DNA of 64,000 nucleotides, from positions 18,834,048 through 18,898,047 of the forward strand of contig OX387194.1 in assembly GCA_947561395.2 (NCBI GenBank), read 5' to 3'. This DNA comes from Buxus sempervirens. Lineage: Eukaryota > Streptophyta > Magnoliopsida > Buxales > Buxaceae. Position numbers and translations under genes: made by a program. Positions 1-64,000 of the stretch are shown here, piece after piece (position 1 is the stretch's first letter; each line of letters begins with the position of its first letter). Below the pieces are notes generated by a model that did no database searches, was not told the origin of the DNA, and was given only the letters and a program-made list of their open reading frames with translations.

Positions 1-943
1 TAATTGCTTTTATCTTGATTACTTAGGCGATCTGAGTCTGGTTGGGTGGGCCCCGTTGGGAGGCCCACGGTATCCTTGGTGGGCTTAGTCAAGCCCGTGT
101 ACCCTTGTGGACCTCAGTCTAGCCTGAGAGGTCCTTTGGGCTTTGGTTAGTTCAATTGATTTCACTTTAAGTTCAGATTTGAAGATTAAGTGTTTTTCAT
201 GCACAAGTGGGCCGGACTGGTTTGTGGGCCCACATGGTGGCCAAGTATTTTTATTGGATTTATCTTTTTAATCTGCCAAAGTGAGTTGGACACTGGGCTT
301 GGGGCCCGTAGTCCAAATCTGGGCTTGTAAGCCCAAGTTACCAGAAGTTAGGGTTTGCACCCTTCCTTAGTTCGGTTGGTGGGCTTTGGCGGGCCCGATA
401 GGCCCTTGCCCTTGGTCTCGGCCAAACCATGCATTTCATACATCAATTTCACAAGTTCGGTTCGGGTGGACCGCCTTAGGTTTGGCCCGCCCGGTTTAAT
501 CGGTTAATTTGGCTTATCTTGATTAAGTTGCATGCCTACATGTTTATTGGGCCGGGTGGGCCCCGTTGGAAGGCCCACTGGAAATCGAGTTGGACCGGGG
601 ATCCAAAGTCCCACATTGGGTTTCCGGGTGACCCAGAAACCCTATTGGTTTATCTGGTTCGGTTCGGAAATGGTATTCACATCTAGCAATAATCACAGAA
701 AAAAACACAAGATGGACACTCTGTCAGAAAAAAAAACTGGCTCATTGTGCTGGGTCCAAGGGGAGGTACCCGGGGGCCCTGTGGGCGGAGCGAAGTGGAG
801 CCCACAGGGTGGGGTACCTCCCCGTACCAAGGTGCGAGTTGGATGCGCAACGAACAAAGGGGGTGGGGGGTGCGGGGGTTCGCCCCCCGCGGTACAGTAA
901 AGGGCATTTTTGGAATTTTTCAAAAATATATCAATTCGGCATG

Positions 944-1140
944 TTTTAGGGGTAGGCGCCGACCTCAGGTAGTAGGCGCGAGGTCGGCGCGAAATGGGCG
1001 GACCGAAAACAGCGAAAAAAACACACAAAAAAAGGTGGGCGCAAGGTTTGCGCGAGCCTCGCGCGAGCTTCGCGCGAAGGGTACGCGTGAGCTTCGCGCG
1101 AGCTTCGCGAGAAGGGTGCGTGCGAGCTTCGCGCGAACTC
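944..1140. repeat. GC-rich palindromic cluster in the LTR
   Basis: Dense inverted and direct repeats of GCGCGAGC/GCTTCGCGCG type, plus a GGCGCCGACCTC / GAGGTCGGCGC pair. It lies downstream of this LTR's TATA box and donor-like site in the minus reading. It resembles a GC-rich block in the otherwise different solo LTR at 42436-42690. Confidence 0.6.
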
Positions 1141-2118
1141 AGCGGACACTCGATGCTCTCGGTTTTCTTTCAAACTCCATTTTTAGATAATTTTTAAGCT
1201 CTGTAACACCTCCCAGGTGTTCCCCAGACTCCCAAGAGACCCTTAAACATGCATTCAAATTAATCTAAACTACTTCATCACACGACCCCAAATCTCTTTT
1301 TAGGCAAAACCGAACCCGATGATACATAAAACCAAGCCTGATGACTTCACAGGGGTAATGAGGATGATGGAGCATGTTAGCAAGCACACAGGCAGGGGGT
1401 TGGGGAGCATGTTGGCATGTTTAGCAAAAATTAAATAGTGACCATAAAAGACAGAGATTGCATGGGCAAGAACAAACACAAAACCCTCGCCTACGCCTGG
1501 GCTAGACCGGACCTTCGAGCATGTCCGGTAACCATCAGGGAAAGGAAAGAGAGGGGGGGGTTTACAGGGATACAGAAGACTCACTTAGCTGGGAACACAC
1601 TCCCTTTTACGCCAAATCCCATATTGCCCAGAACCGTAGCCTGGGAGATCCCATGTGGAAGCAAACGTGGTGGATACCATACTTACACAAGAAAAGTCAT
1701 GCAAGAGAACCAGTTTTCATATATGTGGTATAGGAGCTAGAGGGGAACAATACCTGAAAGTTCTGAGCTCTTTCGTGGAAGTGTGTGACCTCCTCGAAGC
1801 GAAACGCCGCTGCGAGCTTCCTCCAACAGCCACCGCGAGTAGTTCCTCCGGTCTTTGGTAGAAGGATGAAGAAGAAGGAGAAAAGAAGGGATCAGAAGGC
1901 AAGGTCGGGTGCTTGGGGATATAGGGAGGGAAGTCAGGCCACAGGAGGGGAAGTTTTTTTTGAGAACCAACAGCCAACCAGAATAAAAACCTTCACTAAA
2001 AAAAATCCCCAACCCGAGAACAAAAAATGCCAACCCCCTGCGTGAACTCCGCGCGGCCTTATATAGGCAAGAAAAAGGGGGTCTGCGCCCACTTTGGCGC
2101 CAAGCTCCAGGTGAGCGC

Positions 2119-2149
2119 ATGCCGCTCGCCACGTCCGCGCGAGCGGCAT
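2119..2149. repeat. 10-bp-arm palindrome upstream of the LTR promoter
   Basis: Arms ATGCCGCTCG and CGAGCGGCAT are perfectly complementary around an 11-base spacer. It sits about 55 bp upstream of the minus-strand TATA box, the place where the other LTRs carry their own palindromes. Confidence 0.7.
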
Positions 2150-2399
2150 AATGATGAAAACTCATTAAATGCCGCCGCTCGCCGGTCGAAAAAATCTTAA
2201 AAATTCAGATTTAGTCCGTGGCCAATTTCAATTTAATCCGATATTCTCGGATTTTTACAGATTCAGTCCCTGGGATATTTCATATATTTGGATATTTACG
2301 GATTTGATCCCCGAGATATTTTCCTGCGCAACTCGCCACGTGTGCAGCTTTTTGCCACGTGCGCAGATTGCTGATTTTGCTGCTCGAGAATTTTGTCAG

Positions 2400-3110
2400 C
2401 TCATATTTTCTTTATCCGGACTCCGATCTGGGCAAACTTAGTTTCATTAGAATTGTATCAGAGCCCTCCATCCCATGACCTAGGGGTAGGCCTCTGGATC
2501 GGATTTTAGCAGAAAGTCAACTTTTGGCTCTGCTCAAGTTTGACCGCCCGCAGAACCTTCATCTGGACCCCGATTCCTGCAAACTCAGTTGCGTTGGAAC
2601 CGTGTCGAGATTCTCTATCCAATGACCTAGGGGTAGGCCTCTGGATCGGATTTTAGCAGAAAGTCAACTTGTGGCTCTGCTCAAGTTTGACCGCCCGCAG
2701 AACCTTCATCCGGACCCCGATTCCTGCAAACTCAGTTGCGTTGGAACCGTGTCGAGATTTTCTATCCAATGACCTAGGGGTAGGCCTCTGGATCGGATTT
2801 TAGCAGAAAGTCAACTTTTGGCTCTGCTCATGTTTGACCGCCCGCAGAACCTTCATCCGGACCCGATTCCTGCAAACTCAGTTGCGTTGGACTCGTGTCG
2901 AGATTCTTTTTCCAATGATATAAAGCAAGGTACTTGACACGGAATTCGAGGAAAAGTCAGCTCTCGGCTTTTCCTTAAGTTTGACCGGCCGCAGAACCTT
3001 CATCCGGACCCCGATTCCTGCAAACCCAGTTGCGTTGGACTCGTGTCGGGATTCTCTATTGATTGAGATAAAGCAAGGTGGCCAATTTCATTTGATCAAA
3101 AAAGTCAACT
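2400..3110. repeat. Tandem repeat, period 147 bp, about 4.5 units, within the LTR
   Basis: The phrase GCAGAACCTTCATC recurs starting near 2550, 2697, 2844 and 2991, an exact 147-bp step. Each unit holds a TCCGGACCCCGATTCC-like block, a CAAACTCAGTTGCGTTGG block and an AAAGTCAACTTTTGGCTC-like block. The same unit occurs about two or three times in the other LTRs (13860-14230, 33950-34200, 44500-44800, 56380-56680), so only copy number differs. It lies at the U3 start of the LTR. Confidence 0.85.
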
Positions 3111-3189
3111 TTTCACCCCTTAGGGTTGACTTTCTGTCCAGGGTTTGCATTTTTGGTTTTTTTCTGGGCGCAAAAATGAGGTGCTTACG

Positions 3190-3951
3190 CCGTCTACTTT
3201 CCCTAGTGCTGTTTCCTCGCCTTCTCCTTCTGATTCACCTCCTGAGTATAACATACCTGTAGTCCCTAAAGAAAATTTCAGACCTCTTCCTGGCACTTGC
3301 TTCGGATTCGTCAGATTATGTTTTATGGAGGTAGACCGTTGTCTTGCATCTTCAGAATTCTATAATCTTCGTCCAACCTTTCTTTCAGGTTTTGACAGTC
3401 CGGACGAACTCTGTTCTTATGTTCTTCGTCAACCCGAGGCTCTCTCTGATGATGAACTATCTGAAATCCGTTTGCTAATATGTCAAGCCATGGTGACTAA
3501 TTCTCATGACGATCCTACAGTCGAAGATCGGCTGATGTCTATGCTCGGATTTTACAGTGCCGTGCCGCGGCTAAGGGAAGCCATGGACTTTCTTCATTCT
3601 ATCAATGTAAGATGCTCTGACTTTCGTAGAGAAGTTCGTGATATATTCGGTCGTAACCGTCAGCTGGAAGCTTTGAGGCGGTCCTTTTATTATAATTCTC
3701 TTGGTCAAGCCTCTATTGCTGGTAATCCATCGGAGGCTACTCCGGCCGAATTATCTCGACTTCAAGCTGAGGAACAAAGTCTTAAAGAGTCTATCAAGGC
3801 TCAGTGGATACTTATCGAGTCGGGACATCATCGTTTGGAGGAGCGTATGAGAGATGAAAGGGAGGTGGAGGTACGTCGGGCTGAGATGCAGTTATTGCTT
3901 GAGCGGGCGAAGTATGACCATGCCCGATTTAAAACTTGGTTTGAGGGATAA
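3190..3951 (+). pseudogene. Antisense extra ORF (aORF) of the Tat-like element, C-terminal part
   Basis: An open frame of about 250 codons runs against the element's own reading direction, between the integrase end and the lost 3' LTR. It starts with a Ser/Pro-rich stretch. A globular middle follows (FRPLPGTCFGFVRLCF near its start), and then a charged helical tail from about residue 160 with Glu/Arg-rich heptads (ERMRDEREVEVRRAEMQ), likely a coiled coil. Sense-strand flanks are non-coding. I do not recognise the family. Placement and orientation match the aORFs described for Tat/Retand elements. The N-terminus is missing because the LTR to the left was inserted there. The first Met of the open frame (3145) lies in LTR sequence and is not the native start. 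Confidence 0.6.
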
Positions 3952-4786
3952 GTTTTTTAAACAATATACCGTTTGTTCGGTATTAACTTTTTGATGATAA
4001 TGCCATGTGGCTGGCATTTTAAATTTATTATTAGCCGAGCTTTCGGCCTTTTATTTGAATGGTAGTTGCCTGCATATTTTTAGATGCATATCATACTCGT
4101 TTTTATTTCAACTGCTCGCTATAGAAAGATAAAAACTTGAAACGATAATAATAAAATGTATTTATTTCAACATTGATCTTTCATACAACCAAAGCCGAGC
4201 TCTTCCGGCTCTTTCATACAACCAAGGCCAGATAATCCAGCCTGGGCCGGTATGTCCCTGAAATTGCTCCACATGCCATATCATGGACGGCGTAAGTGAG
4301 GGCCGGTTTAATCAAAGGGACATGAGGAAAGAGGGAGGGATGGCGATTACTCCGACCGGCGTAAATGTTGGTCGGAGAAGAGAACTCCTATCTCGTCACA
4401 GACCTTGGTGGCAGAATACCTACCGTGATGGGGTCAGCGAGATTAGAGTCACCTTTTCCAATTCCGCCCATTCCTATGAAGTAATCGGCTTTGTCGACTT
4501 CCTCCTCTTCAGTCATCTTCTTATTCCTCAATCGGCCTTTGATCACCTGCCATTTCTTTTTCTTCATACTCCTCAGCTTTCTTTTCTTGATGACGAAATG
4601 GCATGACACCATCTTTGGTATTTATAAACCGGCTGCTTAGAGGAAGATCAATGGGTTTGATTTGATCGGATCTCGAAGTTGAAGAAATCTTTAGATTTAA
4701 TCCAATCTGCACCGTATACTGTCGGCGCTTTGATTTGACAATGCCATTTATTTGACGTTGCGGATACCGAGCAGTCGGTATTTATT
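3952..4786 (-). other. 3' untranslated region of the Tat-like element
   Basis: Non-coding in both directions as far as I can see. It is AT-rich just after the aORF stop, with a plus-strand AATAATAAAATG polyadenylation-like stretch near 4145-4160 that could end the antisense transcript. The short open frames on both strands at 4283-4712 overlap each other and show no family resemblance. Confidence 0.5.
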
Positions 4787-5916
4787 TTATTCCTGATTTT
4801 CCTCAGGTTGGTTATTGATTTCGTGGCTTTCCCATACAGTGGGAAAATACCGTTTCAAAAACTGGCCGTTGATGATTTTCTTTTCTTGGCCATCTAATGA
4901 CTTTATGTGGTATGCCCCCCCGACAGTACTTTGCTGACCTGCATTGGTCCTTCCCATGTAGGTGACCACTTTCCGTATAAGGAGTCCTTTTTCCCTATTG
5001 GCAGAAAGGTTTTCCATACTAAATCCCCTTGTGCAAATGACTTGTGTTTCACTCGGCCGTTATATGATCTAGCAATTCTTTGTTTGAGTGCCGTCTGTTG
5101 GTCTAAGGCCAGCCTCCTCATTTCTCCCAAGTCTTCTAGCTCCACTAACATTGCTTCCGTGTATTCCTTGGGAGTAAAATTGTTTTGAATAGCAACCCTC
5201 AAAGACTTGACTGTGATTTCCACCGGGATGACTGCCTCATGGCCGAAGGTCAAGGCAAAAGGGGTAGTCCCAATAGACGTCTTGTAAGACGTACGGTATG
5301 CCCACTATGCTTCAGATAGAAGTTTATGCCAACTTCTTGGCTTATCTTCGATCATCTTCCTCAGAATATTCTTTAATACCTTATTGGTAGCTTCGGCCTG
5401 TCCGTTGGCCTGTGCATAATAAGGTGTCGATTGAATCATTTTTATGCCATATGTTTTGGCAAATTCAAACATCTCGTGTCCTACAAAAATGGTTCCGGAA
5501 TCGGTCGTGATGGTCTCTGGAATACCATATTTGTGAATTATCTGCTCCTTAATAAACTCAATCACATCCGATTGCTCCACCTTTTTCAAAGGTTTGGCTT
5601 CCACCCATTTGGTAAAGTAATCTGTAGCTACTATGATAAAATTATGTAATCCAGTTGAGGGAGGGTATACCTTTCCAATTAGATCCATTGCCCATCCTCT
5701 GAAAGGCCATGGTTTGGTTATTGGTTGCAACTCGAATGCTGGTACCCTTTGTACTGGTCCATGTTTCTGACATTCTTGACACCCTGTGGCAAACGTTTGG
5801 CAATCTTTTAACATTGAAGGCCAGTAATAGCCATGCCGTCGTAATAACCATCGCATCTTGATTCCAGCTTGGTGTGCGCCACAGACTCCTTCATGTACTT
5901 CGGCCATTACTATCAT
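4787..5916 (-). pseudogene. Integrase region of the Tat-like element
   Basis: Integrase would insert element cDNA into nuclear DNA. The N-terminal part has an HHCC zinc-binding pattern (H at HEGVCGAH, then CQTFATGCQEC). The core shows the three catalytic acidic positions in WAMDLIGKV, TTDSGTIFVG and NGQAEATNK. The C-terminal part (KSFAQGDLVWK, then AYHIKSLDGQE and NGQFLKRYFP) is the GPY-type tail of Ty3/gypsy integrases. The region is open in two or three stretches and broken between them. It is the last pol domain, as expected for Ty3/gypsy order. Confidence 0.9.
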
Positions 5917-6054
5917 GGCTTCTGTAGGGTTGAGACATCTAAGTGGAATGTCATCAATACTCTTTTTGTATAGTTCACCGCCAAGAATGAAATAATTGGC
6001 AGCTTTTCTTTTGGTTGACCTGCTAGTCTTTACAGTGGGATCTTTAAGATATCC

Positions 6055-7344
6055 TCAGATTTCACCTCTCCAATCTTGCCGTATTGTCTGATTACAACAT
6101 CCCAGTGAATCCACCAAGAATGGTCTTTTTTCAGAATTGGGGAGAGATTGTACGGTCACTGTTCTGATTTGATCACGTAGTCTGAGTCCGGATGCCAACT
6201 GTGCCAATTCATTAGCTTGGTAATTTTCCTTCCTTGGCCGATGTTCAAATTCAATTCTATTGAACTGTTGGGCCAAGAATCTCGCTCTTCGCAGCAAAAG
6301 TACCAATGACTCACTATTGCAGTTATATATGCCCTCCATTTGTTTCAACACCAGCTGAGAATCCCCAACAATATTGACCGCTCGGGCACCCATCTCCCAC
6401 AAAATTTCCAGCCCTATAATCGTAGCTTCAAATTCCGCTTGATTATTTGTAGACAATTCTTCGAGCTGAAATGCATGTTCATGCTTATCACCGGTTGGTG
6501 AAGTTATCACTATTCCAATCCCAGAAGCAAATTCTGTTTTTGAGCCATCAAATTCCAGTGTCCACGGCTGGAATTCGGCATAGCAAAAGGTGGCATGAAA
6601 TACTGGGATATCAAGTTCTTTTTCTTGCATACTAGACGGATGATCGGCCAATGCTTGCCCTTTTACCGCTTTCTGTGGTACATATTTGAAGTCGAACTCC
6701 ATCAAAGTTAAAGTCCATTTCCCTAGTTTGCCACTTACCGTGGGTCGAGTGAGCATATATTTGACCACGTCAGTGGTTGCTATGACGAAAATCTCTTTGG
6801 CCGAAATGAGATAATGCCGCAATTTGGTGGCCGCATAATACAGTGTGAGGCATAATTTCTCCAGATTAGTGTACCTTTCTTCCACTGGAGTAAGGAATCT
6901 GCTAAGATAATAAATAGCCTGCTCAAATCCTTGATCATTCTCCTGCGCCAGCAAGACTCCTATTGAGTCATTCGCAGCCGCTATATAAAGCTTTAGTGGC
7001 CGTTCTTTTGAAGGTGGTACTAAGACTGGTGGTGTTGCTAAATATTGCTTAATGCTTTCAAAAGCGGCTTGGTGTTCCTCGTTCCAAATAAATTCTTCAG
7101 TGTCCTTGATCTTCAGTAATGGAGACAGAACCCGAATCTTTCCTGCTAAGTTTGAAATAAATCTCCTCAAGAAATTTACTTGACCGAGTAATCTTTGTAG
7201 CTGTTTCTTATTGCTCAGTGGCTTAGCTTCTATAACCGACTTTGCCTTTTTTTTGTCAACCTCTATTCCTCTTTGGTGTACGAGAAAGCCTAGGAAATTT
7301 CTGGCCGATACACCAAAAGCACATTTTAATGGGTTCATCTTCAA
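6055..7344 (-). pseudogene. RNase H plus second (archaeal-type) RNase H region of the Tat-like element
   Basis: The open stretch is 429 codons. Residues about 1-60 finish reverse transcriptase (FGFLVHQRGIEV-like thumb text appears as FLGFLVHQRGIEVDKKKA). Residues about 100-210 are the usual Ty3/gypsy RNase H (PLKLYIAAANDSIGVLLAQE, then YTNLEKLCLTLYYA). Residues about 260-400 form a second RNase H with the expected acidic positions in LEFDGSKT, NNQAEFEATIIGL and NIVGDSQLVLKQ, plus HRPRKENYQANELAQLAS at the end. Two RNase H domains in tandem place the element in the Tat lineage. The spacer between them is a degraded connection region. Confidence 0.92.
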
Positions 7345-7371
7345 ACTATATCTTTGAAGTTGCTCAAAAAC

Positions 7372-8349
7372 TCACTTCAGATGTTGCAAGTGGTCTGTTT
7401 CGGTCTGAGATTTTATTACCACGTCGTCAATATATACCTCCAGTATTTGACCGATCATATCATGAAAGATGAGATTCATTGCCCTTTGATATGTTGCACC
7501 AGCATTTTTTAATCCGAAGGGCATGACCACCCAACAGTAAGTTCCCAATGCTCCGGGACAGCGAAATACCGTTTTACCTACATCATCTTTGGCAATAAAA
7601 ATTTGATTATAACCGGGGTGACCGTCCATAAATGACAAAATCTTATGCTGTGATGTATTGTCTACCAAGAGATCAGCGATCGGCATAGGATATTCGTCTT
7701 TCGGCGTTGCAGAATTCAAATTGCGGAAATCGATACATACCCTAATCTAACCATTCTTTTTTATTACAGGCACAATGTTTGATAGCCAGTCGGCATATCT
7801 AATTGGCCTAATAAACCCGGCTGCTAATAGCCGTTCTATTTCTATCTTTACTTTACTGATTACATCCTCACCCATTCTCCTGGATGGTTGTCTGAATGGT
7901 CTAAATTCTAGCTTGATCGGGAGTCGGTGTTCTACCACCTTTCGGTCTAATCCTGGCATCTCGTGGTACGTCCAAGCAAAACAATCTGAGTATTCAGCCA
8001 ACAGCTGTATCATTTCTTGTTTGACTGAAGGTGGTAATAACTTGCTTATGAAAAGAGGCCTCTGTTCAGCTTCCGTTCCGACATTGATTTCTTCCAAGGG
8101 ATCTTGGGTATCTACTTTTAGGTCTTCTAGTTTGGCTGGTGCCGCTTGTAAGTCGGCGAGAGTTATCTCATCTCGATCTTGTATTTCTTCATCATTTTGC
8201 TCATTGATGAATTTGGCCGAATTTATTACTATCTGGCCGTTTCCCAACCATTCATTGTCTTGTTGAAATATCCGCACCTTTTCCTCCTGTATATAAGCCG
8301 TCATCTTTTTCAAGACGGCTTTTGCCACTTTTGATGGTTCAACCATCAT
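7372..8349 (-). pseudogene. Reverse transcriptase region of the Tat-like element
   Basis: The right-hand open stretch ends in the finger motif WLSNIVPVIKKNG. The left-hand stretch carries the palm text SFMDGHPGYNQI, VMPFGLKNAGATYQRAM and the catalytic motif as VYIDDVVIKS (YIDD). These are standard motifs 1-5 of Ty3/gypsy reverse transcriptase, which would copy the element's RNA into cDNA. The region is not continuous and is treated as a fossil. Confidence 0.93.
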
Positions 8350-9322
8350 TTGTTAATTCTTGAATATCGATGACTGCAGTTACCCCTATGAGAGGGTGTT
8401 GCGCCGCTTTTAGCATGCCTGAAGTTGAAGCTATCGGCTGCCCGTTCTTGTCATAACCACTAAATGAAATTGGTTTCACCCCTTCTTCATACAAGGATGC
8501 ATGTGCGGCATTAGAATCTACAGCAAAAGGCCGCTTGTCGGCTTTTACTTCTTCGATTTTACCATCCTTCCAAAACAGCAACGATTGATGTAAAGAAGAT
8601 GGTACACATCCATTCGAATGGATCCAATCTCTTCCCAGCAATGCGTTGTATCGGGCCGATGATTCAATTACGAAGAATGCCGTTAGAGATTGCCGTGCCC
8701 CAACCATTAGTTTGATTGGGAGGATTCCTCTTGTTCCTGTAATACCGCCTGCAAAGTTAGTAACAGTGATCTCGGAAGGAATTAGATCCGAATAAGACTT
8801 ACCTAATTTCTTCAGTGTGGAAATCGGAATGAAATTCACTGCAGCCCCATTATCAACTAAAATCCTATTGATAGGGATCCCGTTCATATACGCCTTTATA
8901 AATAAAGGTTTCAGATGTTGAGTCATAGCGAAGGATGGTTTAGCAAAACATACCTCTTCGACCGGGCCGATTTGGTCACTATCGGCCGGTTCTTGACTTC
9001 CTTTATCTCCTTCTAGGTGTTCTGGATCAATCACATATAGTGCGACTGGGTCCCCTTCATCACTGGTTTCTTCCGGTCGCGGTAATTCCATGCTTGCCCC
9101 GATAGTCATAGGTAAAGTGAGAACCATGTGACAGTCAAGTGGTATTGGGGGCATTCGACCGAAACATATTTCAGTTATTGATGCGTCAGCACTCAATGGT
9201 GGCTGACTCAGTGATTCACTGATCTCATCTTTTGGAGTTTCGAGCATCATCTCCTCAGTCATTTCCACTGTCGAGGGAGTTGACATCCTGCTATATTCAG
9301 TTAGCAATTGTTCAACTAGCAA
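8339..9322 (-). pseudogene. Aspartic protease region of the Tat-like element
   Basis: The 327-codon open stretch starts with an acidic, Ser/Pro/Glu-rich linker (about residues 1-125). A retropepsin-like fold follows: the active-site text is ILVDNGAAVNFIP, and the flap and second half include YNALLGRDWIHSNG, a phrase typical of Ty3/gypsy proteases before reverse transcriptase. The protease would cut the Gag-Pol polyprotein in the particle. It overlaps the start of the reverse-transcriptase stretch by a few bases in another frame. Confidence 0.88.
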
Positions 9323-10126
9323 CTGTTCGCCTTCTCCTCTAGCAAAGTTATCCGTCAGATCATCATCGGATATCTGTCTGTCAGTTACCGAAGTTACTGT
9401 ATTGGAACTTGGCTCGGGCGCCGTAACCGGAGTAACCGATGGACTAGGTAACTGGCTCTTCTTGAGCTTTTATGGTTTGGGGGTGGTTCTTTTGGCAGTA
9501 AACCTGGATGACCAATACGGCTCCGAAGATCCAGTACTTTGTTCCTGGTATCGCCTTTTAGCTTGTTGTTGCTGCTAGCGTCGCTTCTGCGTTCTGGTTA
9601 ATTCCACGACATTTGCCTGCGAATGGAAAGGGAACTTAGGATGAGTTAACTTTTTCCAATAACCATTTCTAATAATAGGGGGTTTTACCATCCTGGGCTT
9701 GCCCTTGTTTACCATCATGTATTGCTCATAAGTCATATAACCGCTTTCTAGCACTGAAGTATATGGGTCCGCCGATCTTGTCAGCGAATGTACCTGTCTT
9801 CCAGAAGTCAAGTAAAATGGCCTTTTGCCCCCCTGAGTGGGGCGTGTACCTTCATACTCTGGAAACTTCCCTTTGTTACGTTGCAAATGTTGATATTCCA
9901 ATATCACCTTTTGTTTGCAGTTGTAACAGAGGTCGCCTGGTGATACTTCTATTTTCTCAGGGAGTCTACCCTGTGTATCCTGTTTAGAGGATGAACCTTC
10001 GGAGGATTTGGTAACCGTTTCCGGTTGCTTTGTGGGTGCAACTCTGGTGGAGGAAAATTCAGAGGAAACTGTAGTTATTTTCTTTGCTAATGTTTCGCCG
10101 GGATCTGGCTTTCTATTTTCTTCCAT
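9323..10126 (-). pseudogene. Gag-protease linker of the Tat-like element
   Basis: A low-complexity Ser/Thr/Lys-rich linker containing CYNCK, half of a zinc-knuckle-like pattern, and a conserved-looking YMTYEQYMMVNKGKPRMVKP block seen in this position in Tat-type polyproteins. It is broken. It is placed by order between gag and protease only; the exact gag boundary is unclear. Confidence 0.6.
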
Positions 10127-10186
10127 GTTGGTTTCGTGTCTGGACTTATGCCACCATTCTCCCCAAATTTCACCTCTTCTCTCCTG

Positions 10187-12076
10187 TCACCAAGATCGGC
10201 CTTGAGTGGGTGGATACCTCCAATAGTTTCTTGGTCGTAAGTTCACCTGGTTTTGAACCGGTGATACCTGTTTTCCCAATTTTTTTGAGGAAGATCCTTC
10301 TAGGTCGATTTTAAGGGATGGAGTGCGTTTAGGCAAACCAATGGTGACCATGTTCACTGATACTTCTTTAGGAAATGGTTGTGTGTCAACTTGCATCTTT
10401 TCCTTGTCTGTCTCGGCGAACTTCAGGAGTCCTTTATCAATGTTTTCCTGTATCACATTTCGAAGCACAGTACACTCATTAGTTTCATGAGTTTTTACTC
10501 CGTGCCATTTACACGTTTTACCCTTGGCCGCTACACTGGCTGGGATAAACGGGTGGTCTTTGGTTAGTCTGAAAAACCCTTGTTTTAGAAGATATTCAAA
10601 TATCTCAGCCTTTTTTTGAATATCAAAAGAGTAATTTCGGCTGAAGGTATTTGTTTCTTTCGTTTTTTCTTTATCCTTGGTTTTTCGGATAAGAATCAGA
10701 CAGGTGATCGATTGTTTTCCCACGACCTCTACCATTCCGTACTCAAAATTCGGGTCCCTGTAATACGACCCGTAAGATGAGGTTTTCTTTTCGTTGTCTT
10801 CCTGTAACAGCCATTCATACTTGGCTGCCCTGGCCGACAACTCAAATAAGTCTTCAAACTGTTCACCTTCAAACTTCTTTCGAAGTTCGAAGTGTAGACC
10901 GTTCAAAGCTAGATTTGCAAACTCCGATTCTGGTAAAATAATTCGGCATTTATTCTTCATATATTTGAATCGAGCGATATATTTATCGGCTGATTCCCTT
11001 GATTGTTATCTTAACCAAGCAAGATCAACCATGGTGACTTCGGGTTCCGTTCGATAAAATTGGGAATGAAATTTTTCTTCCATCATTGCCCAATTTGTAA
11101 CAGAATTAGCCAGCAACGTAATGTACCATGTAAAGGCCTGTGCGGTTAATGAATTTCCAAATAATCTGAGTCTGAGGAAATCATTACCGGTAGCCTCTCC
11201 ACATTGGACCGTAAATCGGCCAATATGTTCATTGGTAGATTGTTGGCCTTCTCCTGAAAACAAAGAGAATTCAGGAATTTTGTATCCCCTAGGAAATTCA
11301 AATTGCTGGTCAATCCAGGCTGGGTAAGGTTTACGATATACTAGCCTAGTCATTTGTCGGTGATATTGATCTCCGATCATCTCTTGAATCACATTCTGAA
11401 TGTAATTACGGTTCATGGCCATATTCCTTACGCCAATGTTCTCTCTATGGTTTTCCTGGGCCTCCCTTTGCCCCCCTGGGCGTAGTTCAGCTAGAGGCAC
11501 ATTAGGAGGATTTGGGATAACAGGAGGTATTTCTCCTCTAGTAGCAGCGACGTTGGCCATCTCATTTCGGCCATTACCGCCTAAGTTTACAGGCGGTAAC
11601 TGCTCTAGGATAGTTATCCTCTCATGAGAATTTGAACCAGTGGCCGATGTTTCGGCTCGCTTGGCCATCATGGCCGGTCTTGCCATTGTAGAGAATCCTT
11701 CCTGCAATACTGCTAAGATTCTACCATTATCGGAAGAAATTTTGTTAATACCCTGACCAAATCCTGTCATTTGTTAGCTAAGACCTTGTAAGGCTTGAAT
11801 AAGCCATTCATTAAGATCCGGCTGAGAACTTGAAGGTCCTTCTTCAAGAACTTCTGACACGGATAGAGGATTTACCTGAGATTTGGCATGTTCCCCTGGC
11901 ATTGTGCTTTCAGCATGCCAAGTACTTCTTCTTGCCATCATTAGTGCTCTTTCAAAGACTAAGGGTCCCACCGGGCGTGCCAAAAAGGGATGTTGCTCCG
12001 AAATTGGGCCGATGTGGACACGTGGTGGTGTTGATGATGTGTCTCTACGCGGGCGTGCCAATATCGTTTGATACAA
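10187..12076 (-). pseudogene. gag region of the Tat-like element
   Basis: The capsid-like core is visible (IPEFSLFSGEGQQSTNEHIG, then FLRLRLFGNSLTAQAFTW, then WAMMEEKFHSQFYRTEPEV), the retrotransposon-gag pattern. Downstream is a zinc-binding-like C-x2-H-x4-H-x4-C motif, CKWHGVKTHETNEC, which is also present in the gag remnants at 23040-23090 and 49770-49815. Gag would form the particle shell around element RNA. The start lies directly beside the 5' LTR, unlike the two gag-only elements in this window, which have 4-7 kb leaders. Broken in several places. Confidence 0.88.
12050..12063 (-). other. Candidate primer-binding site of the Tat-like element
   Basis: On the minus strand, TTGGCACGCCCGCG lies about 6 bases inside the proposed LTR end. 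A second TTGGCACGCCCG occurs at about 11980-11992 in gag. I cannot name the tRNA from memory, and the duplicate makes the assignment uncertain. Confidence 0.35.
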
Positions 12077-13082
12077 TGATTTCGGGTCGGGTCCTGACCC
12101 CGGGCACCTGTTCCGAATCTAAACCGGGGTCGGTTCAGTCGTACTGCAAGTCACCTGTAATATAAACGGGTCAAGCGATAATATGAAGACTAGGGGTTCG
12201 GTCTTCGTTTGGGTTCTTGCAAGTGTTTGAAAGTGAAATACACTAATGGCACACAAAACTTCCTTTATTATAAAATCGGCCGTCGGCCGAGAATAACAAC
12301 AGATAATCCTCACAAAGGAAAAAAAATGTAAAACAAAAACTGACAGGGCTCGCAGGACCGGCCTGTCCTGGTCTTATAGCCGTAATCGGGTATAAGCGCA
12401 GGAGGAAGGGGCGGCTGCTAGCAAAGCCAATTCAGGGGGTTCACCTTGGATTGTTGTTTAACCGAAGATACACAAGTCACCTGGCTTGAACAGAGCGAGT
12501 CTCGGGACCGGCTGCTCGGGATTCTGTGAAAACAGAACTGCGAGTCAGGGGCGGCCTTAACGTACCCTCCGGTGGCAGGATTCTGGTGTTTAATCGGAGT
12601 AAAAAGGGGTCTAAGATGTCACTACAATTGGAAGCAGTGATAGAAGTCCTAATTTATCCTTCTTGCTACGGTGTAGGAGAGGGGATAAACGATCACGGAT
12701 GATCAAAATAATATAATAACCAGTTGCAGTTGCTTGGATTATGTCCTCGAGCCCTTCGAATTGGTACCTTTTATAGCCAATCTTTTACAGTTGCTCCACA
12801 TCCTACTTTGCACGATCTTCATGGTGGTTGGCCATTTTCAGTCTCCCGCTCCAGATAGATAACCGCTCGGCCACGATCTTCAAAAAATAGGTTACTGTTG
12901 AACGACCGATGGCACGATCTTCTGATATTAGTGAGTGCGTTTCTGTTGCCTTGGTTTTGCGTGTATGCTGACGTGGCCTGTCAAACTGTTTAAGACCTAC
13001 ATGCTTTGTTGTCATGGCCTGAATAAGCCACCTGGGTGCTACGTGTCCCTCTCTTATTGGTTGGTTTTATAGGGTATAAACA
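12069..13082 (-). mobile_element. 5' LTR of the Tat-like element
   Basis: About 1.0 kb bounded by TGTTTATACC at the minus-strand start (13082) and TTGTATCA at the end (12069). A minus-strand TATA box (TATAAAA) lies at 12768-12776. Edges were set from the TG...CA ends, the nearby primer site on the left, and the point on the right (13083) where sequence matches another LTR. The 3' copy is outside the window, so the edges cannot be confirmed by comparison. Confidence 0.6.
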
Positions 13083-13726
13083 ACAAGATAAAAGGAGGCC
13101 TTATTCTACAGCAATGAAGAAGATCCTATTACTTCTAGAATTGAAGATAGAAAATAAAAGGGAAAAGGGACTTACTTGGATTGAGCAAGCAAAGCAGCAG
13201 GGATTCCTCTCTTCTCTTGGAGCTCCTTGGACTTCAAATTTTCGTGGTCTTTTGCTTGAGGAGAGCTCCTCTATTTATAGGCAAACACAGGGGTATGGCT
13301 GGTCCGGAAGGATATACCAGGATCTCCCCAGATTGGGTTAAAAATAAGGATAATGCCAATCCATTGCCAAATAGGATAAATAAGAAATTTCGAAGGGATA
13401 AATGAGAGAATTCGAATCTCTCAGAGAGATATTTGGGTGCAAATAAGGCTCCAAAATCGAGAAAGGATAAATTCTCACAAAAACCCCCATGCCCGTATAT
13501 ATATTACAGGCGCGCCCTGCCCGTATATATATTACGGGCGCGCCCTACCCGTATTATTAATACGGGCATGCCGTGCTCGTATATCAACTGCGGGCATGAC
13601 TAGACCGTAAACAAAATAAGGGCATGACTAGTTTGGCCAGATTTTATACTTTTTTAACCTGTTTCAAATCCCAATTAATATTTTCAATTATTTTCTCATT
13701 TTGTAGTGCAATTTGGGGTGTCTACA
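13083..13726 (-). mobile_element. Remaining 5' part of an Ogre-like LTR (subfamily B)
   Basis: It begins on the minus strand with TGTAGACACCCCAAATTGC at 13726. It matches 40380-40620 and 43606-43757 of the solo LTR at 39197-43757. It holds a TATA box at 13272-13279 (minus strand) and a splice-donor-like AAG/GTAAG-type site at about 13174. The rest of this LTR should lie off-window to the left, because the Tat-like element was inserted into it. Confidence 0.75.
13486..13620. repeat. Palindrome cluster upstream of the LTR promoter
   Basis: Four or so imperfect inverted repeats of the type CCCGTATATATATTACGGGC occur, with linker text GCGCGCC between them. They lie about 200-340 bp upstream of the TATA box in the minus reading. 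The same arm sequence recurs in a different LTR subfamily at 38597-38660 and 55059-55140. Confidence 0.75.
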
Positions 13727-13740
13727 CCAACCCATGTAGC

Positions 13741-14474
13741 TGTAAGCACCTCATTTTTGCACTTCCCAAAATGCAGAAAATGAAATTTTAATTGAAAAGT
13801 CAAACCTGAGAAAGTCAAGAGGTTGACTTTTTATCTGGTGCAAATCAGTCACCATACTTCTTACCATTGGAAAAAGGATTCCGATACGATTCTAATGAAA
13901 TTGAGTTTGATCAAATCGGAGTCCGAATGAAGAAGTTATGGACTGGTCAAATCTGAAAAAAACAAAAATCGACTTTCTGCTAAACCCCAGATCAACTACC
14001 CAATTTGATACCAACAGAAAGAGCATCTCGACACGATTCCAACGTAATTGAGTTTGCTGGAATCGGAGTTCCGGATAAGAAGATATGAGCAAAATTGGCT
14101 CCGGGACGGGACTCGGTGCTTCTGCTAAAAAAACCAAATTTGCTGTTAAACTCTAGCTCCATGGATAGAGGATGTTGATCCGGTTCCAATGCAACTAAGT
14201 TTGCCAAAATCGGAGCTCAAATGAGAGAGTTATGAGCAGTCCTAAGTCAAAAATAAAATGTTCATGTGGCAAAGTACGCCACATGGATGTCCCCCTTTCT
14301 TAACCCTTAAGTAAACAAAAATAATAATAATAAGGGTCTTTCTTAACCCCTAAGTAAAAAATATTAACAAAAGAGTCTTTCTTAACCATTAAATAAAAAA
14401 TAATAAGTCATAAGTAAGAAATAACAATAAAAAAGTCACTTTTGATAAAAATAATTAAAAAAGGTCTTTCTTAG
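13741..14474 (+). mobile_element. First piece of a plus-strand LTR split by the gag-only element
   Basis: It starts TGTAAGCACCTCATTTTTGC, the same start as the minus-strand LTRs ending at 3189, 34325, 44868 and 56744. It carries three diverged copies of the unit that is tandem in 2400-3110. It stops at 14474, where the next element begins, and resumes at 29769 after the duplicated CTTAG. Confidence 0.7.
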
Positions 14475-15042
14475 TGTAGACACCCCAAAATTGCACGATT
14501 TTTGATAAATCTTGAAGGAGAGAAATATTTTATTGGAATTTTCAATTCTTTGCATTGGGTTTGAGATCCTTAACCCATTTGAATCCAAAACCCTAAAGGA
14601 AAAGGCCCGAATTCAATCTTTTGTGCAAAGTAAAACTTTTTCCGGTTGAATTTTGTTGACTTTTGACCCCAGAAAATGAAATATTTTTTAAAGCAAGATT
14701 TCAAGATAATTTTTCCCGGTAATCAGGTTTTTAGCCATATTATTGCATAAAAGAATTTTTTGAGATTTTAAATCTTGACGAATACCTTGGTTTTAACATG
14801 TTGAATCTTTTTACCGGACCTGAAAAACCGGAATTTAGCTTGGAACTGGAAAGTTGACTTTTTATTCACTTGGAATTTGGCTCTGGAACTATTTTTGATG
14901 GATTCAAATAGGGGGTGTTTGCTTATTTACATGTAAAATCTTAAGTAAATGGAGATTAAAAAATACGATGACATTTACTTAAACGATATTACATGGAAAT
15001 AAGTATTGCATGTGTTAAAATTCGAATAAAAGCTTCTTTTTT

Positions 15043-15190
15043 TTGTATCCGATAGATAATGTCGGATACAAAGGATCTTTATTGTATCCGACAGATAATG
15101 TCGGATACAAAGGATCTTTATTGTATCCGACAGATAATGTCACATACAAAGAGAATTGCTTGTATCCGACCTGACATGTCGGATACAAGC
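15043..15190. repeat. TATCCGACA palindrome cluster in the 5' LTR
   Basis: Four inverted repeats with arms TGTATCCGACA and TGTCGGATACA around short spacers (GATAA, then CCTGACA-type in the last). They lie about 160-310 bp upstream of the TATA-like box. A matching cluster lies in the 3' LTR, in the minus-strand LTR at 58637-58783, and inside two elements. Confidence 0.9.
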
Positions 15191-15350
15191 TTTTTGCTCA
15201 AAATTAGGGTTTTCCGATAGTCTTAACTTTTTACCATCATATCCTTCATTAAAGGAATGGAAATCTCGGAAATAGCCTTAGGGTTAAGGTTGGTGGGCTA
15301 TAGACCTTATGTTGTGTCTACCATCTCACCAACCCTAACCCTAGCCTTTG

Positions 15351-15487
15351 CCTCTAAATAGGAGGCTCCTCCTTAAGCAAATGGCCATTAACTCTTGTCA
15401 TTAACTCTTGCCAAGAAGTTGGAGATCAAAGAGCTCCGAGTGAAGAGGGAAACCGCTGCAGTCTTGCTTCAAGAAGTCCAGGTAAGC
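15351..15487 (+). promoter_or_regulatory. LTR promoter and 5' splice-donor-like site
   Basis: A TATA-like CTCTAAATAGG lies at 15352-15362; the 3' LTR copy has the better TATAAATA at 27678-27685. The donor consensus CCAG/GTAAGC has its GT at 15482-15483, about 128 bp downstream. The 3' LTR has the corresponding AAGTAAG at 27805-27811. The position suits a leader exon ending inside the LTR. Confidence 0.6.
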
Positions 15488-17369
15488 CTCAAACCTCTCT
15501 TTACTTTTATGTTTTTTACATTCTAGGTCTAGTTCTCTTCTTCTACCTTTCTGTAGATTAAGGCCTATGATGTGTGTATGTAAACCCTTCCTCTACTCAA
15601 AGTATCTCAAGACTCCCCCTAGCCGTAAAACGTGAAGGCGAGATCTAGGTGAAACGAGACTAAGGATTGACCTTAGAGTTAGACCCTATTTGAATAAGCC
15701 TTGTGATTCTATGAAAACCGTTCCATATTCAAAGTACCCCAAGATTATCTTGAAGAACCGTGTTTAACGGGGAGAGAGAACTAAGGGAAACGATAATGGA
15801 ACGGAACCCTAGGTTGTTATAGAACCTTTTTTGTTGATCTAAATGCATGCTATTATGAGATAAGCCTTGTGATTCTATGAAAACCGTTTCATATTCAAAG
15901 TACCCCAAGATTATCTTGAAGAACCGTGTTTAACAGGGAGAGAGAACTAAGGGAAACGATAATGGAACGGAACCCTAGGTTGTTTTAGAACCCTATTTTG
16001 ATTGATATAAATGCATGCTATCTTTTCTATGTTGTTGGAATGATTCTTACACCTACACATACATAGCACGTGATTTTGGCGAGATAGGTTCATATGTCGG
16101 ATTTATTGCATTTATTGTGATAAATCTGAAATAAATAGCCCTAAGCAATTCTGGGATGTTTTGAAATGATTTTCAAAAGATTTTGACTCATCTTGCACGG
16201 ATCACACACCTCTTATCACTGTTTTGAGTTATTTTTATTCAAAAAAGGGTTAACTTGACAACAACTGTACCCCAACTTCGGATACTCGTAACTTCATCGT
16301 CCGGATGAATTTTAGAGTGATTCTTGAGCCATGGGAAAGGTGAGGCTGTCTAGTTTATGCCTGTAAAATTTCATTAATTTCTATCAAGCGGATTTTTGAC
16401 ACCTCTCTGTCGAAGTTGATAGGTCAGTTCAGATCTGAATACGAAACCTGTCACTTCGACTGAACACCATGTGTTCGTTTTAAGTCCGATTCAAGTGATT
16501 CTTGTTTCTGAGTTTTCCTTTGGAAGTCTAGTTTCAAATCCAGTTGGTTTCATATTTTTTTGACTCCATTTGTGTCGTGAGCAACAGATTTACTCAGAGA
16601 TATTCAACAACACTTTTCTGGGTAAATCTGTGATCTTCGGGGCCTGTTTGGGAGACCACCCAAGGCACATCCGAATGAATTTTGTATGAAGTTAGTTTCA
16701 TTTGAATGATGGCCATACAGACTTTTAATTATCTCCAGAAACAGACTTCAAAGGAGAATAACTCCTAGGATTTTAATCAGAATGGGTTGAAAATTTACAT
16801 GAGTCTTCTATCTATCATAATCTTTCAAATGAATTTGTTTTGATTCAATTTAAATTGGATTTGAATGATTTCAAGACAGATGGTTCTTGCTTTTACCGAA
16901 TTTTCCGGATTTAACTCAACTTGGTTTTGTGCAACTTTTGCTTTGCTTTCCATCTTTTGGTGATATTCCAGAAGTGATATTGACATAAAAGAGGATCTGG
17001 AATTCATTTGGATTTTCTTGTGAAGATATCATACATTTGTCCTTTTTCAAGGTTTTTAATGATTTTTAGCAAGCTTTCTTATTTTTTTAGCATGAACAAC
17101 ACTTGGCAACTACTTTGTGTGGGTGAATGGGGGTGCCTAACACTTTCCCCCGTTCATAATCTAATCCCCTTACCCATCTCTGGATTTGATTTTCAAGTAG
17201 AGTTATTTTTACTCTAGAATTTGTCTTTTAACTCTTTTGATTATTTTTGAATCTTTTGGTGTCCATTCACACCCCAAAATCTGAATGGTAGCGACTCTCC
17301 CATTTTAAGTTAAGCCCGTGTGTTGACGGAGGGGGAATCATCTCCAGTGATTTTTTCATGTCTCACAAC

Positions 17370-17387
17370 TGGCGACTCCGCTGGGGA
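17370..17387 (+). other. Primer-binding site
   Basis: TGGCGACTCCGCTGGGGA starts two bases after the LTR end. It has the form of a site complementary to the 3' end of a tRNA, TGG first. From memory, Ogre elements use an Arg tRNA with a site of this kind. The other gag-only element has a close variant at 54256-54273. Confidence 0.85.
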
Positions 17388-17639
17388 CTTGTGGATTTAA
17401 GCCATTTTGTGTATTTGTTCATGCTTTTCTTTACTTTTGAATGCTTGCTATTTCGCTTACTTTATTTGTGCATATTGTTGTATTTCAAATCAGATTGGGA
17501 TGCTTTGAAATTTATATGGATCAAGACATGTATGTGTTGCTTGATGTTGCCTAGAGATTGATTTAAGAGAAGCCTATCTTGAAGCATGATTTTGATGCAT
17601 TTGGTGATAACATGCTCTAATTTGAATTTTTAATGCCAT

Positions 17640-18345
17640 GGTTTGAACATAAAAATGAGGAGCATGAAATCTAGGAGTTCAGAATTTTTGGTGTATTCAA
17701 ACATGATTCCCATGAACAATGCTTTCTTGTGCTTAATGTTTTTTATGCCACGCCTTTGATTTGGGGTATAGGGGGACATAATTTGAGCATGAAAAAAATG
17801 AGCAAAAATCTGGAAATTCAGTAGCTATTTTGGAACTTTTCAAACATGTTCTCCCTAATTAAAACACCTCTTGTACCAAATTGTTAGTTGCTATATTTTA
17901 GGCTTCAATTTGGGTAGGAATAATGCATGTTGAGCACCAAAAATGAAGGATATAAAATCTGGAAATCTAGTGTGAATTTTGGGGGGTTTTCAAGCATGCT
18001 TTTTTGGATAGAAGCACTTTTGTACAATACATATAGTGGCTGTATGTTTAGGCTTACATTTGGGCATAAACAAGACACTTTAATCATGGAAATGAGACCA
18101 TAAAACCTAGAATTTGGTAGAGGTTTTGAGGGGTTTTTCAAGCATGTTCCCCGGTTAAAAGCTTCTTGTACAATGCATGTAGGTGCTATATTTTTAGGCC
18201 TTTAATTTGGAGGGTAAATGATACACTTTGAGCATGAAAAATAGCATGAAAATCTGGAATTTTAGGGAATGCTTTTGGGTTTTAAGCATGCCTCCATGGT
18301 TTAATTGCTGTTTTCACAAGATGATAACATGTTTGTATACCACTT
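17640..18345 (+). repeat. Old degenerate tandem repeat, period about 126-150 bp, five units
   Basis: The phrase GAGCATGAAAA...ATCTGGAAATT recurs near 17657, 17783, 17933, 18082 and 18231. It is followed each time by TTCAAGCATGYTY..., then CTTGTACAATGCATG and TGCTATATTTTTAGGC-type text. Units have drifted strongly. It is non-coding and forms part of the element leader. Confidence 0.65.
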
Positions 18346-19254
18346 TTTGGGCATGTAATACTTGTGTGCATATTTAGTTGCTTTGGCTCTCTTGCTTGCT
18401 TATGTTTTCTTCCAATATGATTGTCATATGCCTTGGCTTGGAATTGTATGCATTGCTACAAAAAAGAGTGGCAAGGGGCTGGGACGTTGTGAATGTACCT
18501 CAATTTTAAATGCACTTGAGCACTTTAAACTATTTGCACAACCTACCCATTACCTATAGGAAGTTGAACCCGAATGTGTGTAGCTTGGCGCACCGAGGTC
18601 GTTACTTCGGAAAGCGAAAGTAAAAACATTCACCTTAGAATTTGACTCAATGATGTGATGACAATGTGATCTGTGATTCGATTCCGGGCATCACTAGACT
18701 TGAGTTTTAAGTTGCCAATTAAACCAAAACCCAAAAACCATACGCTTGAAGGTAGAGAAACACGTTTTCAGCTAAAAGTACACAATTGCATTTGGGGAAT
18801 TGGGTGTAAGTGTGGGAAAGCCGTTTGCATGTTTCACAGGCCAAGGTATAATACCATATTGAAGGTAACACAAGGTGGCAAGGTAAAGCCATGTATTCTT
18901 TTTTTTATCATCTTCATGTGAATTAAAAGCCATGGTGTCCATATGCTTGGGATGAAATTTTTCCCAAAAGTGTATATAGCCTAAGGTTTGTGTAACCTAT
19001 AGGATGAGTTTCCAACTCAATTTAATAGTCATCCTACCCACAGTCCATGTAGGAGGCAACCAAGTGTACAAAATCCAAGGATTGGTGCATAACTTTGGTG
19101 GGTACAAGTACCCTCATGAATTTGGGAATTTTAGCAAGAATGATGTCAAAGCCCAATTTGGGGCAAGTTTTAAAGGCCAAGTCAAGGTGAACATCAAGTG
19201 GGAATGAAAATAACATAATCTGGTGAAAAAATGAGTCAAAAAGGGCCATTTCGG
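18346..19254 (+). other. Leader sequence without recognisable features
   Basis: Between the old tandem repeat and the palindrome cluster I see no gene, RNA gene or repeat. Short open frames on both strands have no family resemblance. Confidence 0.5.
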
Positions 19255-19402
19255 CCTTAACCGACAACTCAAGTCGGTTAAGAAGAATTTCATTCATATC
19301 CGGCATATATTATCGGTTACAAAGACCTATGCGTGTATACGACTAATTATATCGGATACAATAAGCCATAGCCTTATCCGACATTTCATGCCGGATACAT
19401 AC
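19255..19402. repeat. Second TATCCGACA-type palindrome cluster, in the leader
   Basis: It contains the pairs AACCGAC...GTCGGTT, ATCCGGCATATA...ATCGGTTA and TTATCCGACA...GCCGGATA. The arms are diverged versions of those in this element's own LTR. The cluster sits downstream of the primer site and directly before the minisatellite block. Confidence 0.75.
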
Positions 19403-19685
19403 AGAAAATGTGCAAATGGGTTTTTCAGCCCGAAATTTCAGAATAAAATGCCTAAAACACTGTGGATAATCCTTAGGCACCCCAAAAAGAACATAAAAAT
19501 GTTCCAAAAATAAAAAATAAAAACAAAAAACAAAAAATAAATAAATAAATAAAATATTCTTTCAGGATTTAACCTAATTTTGAAATTCATGAAGGCAAAC
19601 TAAGGTGTCATATTTTTTGATACCAATTCAATTCAAACATGTTTCAATCAAGCTTTTGAACTTGAAAACTGAGAAAATTCAGAAA

Positions 19686-20810
19686 AAAAAACACCTTTGG
19701 TTGGTTATTTTTATCAATCAAAATCAAAAATTTGTGGGACATTTGGAAGCCCCAGAATATTCCAAAAACCTTTGTTTGGTCACGAGAATCATTCAAAATC
19801 AAAACATTTGTGGGACACTTGGAAGCCCTGGAATATTCCAAGAAACCTTTGGTTGGTTATTTTTATCAATCAAATCAAAACATTTGTAGGACACTTGGAA
19901 GCCCTAGAATATTCCAAGAAACCTTTGGTTGGTTATTTTTATCAATCAAATCAAAACATTTGTGGGACACTTGGAAGCCCTAGAATACTCCAAGAAACCT
20001 TTGGTTGGTTATTTTTATCAATCAAATCAAAACATTTGTGGGACATTTGGAAGGCCTAGAATATTCCAAGAAACCTTTGATTGGTTATTTTTATCAATCA
20101 AATCAAAACATTTGTGGGATATTTGGAAGCCCTAGAATATTCCAAGAAACCTTTGGTTGGTTATTTTTATCAATCAAATCAAAACATTTGTGGGACACTT
20201 GGAATCCCTAGAATATTCCAAGAAACCTTTGATTGGTTATTTTTATCAATCAAATCAAAACATTTGTGAGACATTTGGAAGCCCTAGAATATTCCAAGAA
20301 ACCTTTGGTTGGTTATTTTTATCAATCAAATCAAAACATTTGTGGGACACTTGGAAGCCCCAGAATATTCCAAAAAAACCTTTGTTTGGTCACAAGAACC
20401 AATCAACTCAAAAATTTGTGGGACATTTGGAAGCCCCAGAATATTCCAAAAAAACCTTTGTTTGGTCACAAGAACCAATCAAATCAAAAATTTGTGGGAC
20501 ATTTGGAAGCTCCAGAATATTCCAAAAAACATTTGCTTGGTCACGAGAACCAATCAAATCAAAATTTTGTGGGACATTTGGAAGCCCCAAAATATTCCAA
20601 ACAAAAAAAAAAACCCCCCCTTTGCTTGGTCACAAGAACCAATCAAATCAAAAATTTGTGGGACATTTGGAAGCCCCAGAATATTCCAAAAAACCTTTGG
20701 TTGGTTATTTTTTCCAATCAAATCAAAAAATTTGTGGGACACTTGAAAGCCCTAGAATATTCCAAAAAAAACCTTTGGTTGGTCTTTTTCGTACCAATCA
20801 ATTGAATTTT
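19686..20810 (+). repeat. 76-bp minisatellite, about 15 units, each with a hairpin
   Basis: Spacing is exactly 76 bp over several units (for example 19929, 20005, 20081, 20157, 20233, 20309). Each unit has a TTGGTTGGTTATTTTTATCA-like half, or TTTGGTCACAAGAACCAA in later units, and then GTGGGACA followed by a hairpin. Its arms are YTTGGAA and TTCCAAR around the loop GCCCYAGAATA. Because 76 is not a multiple of 3 and no unit frame has a stop, long open frames appear in all three frames; these are by-products, not genes. Confidence 0.92.
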
Positions 20811-21475
20811 GTGGGCCATTTGAAAGCCTCTGAATTTCAAACATTAACCTATTTTGGGCCATCTATAAGCCTCTGAATTATAGACACATATCCTTTGGGC
20901 CGTCTAAAAGCCTCTGAATTTTAGATACGACCTTTTTGGGCCATTTGAAAGCCTCTGAATTTCAAACATCAACCTATTTTGGGCCATCTATAAGCCTCTG
21001 AATTATAGACACATATCCTTTGGGCCATCTAAAAGCCTCTGAATTTTAGACACAACCTTTTTGGGCCGTTTGAAAGCCTCTGAATTTCAAACATCAACCT
21101 ATTTTGGGCTGTCTATAAGCCTCTGAATTATAGACACATATCCTTTGGGCCGTCTAAAAGCCTCTGAATTTTAAACACAACCTTTTTGGGCCATTTGAAA
21201 GCCTCTGAATTTCAAACATCAACCTATTTTGGGCCGTCTGAAAGCCTCTGAATTTTAGACACAACCTTTTTGGGCCATTTGAAAGCCTCTGAATTTCAAA
21301 CATCAACCTATTTTGGATCGTCTATAAGCCTCTGAATTATAGACACATATCCTTTGGGCCGTCTAAAAGCCTCTGAATTTTAGACACAACTTTTTTGGGC
21401 CATCTATAAGCCTCTGAATTATAGACACGTATCCTTTGGGCCTTCTAAAAGCCTCTGAATTTTAGACATTTCTCA
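20811..21475 (+). repeat. About 42-bp hairpin minisatellite with 125-bp higher-order period
   Basis: About 16 units each hold GGGCC, a left arm, the invariant loop GCCTCTGAA and a right arm. Three arm types alternate: TTTGAAA/TTTCAAA, TCTATAA/TTATAGA and TCTAAAA/TTTTAGA. The three-unit cycle repeats every 125 bp (ATTTTGGGC at 20851, 20976, 21101). All arms stay complementary although their sequences differ. Confidence 0.9.
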
Positions 21476-21600
21476 TTCTTTGGGACCTTTGGAAGCCCTA
21501 AAATATTCCAACAACTTTTTGGTTGGTCTTTTTCGTATCAATCATTTTCATACCTTGTGGGACATGTTGGAAGCCCTAAAATATTCCAACAATTCTTTTA
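21476..21600 (+). repeat. Two closing units of the 76-bp-type hairpin repeat
   Basis: Two more units follow, with arms TTGGAA/TTCCAA, extended to GTTGGAA/TTCCAAC in the second, around the loop GCCCTAAAATA. Thus the 42-bp array is bracketed by 76-type units. Confidence 0.8.
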
Positions 21601-21707
21601 GCTCAAAAAAAAAATAACCAAAACAAAAAAAAACAAAACTCGTGTTCACTTAACTCACTTATCTACATTTATAGGTGTGTGACTAGGATTAAATTGGAGC
21701 TGACATG

Positions 21708-21726
21708 TTTCTTTTTCCTTCTCCAG
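21708..21726 (+). promoter_or_regulatory. 3' splice-acceptor-like site before gag
   Basis: A polypyrimidine run, TTTCTTTTTCCTTCTCCAG, ends about 51 bases before the gag start codon. Paired with the donor in the LTR (15482) it would define a leader intron of about 6.2 kb that contains the primer site and all minisatellites. The other gag-only element has an acceptor at the same distance from gag. Confidence 0.6.
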
Positions 21727-21777
21727 GTACACTTACTTGCAATCATTGCTCCCGTGACCAGATCCAAAGCTTGAGCA

Positions 21778-23430
21778 ATGAATACTGAAGAGAACCAAGC
21801 CCAAGCTACTGTCCCTACCCAGGACTTTGCTCAGCTGCAAGAGCAAGTGGCCGAACTAGCCAAGATGCTAGGAAACTTATTGGCGGCTCAGGCCCAGGCC
21901 CAAAACCAAGCCTCAACTTCCAATCAAGCACCACCACCTCAAGCCTACATTCCACCTCCAGCCCAACCCATACCTGAACCCATTTCTGAGTAAATCCCTG
22001 AGCCTATTTTGATTAGGGAAAATACTGTGGAGTATGAGAAAGAAATGGAAAAAGAAAAAGCTAGAGAGGAGATGGAAAGAAAAATGCTACACAAGATAGA
22101 GAGGATCCAAGAAGAACTCAAGGAGGTGAAGGGGGGAAACAGCTACGGAGGTACCACCTTCGATGACTTATGTATGTACCCAGATGTATGCCTACCGGCC
22201 AAGTTCAAATGCCGGGATTTTGACAAATATGATGGCACGGGCTGCTCAATGAGCCACTTGAAACTATACTGCGGGGCTTTGTGCCAGTTTGGCCAGGATG
22301 ATGGCATACTGATCCAACTCTTCCAGAGGAGTTTGACAGGATCGGCTCTGAGGTGATTTGCCACAATTGATCATGGGAAGATTAGAGGATGGAAGGACCT
22401 GGCAGACGCCTTCTTGGACCAATACAAATTTAACTCGGAGATCGTGCCAGACCAGTACGACATGATGAGGATGAGCAAGGGAAAGGAAGAATCCATAAGG
22501 CAATATGCCAAGAGGTGGAGAGAGGTTGCCTCCCAGGTCAGGCCGCCTATGTTGGAGCATGAGATGATCTCGACGTTCGTGGGTACACTGGGGCAGCCCT
22601 TCTACAATCACCTGGTGGGTCAGATCACCACCAATTTTGCTGCCTTGGTACAAGTGGCCGACCGGATTGAGGATGGGATCAAATCTGGCAAGATAATTGA
22701 TTATTTCGCCATGATCAGTCAACAAGACTCCACTCATAACAAGGGAAATGGTAATGGAAAGAAAAATTCTGAGGAAAGGAGAGAAGCAGAAGTGAATATG
22801 GTGCAGCTTCCCAAGGGACCCGTTCAAATCAATGCCCATCCAGTTCCTTTGCTGCCTATCCAAATTAATGTCCCTTCTGCACAGCCTGTGAAGGAGGAAA
22901 CAGAAGTAAGGAAGAGAAGGGAGTTTTCAAAACTGCCTATGAGACCATCTGAACTTTTGCCTACCTTACTTCAAAAGGGTTATGTGACTTTGAGGTTGCC
23001 AAATCCTCATGCAAGCAAGGGAAAGGGTTATGATCCGTCTGGTATCTGTGAGTATCATATGAGCACTCCAGGGCATACCACTGATCGTTTCTTGGCCCTA
23101 AAGCACGAAATTCAGGATTTGCTAGATAATAACTCTTTATCATTGAATTCAGTCACACCCACTCCTCCTCCCACCAGCAACAATGGGGCTGGTAGCTCAA
23201 ATGCAATAGGGGCAATTTTCTCTAGAGAAAGAAGATTTGACCCTTCTCAACTTATTGCTCTTATAGGGTCAACTGTCTGGGTTTATTTTGAAAAAGAAGA
23301 AGAACAAGAAAATATGATGGGTGGAGAAGAAAAAAAGAATGAAGAAGAAGAAGGAAAAAAAATAGCCAAAAGAAGAAAAAATGGTGCAGATGACCATGAC
23401 TACACTGCAAGAGCGATCAATGCAAGGTGA
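21778..23430 (+). pseudogene. gag of the gag-only element
   Basis: The N-terminal 70 residues are Gln/Ala/Pro-rich with a short helix (AQLQEQVAELAKMLGNLLA). A capsid-like core follows: LPAKFKCRDFDKYDGTG, then QLFQRSLTGSAL, FLDQYKFNSEIVPDQYDMM, ESIRQYAKRWREVASQV and FVGTLGQPFYNHLVGQI. Then comes a zinc-binding-like C-x2-H motif (CEYHMSTPGHTTDRF) and the closing FDPSQLIALIG. The order and motifs match the gag at 49556-51217. It has a few breaks and is treated as a fossil. A Lys/Glu-rich tail runs on after 23280. Confidence 0.88.
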
Positions 23431-26400
23431 TGTAAAGATTGTTCTAGGGCAGAATATTCTATAAGAAGTCAGTACACACAATGGGGCAGAGTCGATTGAG
23501 AAAGAAGGATGGCAAAGAAAGAATGGGGGTGTTTTCGAAGAAAAGAAAGAGGCAAAGGGTGAATTCATTTTGCCACACATTGATTGGACAGTCATCCAAG
23601 TTCCAGATCAAGTAACGTCACTTCTTCCAAGGGCTGAGCATGATGTCCTAAATATGAAGGCAATGGCTGATCAAAGAAAGGAATTCTTGCCTCAACCAGC
23701 AGAAGATGAAATTTTTTGCAAAAATGGAAAAAAAATCAACTTTTGCCTTTGAGAACAGGGGCAATTTTCGAATTCCCACATCCTCTGAAAAGAAACCCCC
23801 ATAAGAAGAATGCACATTTCCTGAGGATCCTAAGGAGCCTTGTTCTCAGGAAGTGATTTTAATAAAGGCTCTTCAAAAAAAAAAAAAAAGGTTTTCCTTT
23901 AAGATTTTCGTAGAAAAAAAAATGATTTTCCCCTTTTACATTTTTCTTTAAAAAAAAAAAAGTTTTCAACAAGGTCCTGTTTTACTTATGAGTTATATCT
24001 CCCATTGAATTTCATCAAGTTGAATATGACTTCGACATTGGGCTCAATCTTGAGACCAAAATCGAAGAAAAAGACATTTTATATGAAAATTCAAATCCTT
24101 TTAAGTGTCATGAGAAGAATATTCTACAAAATTATGAAGTGACTAATTTTATGGCCTTTGGAACCAAAGATGACCCACAGCCTTCAACAGAAAAGATAGA
24201 AGAAGATTTGATGTTTCTTCATTAGAATACAGAAAGGATCGCATCACTTGCTGATTCGTTCAAAGGGAAGTTGATAATATTGTTTGAAGAAATTTTGGGG
24301 CTTTGCACTTGAAAATATGGGAGAAGATTTGACCTTTTCGTTGGAAATAGAATTGGGCATCATTTGATGGAAACAATCCAAATCCATAAGATTGATCAAA
24401 AGGTGAAGAACTTGTTCATAACAGAGGTTCTATTTGAAGAGGCTTTCATGTTGACAAAAGTTGATTAAAAAAAAAGAAAAAAAGAAAAAAAAGGAATGAA
24501 GGAAAAATCCTGAGCCAGTCATGTAGTGCAACTCTACCAAGTCTGAAAATTCAAACTTTTCTTAAAATGATAAGAGGCCTTTCTTTCTTATATCCCCAAA
24601 ATTTTGAAATCCCTAGTTAGACCCTTTGAGATTGATAAATTCTTCCAAGTGATCTAAACTGAGAATTGTAACCCCACACTGGGGCAAATTTATTAAGGCA
24701 AAAAAAAACAAGGGAATGAAGGGGCATTATTGAAGTTTAAAAGGGATTTTGAAGATGTTTTATGAAAAGGGGGCAAAGAAATTAAAAAAAAACGGAAGAA
24801 AGAAGAAAAAGATATCATCAAATGCCATATCTTCAAAATTGTGAAGGGAAGAGTGAGAAAAGAAGTTTGATACTGGGGAATAAGTTCAAATGAAGAAATC
24901 AAAGTAGGGGAAGAACTTCATTACTGGGGGCATTTTTGTATTCATTCCAAAGAAAAAAATGCCTTAAGATTTGCAATTTCAATTAACCTATTTAATCATA
25001 TGGTATTTAAGCCTTTTATTCCTTTTCTTTCTAAACAAACACCAAGTCTTCATTTCGTCCCATTCATAAGGCCTCTTTGATTAAGAAATTTTGAATTAAG
25101 GCAGTTTTGACTACATAGTTGCTGGTGATGAAGGATTAAAAAAAAAGAAAAAAAGAAAAAATGGAGAAAATGTAGTGAAAACCCGGAAGGGCGCTACATG
25201 GCAAATAATCAGCTATCTACAAGAAGGAAATCGTCAGAGAGGAAAGTCCGGAATCGGCATAGATCCAGGTGAAGTCCTCATGTTGGTGGTTATTTTGAGA
25301 TACAGTCACTTTTCGAGTGATTGAGGAAAATTCTCTTTTCAAGACTGAAGCAACATAATCAGAACTAGGATATGAATCATCTGTGAAAAAGTTGATGGCC
25401 ATCAAAATTGCCATTAGGAAATTATTGCTGAAGTTGAAGTCATAAATTCTCATATCATGGATACAATGTAGAAACAATTGCTCTTCAATTGGATGAAGGA
25501 AAATGTCTTTCTAGTCTGGGGCAAAATAGTCAGATTGAAAGAGTTGTCATATCTGGAGCATCAATTGACAAGCTGATGGTCATGGGGACGATTCTAAAGG
25601 TTCCAAAGGCTTATTTTGGTCTTTCTTTATTTTCTGAAATAATCTTCTCATTATTCAACTTGATTTTAATTCTTTTGGATTATATGCTAATAAGTGATTG
25701 GATCATTTTTCAAAAAAAAAATAAAAACTCAAAAAGCAAAAAACTATATTTTTGGCCTACGATGAGCATCTATGTCTTTTCATGAAAACATTGGTTTTGC
25801 AAGCATTAGAGAATTCTGAAGCCACTAGTATAAAACATATTTTCTGATTTTTGCATTTGCATTCTTTTATCAGGGTTTCTTTTTGGCAAAATTAAAAAAA
25901 ATAAAAAAATAAAGAGAAAAAAAAAAGAAAAAAAGAGAAAAAAGAAAAAGGAAAAAAAGAAGAAGGGATTATCTCTGCTGAGGGGCAAGTACTTCTTCAA
26001 GCAACCAAAATCGGGGCATGCTCAGAGTCTTTCCCTCTGGGTTTTCATTGAAATAAATTATAGCATCTGGAAGAAGCAGTCAGGCCTTAGTCTTCGGATT
26101 TGAAAAAAGAAGAAGCTTCGAAGCAGTTGCATGTTTTCTCCTTTAAACAAAGGTTTCCAATTCTAAAGAAGGATTTTACTGGAGCAGTAAGAAGGCATGA
26201 ATGAGAGGTCATGGGTTGTAAGGGCATGAGGTTAGATCAACAGATCATGATTTTCAAATCCATCAATCAAGAAGAGGCATTCACTTGGGCAGTTGAAAAG
26301 AATGAAGGCAGGCTATGGGCAGCAATGGCACATACATCCTTATTGAGAGAGCAGGAAGATAAAGAAGCAAAAGCAAGTTACAGAATATTCAAGCACATGT

Positions 26401-26777
26401 TCGGGCATCAAATGGCACCCAGGTAAATCAAATAAGAAAATCAATCAGGAAAATTCAATAAAATATTTCCTTCCTTATTGTTGAAAAACATCAAAAGCAA
26501 TTGAGTTTGCAGAGGTCAATTTTAAATCCACATTATTTTCAAAATTTGCTTGTCTCAAATTTCATTTCATAGTCACGAGAGCTCAAAGAAATCTGAGATA
26601 AGGAAGGGATGCCACCCCGTCAGACTATAAACAGAAGGGGTTTTATTGGCTATCTTCAAATCCATGTTTTTTATCACTCATTTGTTTGATCAAAGCAAGT
26701 TTAATTAACGAGGAGTCTTTTAAACTTGCAATTTTGAGTTGTGTCTATTCTTTGCTGTTCGTTGTGCTACAACTCTA
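23431..26777 (+). other. Post-gag non-coding remnant of the gag-only element
   Basis: AT-rich, with many A-runs and AAAAAAGAAAAAG-type purine tracts (24470-24500, 25140-25160, 25893-25965). No pol motif was seen on either strand. Phrases of the form CTGGGGCAAA recur (24680, 25515, with variants near 24866 and 24923). The equivalent region of the other gag-only element has their complements. The stretch 26560-26620 resembles 59045-59095 on the opposite strand, in the 3' internal part of the right-hand element. Confidence 0.6.
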
Positions 26778-26792
26778 GCAAAGAGGGGCAGT
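26778..26792 (+). other. Polypurine tract
   Basis: GCAAAGAGGGGCAGT lies directly before the 3' LTR. The same tract borders the minus-strand LTRs at 44869-44885 and 58882-58897. It is the usual plus-strand primer of LTR elements. Confidence 0.88.
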
Positions 26793-29763
26793 TGTAGCCA
26801 CCCCAAAATTGCACGATTTTTTATAAATCTTGAAGGAGAGAAATATTTTATTGGAATTTTCAATTCTTTGCATTGGGTTTGAGATCCTTAACCCATTTGA
26901 ATCCAAAACCGTAAAGGAAAAGGCCCGAATTTAATCTTTTGTGCAAACTAAACTTTTTCCGGTTGAATTTTGTTGACTTTTGACCCCAGAAAATGAAATA
27001 TTTTTTCAAGCAAGATTTCAAGATAATTTTTCTCGGTAATCAGGTTTTTAGCCATATTATTGCATAAAAGAATTTTTTGAGATTTTAAATCTTGACGAAT
27101 ACCTTGGTTTTAACATGTTGAATCTTTTTACCGGACCTGAAAAACCGGAATTTAGCCTGGAACTGGAAAGTTGACTTTTTATTCACTTGGAATTTGGGTC
27201 TGGAACTATTTTTAATGGATTCAAATGGGGGGGGGGGGGGTGTTCGCTTATTTACATGTAATATCTTAAGTAAATGGAGATTAAAAAATACGATGACATT
27301 TACTTAAACGATATTACATGTAAATAAGTATTGCCTGTGTTAAAATTCGGATAAAAGCTTCTTTTTTTTGTATCCGACAGATAATGTCGGATACAAAACA
27401 TCTTTATTGTATCCGACAGATAATGTCGGATACAAAGGATATTTATTGTATCCGACAGATAATGTCGGATACAAAGAGAATTGCTTGTATCCGACCTGAC
27501 ATGTCGGATACAAGCTTTTTGCTCAAAATTAGGGTTTTCCGAGAGTTTTCACTTTTTACCATCATATCCTTCATTAAAGGAATGGAAATCTCGGAAATAG
27601 CCTTAGGGTTAAGGTTGGTGGGCTATAGACCTTATGTTGTGTCTACCATCTCACCAACCCTAACCCTAGCCTTTGCCTATAAATAGGATGCTCTTCCTTA
27701 AGCAAATGGCCATTAACTCTTGTCATTAACTCTTGCCAAGAAGTTGGAGATCAAAGAGCTCCGAGTGAAGAGGGAAACCGCTGCAGTCTTGCTTCCAGAA
27801 GCCCAAGTAAGCCTCAAACCTCTCTTTACTTTTATGTTTTTTACATTCTAGGTCTAGTTCTCTTCTTCTACCTTTCTGTAGATTAAGGCCTATGATGTGT
27901 GTATGAAAACCCTTCCTCTACTCAAAATATCTCAAGACTCCCCCTAGCCGTAAAACGTGAAGGCGGGATCTAGGTGAAACGAGATTGAGGATTGACCTTA
28001 GAGTTAGAACCTATTTGAATAAGCCTTGTGATTCTATGAAAACCGTTCCATATTCAAAGTACCCCAAGATTATCTTGAAGAACCGTGTCTAACGGGGAAA
28101 GAGAACTAAGGGAAACGATAATGGAACGGAACCCTAGGTTGTTCTAGAACCCTTTTTTGTTGATCTAAATGCATGCTATTATGAAATAAGCCTTGTGATT
28201 CTATGAAAACCGTTCCATATTCAAAGTACCCCAAGATTATCTTGAAGAACCGTGTTTAACAGGGAGAGAGAACTAAGGGAAACGATAATGGAACGGAACC
28301 CTAGGTTGTTTTAGAACCATATTTTGATTGATATAAATGCATGCTATCTTTTCTATGTTGTTGGAATGATTCTTACACCTACACATACATAGCACGTGAT
28401 TTTGGCGGAATAGGCTCATATTTCGGATTTATTGCATTTATTGTGATAAATCTGAAATAAATAGCCCCAAGCAATTCTAGGATGTTTTGAAATGATTTTC
28501 AAAAGATTTTGATTCATCTTGCATGGATCACACACCTTTTATCACTGTTTTGAGTTATTTTTATTCAAAAAAGGCTTAACTTGACAACAACTGTACCCCA
28601 ACTTCAGATACTCGTAACTTCATCGTCCAGATGAATTTTGGAGTGATTTTAGAGCCATGGGAAAGGTGAGGCTGTCTAGTTTATGCCTGTAAACTTTCAT
28701 TAATTTCTATCTAGCGGATTTTTGACACCTCTCTGTCGAAATTGATAGGTTAGTTCAGATCTGAATATGGAACCTGTCACTTCGACTGAGCGCCATGTGT
28801 TCGTTTTAAGTTTGATTCAAGTGATTCTTGTTTCTGAGTTTTCCTTTGGAAGTCTAGTTTCAAATTCATTTGGTCTCATATTTTTTTGACTCCATTTGTG
28901 TCGTGAACAACAGATTTACTCAGAGCTGTTCAACAGCACTTTTCTGGGTAAATCTGTGATCTTCGGGGCCTGTTCGGGAGACCACCCAAGGCACATCCGA
29001 TTGTATGAGGCTAGTTTCATTTGAAAGATGGCCATACAAACTTCACTCACACCAAATTTCATGGATTTATATGGAGCCGATTTTTCTAAATGATTTTCCA
29101 AATTTGCCCACTTATCACTTTTAATTATCTCCAGCAGCAGATTTCAAAGGAGAATAACTCCTAGGATTTTAATAGGAATAGGTTGAAAATTTGCATGAGT
29201 CTTATATCTATCATAATCTTTCAAATGAATTTGGTTTGATTCAATTTAAATTGGATTTGAATGATTTCAATACAGATGGTTCTTGCTTTTACCGAATTTT
29301 CCGGATTTAACTCAACTTGGTTTTGTGCAACTTTTGCTTTGATTTCCATCTTTTGGTGATATTCCAGAAGTGATATTGACATAAAAGAGGATCTGGAATT
29401 CATTTGGATTTTCATGTGAAAATATCATACATTTGTCCTTTTTCAAGGTTTTTAATGATTTTTAGCAAGCTTTCTTTTTTTTTTAGCATGAACAACACTT
29501 GGCAACCACCTTGTGTGGGTGAATGGGGGTGCCTAACACCTTCCCCCGTTCATAATCTAATCCCCTTACCCATCTCTGGATTTGATTTTCAAGTAGAGTT
29601 ATTTTTACTCTAGAATTTGTTTTTTAACTCTTTTGATTATTTTTGAATCTTTTGGTGTCCATTCAGACCCCAAAATCTGAATGGTGGCGACTCTCCCATT
29701 TTAAGTTGAGCCCGTGTGTTGACGGAGGGGGAATCATCTCCGGTGATTTTTTCATGTTTTAAA
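26793..29763 (+). mobile_element. 3' LTR of the gag-only element
   Basis: It aligns by eye with 14475-17367 along its whole length. It has a TATA box at 27678-27685, a donor-like site at 27807 and the palindrome cluster at 27368-27514. A run of 14 G at 27227-27240 replaces a run of 5 G in the 5' copy. It is followed by the target duplication CTTAG. Confidence 0.9.
27368..27514. repeat. TATCCGACA palindrome cluster in the 3' LTR
   Basis: Four inverted repeats as in the 5' LTR. The third unit differs slightly from its 5' counterpart, but the arms remain complementary. Confidence 0.9.
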
Positions 29764-29768
29764 CTTAG

Positions 29769-30480
29769 CCATTAAGCAACCTCTCCTATAAAAGGGGAGG
29801 GGGAGGGATGCTCCAACCCAAGCAAGCTGACCCCCTCTTGATCCCCCATCTCTCCCAAGCTCTCTTGATCTCCTCAAACACCCTTCTTCTCCATCTCTCC
29901 AAAAACACTCCACCCTACCTCTCTATTCTTCCCTCCTTCTTCATCCGCACCACTTGGAAACTAGAAGGAGTCCAAAAGAGCTACTGTTGGTGTGGGGAAG
30001 TGCTGCTCCAACAACTACTCTGGCTTCAAGGAGGATCAATCACACCTCTTTAGGGTTTGTAAATCCCAAGGTAAGGTCCCCCACCACTTTCTAGTGTACG
30101 TATATAAAAATGAGTTCTTTATAATTACGTGGGATGTTATTCCTCCTTAACTTGGTGTTCTCTTTATTTCTAGCACGATTAGTACCTTGTCTCTCCCTTT
30201 TCCATTTTTATGTTGGGCGTGGGAAATTCCCATGGTAAGGGGAGGGTGTATGGACAGCTCCAAAGGTGGATGAGTTCCATTTGGGCTTGGTTCTAATGGA
30301 CTTTAGGGTATTGTCTTGTTACTAATTGTCTCATTCGACTGGGGGAGTATGTTCCCCCTTGTTTGCTCAACCATTGTATCCTGTTAACTCCCCTCTTGCC
30401 CCTTCTCTTGCTTGGTTTTGCATCTTGGATTTATGGGTGTTGAAATATACCATTTGTGCATCATGGCTACTTGTTTAGAT
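29769..30480 (+). mobile_element. Second piece of the split plus-strand LTR
   Basis: It continues the LTR begun at 13741. It has a TATA box TATAAAA at 29787-29793, a CT-rich leader, then the donor-like CCCAAG/GTAAGG (GT at 30070). It matches the reverse of 32900-33460 in the solo LTR, including CCAAGGTAAG, ATATAAAAATG and GGTAAGGGG. The right end is not clear; similarity fades after about 30480. Confidence 0.6.
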
Positions 30481-31282
30481 TTAAGTTACTTATTAGCATA
30501 TATTTTGGAAGCATGTGTTTTCCCATGTCACCTATTATGATCCCATTTAGTTGCTGCTAGAGATGATGACATGTATCCCTTCTCACTTTTCTTCAGACAC
30601 ACACACCAAGCATGTTCATGTGTATTAGTCCCATGTTATGATCCCCACTCTCCCTAGTTACCATTTTGTTCATCTAAAGCATGTCCATGCATATGCACAT
30701 GCACATACTCATTAGAACCCCACCAGCCATCTCATGGCACACATAAACACACACTCAAAACCTTGGATAGGTTTCTTAGATTATGTTACATGCATTGTAG
30801 ACCCTTAACTTATTTTTTTCAGAGAGTTCTAAACAATGAACACCATTTATCTTGGTGCCTCTTTGTTGTTACTTTTTGTACCCTGCTCCTTTTTAGCTTA
30901 AAATGAACCTGGGTTATGCAAATGATAACAATAATAATCATTTTGTTTATCTGTACAATAATAATGTGTTGTCCCAAGGCTACCAAGTAGTTGGAGTACA
31001 CAATAATAATCCTATGTTGCCATCCCAAACTATTGAAAACCATTGATTTTTTTCAGCTTATGTTCTTATAGGCCATTTCAATTCCATAATCACTTGCAAA
31101 ATTTTGTTTTGTCAAATAAAATGGATGCTCCTAAACTGTGTTTTGCCACAGATCCATTCATATTGTAATATCTATTAGCTATTTGTTTGTCTTCCTCATT
31201 CTGTTGTATTTCTAGATGCCTTAAAGCTTAGAGGTAGTAGGACTTTGTCAATGCTGTATATTTCTTGTATTTGAAACCTTGA
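30481..31282. other. Unassigned AT-rich stretch
   Basis: I find no gene, repeat or LTR text here that I can support. It may be the rest of the split LTR or host intergenic DNA. AATAATAATC-like phrases recur near 30930-31005. Confidence 0.4.
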
Positions 31283-32372
31283 TGTGCGCATGGTCAATCT
31301 CACACGGCGGGGCGCATGCGGTTCACATGCGTGCCTCCGGGAGGGTAAAACAGGAAATTGGAGTCGCCACTGCCTGATGTGTGTAGGCAGACACCTGGGT
31401 ACCTAAGTTTGTCTAATAGGCGGTCTGCGGCTTGAGATTCTAAGGTAGCGTCTCGGTTACAGTCCGGGGAAGTCCGTAGACACCCCGGTCCGCCCCGTCG
31501 AATGACGGGTCCCATGGGTTTCCTGGTTTGAGTCAACTTTAGTCTTGGTTTATCTCACCCGATTCCTAATCCGATATGCAATTTTTGGTTAAGTCTGGTC
31601 GGGACCGCCTGATTAGTGTGGGTCCCTTTTCTTGATTTTATTTTATTTAACCTGAGTGATCTGGGTCTAGTGTGTGGGCCCCGTTGGAAGGCCCACAAGA
31701 TGCCAATCTGGGCTTTAGTGAAAGCCTATGTCCCGTTTGGGGTTATGTTGGATAACCCCTTTCGGTTTTGGTTGGTTTAATTGATTTTATTTTAAAGTTC
31801 AAGTTTGGGGATTAAGTAGTTTTCATGCAAAGGTGGGCCTGGAAATGGTTTGTGGGCCCATTGGGTGGGCCCCATAGTGGTTGCTAAGTGATTTTGATTT
31901 ATCTTCATTTATTTGTGCCAAAGTGGGCTAGGCATGGGCTTGGGGCCCATTACCTAGATTTGGGTTTGGAAGTCCCAGGAAATAGTGGATTAAGGCTCTG
32001 GGCCCTGTCCTTTGGTTTTGTGGGCTTCCCTTGAAGGGATTTGGGCCCGATAGGCCCAAGCCCGAGTCACAGCCAAACCATCTAACCTATCCAGCATGTA
32101 TGGATCAAATGGGGCTTTTTGGTGGGCCTCAAATGGTGTGGCCCACATGATTTATTTAATTATCTTTCTTAAATTCAAGTGAATGAGTCGGACTGGGTGG
32201 GCCCCATTGGAAGGCCAACGGTGCTCAAATTGGACCTGTTGGGTCCAAGGCCCATGAGTCGAACTGGGTGGGTCTTGGGTTGACCCGAAACCTTGTTGGC
32301 TTACTTGGTTTATTCAAACAAGAGGTTGGAAATGGGCTAAGGGGCTAAAAACACCAAAAACAAAGTTTTTAG

Positions 32373-32545
32373 GGTATAACCGAAATTGAATTTCGGTTAT
32401 ACCAAGAATGCAGTATGACCGAAATTAAATTTCGGTCACACTGTATTCATTGCACAGAACACTGTTCAATTTCGGTTATACCAAGAATGCAGTATGACCG
32501 AAATTAAATTTCGGTCACACTGTATTCATTGCACAGAACACTGTT
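32373..32545. repeat. ACCGAAATT palindromes, downstream cluster, tandemly duplicated
   Basis: Pairs ATAACCGAAATT/AATTTCGGTTAT and TGACCGAAATT/AATTTCGGTCA occur in a block of about 90 bp that is present twice. The outer base pair changes from A-T to G-C with pairing kept. The cluster lies downstream of the TATA box and donor in the minus reading. Confidence 0.85.
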
Positions 32546-33477
32546 TGCCCAAACTGTGTTTTTGGGCAAACACAGAAAACACTTTTTCTGGGTTTTTTTA
32601 AGGGGAAATCGATCCCTTGGGTTTTTGGGGTAAGCTAGGGCCTGTGTGGGCCCCTGCGTGGGCCCACAGAGGTTCAGGCAACGGGAAGAGAGCCCTGTTT
32701 GGCTCTTTTTTTGGATTTTTGGAAACCAAGGGGAAGGGGGATCATGCAACACAAAACATATATGTGAAATTTCTAAACCTAGGCATGCATGATTCATGGC
32801 ATAGCAAGCATGTAAAGAAAAACCATCATAACCTAAGTTAGCATGCAAATAAAGAAAGGATAACGGGGTTTTTAAGGGGATACATGGGATTTAAGGGGAA
32901 GAGGGGAACATGCTCCCCTTTCAAATAATCATGTGAGATTTTCCATTCATGAAACACTTAAATATGGACTTGAAAGGTCCTTCCATGGACTCTCCTCCCT
33001 TTTCTTCAAATTTCGGCCTTTTCCCTTACCGTGGGATCATATTTTTGTGAAGAACAAATGGAAAGAAGTGGGGGATGAAGAGAAAACATGCTCAAAAAGG
33101 GAAGATCAGAAAATAGACAAAAGGAGAACGGAGCCACATGCTCTGATCATTCCCATTTTTATATATGTATAATAAAATACAATGGGGAGACTTACCTTGG
33201 GGTTGGAAAGCCTTCTTGGATGGTGTTGACCTCCCTTGTCGACGAAACAGTGTCTAGAGCACTTCCTCTTGGCACCAAAGAGCTCCTTCAAGTCTCCTTC
33301 TCGAGCAAAAGTGAAGGAGGATGGGAGTAGGAAGGGTTTGGATATATTGTAGAAGGGGTTTGGAGGCTTGGGAGTGAATGAGAGGGTGCAAGGAAGAGGG
33401 ACAAGCAGGGGAGAGCCAAATGCCAAAATAGCCAACCCCTTGCAAATGGGATGCTGAACCCCTTTTATAGACGAAAA

Positions 33478-33725
33478 TTGAATAACCGGAATTTAATTCC
33501 GGTTATGAAGAAAATATAGTATAACCGAAATTAAATTTCGGTTATACCATAAACCATGTGTAACCGAAATTGAATTTTGGTTACACCTTTTCCCAACATT
33601 CAATCATGAGAAATCCGAGATTTTGTCGGGAAATCTGTCAGAAGATTCGGATTTTCACTTTATGAACCGGAATTGAATTCCGGTTATACACAATTTGTGT
33701 ATAACCGAAATTTAATTCCGGTTAC
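33478..33725. repeat. ACCGRAATT palindromes, promoter-upstream cluster
   Basis: Pairs TAACCGGAATT/AATTCCGGTTA and TAACCGAAATT/AATTTCGGTTA occur at 33482-33505, 33520-33546, 33558-33583, 33663-33688 and 33698-33724. The same arms are used in the downstream cluster. G-C to A-T exchange within the arms keeps them paired. Confidence 0.85.
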
Positions 33726-34325
33726 TTTGCCAATATTTTTGATATTCACAGATTTCCCCTGAATTTCACCAATTTGACACTTGAGATAACTGCAAATTGC
33801 CCCCTGCGCAATTTCAGTTCAATCCCTGAGATATTTTGTAGATTTTGGATATTTACGGATTAACCCTTGAGATATTTATCTGCACTTCTTGCCACGTGTG
33901 CAGTTCCTTTGCCATGTGCGCAGTTTCCGGCATTGCTGCCCGGAAACTCAACTGCTCATATCTTCTTCATCTGAACTCCGATTCTGGCAAACTCAGTTGC
34001 GTTAAAACCGTATCGGAGCCCTCTATCCATTGGGATAGGGTTAAGAAATTGATTCGGGGTTTAGTAGAAAGTCAACTTTCGGCTCCCCTCAAGTTTGACC
34101 GGCCCATATCTTCTTCATCCGGACCCCGATCTGAGCGAACTCAGTTGCGTTAGACTCGTGTCGGAATCTTCTAATCATTAGGATGAAATATGGTGGCCAA
34201 ATTGCACTTGATCAAAAGGTCAACTTTGTCTCCTCAGGGTTTGACTTTTCTGCTGTCTTTTAGCATATTTTTTGTTTTCTTCTCTTTTTTTTCTTTTTGA
34301 TTTGATCAAAATTTGGGTGCTTACA

Positions 34326-34724
34326 CTTGCCCCTTCCCTAGCCCTATATGACCTCCATTTTCTTTTTCCTTAGGCATCATTTGTTTAGCTTTTCTTGTTC
34401 TAATGGGGAGACTATTTTTTCCAATGACTCTTCACAACAATTCAAATCATGTTCTAATATTCCAGTGTGTTGAAAACCATTCCTTTTGTTATGCTATGAG
34501 CTTAAAGATGATTTCAATTTCACAATTCACTTTTTTTCCTTTTCTTTGTACTCTTTTCTATGCATGATGAAAATTAATTAAAAGAGAACTAAAAGGGTGA
34601 AGTTCAAAGGGACATCATGAATGTACCCAAAAAATTAAAGGGAAAACAAATTTGAAAGAAACAAAAACTCCTTGGAAGGACGAAGCATTATGTAACCTAA
34701 TAATGCACCTCCTTCAGGATTCTC
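34326..34724 (+). other. Upstream region of the PPR gene
   Basis: AT-rich single-copy-looking DNA without LTR text, probably host flank and promoter. No clear TATA box could be assigned. Confidence 0.45.
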
Positions 34725-36403
34725 ATGAAAAAGGACATTCTAGGCACCCCCGTCTTAGCTATCCAGTCAAATCTCGCAGTTGGAGGAGGAGAAGAGAATG
34801 CCGGAGTCTCTGAAATCGGGCAACAGCAGCACATAGCAGCGATTGCGATGGAGTTGTCTGAATTCATTCGAACCAGGCCTAGATGGGAAGATACCCTCCT
34901 CTCAGACTTCCCATCTCTGAATCTCTGTGACCCCAATTGCATTCTTGAGATCATTAGGCACCAGAACAACGCTATTCTCTCCTTTCGGTTCTTCCAGTGG
35001 CTTTGCTCTCAGCAGGGCTTCTCCCCCGACTCTCAATCTTGTGGCGCCCTCTTCGATCTCCTGGTGGAGGCCAAGGCTTCTTTTGCTGCAAAATCACTTC
35101 TGCATTTTACGGGATTCAATCCCGGACCTGCGTCTTTGGAGTCTTTGATTCCATGTCTATGTGAGGACGGATCAATCGGTGAGGCGCTTTCTGTGTTTTC
35201 CCAGCTGAAAAGCCTTGGTTTTTGCCCATCTCTGGCAGTCTAGAACGTGGCTTTACGGTGTTCTCTTCAGGTTGGCCAGACAGATCTTTTTTGGGAATTG
35301 TACAAAGAGATGATAGAATCCAGTGTTGTGGGTGATGTTGAGACTGCTGGATACGTGATTCGTGCCTTCTGCAAGGATAACAACATTTCAGAAGCTTACC
35401 AACTTCTTCGCCAAGTACTGAAAGCTGGGCATTTGCCGGATAACGTTGCTTCAACAATTTGGTTTCTGGCTTTTGCAAGTTAAAAAACTACACCAGAGTT
35501 TCTGAGCTTCTCCATGTGATGATTGCGAAGAACCGTGCTCCTGATATCTTCACCTATCAGGAAATCATTCACGGACTCTGCAAGAACGGAATTGGGGAGG
35601 AAGGTTTTCACATCTTCAATGATCTAAGGGAGAGAGGGTATGATCCGGACAGGGTAATGTACACAACGATGATGAATGGTCTTTGCAAGATGGGTAGACT
35701 CGGGGAAGCAAGGAAGCTGTGGTTTGAGATGATTCGAAAGGGATTCATTCCAAATGAATACACTTACAATGTGCTAATTGATGGTTACTGTAAGGCTGAT
35801 AGGCTGGAGGAAGCTCAGATGCTATTTAGGGATATGTCTAACAGAGGCTTTGTAGAGAGCACGTGTAGTTACAACAACATGATGGCGGGGTTGTGCTTAC
35901 ACGGTAAGACTGGCGAAGCATATGCCATGTTCGAAGAAATGCGCAAGAAAGGTATTATCCACGGTGTGATCATATACAATACTCTAATTCAAGGCTTCTG
36001 CAAGGAAGGGAAGATAGTTGAGGCAAAGAAACTTCATCATGAATTGTTGTCACTTGGTTTGCACCCATCCACTTCCTCTTACACCCCACTAATCCAAACT
36101 TTATGTGAAGCCGGGGAAGTGCGAGAGGCAATAGCGTTGTGGAATGATATGCAAAGTAGGGGTGTAGAGCTATTGGTTTGTACTTTTGATCTTATCATAA
36201 TCGGATTGTGCAAATTGGGCAATGCTACAGAGGGCATGAAGTGGTTGGAGATGATGCTAGGGAGTAAGCTGAAACCCCGAAAGAAAACTTTCAACAGATT
36301 GATTGAATGTCTTTCCTTGAGAGACAGAGTTGATGATGCATTGGTTGTTTTGGATTGCATGTTTGGAATGGGTTATAAGCTTAACAAACTCTTGGAAATT
36401 TGA
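34725..36403 (+). pseudogene. P-class PPR protein gene, probable organelle RNA-binding factor, broken
   Basis: PPR proteins bind organelle RNA through tandem 35-residue helical repeats. About ten repeats of P type are visible, each with GLCK- or GFCK-like helix ends and PDxxTY-type starts, for example PDIFTYQEIIHGLCK, PNEYTYNVLIDGYCK and GVIIYNTLIQGFCKEGK. The N-terminal text FIRTRPRWEDTLLSDFPSLN resembles my memory of Arabidopsis At5g18950 (mitochondrial). Length of about 555 codons without introns is normal. Two lesions are seen. An in-frame TAG at 35241-35243 stands where a codon before NVALRCS is expected. A one-base loss near 35450 shifts the frame just before NNLVSGFCK. The rest is well conserved, so the gene is recently dead, or these are sequence errors. 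The start could be 34725 or the Met at 34848; the former leaves a plausible transit-peptide-length leader. It is surrounded on both sides by LTR elements. Confidence 0.85.
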
Positions 36404-37438
36404 TGAAGCTTATAAGATTCTTTTTCTGTAAGCAGCTTCTGGTCTCTGATGCATGCATAAACTACTCCTTGTGGTTTTTAGAAGGCGTCCATGGCCTCAT
36501 CAATGCAGAGGGTGTAACTTTACCAATCACCAAGGAAGGTGTTTAGTTGAACCTGTTTGAGTCAAGTTCTAGTCGGGCCATCATTGGATTGAGCTGAAAG
36601 AGGTTAGGATTGTCAGGTCCTCATCCTTTCTGAACCCTAACTGCTTACTTTTAGTCCAGATTTAGGACAGAGATGAATAGTTAGAATTTTATTTGAATCA
36701 ATAAGATAGAAAGCAAGCCAGTGATGGGGCTTCAAAGTTGCTCCTTCTCTTAATGGAATGAAAATTGGCCCAGGAAATCTCAAAATCAACCAGAATATAT
36801 TCCAGCATGGAAACACAAGAAGCTTGTTGTGGACTTTCTGTTCCTCCTGAGAATACCGTGGAGATGAATAAGTTGTTAAAACAAGGATACGGCAAGTAGG
36901 ATTTCATACATTACTTTGGGATTCTTATCTAGTAAAAATCTGTTTCTAGGAACTATAATGTGTTTGTTTTAATACATTCTGATATGGTTTCTTGTAACTA
37001 TTTATTGGTTTGACACGTCTGCACAACATCACCAATTACTTAGGATTCTTTCACTCGTTTCTTGTCCTCTCCAATGTTCAAGTTCTTTCAAGTTAAATGC
37101 CTGATGGTAGTTGCACCATTATTCTGTGAAACTTGTTTAGGGATTGCATTGTGTGTCTGGTTGTGGAACTTCTATGGTCATTGGCTGTTTAGCATTTCAC
37201 GCAGCATGTGTGAATGTGACATATATTTTTGAGGCCGTTACATGGTAAACACTCACTTCCTTGCTAGCTTCTTTCAAAAAGAAAAAAATTCTTAATTGCT
37301 ATTGCCTTATTTAGATTAAGAGAATAAGGAGGAATGAAATGCTTGTAAACAAATGTATATTCCGTGTTCATGTTCTTGAGTTTTTCTCATTTGTGCATTC
37401 ACCCTTACTACGAAAGATGGATATTTAATATATGGTTC
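36404..37438. other. 3' flank of the PPR gene
   Basis: Single-copy-looking AT-rich DNA up to the first LTR base at 37439. No gene or repeat recognised. Confidence 0.5.
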
Positions 37439-37822
37439 TGTGAGACATGGAAAAATCACCGGGATGATTCCCCCTCCGTTAACACACGGCCTCAACGAAA
37501 AATGGGAGAGTCGCCCCCATTCATTTTTTTTGAGGTGTGAATGGACACTAAAAGATTCAAAAATAAGCAAAAAGAGCTAAAAGGCAAATACTAGAGTAAA
37601 AATAACTCTACTTGAAAATCAAATCCAGAGATGGGTAAGGGGATTAGATTATGAACGGGGGAAGGTGTCAGGCACCCCCATTCACCCACACAAGGTGGTT
37701 GCCAAGTGTTGTTCATGCTAAAAAATAAGAGAGCTTGCTAAAATCATTAAAAACCTTGAAAAAGGATAAAACAAATGTATGATATGTCCACATGAGTAAT
37801 CCAAACGAATTATAGATCCTCT
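37439..37822 (-). mobile_element. 3' LTR of the outer element, left piece
   Basis: It starts TGTGAGACATGG and is the reverse complement of about 16990-17367 in the gag-only element's LTR. It ends with CCTCT, the target site duplicated by the next insertion. Confidence 0.88.
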
Positions 37823-39196
37823 TGTGCGCACCCGATTTCGGATTGCACGCGAAGTGCATGCGAAGTGAGTGATGCTCATCTCGGGATTATTTTGGAGTCG
37901 CCACTGCCTGAGAGGTGCAGGCAGACACAAAAGAGGGCACCTATTCGGGCCTAATTATTCTGGTCTGCGGCTTATTAGAGTTCTGAGGAAGTTCTCGGTT
38001 ACGACTAGGGAAGTCCGAATACACCCTAGCCCGCCCCGTCGATTGACAGGTCCCATGGGTCTCCTTGGTTCTGAGTCAACTTAAGTCTCACCCTTCCTAG
38101 GCCAGCATGCACACTTATTTGGTCTGAATGAGGACCATTGATGGTGTGGGTCCCCTTTTTATTTGATTTTATCTTTTTAACAGTTAATGAAATGGATCTA
38201 GTTGGAAGGCCCAAAGGATTCCAAGTTGGGCTTAAGTTAAGCCCAAGGCCCAAATCGGGCTATTGGGTAACCCTTATTGGATTTTGGCTATTTGGTTTAA
38301 AGGTTTATTGAAATATTTGCAAAATTAGCGAGTTAAAGCTTTTAAGGCCCAATGGGCTTGGATTTGGCCCACTGGCAATTTAATCAAATGGCCTTTAGCC
38401 TATTTATCGAAATGGGCCTTGGTTGGGCCAGACGGGATGCGGGCCCCATTGGAGGGCTCACAAAACGGGCCCATAGTCTCAAAATGGGCTTGGAATAGTC
38501 TAAGAAGCCCAAATGGGTCGGGTCAAATTTATTTAGGTCGGATTGGATCCAACCAGGTCCAAAAAAAGATGACTTTTAAGCTATTTTTTAATTTGCCCGT
38601 ATTTATTATACGGGCTGGGCTGAACCGTAAATATAGTGTGGTTCAGGCCTGCCTGTATATTGAATACGGGCGAGCCTGAACCGTACTTCAACTACGGTTT
38701 TCGCTCGAATTTCCAAAAAAACGCCGCCGCGGCCTCGAGATTTGTGTTGTCAACTCCTTTTCGCCTTCCACCAATTTCGGTTGGTGATTTTAGCACCTTT
38801 ACTGCTGTCTATGTGCTTGGTTCACACCTTCCTTTCTTGGTGTTTCGATTCTTCAACATCCACTACATACGGGGATTTAATCAAGAATGGAGAGAGGGAG
38901 GAGAATTAAGGATACAAAAGATTCTTCAAGGAGGACAATCCCCCCCCCCCCCCCCCTCCCCACCCAAATATGATGATCAGATGAGCAGAAAGAGTTAGTG
39001 CAGAAAAAAGGTAAAATACAAGAGAAAAATCTTGCTTTAAGCGATTTAATTCTGATATATTTCAAATATAAAATCAATAAAATGCTCACCTTGCTATTAC
39101 TACCTTGTTCTGAGGAGTGGAGGTTCTCCGAATGATTTTGGCAATGCTTCCGCACTCCCTTTGATTCTCCGAATGGGTTTGAAATGGGGTTCCCTT
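37823..39196 (-). mobile_element. 3' LTR of the second gag-only element, left piece
   Basis: It starts TGTGCGCACCCGATTTCGG and matches 54277-55640 closely. It contains the CCCGTATTTATTATACGGGC palindrome cluster (38597-38705), a run of 17 C at 38940-38956 (12 C in the 5' LTR) and the donor-like site at about 39088. It ends with CCCTT, the target of the next insertion. Confidence 0.88.
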
Positions 39197-41404
39197 TGTG
39201 AGACATGGGAAAAAAAATCAATTTTCAATTCAATGACTTCCTCAATCATCACACGGGATTGGTTAAAAACACAGAGTCGCTACCATTCAATTTAGGTGTG
39301 AATGGACACCAAAATATCAAATAAGCTCAAAAAGCAAATTTAGGGTAAAAATAACCCTCTTAAAAAAACAACCAGAGATGGGTAAGGGGATTAGGTTATG
39401 AACAGGGGAAGGTGTTAGGCAACCCTATTCATCCACACAAGGTGGTTGCCAGGTATTGTTCATGTTTTACAAAGAAAAAAAGGCTTGCTATAAAAATCAT
39501 GAAAAATCATAAAAAAAAGATAAAATTGTATGGTTTTTTCATACGAATAGCCTGATTGATCCAGAACTTTCAAATATGATCATATCATTCCTAGGGTTTC
39601 ATGATCAAAAACCAATCTAAATTGAAAAATCCAAAAATTTGGCTTCAAGTTAAATTCTAGAAATCTAGAAAAATATGATTTTTATAAAATATTTCAAAAT
39701 TGAACTTGAACAGTCCAGGACATAGATATAGCCCAAATTTCACATTAAATCTGAAAATCAAAACCCAAAATACCCACGTTGATGAAAAACATCAAAAGGG
39801 GAGAACTTAGACCGTAGGGTCTTCTCTCAAAAGTGAAAAACAACTCAAAAACCACATCATGAAACCCTAGAATTTACTTTCAGGCTTCTGGATCCAGATC
39901 TACCATATTGATCATGATAGATCCAGGATCTTAGCCTAAAATCACAAAAATCACGAAAACAGTGCTATAGGTGCAAATATGTGGAAAATCCAAATTTTAT
40001 AAAAAAAGTGGGGATCTCATGCTATAAACATCATAGATATCATGGATTCATTCATCATAAAAACCATTAAAACATGATCAAAATATTCAAAGCAGCCACA
40101 TCTCACAGATTAGAGCACATGGGGGTCTACCCTACGGATCCACCTGTTCTCTTTTCCCCTAGCTCTCTCTTCACGTTTTACGGCTACAGAGGATTCTTGA
40201 GGTACTTGGAGATAGGTTTTGTATACAAACACAATCAAAGGTCTTATTCTAAAAAAAAGAGAAAAACAGATATGGGGTTCTATTCTAGGGATCCACCTGT
40301 TCTTTTTTCCCCTAGCTCTCTCTTCACATTTTACTGCTAGAGAGACTCTTGAGGTAATTAGAGACAAGTTTAGGAATACAAGATAAAAGAAGGCCTTATT
40401 CTACAGCAATAGAGAAGATCCTATTACTTCTAGAATTGAAGACAGAAAATAAAAGGGAAAAGGGACTTACCTGGATTGAGCAAGCAGAGCAGCAGGGATT
40501 CCTCTCTTCTCTTGGAGCTCCTTGGACTTCAAAATTTCGTGGCCTTTTGCTTGAGGAAAGGCCCTCTATTTATAGGCAAACCCAGGGGCATGGTTGGTCC
40601 AAGGTTTGGCAAGATAGAGTTTCAGTTTGAGTTAAACACAAGATCATGACAATCCTTTATCCACAAATATATTTCGCACGAATAAAATATATAATTCGCT
40701 CATTTAAAGGGATATTGGACTAAAGATAAGGCTCATAAATCGAGAGAAGAATAAAACTCGCACGAATCTAATGTGCTCGTAAATGATTTACGGTCCAATG
40801 GTGTCCGTATATGTATTACGAGCGCTGCGTGCCCTGTAACGCCCCGGATCCGAGTCACATGAAAAACCCGTAACTCGTCTCCAGAGGTTATTATAAAACT
40901 CAGGATCGCAATATCAGAGTGAAGGAAAAACATGAATACAACAATAACTATATAACAGAGTGCGCTAAAATAATCCCAAACGAAAATAAACTCACATGAC
41001 CAAGTAACTACCCGCAAGTATCGTCCTCTCCAGGAGCAGCTGAAAACAAAACAAAACAATACGGAATGAGATACGAATATCCCAGTGAGCAGCACATGCA
41101 TGCACAAATACATTTATTTCAATTCTAAAACATGCCACGATTATAACCATGTACAATGATGATAATACGCATATTCCGAATAATCCGACTAAACTTCAAT
41201 AATCCAATTCATATCAGTGCGGAAAACCATCAGGTAAATCAAGCAATAACAATCCCTTTCCAATCCCGAAGATATCGATAAAATAATGATTAATTGGCAA
41301 CAACATAGCAAATAAGCATAATTTTGTATCTCAAGATATAATTCCAGATATACCAATGTCACATAACACCAAGTCTTCTCATAACCATGCCCACGCCTCC
41401 AAAT

Positions 41405-41850
41405 GTATATCCGGCCTACTCAGGGTTTCGGATATTGAAATGACTGCGTCATCCAATGCAGGCCTACTCCCCGGGTTTCTGCATTGACAACCAGACCAAC
41501 TCAGGGTTCCTGGCTGCTCTACACCGGCGGGAGGTACAATACCCAATAATCGGTAAACAATATTCCATGAACCATAAATACCAACAAACCAGCGAATAAA
41601 ACATATCACGTCAAAACAAATCAAGTACCAACATTGGTCAATGTCATGACTATCGTTTAGTTGATAAATTAAACATGCCAAGTAGACACTCCACACCTCC
41701 ATGTACACAGTTCCGGCCTACTCAGGGTTTCGGATACTCTGAAATGACGGCCTACTCAGGGTTTCGTCATCCAATGCAGGCCTACTCCCCGGGTTTCTGC
41801 ATTGACAACCAGGCCTACTCAGGGTTTCTGGCTGCTCTACACCGGTCGTG
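41405..41850. repeat. Hairpin repeats with invariant loop GCCTACTCAGGGTTT
   Basis: About seven copies of the loop are flanked by different complementary arms: ATATCCG/CGGATAT, CAATGCAG/CTGCATTG (twice, loop GCCTACTCCCCGGGTTT), ATGACG/CGTCAT, CCG/CGG and CCAG/CTGG. The order of arms repeats in two blocks about 300 bp apart. Confidence 0.85.
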
Positions 41851-42435
41851 GCAACACACAAGGCCATGCAATTCCAACAACCAACAATAACATCACATTA
41901 CTAAGCTTAGACTCTGGATCCAGGACAAGCTAGACCAAAACAGTAAACATCGTATAATCTCGATTTCAATATCAAAACAAACCATTAATTTCCACATCAT
42001 GTAATTACTCATCACAATTCATCACCTGTCCCTCTGGACCAAGCAGTGCCTCAAGTACATTCAGTACTTTCTCATTTCCATAACACAAGTCATATGAAAG
42101 TAAAACCCAATCCATTCATACCAAAGAAAACCATTCAATACGTATAAAGTTTCCAACAAGTGAAACCAGAAATACAAGAACTTCTCAATCAAAGCAGTGT
42201 ATAGAATAAGGAAAAGTAACTGGTAACTCTTACTAGTTCGGTGTCCGGCACAATACTCATAAGTAACCTAAACCCAACTTGAAACTCATAAGATGTTCAC
42301 AAAATTTTCCTCTATTAATTTCATAGGCAAAATGGTTTCCCAGGTTCCTAACCAAGTGAATAGTGAAGTGGTTTAACCCCTAAGAAGTGCAAATGCTCTT
42401 GGTCAAATCAGAAATTCCATTTCGGTAAGCAAAAT

Positions 42436-42690
42436 AGGTCTGCCGCTCACCTATCGAGGTGGGCGCGAGGTGAGCGCCGGTCGGCGGTGAAGAAAATGGG
42501 CAAAAGCGACCTGCCGCTCACCCGACGCTATGTGAGCGCGAGATGGGCGTGAGGTGGGCGCGAGATTCGCGCGAGATGAGCTCAAGGTTTTCTGCTGAGC
42601 GCGAGCTGAGCGGCAGCCGGGCGTGAGGTGGGCGGTGGGTCATGTTTAACGGGGCGCCTACCTCTTAGGTGAGCGCGAGGTGGGCGGATA
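42436..42690. repeat. GC-rich palindromic block in the solo LTR
   Basis: Repeated GCCGCTCACC, GGTGAGCGC and GGTGGGCGCGAGGT words form overlapping inverted repeats. It lies downstream of the TATA box and donor-like site in the minus reading, as in the LTR at 1-3189, whose block at 944-1140 uses similar words. Confidence 0.7.
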
Positions 42691-43762
42691 CCCCCTGTGA
42701 TTTTTGTTTCTCTGTTATTCCAAGATCTACAAGTCTGGCCGGTTGGTTTAGGTCTGTAATTGCTCCAATACACTCCTAATACTCCCAGAAAACTTTCCAA
42801 CCATATTTGGAATTAATCTAAACACTTTCATTTTCAAATATAAATTAAATCCGGAGACTCTGTTCATGCAATTTCCCGAAAACCAGAAAAACCAGAAAAC
42901 TCCTACTATCACTTAACATATAAACCATGCATCAGGATAATCTCGATAGAAACATAAAACACAAATCCCAGTTGTAAATCAGTGCTACTCACCGTATGCG
43001 CTTAATCCCAGAACAACAACTTCTTCCCCATTCGGCCGATCGCGACTTCCGGGTGCGCGCGAAGATGAAATGGTAGCCGAACAACTCCTCTGCTCGCGAG
43101 AGAGATAACCCGCAGAAATCCGACTCCAATAAACTCCTAGCAACTCTTGCGGTTCTCATCTCTTCCCAGCGAAACCCTAATCGCCACAGTAGCCGCCCTA
43201 ATTTCAGAGCAACAACATTCCCCCAAAACCCCGAAAATTTATATCAGTTACCTATTTATACACCGCGAGGGTTTAACCTAATTCACCATTTACCCTGGGA
43301 ATCCCCTTTCTACCCCTCCTTAGTGTAGGGTTTTCCCGGATTTTAACCATTGACCCATTTTTTATTTATTTCTGATCCGAATATGACCTACGTATAAATA
43401 TTTCCACCTCATTTTCTTTAACCCTAATGACCACAAATTTCTAGCAATAATAAAGTTGATTTAACCTGTACATACATCCATATGTGCATATACTTTTATT
43501 TTATCTACTGTTATCATTTGTTTATTTTTTTTCTATTATTATTATTTCATTTTATTATTTTATTATTTATTATTTTTTTTTTCTACACAAAACTGGGGTT
43601 CTACATGCCCGTATATAAAATTCGGGCACGCTTATCTCGTAGATACAATACGGTCAAGGCTCAAGTTATTGATTTTCATGCATTTTTGGCCTGTTTTAAA
43701 TTCCAATTAATGTTTTTATTATTTTCTCATTTTGTAGTGCAATTTGGGGTGTCTACACCCTT

Positions 43763-44868
43763 GCTTTGGGTTGAGAGAGATAAGAGGTGGGGACAACGAG
43801 TGGATTTTGGCAGCGCTTCCGCGCTCCTGCTGATTTCCCAAAATGGTTTTGAAAAGGGTCTCCTTCACCTTCAAGATTGAAAGGGATGGACAATGAAAGG
43901 AAGAGGTAGAGTCTAGGGGTAAAATGGGAATACTTATGGGCTAGAAAAGTTTTGGCAGGGCTTGGGCAGGGGCTGGACGAGAAAAAGGCAGAGAAAGAGA
44001 GGGGGAACGGCCTAGGGGACCTCTTTTCAAATGGGGGGCTGGCCCTCTATTTATAGGCAAAAAAAAGTGCTGGAACCGCACTTGAAGTGCGGTTCGGTCA
44101 CAACCGCACTTCAAGTGTAGTTGTGACAAAATTGCACTAAAAAAACAAAAACCGTACTTTAAGTGCGGTTGGCATTCAACACGTGCAAATCTGCGCGAAT
44201 CTGCCAACTGCCGCCGTACAGGACACGCGTCCACCTTCTAGAAGATCAAAACCATATTTGAAGTGCGGTTCAGACTAAACCGTACTTCAAGGGCGGTTGC
44301 GCACGTTTTTTAAATGCCGAATTTGAATTCTTTTATTAAATTTGATTTTTTGAAAAGATTTTATTCCGATTTATTATTATTTTATTCTAAATATCTTTAG
44401 ATATTTATTAAAAATTAAGATATTTATAAAGACAATTATTTTATTTATTTTATTCCTTTTTTATGCCTTTTGCTTCTGTTTTTGCCACATGGGCAGTTTT
44501 CTTAAAACTTCAACTGCCCATAACTTTTTCGTTCGATGTCCGATTTCAGCAAATTTGGTATCATTGGAATCGGCTCGGAACCCACTATCCACTGGGATCA
44601 AGTTTGGCAGCTGAATTGGGGTCGAGCAAAAAATCAACTTTCGCTCCCCCAAAAGTTTGACCGGCTCATAACTTCCTCATCCGGACCCTGATTCCAGCAA
44701 ACTCAATTGCATTGGAACCGTGTCAAAATGCTCTTTTCAATGAGAGGAAGTTTGATGGCCAATTTTCTTTTGATCAAAAAGTCAAATTTCAGCCCCCTCA
44801 GGGTTTGACTTTTTAATTGAAATTTCCATTTTCTTCATTTTTTGGGGTGCAAAAATCAAGTTTCTACA
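43763..44868 (-). mobile_element. 3' LTR of the second gag-only element, right piece
   Basis: It continues the LTR from 39196, matching 55645-56744. It has a TATA box at 44048-44055 and AACCGCACTTCAAGTGCGGTT-type palindromes at 44070-44300. The minus-strand start is TGTAGAAACTTG at 44868. Confidence 0.88.
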
Positions 44869-44885
44869 GCTGCCCCTCTTTGCCG
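44869..44885 (-). other. Polypurine tract of the second gag-only element
   Basis: On the minus strand CGGCAAAGAGGGGCAGC borders the 3' LTR directly. It is nearly the same as the tract at 26778-26792. Confidence 0.88.
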
Positions 44886-45000
44886 GAGTCACCTTGGGGA
44901 TGAACGGCAAAGAAGAAAAAGAACCTTATTTTTGCACCTTGCATTTCTGTCGACATGATTAACGAGCTTAAGTCACGAAATGGTTTCTACTAAGGTTTTG

Positions 45001-45120
45001 AAGCTTGCTCACCCACACTTCGCGGGCTTCTTGGAGCAACTCCTTGATTGGTTTCCACTTAGATCTCGAAGCTTGCTCACCCACACTTCGCGGGCTTCTT
45101 GGAGCAACTCCTTGATTTTA
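45001..45120. repeat. 68-bp direct repeat, two units
   Basis: AAGCTTGCTCACCCACACTT starts at 45001 and again at 45069, with the next 40 bases identical. Non-coding, close to the polypurine tract. Confidence 0.8.
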
Positions 45121-45354
45121 ACTTAAATTAAAAAGGGATGGGATTGGACTTAAGCTCACCAACCTGTTTCGGCATCGATACAAGATGCTCAACAATGTTC
45201 TTTTCTTCTTGTTTATTCCATTAAAGCTTTTAAGTGATTTTCAATTTTTTGGCCTTCTTTTATCTTTCAGCAGTTTTTTTTAAAGCTTAGAGGCTAGATG
45301 AGTTTTGATGATGGTTCAGGAAGGAAGGAGTAGGGAGGAGGCTCTCTCGCTGCT

Positions 45355-46779
45355 TGTTGTGAAAGTTCGCAAGTGCACGAAATCGTAACAAGTAATATAG
45401 TGATGAAAAGAATGTCAAACCCACAAGGACTAGTTACCTATTAGCTATCGAAATTGTTCTAATTCTAAATTATTTGAAAATCAAGAAAATTGGGATGTTT
45501 TGAATTTTAAAAAATTGAAAACAATAAAAATTAAATCGAAAAATAAGGACTTGACCAAACATTTAAAAAGAAGGATATTTCACCCAAGAAGAAAACACTA
45601 AGGCATCCGATTCATCAAATCAATCCAATTCCAAATCCTAACCGAGCAATTAATCAATTATTATCCTATTTGACGGCGAAATATTTTAAATATATCTAAA
45701 ACCCTCTCTCGAGTAGAATTAGAATTACCCAACATGCGATAACCCGCTATATGCTTATGCTAATTTAAAACAATTGAGTACATTAAGATTAATAATATCC
45801 CACAAAAACAAACCGCACGAATCACGTTGGCACATTTCTGTCTTTCGTTCAATTCATGGCATACATCAAACGAAGCTAAACTACATGCATCATCTCTCAA
45901 ATTAACATGCACAACAAATCATTCAACTATTGGCCAGATAATTGAAAGCATTAAACTTAACGATGTATACTCAAAAAGAATAATAAAATCATGAGTACAT
46001 AGAAGTAGGATTCAGAATTGTCATGGAGAGATTACATCGGAGCCTTAGCAATAGAAATTAGCTCATAATTGAATCCAAACAAACTAAAAAATCTCTGAAA
46101 TTCATAATGAAAATTGGACAAAGAGAAGATGAGAAAGTTAAGAGGGAAACTATACGTAGATCGAGAATTGTAGTTATCGACAAACTCCAATTCAGCCTCT
46201 GTTTTCTTCTTCTTCCTCCAAGCTTCCAATCCTCTCCAATGGTGAAAAACTCATCTCTTCTAAGCTCTGCTCGTCCTCCTCTCTTGTGTCTCTCTTATAT
46301 AAAATTTCCTTCCTTGCTTTAAAAGCCCCTTTTACTTCTTTTCCAAAACTGAATTCTAAAAATAGCTGTTTTCCGTTTCTGATATTAATGCTCAATTTAC
46401 TCCATCAAGATGACTGTTTTTCGGAAAGTCTTCAACATTAAATTTGTAGGGCCTTCTCTTAGCTTCCCATAGACACCAAGATTACCCTTATTGGAGCTCT
46501 CTAGCTCAAGTTATGCTCAAAACACTGAAGGATGTTTCTGGAACTCGGGAAATTAAAGTTTCCTATTCTCTTGATGAAGAAAATTTTTTCTCATTCGAAA
46601 ATTCTGAGAATATCTTGTAGATCCCCTCCTCAATCTCTTGACTCTTTCAATTTATTTATTCCTAAACAACAATAAACAAAAATACATAAAAACTCTAATA
46701 AATAGGCAAATTAAACACCAACTAGCATAAAATTAAGAGTAAATATATGACAAAACATGTATAAAATTTAGGCACATCA
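45355..46779 (-). mobile_element. Solo LTR of a third family
   Basis: On the minus strand it begins TGATGTGCCTAAATTTTATA and ends GCGAACTTTCACAACA. Flanks CTGCT (45350-45354) and CTACT (46780-46784) agree at four of five bases. A TATATAAGAG box near 46295 on the minus strand fits an LTR promoter. The AAGTGCACGAAATCG text near the end is of a kind seen in many plant LTRs, but I cannot name the family. Confidence 0.65.
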
Positions 46780-46784
46780 CTACT

Positions 46785-48808
46785 GTCCATCATCCGGGGG
46801 ACCTCGCACACCTGGCCCATTCTATTTACAAAAGTGGTAAATCAAAAATTACAAAAGGGCCAATTTGCCCAGAACTTCTTCATTCTGCTTTCTTCTTCAA
46901 GTCTTGAGAACTTCACCGCTCTTTCTTCATGGCATGGCCTTCTCAGCTTGGGGAAGAGCTCCTCTATCAGCTCCTCTCGTGATAAGGTAGAAGTTTCCTG
47001 GTTTGGAATAACTCCACTGGGGATTGGTGGGAGCCTCTACCGTCTTCTTCTCTTTGCACATTTTGCTTCTTTCTGCTGAGTATGGGCACTCTGTGGGGAT
47101 TAACGGAACTTTGCTGGAGAACAGGATCCGCTGGGGATGAGGAGCCCTTTTGCAATTCCCTTGCCTTGGCTTTCTGCTTAACCTTTTTCCGGCTTGTTCT
47201 TTTCTTTGGTTCCAAGGCGTTTCTTGATGGCCTGCAAAGATCTCACAAAGTGGTGAGGTATCTGAAATGAAGAAGATACGTTTTTTTTGGCAAGTGATCT
47301 TAAAAGAAAAGGCAAGACCAATGATCACAGTGATTTGCCTTGTTAGCTTGAAGTGTTTTGGGACAATGTGCTTGTCACGTATTCCCATTGAATTCTTGAC
47401 TTGTGCCAGCGGAAGGGTTTAAAAGCTGAGGGGTATTTCAAGGACTGTCCCCCCTTTCCTAGGTTTCGGTTTCTCTCATCTTCCCAGTTCTGATGGTGCA
47501 TGGTTTCAAGATTTGACAATTACAGGTTTCCTGGGGGTTAGTGTCTATTCCAGCTTGAGGGTCTTTGGCCAACCTTTTTACATCATGTCCCACAGATCAA
47601 AGAGGTCTTGAAATTAGGATGAAACATCGGCTTGGTTTTAGGCCTGAGAAATGAAAGATTATAAGGCTCAAGTTCTTATCATTCTCAGGTTTTACTTTGT
47701 ATCTTGCCGAAGCTTATTTTTCCTTTTAGATTGCTTCATCACAAATCTGCACAAATCTGGTTGTCACATCTTCTGTAATCAAAAAGGACTTTATAATGGG
47801 ACGAAATGAAGGTCGAGGTTTTGGTTTATGAAAGAAAAGGAATGCGGCTCAAATTTCTTTTGTAAATGGGTTGAGTCATGTTCAACCCTTTTCTTGATTG
47901 CTTGGACTTTGACAGTGTCTGTTTTACTTTCTTTTCTTTTCTTTTCTTTTTGAGGCCTTTTGCTTTTTCCTCTATCCTTTTTCTTTTTCCTGGGGGCCAA
48001 TTTTTACTTTTTGATTTGCTTGGCATGCCCCAGTGTGCTTTCTAATTTTTTCTTTTCTTTTCTTTGCTTTTGCATACTTGCCTCATTTCTTCCTTCTTTC
48101 TTCTTTGTCAAGCACCATATTTGGGGTATTTGACTCAGTGGGTTAGGAAAGAAAAATGTTAGGCTCAAGGGGTTTGAATAAGGGTATGATTTTGGAAATT
48201 TTTGGATGCAAAGCAAAGATGGCCTTTCATCCTTTTACAGAAGTTGTGACAACTTGATTGGATTGTTTCATGCAAATTCATTCAGGAATCAATTCCTCCT
48301 TTTTATTTCCTTTTTAGCTTTGCCCCAGTGTGGGGTGGCTAGACACAACACAGGTATTTGAATAATAAGATCAGACCCAAAGTGTTTGACTAGCGATTTT
48401 TAAAATTCAGGATGGATGAAGGATGGCCTCTCATCCTTTCTCAAAGACATGATATTTAAGCCGGCCTTGGCCCTTAGCTGGTTTAGATATTTTCTCTCTT
48501 TTCTTTTCATCTTTTTCCTCTCCAGGGTTATTCTACCCCAGTGCAAGGATGGGTTTGGGAGAAAAATCAAAGCATAGATCAAGAAAGGACTGCCTTTGAC
48601 TCAGTCAAGGTTCTCATGGGACAGTATCCTGCACCCAGCTGAAAACATCTTTGAGCTACTCGGCATTTTTCAATGATCATGGTCCTACCAAAAGGGTATG
48701 GTCTCAGAGCAATGTCATCACCGACCAAACACTTGCACATTTTTTATTTTTTTCTTTATGTACATAAAAGCATAATCAAAAAGCATTTAAAGTAAATAAA
48801 ACCTCCCT
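46785..48808 (-). other. Post-gag remnant region of the second gag-only element
   Basis: No pol motif was seen on either strand. It contains pyrimidine-rich tracts (47925-47955, 48040-48065) and complements of the CTGGGGCA phrase (TGCCCCAGTGTG at 48026, TTGCCCCAGTGTGG at 48304, CCCCAGTGCAAGG near 48536). This equals the post-gag part of the other gag-only element. Open frames of up to 150 codons here (46927-47388) show no family resemblance. Confidence 0.5.
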
Positions 48809-49546
48809 TTAGAGGTTGGCCTTGCAAACCACGACGGGCACAGCGCTCCAATTCCTGAGCAGTGATTTGTCTTTGGAGATTTTAATCACCTCCCACAGCT
48901 CGGCTTCACGAGTTATGATCAGGTTGACAGACTTGTCTCGATCACCTTCATCTGACGCCGCTGCATCTTCCATGTCTTCATCCGGATCCTCCTCCTCTGA
49001 TGAAGTATCCTCTGAATCCTCACCTTGGCTTTCATATGGGTCAGGTAGATTTCTGAGCTCAGGAGTAGATGGTGGCATTCCTTCTACTGTGACACAAGGG
49101 AGGCCGAGCCACAGGTGCATTTCAGACGAGATAGATTCCGGCTCAGATTCGGGTGACAGTGGATCCGTAAGGGAATAGAGATTCGACTCCAAGGTGGCAG
49201 ACATACAGTCAGGAGGCCCTTCAACGGACCTTTGAGGGGGTACCCTTGAGCTATCCACCAATGAATCTTGGGCAGGTGACCTGCCTTGATACCAGAATCC
49301 TGTAGAGCTACCTGCTCCTTCTTTGGCTGGAGGCAATGGAGAATCACTGATCCATCCACAGTTGTTTGGACGCTGTGGTCCCATTACCTCTTCACTGCTT
49401 TGAGGGTCATCCTCAAGCGCACAGACGTGGGTATCCTGGCCCTCTTCAGCCTTAGATTCCTTAATGGGAGTAGGTGGCATGCCTCCATTATCTCCTTTGA
49501 AGATAACAACCACAGCCAATGATTTGGTTCCCTCCCGGAGATACAC
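48809..49546 (-). pseudogene. Acidic ORF directly after gag in the second gag-only element
   Basis: A 245-codon open stretch starts with VYLREGTKSLAVVV-like text (MYLREGTKSLAVVVIF) and contains a Pro/Ser/Glu-rich middle. It also has an acidic run (EDTSSEEEDPDEDMEDAAA) and a short hydrophobic end (WSAVPVVVCKANL). The beginning corresponds to VWVYFEKEEEQEN after gag in the other gag-only element (about 23275), so it probably continues the gag reading frame of this family rather than being a separate gene. No protease motif was seen. Function unknown. Confidence 0.55.
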
Positions 49547-49555
49547 CCTTACTTT

Positions 49556-51217
49556 CTAACCTGGCTGTCCAATCAGCACTGACGGGTCAAATTGCCCCTG
49601 GCTGTTGTCATCATTGCTCACAAGGTTTACTGGCCCACTAGTAGATTCCTTGTTATGGTCCAGAAGGGGATTAGTCTGTACCCCTGCTGCAGGAGTTGTT
49701 GCTGGGGGATCGACGGAAATTTGCTTATTGTCGATCAAATCTTGTATATCATGCCTCAAGTCCCAGCAATAGTTAGTATGATGACCAGGAGCTCCCATGT
49801 GATATTCGCAGCGCTCATTAGCATTGTAATTGCGACTATTAGTTGGCTGGTGGGTTGGCTGCTTTTTCTGCAAATATCCCTTTTTCAACAAGGTTGGTAG
49901 CAATTCTGACACTGAGTAAGGGAGGGGAGTAAACAGCCTAGTCATTCTCGCTTGGTGTTCCTCTCTAGTCAACCTAGGTTGTCTTGTAGCCTGTGTTTCC
50001 TGGCTAGTGTTTTGGTTTTCTCTCCTGTCAGGTGTTGAGAAATGGTAAGGTCTGTTCTGTTGGACATAGTTAACATTCTCGTCCTCTTTCTTCCTTTCCG
50101 GGCCTTTCCCACTAACAGGGCCTCTTTTCTGCTCAGGAAATCCTGCAACTCTGCCAGACTTGACCCCGTCATCTATTCTGTCTGCCACAACCACCAGGTC
50201 TGCGAAACTCGCAGCAAACTGCCTCAGCAACAGTATATAGTATGGTTGCCCCAATGTTGAGATGAACAGGGTTACCATCTCTTTCTCCAGCATGGGTGGC
50301 TGAACCATCGCAGCCATCTCTCGCCACCTCTTGGCATACCCGCGGATGGACTCAGTACTTTTCTTGGTCATCTTTTGTAGCTCCATTCGAGTGGGCAAGA
50401 CCTCAGTGTTAAATTTGAAGTGCTCGAGAAAGGTGCTTGCCAAGTCATCCCACGTCCTGATTCGGCTTCTGTCTAGACTGGCGAACCACCTCTGCACTGA
50501 TCCCATCAACGAGCGTTGGAAGATTTGGATCATGATTCTTTCATCATGTGCATATTGGCACATGTCTCCATAGTACGCTCTCAGATGTGACGGCGGATCT
50601 CCACTTCCGTCAAACTTCACAAAATCCGGACACTTGAATTTTGGTAGAAGCTGTAAATCAGGGAAGAACCCTAGCCTATCCAGTGAGGCTTCCTTTGGCA
50701 CGGAACCTCGGTTCGCATTCTGTACATGTTCTTTTAGGGCCTGTAAATCGTCTTGCATCGATTCTTGTGCCCGATACCAATCTTCTACTTCGTGCCCCAT
50801 TCCAACCACTTGTTGTTGTGGAATAACAGGGGGTGCCAGAATCCTTAATTGTTCCAGCTGGACAGGTAGTGGTTGAGGAACTGGCTATTCTGGCGGATGC
50901 AAGTTTATCTATGGAATGGCAGGTGGTAGCTGCTTTGGCATCACTGGCAGTGGTTGAGGTGCCAATTGTTGTGGTGGTGGTACTGGTGGCTCCTGGGGAG
51001 GTACCAGCTGTTGTGGAGGTATAGGCAACTGCTACTGCGGTTGTATAAACTGTGGCGGTGTTTGCAGCCTTTCCATTCGCTACATCATGTTCGCCATCAA
51101 GGCCGTCATGTGAGCCATTTGCTGGTTAATTCCTGTGATCACTGGATGATCTCCCAGTTTTTCTTGCTCCTGAGGAGGTGGAGGTAGTGCTTGTTCAAGT
51201 CCTTCAGTAGGATCCAT
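49556..51217 (-). pseudogene. gag of the second gag-only element
   Basis: It begins at about 51217 with MDPTEG-like text and a Gln/Pro-rich N-terminus. The capsid-like core reads LLPKFKCPDFVKFDGSGDPP, QIFQRSLMGSVQRWFASL, FLEHFKFNTEVLPTRMEL, ESIRGYAKRWREMAAMV and FISTLGQPYYILLLRQF. Then comes the zinc-binding-like CEYHMGAPGHHTNYC and the closing FDPSVLIGQPG. Domain order and wording match 21778-23430, so both elements belong to one non-autonomous family group. It has a few breaks, mainly in the N-terminal third. Confidence 0.88.
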
Positions 51218-51274
51218 CTGGAGTTTTCTTCTTGAATGTAGGAGGTACGGGCTGCGATACGCAATCTTGGTACC

Positions 51275-51292
51275 CTGTTAAACAAAAAGACA
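51275..51292 (-). promoter_or_regulatory. 3' splice-acceptor-like site before gag
   Basis: On the minus strand TGTCTTTTTGTTTAACAG ends about 58 bases before the gag start. With the LTR donor at about 55537 it would define a leader intron of roughly 4.3 kb that holds the primer site and the minisatellite. Confidence 0.6.
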
Positions 51293-51499
51293 CAAATTAA
51301 TATAAAGAATTCAGATTATATCAAAACATAATGCATGTTGATGCATGCCAATGCAGATTATTCATGACTTTTTGATTTGATTGATTTCCACTTAATTGAT
51401 TTTTCCTTTGTTTTGAAACTTTTATTCAACAACCAAGGAGGATAATTTGATCTCTTTTTAGCCACCATTTGGAGACAAGGGGAGAGTCCCTGAGAATAA

Positions 51500-52390
51500 T
51501 CTCCTTTTCACCTCCACTTCGGAGGTAAGGAAAGAAGATTTCTAAATATGATTTCCTTCAACTGCAACTTCGAAGGTTGACCGCCACTTCGGAGGTAAGG
51601 AAAAGGACTGCCACTTCGGAGGTAAGGAAAGAAGATTTTTGAAAATGATTTCCTTCAACCGCCACTTCGAAGGTTGACCGCCACTTCGGAGGTAAGGAAA
51701 AAGACCGCCATTTCGGAGGTTGGCCTCCACTTCGGAGGAAAGATCCCTTTTAACCGCCACTTCGGAGGTAAAGGGGGAGAAGATCCCTAGAAATTATTTC
51801 CTTCAACCGCCACTTCGGAGGTTGACTGCTACTTCGGAGGTAAGGAAATAATCTCTGAAAATGATTTCCTTCAACCGTCACTTCGGAGATTGACCGCCAC
51901 TTCAGAGGTAAGGAAAAGGACCGCCACTTCCGAGGTTGGCCTCCACTTCGGAGGAAAAATCCCTTTTGACCTCCACTTCGGAGGTAAAGGGGAAGAAGAT
52001 TCCTGGAAATTATTTCCTTCAACCACCACTTCGGAGGTTGACCGCCACTTCGGAGGTAAGAAAATAATCTCTGGAAATGATTTCCTTCAACCGCCACTTC
52101 GGAGGTGAGGAAAAGGACCGCCACTTCGGAGGTAAGGAAAAGATTTCTGGAAATGAATTCCTTCAACCGCCACTTCGGAGGTTGACCGCCACTTCGGAGG
52201 TAAGGAAAATGATGATTTTCAAATCGCTACTTCGGAGGTAAAGATTTTTGGACCGCCACTTCGGAGGTAAGGAGAAAAGATTTTTTTGGACCGCCACTTC
52301 GGAGGTCATGAGAAAAGATTTTGTTTTGGACCGCCATTTCGGAAGTTAAGGTAGAAGATTAAAACCGCCATTTCGGAGGTAAAGAAAGAA
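51500..52390 (-). repeat. CTTCGGAGGT minisatellite in the leader
   Basis: More than 30 copies of CCGCCACTTCGGAGGT and variants occur, joined by TTGA, AAGGAAAAGGA or GATTTCCTTCAA spacers. Some units form perfect 6-bp hairpins (ACCTCC, loop ACTTC, GGAGGT); most have one mismatch in the stem. A loose higher-order period of about 120-140 bp is visible. Open frames in it are by-products of the repeat. Confidence 0.9.
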
Positions 52391-54254
52391 TCTCTGGGAT
52401 CGGAAACCACAGGAGCCGATTTTGATTTTGGCAATGCGGAGCGTTGATTTCCCAAAGATCAGTTTGGAGAATTCCAAGGAATGATAAGGGATTTGGGATG
52501 GTGGGAACACAAAGTATTGATTTCCATTAGGATTTGGGAAACTATAAGAGTTGATTTCCCAATTGGCTGACTTTCTTTAAGATTTTTTTTTTCTCTTTTT
52601 ATTCTTTTTTTTTCTCTTTTTTTTTCTTTTTTATTGTTTTTTTTTTTGTCCGATGGCCATCGGCAAAAATCAGACTTTTTCCTTGACTTTTTTTTCCGCT
52701 TCCTTATTTTGGGCTGTTTCACAGCCAATTGAAACTTGGTTTAAGCACAGGGGATTGAAACCATTTCTTGCCCTAAGGAAAATTTAATGTACACTTAGTT
52801 GCAATTTAAATTTTTTTTAAAAAAAACTTTTTTTTTGTTTTTTTTAAAAAATGAGTTAATCAGGCATGCTTATGCAAATGATCTTGAAGTGTGTGCACTT
52901 GATGCATGAAGATGCGTACACAAAATTAAAACCAACATTACCATTCTGCATAATTAAAAAGTGTGTGCATAGTCCTAAAAAGGTTGGTGCCCCTCGAGGC
53001 ACGACTTCTAGACATACTTGTGTATGGAAGCACATCTAAGTCCAGATCAGCCTTGTTTCATCTGTTCTTTCTTCTACCTTTGATTTCAGGTGTCAGACCA
53101 AATGATAATTAAAATCTGCAGAATTTCATCTTAAGGGCTTTTGAGAACCCAGAAGAAGGGTACAAATTTACTTCAAGGTAGGTAGGCTGAATTCCTAAAT
53201 CTAGGATTTTATGCCCCTGATCTGATCTGGCTTGTTTCTGTCTGATTTTCTGATCTGGCCGGCTTTCATCTGTTCAAAAGGCCGACCTGGATTCAAAGTG
53301 CTCCCAACGGACTCAATGGGTCAAGGCCACGGTTCACGGGACTCAATGCATAGATCTGGGGTGGTTCCCTTAATCAAAACTTGGTTGGCTTCCTAAATTA
53401 AGGCCAAGGTAGCCCATGATCTAGGGTTTACTCAATTTGATGTAAAAGAGTGGGGGTATTTACCCCTGATGGACTCTTGGATTTCAAATTAATTTTTTTC
53501 ATCTTCACTTTAATCATTCACATCTCATTCATGCTGCATTCACAAAGCTGCGGTTTATTAGAATCAATAGGTGGGGAAAGGGTACCCAGCCCGAGACATT
53601 TGCCTACAAGGGTCTGAGCCACGTACTAGTCCCTTGCATACCACAACATGAAGCCAGTGGCGCTAAGGAATCCAGAAACCTGGGGAGATGGGTTTACCCT
53701 GCTTTCCCTAGCAAGCCACGGGAGCGTAGGGCTAATACCATCCTAAATGTAAGTTCATTGTTTGAGAAGGGTGGCTGCTAGAGAGATCTAGGTTTTGGTG
53801 AAGAAAAGCAGCATTTCATCAAATCATTCAAAGCGGATCATTCATGCAGACCCCCTCGTGCATGTCACCCCACACAGTTTAATGTAGGAAAGGAAATCAT
53901 CCATGGTGTGGTGGAGTGCTCATGTGTTCAGTTGGGCAAGGTGCTGTGTCTATTCGGGTGAGTTTTGGATATTTGATTGGTAAAGGGTTCCTTGTTATCT
54001 CTTTATAGTGAAGTGCAGAATTGGCACGCAATACGATGTCCGGGAGAGTCCCCAGGTAAGTGGAGGGTCACAGGGAACCCCTTAAATTCCACTTTCCTTA
54101 GGCAATTATCTCGTCCCTTTGACAGGACTCCCCAGATCACGTAATTACGCATATTCCGCATCTCACTAAGGTGAGATAACAAGTAATACCTCAACCGATC
54201 TATATCCATCTAAGTTGACTCTTTTCCTAACCAAGGTCCAACTGGGTTGAGGGG
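52391..54254 (-). other. Leader between minisatellite and primer site
   Basis: Non-coding, with T-rich low complexity at 52580-52650 and 52808-52850. I see no gene. Its place in the element equals 17388-19685 of the other gag-only element, but little similarity is visible. Confidence 0.55.
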
Positions 54255-54255
54255 T

Positions 54256-54273
54256 TCCCCAGCAGAGTTGCCA
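54256..54273 (-). other. Primer-binding site of the second gag-only element
   Basis: On the minus strand TGGCAACTCTGCTGGGGA lies three bases from the LTR end. It differs at two positions from the site at 17370-17387, so the same or a close tRNA primer is likely. Confidence 0.85.
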
Positions 54274-55058
54274 AGCTGTGCACACCCGATTTCGGATCGC
54301 ACGCGAGGTGCATGCGAAGTGAGTGATGCTCGCCTCGGGGTTGTTTTGGAGTCGCCACTGCCTGAGAGTTGCAGGCAGACACAAAAGAGGGCACCTATTC
54401 GGGCCTAATTATTCTGGTCTGCGACTTATTAGAGTTCTGAGCAAGTTCTCGGTTATGTCTAGGGAAGTCCGAAGACACCCTAGCCCGCCCCGTCAAATGA
54501 TAGGTCCCATGGGTCTCCTTGGTTCTGAGTCAACTTAAATCTCACCCTTCCTAGGCCAGCATGTATACTTATTTGGTCTGAATGAGGACCATTGATGGTG
54601 TGGGTCCCCTTTTTATTTGATTTTATCTTTTTAACAGTTAATGAAATGGGTCTGGTATGGGCCCCGTTGGAAGGCCCAAAGGATTCCAAGTTGGGCTTAA
54701 GTTAAGCCCAAGGCCCAAATCGGGCTATTGGGTAACCCTTATTGGATTTTGGCTATTTGGTTTAAAGGTTTATTGAAATATTTGCAAAATTACCGAGTTA
54801 AAGCTTTTAAGGCCCAATGGGCTTGGATTTGGCCCACTGGCAATTTAATCAAATGGCCTTTAGCCCATTTATTGAAATGGGCCTTGGTTGGGCCAGACGA
54901 GATGCGGGCCCCATTGGAGGGCTCACGAAACGGGCCCATAGTCTCAAAATGGGCTTGGAATAGTCTAAGAAGCCCAATGGGTCGGGTCAAATTTATTTGG
55001 GTCGGATTGGATCCAACCAGGTCCAAAAAAAGATGACTTTTAAGCTATTTTTTAATTT

Positions 55059-55165
55059 GCCCGTATTTATTATACGGGCTGGGCTGAACCGTAAATGTAG
55101 TGCGGTTCAGGCCTGCCAGTATATTGAATACGGGCGAGCCTGAACCGTACTTCAACTACGGTTTT
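55059..55165. repeat. Downstream palindrome cluster of the 5' LTR
   Basis: Pairs GCCCGTATTTATTATACGGGC, GAACCGT...GCGGTTC and GAACCGTACTTCAACTACGGTT. The first pair is shared with LTR subfamily B (13486-13620). Confidence 0.85.
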
Positions 55166-55949
55166 CGCCCGAATTTCCAAAAACGCCGCCGCGGCCTCGG
55201 AATTTGTGCTGTCAACTCCTTTTCGCCTTCCACCAATTTCTGTTGGTGATTTTAGCACCTTTACTGCTGTCTATGTGCTTGGTTCACACCTTCCTTTCTT
55301 GGTGTTTCGATTCTTCAACGTCCACTACATACGGGGATTTAATCAAGAATGGAGAGAGGGAGGAGAATTAAGGATACAAAAGATTCTTCAAGGAGGACAA
55401 TCCCCCCCCCCCCAAATATGATGATTAGATGAGCAGAAAGAGTTAGTGCAGAAAAAGAGGTAAAATACAAGAGAAAAATCTTGCTTTAAGCGATTTAATT
55501 CTGATATATTTCAAATATAAAATCAATAAAATGCTCACCTTGCTATTACTACCTTGTTCTGAGGAGTGGAGGTTCTCTGAATGATTTTGGCAATGCTTCC
55601 GCACTCCCTTTGATTCTCCGAAATGGGTTTGAAAGGGGGTTCCCTTGCTTTGGGTTGAGAGAGATAAGAGGTGGGGACGAGTGGATTTTGGCAGCGCTTC
55701 CGCGCTCCTGATGATTTCCCAAAATGGTTTTGAAAAGGGTCTCCTTCGCCTTCAAGATTGAAAGGGATGGACAATGAAAGGAAGAGGTAGAGTCTAGGGG
55801 TAAAATGGGAATATTTATGGGCTAGCAGAGTTTTGGCAGGGCTTGGGCAAGGGCTAGACGAGAAAAAGGCAGAGAAAGAGAAGGGGAACGGCCTAGGGGA
55901 CCTCTTTTCAAATGGGGGGCTGGCCCTCTATTTATAGGCAAAAAAAAAT

Positions 55950-56166
55950 ACCGGAACCACAGTTGAAGTGCGGTTTGGTCAAGTGCGGTTGTGACAAAAT
56001 TGCACTAAAAAAAAAACTGCACTTTAAGTGCGGTTGGCATTCAACACATGCAAATCTGTGCGAATCTGCCAGCTGTCGCCATACAGGACACGCGTCCACC
56101 TTCTAGAAAATCAAAACCGTATTTGAAGTGCGGTTCAGACTAAACCGTACTTCAAGTGCGGTTGCG
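55950..56166. repeat. Upstream palindrome cluster of the 5' LTR
   Basis: Several AACCGCACTT/AAGTGCGGTT-type pairs begin about 15 bp upstream of the TATA box. Arms vary (CCGTACTTCAAGTGCGG, CCGTATTTGAAGTGCGG) but remain mostly paired. Confidence 0.8.
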
Positions 56167-56744
56167 CACATTTTTTAAATGCCGGATTTGAAGTCTTTTA
56201 TTAAATTTGATTTTTTGAAAAGATTTTATTCCGATTTATTATTATTTTATTCTAAATATCTTTAGATATTTATTAAAATATTATTAAAAATTAAGATATT
56301 TATAAAGACAATTATTTTATTTATTTTATTCCTTTTTTCTGCCTTTTGCTTCTGTTTTTGCCACATGGGCAGTTTTCTTGAAACTTCAACTGCCCATAAC
56401 TTTTTCCTCCGATGTCCGATTTCAGCAAATTTGGTATCATTGGAATCGGCTCGGAACCCACTATCTACTGGGATCAAGTTTGGGAACTGAATTGGGGTCG
56501 AGAAAAAAATCAACTTTCGCTCCCCCAAAAGTTTGACCGGCTCATAACTTCCTCATCTGGACCCTGATTCCAGCAAACTCAATTGCGTTGGAACAGTGTC
56601 AAAATGCTCTTTTCAATGAGAGGAAGTTTGATGGCCAATTTTCTTTTGATCAAAAAGTCAAATTTCAGCCCCCTCAGGGTTTGACTTTTTAATTGAAATT
56701 TCCATTTTCTTCATTTTTTAGGGTGCAAAAATCAGGTGTCTACA

Positions 56745-58881
56745 CCTCTTTTATATCAATATCACTTCTGGAATATCACCAATAAATGGAAATCAAAGCA
56801 AAAGTTGCACAAAACCAAGTTGAGTCAAATCCAGAAAATTCGGTTAAAAGCAAGAACCATTTGTCTTGAAATCATTCAAATCTAATTTAAATTGAATCAA
56901 ACCAAATTCATTTGAAAGATTATGATAGATAGAAGACTCATGCAAATTTTCAATCCATTCCGGTTAAAATCCTAGGAGTTATTCTCCTTTGAAATCTGCT
57001 GCTAGAGATAATTAAAAGTGACTAGTGGGCAAGTTTGGAAAATCATTTAGAAAAATCGGCTCCATATAAATCCATGAAATTTGGTTTGAATGAAGTATGT
57101 ATGGCCATCTTTCAGATGAAACTAGCCTCATACAAAAATTCATTCGGATGTGCCTTGGGTGACCTCCCGAACAGGACCCGAAGATCACAGATTTGCCCAG
57201 AAAAGTGCTGTTGACCAGTTCTGAGTAAATCTATTACCCACGACACAAATGGAGTCAAACAATTATGAGACCAACTGGATTTGAAACTAGACATCCAAAG
57301 GAAAACACAGAAATAAGAATCATTCGAATCGAACTTAACACGAACACATGGCGCTCCGTCGAAGTAACAAGTTCCGTATTCAGACCTGAACTGACTTATC
57401 AACTTCGACAGAGAGGTGTCAAAAATCCGCCTAATAGAAATTAATGAAATTTTACAGGCATAAACTAGACAGCCTCACCTTTCCCATGGCTCTAGAATCA
57501 CTCCAAAATTCATCCGGACGATGAAGTTACAAGTCTCCGAAGTTGGGGTACAATTGCTGTCAAGTTAAGCCTTTTTTGAAGAAAATCAACTGAAACAGTG
57601 ATAAAGTGTGTGGAATCCGTCCAAGATAAATTAAAACCATTATGAAAAGATATTGAAGAACCTCTAGGAAGAAATGAGGCACAAGTTCGGCTCACCATCC
57701 TCTCCGATTGGAAAGGATATGCCAAAAACCCCAAAATTGAGCAAAAGTGCCCAAAACCGAGATGTTAGACCTAGAGGTCTTCAAGATTTGAAATAAACTT
57801 GATTGAAATCGATAACGAACATTCCAGAATTGCTTGGGGCTATTTATTTTAGATCTACCACAATGACGGCAATAGATCCAAAATACAAGCCAAATTCGAC
57901 GAAACAAGTGTTATGTGTGTATGTGTAAAAATCCATTCTTTAACAATATAATAACATATAGCATGCATTTAAATCAATCAAATGGGGTTCTAAAACAACC
58001 TAGGGTTCCGTTCCATTATTGTTTCCATTAGTTCTCTCTCCCCGTTACACACGGTTCTTCAAGATAATCTTGGAGTACTTTGAATATGAAACGGTTTTCA
58101 TAGAATCAAAAGGCTTATTCCAACAAGGTTCTAACACTAGGATCAATCCCCAGTCTCGTTTCCCCTAGATCCCGCCTTCATGTTTTACTGCTAGGGGGAG
58201 TCTCGAGGTACTTTGAGTAGGGGAAGGGTTTTCATACACATAGAAGAGGCCTTATTCTACAGAAAGGTAGAAGAAGAGATCTAGATCTAGAATGTAAAAA
58301 CAGAAAAATAAAGAGAGGTTTGAGGCTTACCTGGGCTTCTGGAAGCAAGACTGCAGCGGTTCCCCTCTTCACTCGGAGCTCTTTGATCTCCCACTTATGG
58401 CAAAAGTTCTTTGCAAAAGTTGTTGGCAAGAGTTAATGGCCATTTGCTTAAGGAGGAGCCTCCTATTTATAGGCAAAGGCTAGGGTTAGGGTTGGTGGGA
58501 TGGTAGACACAACATAATGTCTAGAGCCCACCAACCTTAACCCTAAGGCTATTTCCGAGATTTACACTCATTTAATGAAGGATATGATGGTAAAAAGTGA
58601 AAACTCTCGGAAAACCCTAATTTTGGGCAAAAATCATGTATCCGACATATCAGGTCGGATACACAAGCCTCTATATGTATCTGACATATGATGTCGGATA
58701 CATTAAGGCCTGCTCGTATCTGACAACTTATGTCGGATATGAAGAGGTATGCTTGTATCCGACCTGAGTTATCGGATACAAGGAAAAATGCGCATTTCTC
58801 AAATTTTGTGCTGGTTTCAAAGGAGATAATGATTCTTGCCAATTATTCGTCATTTTTACTGTGCAATTTAGGATTTCTACA
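56745..58881 (-). mobile_element. 3' LTR of the outer element, right piece
   Basis: Reverse complement of about 14490-16990. TATA box at 58464-58471, donor-like CCAG/GTAAGC at about 58329, minus-strand start TGTAGAAATCC at 58881. It begins with the second CCTCT. Confidence 0.88.
58637..58783. repeat. TATCCGACA palindrome cluster of the outer element's LTR
   Basis: Four inverted repeats of TGTATCCGACA type, including one where both arms changed together (ATCTGACAT...). They lie about 170-320 bp upstream of the TATA box in the minus reading. Confidence 0.88.
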
Positions 58882-58897
58882 ACTGCCCCTCTTTGCG
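58882..58897 (-). other. Polypurine tract of the outer element
   Basis: On the minus strand GCAAAGAGGGGCAGT borders the LTR, so internal sequence must continue to the right. Confidence 0.88.
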
Positions 58898-59050
58898 GAA
58901 GTTGTGAAGCAATGAGCTGCAAAGATTAGACAAGCCCAAATTGCACTCCCTTAACCATGATTTGCTTGGTTCAATTCAATTTTGCAAAATAATTTTTGGG
59001 TGAAGATTTGGCAAAAAGCCCTAACTTAAAGGGGGCATCTCTCCAAGAGG

Positions 59051-59234
59051 TCTTAAATTCCACTAAGCTCTCGTGGCTATGAAGTGGATTTCAAGCCCAA
59101 AAATAGGATTTTTTGAAAACTGATTTTTTATCAGACCAAGTTAAAAATTGAGTGAATATCTTCCTTTTTGGACCAACACATTTCCCCAAGTTGTCCCAAA
59201 TTCCACTAAGCTCTCGTGGTTGTGAAATGGATTT
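59051..59234. repeat. 139-bp-spaced direct repeat
   Basis: AAATTCCACTAAGCTCTCGT followed by GG and a GTGAA/ATGAAGTGGATTT stretch occurs at about 59051 and 59190. A diverged reverse copy is near 26570 in the gag-only element, marking this as element DNA. Confidence 0.75.
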
Positions 59235-59284
59235 TAAGGCAAAATAGGGTTTTTTTGTGAAAATAGCAGACTTTGTAGCCCATT

Positions 59285-59437
59285 TTTTGCTCTTTCTTTT
59301 TTTCTCTTTTTTTTTCTTTTTCTCCTTTTCTTTTCTTTTTCTCTTTCTTCCTTTTTTCTTTTCTTTTTCTCCTTTTTTCTTTTTTCTTCTTTTCTCTTTT
59401 CTTTTTCTCTTTTTTTTTTTCATTTTTTTTCTATTTT
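59285..59437. repeat. Polypyrimidine (CTTTTT)n tract
   Basis: About 150 bp of almost pure C/T on the plus strand, which produces meaningless Phe- or Lys-rich open frames on either strand. Confidence 0.9.
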
Positions 59438-59452
59438 TCTTTTGTATCCGAC

Positions 59453-59509
59453 ATTTTTGGTCGGATAAGAAAGGTTTCGCTTGTATCCAACATTTTCTGT
59501 CGGATACAT
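59453..59509. repeat. TATCCGACA palindromes upstream of the antisense PMD gene
   Basis: Two inverted repeats, TGTATCCGACA/GGTCGGATA and TGTATCCAACA/TGTCGGATACA, use the same arms as the LTR promoter cluster, but within the internal region. Confidence 0.85.
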
Positions 59510-60871
59510 TAGTTTCTATTTAGTCACGTGCGACCGCGACTTTTCCTTTCTTCTCTTCTTCTCCGAACACTCAGACCGGATACAAGCTCTCCTTCTCCGA
59601 CTGTTGCGCCCATCCTCTCCGACGAACTCCACCAACTCCGGCGAGGATTAAATTCTCTGGTGTTCGTTCACTTCCTGCATTGACCAAGCCCTAGCTTGTT
59701 TTTTTTTTTTCAGTTCTTCACAACTCGACGCTATCATCCATACGCCGGTTAGTTCATTTGATACTTGTACTTGATCGCCCATTTCCCCACTGTTCTCCAC
59801 AAGTGAACAGGATCAGATTTTGTACTCGCCATTGAATCCATGCATACTGACAATATTGGACGAATTGCTCATAGCGTGATTTTCTAATTTTGCATTTCCA
59901 ATTGATGCCATGCTGTTTTTCTTTTCTGCTATTTGCTTTGACCTATCAATTCCTGGTCTGTAATCCTTGATAACATTGGCTTGCTTCTTCGGGGATACCC
60001 GTACCCAAGAACTTTGACTGCCGGTGGGTATTCAATTGCTGATTGTATGCTTGGATTTTTTTTCTTTTCTTTTTCTCGCAATCTGTTCTGATTTTGATCA
60101 GACTACACTTTGCACGATCACCTCGATGCTTTTTAGGTTGTAGGGACCTCTGAATTGCTGATATCGCACTGTCATTCACATTGGCTCTTTCCTGATCTGA
60201 TTGCCAATTCTTGACTTGAATTCGGATTACTTGTTGGTGGTAATTTCCAACTAGATTGTTGACTCTGTATACCTTAAATTCAATTGATCCTGTCGGTATA
60301 TGACAATGTCAGATCTGATTCCAAATATCATGCTGTGTTTTTTTTTTTCTGCAACTTGCTTGGGCTTTTCAATTTAGCATTTTCCCAATCGAGGCGGTGC
60401 TTCTATGATTTGTTCTCGCATGGACTTCGCTTTATGGATTCTCTGCATGGCCACCCCCAACTTGGTGTCCTGGTAGTCTCCTAGTTCTTGCTAGGACTTC
60501 TTTATGCAGTACTGACCTTCTTGCTCTGCTCTTTGTCTTCCTGATTACTTCTGGTAACGCTGAAAGAGAATTAAGAAAATATTAAGCTTCACAGAGATAT
60601 TTTAGGACAATATTTGGAAATGTCTTAGAAACAAAATTTCTGATAAATAACTTAGCACAAAATTGTTAATTAGACAAAAATACCAAAAAACTTTGAACTG
60701 CAACAGAGAACAAAAGTAAGATAAAACTCCCTCAAGACTCAATCCATGATAACTTTGAAAAATTCCGCTAAGATCCCTGATGAACTAGAACTGAAACCTA
60801 GGCCAAAAGCAAGGTAAAATTCCTGATAAATTTGAACTGAAATTTATAAAACACTTCCTTGTTGCTTGTAG
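59510..60871 (+). promoter_or_regulatory. Probable promoter and leader of the antisense PMD gene
   Basis: A CACGTG G-box lies at 59524-59529, followed by a CT-rich leader-like stretch (59540-59660). TTGCTTGTAG directly before the ATG at 60872 looks like a splice acceptor, so a leader intron is likely. No convincing TATA box was seen. No open frame of note. Confidence 0.45.
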
Positions 60872-63500
60872 ATGGCTAGGAGTCGTTTCCGCGTCCGAGA
60901 GGAGGCTGACCCTACTGATCAGCCCTCCACTTCACGGGCTCGGGTAGAGGCGAGTTCTAGTGCTACTTTGTCGGAGCCACTAGATGATTCCAGAGAGAGC
61001 TCTGGAGAGGGTTCTACCGAGGTAGGGATTCCCGATTTTCTTTCCCTCCTTCTATTCTCTTCCTACACAAACCTTTACATTTTTCCATTGAATTTTAGCC
61101 CGTCGATGTGTGTTCGAGCAAATCTTCCTCTTCGGTATCCCCCTTCTCATCTGAGAGGTAGTTGGGGGAAGTTTTGCGAGTTGTATCAAACTCTATCCCC
61201 CGGACTCAGACGGGAGTTCCGCAGATGCCGTTTTGATCATTTTCTGCTTATTCCGTCATTTCGAGCTGATCGCCCTCTCATCTTCGCCATGCTAGAGCGG
61301 TACTTTCCTGACACGCAGTCTTTCCATCTGCCGGATGTTGAGTTGGGGATTCGTCCATCAGATTTTGTCATGCTCACTGGCATCCCCTTGAAGGGTAGGA
61401 CCATAGAGATGGAGCATCCTTCTGCTGCGGATATTGGCACCCTGCTATGGTATGAGGATCTTCCTGAGGCTGCTTGGGATGGTAGGAGTGGACGGATTTC
61501 TATCAGTTGGTTGCGCGGCAGCATTGCTGATCATCCTGACCAGAGGCACGCTATTATTGCTGAGGCTGATGACGGTTTCGTCCCTCTATTTCGATGGGTC
61601 TTCCTGTTGATGCTAGGCAACTGATTTTTCCAAGAGGATACGACGTCGGTCAGTCCTGTCTTCTTGGATGCCCTGAGGGATCTTTGGCAGACAGACGGCT
61701 AGCTTGGGGCCGGTTGATATATGGGACTATATTAGCCGGACTGAGCCGAGTCATCCGAGGTCTGGTTGCTCTGAGGGGAGATGGTATCAGCTGCCGCTTT
61801 TTCTGGTAGATCTTACAAGTAAGGAATATTTTGATTTAATTCCTTGAATTTCTTTTATCTCCTTCTAACTTGTTTTCTTTCTTTGCCAGGTATTCATGTA
61901 TTCATACATGACCTATTTCCGCCCTTCTCCCTTGCCCGGTGCTGCAGCGTTCCCCGTAGCCATACAGTGGTCTGTTCTTGAGAGGGACACGGATAAGCCA
62001 GCCCCGATCGGCCCAGGCGCACTTAGACCACTCCCGTCGTTCTGATGTAATTTTTCCCTCCCCCTTCAATATTCTCTCTTCTTTACCCTATCCTTGTATC
62101 TGACACCTTTTCTTTGATTGCAGCTTATACTGGCCCGCTTCAAGGATGTAGATGACGAGGTTGCTCGTCAGGAGATGGTGTAGGACGCTTTTGAGTGGGA
62201 TGTGCAGCGCCAGTCCTACCAATGTTTCATTGGGAAACTTGGTAGGATTGTGTACCTAGGCAAGCGCCTGTACTTCCAGCACACTAGCGCTCCTCGTATC
62301 CTTGTTCTTCCACCACCCGTTGGCCCTACCATTCTCCTGCCCGGATTTGATGTGGCCCAGTTTGATCAGTGGGAGAATGCAAAGTTGCTTACTGCAGCTG
62401 GTGATTATGATGAGTGGATCCAGAGAGTATCCATTGGGTGCTTGATGGATCGACCCACTTGTGCCGGAGTGACAGAGATCGGCGGGATCTATATCCGGGT
62501 GCATGATGACACTGTAAGTTTCATGATCCTCATCCTTTCATCTAATTTCCTTCAACTCTGCATTAATGACCCTAATTCTGTTCTTATTGGCAGGTTCATG
62601 ATCTGAATGCTTTGCGGGATAGGTTCCAGAGCCAGCGGGCCGTGATCGATGATATGATCGTAGAGCATGACGCGGTCGTGGCCCAGAGGGATGCCCGGAT
62701 CAGAGAGCTGGAGGCTCTGGTTGCCGAGCTTCAGGCTAGACAGGTATCTGATTCTTTACAATTTTATCTCTTTCATTTCCATGTTTCTGTTGTTCTGATA
62801 TAAACTGTTTTGGCTTTTGCAGGGCCCAGTCCCAGATCAGGACGATGCCTTGGAGCCTGATTTTCCTGTTCCTGATCCATCTCCGGTTCAGGCTGTTGAT
62901 CCTGAGGACACCCCAGCTGCTGACCCTATTGTAGCTGATCCCATGGGCCCCTCCTCTCCAGTGGCAGTTCCTGAGCCAGTGGACATCCCTGCTGCTGACC
63001 CTGATCCAGTCACATCTCTTGTACTTGCCACTCCTGGGGCTCCTGCGGACCCTTCCAGCACCTTGTCTCCTGTAGCGGCTCCTGATCCTGCTCCTGAGGT
63101 CCCTGGTAAGTTTTCTTTAGTTTCCTCTCCTTGGTTTATTTTGACGCTTCCATTTCTGACTTTATTTCAATTGACCCAAATATTTCTGTTCCTGGCCCTT
63201 CTTCTGCTACTGCTGGGCCTTCTGGAGCTGCGGGAGCGGAGACTGCTATGGTTGAGGGTCCAGTTGAGCCTGTTCCTGCTGAGCCCAGGGCTTCCTCCCC
63301 AGATTCTGCTCCTGACCCACCTTCAGACCTCTCGGACTACTGCTTGGAGTATCAAATTCAATCCATTATGGGTCGGATGCCTCGCCATGCTGCCGCGCGT
63401 ATCATTTCCCATGTCATTAGTCGTTGACCATCTCGGGGTAGAGGCCGCAGAGGAGGACGTGGCCGAGGACGCGGGGGTGATCCTGCACAGGAGCAATAGA
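60872..63500 (+). pseudogene. Antisense plant mobile domain (PMD) gene inside the outer element, intron-bearing, broken
   Basis: The first block (60872-61620) has a Ser/Glu-rich N-terminus and a PMD core: RFDHFLLIPSFRADRP, FAMLERYFPDTQSFHLP, then VELGIRPSDFVMLTGIPLKG. PMD is the plant domain shared by MAIN/MAIL1-type nuclear proteins and by many transposons. Further open blocks at about 61890-62040 and 62125-62515 continue the family pattern. Block 62595-62742 is a predicted coiled coil (VVAQRDARIRELEALVAEL). Blocks 62820-63105 and 63190-63480 are Pro/Asp/Ala-rich, and a Gly-Arg-Gly-rich tail ends near 63500. Gaps of roughly 75-90 bp with GT starts and T-rich AG ends look like introns. The gene is interrupted in at least a few places and is treated as part of a fossil element. 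It runs opposite to its host element, as aORFs of Tat elements do. Confidence 0.7.
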
Positions 63501-63692
63501 TTAGGATTTTCATTTTTTTTACATCATCATTGTATAAAGAGATTTGTTTATATATAAAAGAAACTTTTTTATTTATTCTCTCTTGTCTGGCTCTCTTTTC
63601 TTTTCAATTTCATGCAATTCATACTTGTATACAGGTGAAACAGGTAAAAAATTTGGATTTTTCTCCATTTTCTCTTTTTTTCCTTTTTTTTT

Positions 63693-63838
63693 TGTATCCG
63701 ACATATCAGATCAGATACATTGAACCTTCCTTGTATCCGGCATGTTATGTCGGATACACATGACTTCTTTTGTATCCGGCATTGTTCATCGGATATGAAG
63801 AGAGGCCTTTGTATCCGGTCTGATATAGCGGATACATT
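63693..63838. repeat. TATCCGRCA palindrome cluster after the PMD gene
   Basis: Four inverted repeats with TGTATCCGRCA-type arms, some diverged. It lies immediately upstream of a plus-strand TATA box at 63848. Confidence 0.85.
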
Positions 63839-63847
63839 AAAACCTGC

Positions 63848-64000
63848 TATAAATGCAACCAGCCTCAGGATTTGAGTCTTTTTCACGAGTTTTTGAGTTT
63901 AGAAAACCCCTTTTTCGTTTTTTTCTTCCTTCCTTTGATCCTTAGCTTGCTCCCATCACCTCTAATGGATTCTGGATCATCCTCTGCTCTACCATTGTCT
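63848..64000 (+). promoter_or_regulatory. Plus-strand TATA box and start of a further transcription unit
   Basis: TATAAAT at 63848-63854 is followed by a CT-rich leader and an ATG at 63965 (MDSGSSSALP, cut by the window end). The arrangement palindrome cluster, TATA box, leader, ATG mirrors the LTR promoters but on the opposite strand. The product is unknown. Confidence 0.45.

Follow-up and report, generated by a model that had tools for sequence, protein, structure and literature searches.

The window, a stretch of 64,000 nucleotides of Buxus sempervirens DNA, contains an LTR retrotransposon with tandem arrays of short hairpins between its 5′ LTR and gag. The element comprises the following features.

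14475-29763, plus strand: whole LTR retrotransposon, with paired LTRs, target duplication CTTAG and a gag domain
14475..17367, plus strand: 5′ LTR of 2,893 bp, preceded by the CTTAG target duplication at 14470-14474
15039..15188, plus strand: 39-bp array in the 5′ LTR, its unit a 12-bp hairpin TTGTATCCGACA/TGTCGGATACAA; also at 27364-27513 in the 3′ LTR
17368..17388, plus strand: primer-binding-site-like sequence, directly abutting the 5′ LTR
19693..20810, plus strand: 76-bp array with hairpin 1 and hairpin 2 in each unit (repeat search, unit parse)
20811..21480, plus strand: 41/43-bp hairpin array of 16 units, with the linker to the next unit (tandem-repeat search and unit parse)
21481..21590, plus strand: two more 76-type units, downstream of the 41-bp array
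21712..21726 (21701-21726 in a wider reading), plus strand: pyrimidine tract followed by AG, a candidate 3′ splice site 51 bases upstream of the gag ATG
21778..23430, plus strand: gag, with Pfam Retrotrans_gag on 22357-23430 (4.7e-06)
23431..26790, plus strand: internal region with no pol seen in a six-frame Pfam scan
26793..29763, plus strand: 3′ LTR, followed by the CTTAG target duplication at 29764-29768

The two LTRs are 95.7 and 96.6% identical over two aligned pieces (5′ LTR against 26793-29757), and a purine-rich tract lies upstream of the 3′ LTR. The primer-site-like sequence at 17368..17388 is possibly of tRNA-Arg type, as in the Tat/Ogre lineage of Ty3/gypsy, to which elements are assigned by RT, RH and INT phylogeny; no tRNA gene for comparison with it is found within the 64-kb window. 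The Retrotrans_gag match reaches 27.2 bits against a cut-off of 24.1. In the window copy, gag is interrupted by in-frame stops at 21991-21993 and 22354-22356 (stop-to-stop frames), and longer gag open frames occur in many other copies of the family. The window copy, at least, looks non-autonomous, because six-frame scans of 23431-26790 reveal no pol domain: protease, reverse transcriptase, RNase H and integrase give no Pfam match above cut-off in this region of the window copy, and one sub-threshold match is to DUF3796.

An acceptor-like site can be located in 35 of the 40 family loci described below, with the AG retained in 31 of the 35 and a mean pyrimidine share of 0.89, while candidates for a splice donor amount to three short motif matches. 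It is possible that the acceptor-like site is a 3′ splice site, which would place the arrays inside an intron of the gag mRNA. The upstream leader (17363-19692) contains 73 ATG triplets, or 31 per kb against 20.6 expected from base composition, and the arrays of the window copy contain none. A reading of the ATG-free arrays as a sign of ribosome scanning was rejected; AGT, GAT and GTA are about equally rare there (40 loci), and ATG scarcity is uninformative because the repeats contain few words.

The array at 20811-21480 (TRF score 917) has periods of 41 and 43 bp within a higher-order unit of 125 bp, and its units follow the order ABC ABC ABC A(G-T) ABC BC. All 16 share the loop GCCTCTGAA. 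Five units are of type A, with arms TTTGAAA/TTTCAAA, and five of type B, with arms TCTATAA/TTATAGA; the five type C units have the 5′ arm TCTAAAA, paired in four of them with the 3′ arm TTTTAGA. Between the three types, stem pairs 2, 4 and 5 (counted from outside) differ on both sides. The unit at 21230 (TCTGAAA/TTTTAGA) forms a G-T pair. The first-pass annotation, made from the letters alone, had described about 16 units with an invariant loop and three arm types, three stem positions altered on both sides and one G-T unit, all in the leader of an element; each of these points is borne out, the array lying upstream of gag in the retrotransposon at 14475-29763. Absent from that description is a C-A mismatch in the type C unit at 21146, whose 3′ arm is TTTTAAA.

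The neighbouring 76-bp array carries two hairpins per unit. Hairpin 1 consists of YTTGGAA, an 11-nt loop (GCCCYAGAATA in most units) and TTCCAAR. In most units hairpin 2 consists of TTTGGTTGGT, a variable loop, and ATCAATCAAA or ACCAATCAAA. Hairpin 1 looks like kin of the 41-bp hairpin because its loop is similar and its position after TGGG[AC]C is identical, and the 41-bp array is most readily taken as hairpin 1 alone having expanded inside an older 76-bp array. With the 76-bp array as query, at least 103 matches are found in the genome (among the best 40 of 1158 candidates), so that the array is repeated there. Matches to hairpin 1 number 446 and occur in all 40 family loci, at least 6 of them being misread 41-type units; mismatched forms are common, the outer pairs are often mismatched, and the inner pairs show no lean towards G-U (40 loci).

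Other copies of the element were sought in a genome assembly of 676 Mb in 247 contigs. The sample comprises 40 copies (L009-L048), namely the window's own and 39 others; these are the best 40 of 1317 candidates and are biased towards close relatives. The array is present in all 40 by construction, because the copies were found by array similarity. They contain 1003 matches to the loop, of which 963 were accepted as units by their similarity to the types and 40 were dropped as lying more than three arm letters away from every type. Paired arms, which the first-pass annotation had seen in the window, recur in the other family copies: with the array itself given by construction, 805 of the 963 units in the 40 copies are perfect A, B or C hairpins. 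The number of units per locus ranges from 14 to 54, with a median of 21 (40 loci), and the same three arm types are common to the sampled copies. A same-strand gag match lies 801-997 bases downstream of the last loop in 35 of the 40 loci; none is found in L013, L021, L024, L029 and L034.

Departures from the three types are partly inherited. A C-T mismatch (TCTACAA/TTTTAGA) forms the last unit of 5 loci, and a C-C mismatch (TCTAAAA/TTTTACA) is shared by 4 loci. The base before the 5′ arm varies between G and A in two types, being other than G in 24% of B units and 36% of C units, with its partner C nearly fixed. The B/C hybrid TCTATAA/TTTTAGA accounts for 17 units in 9 loci, and the reverse hybrid (C/B) has 22 exact matches genome-wide. 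Hybrids, whose 5′ and 3′ arms come from different types, are the expected product of exchange inside the shared loop, yet they are few: 22 units, as against 243 non-canonical junctions among 808 adjacent pairs, or 13 against 90 when each kind is counted once per locus. This suggests that pairing is kept, although the comparison is only suggestive because inherited junctions are counted many times.

The first-pass annotation had held that pairing seems to be maintained, as free drift would break the arms, and had named a covariation test as one means of checking this. The test set comprises 19 hairpin forms of at least 8 units each, giving 133 cells, and includes hairpins of the 76-type, whose loops were trimmed and made alike because MAFFT placed no gap in them. 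Standard pairs fill 93.2% of the 133 cells compared to 80.4% in shuffles, and the covariation score is 0.478 compared to 0.216; neither value is reached in any of 500 shuffles. The number of cells changed on both sides likewise lies above all 500 shuffles (19 forms), and slid versions of the arms are at most 54.4% paired. When the 76-bp hairpins are included, four of the seven stem pairs change on both sides. Matched changes affect three pairs within the 41-bp array, with six further Watson-Crick pair types, by hand count, when the 76-bp hairpins are included. The test thus supports pairing on three measures and falls short on two: the number of pairs with both sides changed and the number of pair types show no excess over shuffles, 207 and 390 of the 500 being as high.

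A tree of the 462 unique units gives a paired fraction of 0.968, compared to a mean of 0.684 and a maximum of 0.851 in 300 re-placements. The same tree, on a genealogy scrambled by recombinant units, contains no double change on a single branch of the kind that compensation would leave. Per column, parsimony counts 7.3 and 7.6 changes for the two arms, 12.6 for the loop, and 25 and 21.5 for the two flanks, so the arms are about three times less variable than the flanks, where counts are raised by type-specific linkers. Part of the pairing signal is therefore low arm variability, not compensation. Because four of seven pairs change on both sides and the arms vary less than the flanks, it is probable that pairing was preserved during the element's mobile period. 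The claim of maintenance is upheld in so far as it draws on matched changes, low arm variability and mostly perfect units, and is weakened by the small number of independent events.

Thermodynamic folding gives a divided picture. Dinucleotide shuffles fold as well as the complete array (sense z -0.41, antisense z +1.04, 20 shuffles each), and at 25 C single 41-bp units are likewise no more stable than shuffles (z 0.13, -0.93 and -1.63 on the sense strand). The longest stem of the array's unit is rarer in shuffled units, with p values of 0.010, 0.025 and 0.030 for the 125-bp, 84-bp and 41-bp readings, uncorrected for the 35 array readings tested. The mean pairing probability of the stems is 0.60, compared to 0.24 in 20 arm-swapped controls (range 0.12-0.37), and it is only against this arm-swapped control that the stems pair more. 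Rfam returns no match at gathering score in 14000-30500.

A constraint acting on the sense RNA is expected to tolerate G-U more than A-C. Among arm transitions in the 40 loci, those making G-U outnumber those making A-C by 53 to 37 variant-locus pairs (p 0.11). A to G changes (32) exceed T to C changes (12), and G-C pairs drift about equally both ways, with C to T at 21 and G to A at 25. In the unpaired flanks of the 40 loci the same changes stand at 83 to 58 and in the loop at 61 to 74. Genome-wide, exact patterns with G-U compared to A-C number 18 and at most 16 at pair 1, about 132 and 71 at pair 2, 42 and 16 at pair 3, and 18 and 13 at pair 4; these matches share ancestry, are not independent of one another and cover arm sites only, with no unpaired control, and the figure of about 132 is an estimate from 135 matches, 3 of the 100 listed being changed on both sides. 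Downstream of the array, in an alignment made noisy by 836 transversion singletons, C to T and G to A are equal, at 57 singletons (0.182 per site) and 55 (0.172) respectively; A to G and T to C, at 0.326 and 0.356 per site, are nearly equal. This region thus shows no strand bias, but the unit flanks do lean, and strand-biased mutation may still lie behind the G-U lean.

The best sign of action at the RNA level comes from hairpin 2, and it is a hint: one stem is retained with different loops, and it includes G-U pairs, which are available to the sense strand alone. Across 337 segments parsed of 349, the stem persists around the loops TATTTTT (197), CACGAGA (37), CTTTTTCGT (33) and others. Pair 5 is G-U in 254 of the 337, T-T in 55 and C-T in 6, and pair 9 is divided between G-U (160/337) and G-C (162/337); T-T occurs at pair 10 in 55 of the 337 and C-A at pair 1 in 56. 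In 286 of the 349 segments the fold is more stable on the sense strand (mean -7.53, vs -4.42 on the antisense strand). Against shuffles, two forms have sense z values of -2.42 and -2.68 and a third -1.50, uncorrected for nine sequences on two strands. As one ancestral arrangement, hairpin 2 counts as one observation.

The best explanation, which we hold tentatively, is that pairing in the sense RNA of the leader was selected while the family was active, the arms having changed mostly in matched steps. Unit number would be free to vary by exchange, within the observed 14-54 per locus. Less surely, the hairpins may have offered the RNA numerous equivalent docking sites that share one loop, for a partner RNA or, most plausibly, for packaging Gag. 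Docking of Gag would perhaps help an element dependent on enzymes made elsewhere. A role of the hairpins in Gag binding, dimerisation or packaging, as raised in the first-pass annotation, is a guess. Selection on the sense RNA has against it the 41-bp units and array that fold like shuffles, the G-U lean of the unpaired flanks, the mismatches within hairpins 1 and 2, the inherited mismatched units and the lack of same-branch double changes.

The main rival is template switching between the two arms in the course of reverse transcription or replication, in which a mutated arm is copied onto its partner, unequal exchange spreads the resulting unit, and pairing is a by-product without function. 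We consider this somewhat unlikely. It has a published mechanism in RNA hairpins (PMC8794818), and hairpin arrays of unrelated sequence recur in the window. Two pairs at once separate types A and C, and one-step intermediates are nearly absent: TCTG[AT]AA with TT[AT]CAGA is found in none of 18 matches, and TTTA[AT]AA with TT[AT]TAAA in 3 among the 100 listed of 135. Such scarcity is as compatible with one template-switch event as with intermediates that died out. The step from C to B exchanges A-T for T-A, which no G-U step can bridge. On the other hand, beyond the three types there is no pair-restoring double change in the 963 units (40 dissimilar matches having been dropped), and such changes must therefore be infrequent in inserted copies. 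Template switching alone also leaves unexplained both hairpin 2, whose arms have G-U pairs and are imperfect copies of each other, and the lower variation of the arms compared to loop and flanks. This rival corresponds to the alternative raised in the first-pass annotation, that one arm is copied from the other. Template-switch copying could also supply the mutations on which selection acts.

A founder effect is unlikely. Three or four good ancestral hairpins would have been multiplied by tandem exchange, so that the covariation reflects descent and the low arm variation reflects youth and homogenisation. The same three types in the sampled copies fit such a history, as do the lack of same-branch double changes on the unit tree and the near-equal drift of G-C pairs to G-U and A-C (C to T 21, G to A 25). 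Matched differences at four of seven pairs, together with the re-placement test, are hard to obtain by unconstrained drift, and loop and flanks of the very same units are more variable. If hairpins generally tend to give rise to tandem repeats, this would agree with the rival explanations too. It is very improbable that the inverted repeats are DNA-level dyads, putative protein-binding or cruciform sites as proposed for the LTR palindromes of Sireviruses. Those are tandem repeats of palindromic form that have been compared to transcription activators (PMC2829016), and the 39-bp LTR palindromes here look similar to them. Yet a binding site should keep its arms and free its spacer, whereas here the arms change and most of the 9-nt loop is kept.

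A wider form of selection on the sense RNA is quite doubtful when taken as a whole. In an enzyme-less plant retrotransposon, the leader might carry up to about 50 interchangeable constant-loop hairpins, a multivalent array kept paired by selection on the sense RNA and competing for Gag or partner RNAs by the number of sites, in which case unit number would be an evolving trait. If the units are kept as RNA hairpins, some tandem repeats of plant retrotransposons would be functional parts of the element. The large series of natural variants (14-54 units in 40 sampled loci) could separate RNA selection from template-switch copying, a question general to RNA hairpins.

Tandem repeats in plant retrotransposons have mostly been traced to abnormal replication and regarded as a starting point for satellite DNA (PMC7004042). 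They are described in the 3′ untranslated regions of Ogre (PMC7004042), between pol and the 3′ LTR in Retand (PMC11963269) and in the expanded non-coding regions of non-chromoviruses (PMC6317226). Like the present array, the Tat/Ogre and Retand repeats form short tandem arrays that vary in length and occupy non-coding stretches of large Ty3/gypsy elements in plants (PMC7004042, PMC11963269). As described, those arrays follow the coding region or separate pol from the 3′ LTR, whereas the array here precedes gag and is built of hairpin units with matched arm changes. Sirevirus motifs are likewise tandem dyad-symmetric repeats of a plant LTR retrotransposon, described as placed within the LTR ahead of the TATA box, or else close to the env-like gene, with a CGG-CCG core in all but one element; here, in contrast, the array lies in the leader, the loop is kept and the arms change (PMC2829016). 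Ty1 kissing hairpins and retroviral packaging signals are also stem-loops of the 5′ untranslated region, sometimes extending into gag, and their function is rescued by restored pairing (PMC5454406). They are single-copy and functionally tested, whereas here dozens stand in tandem and are known from sequence alone (PMC5454406); unlike that of the Ty1 kissing hairpins, the loop here is not self-complementary by eye. Template-switch hairpins share the multi-base matched changes of the arms and are discussed for rRNA and microRNA, the words retrotransposon and reverse transcription being absent from that paper (PMC8794818). Among titles and opening lines of abstracts listed from an open-access library, no description of tandem leader hairpins with matched arm changes was found, and the excerpt on wheat Fatima elements (PMC3129301) holds nothing on leader repeats.

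Most of the 35 array readings in the window show no excess of hairpin units over shuffles. In the 39-bp LTR arrays, the 12-bp stem is matched in length by none of 200 shuffles. Units of 39 bp built on the 12-bp palindrome also occur in LTR-like pieces at 58636-58781, 59442-59509 and 63720-63837; across all these arrays and those of the LTRs, some units have their outermost pair changed on both sides (ATGTATC/GATACAT) and others are mismatched. The array at 51510-52360 consists of CCGCCACTTCGGAGGT-like units of changing spacing, with a stem no longer than in shuffles. Stems of 7 bp are found in the arrays at 13490-13584 (p 0.01) and 58676-58763 (p 0.025). The array at 32374-32545 has the hairpin unit ACCGAAAT/ATTTCGGT with a stem of 8-10 bp (p 0.01 or less), and its 79-bp unit is present in two identical copies.
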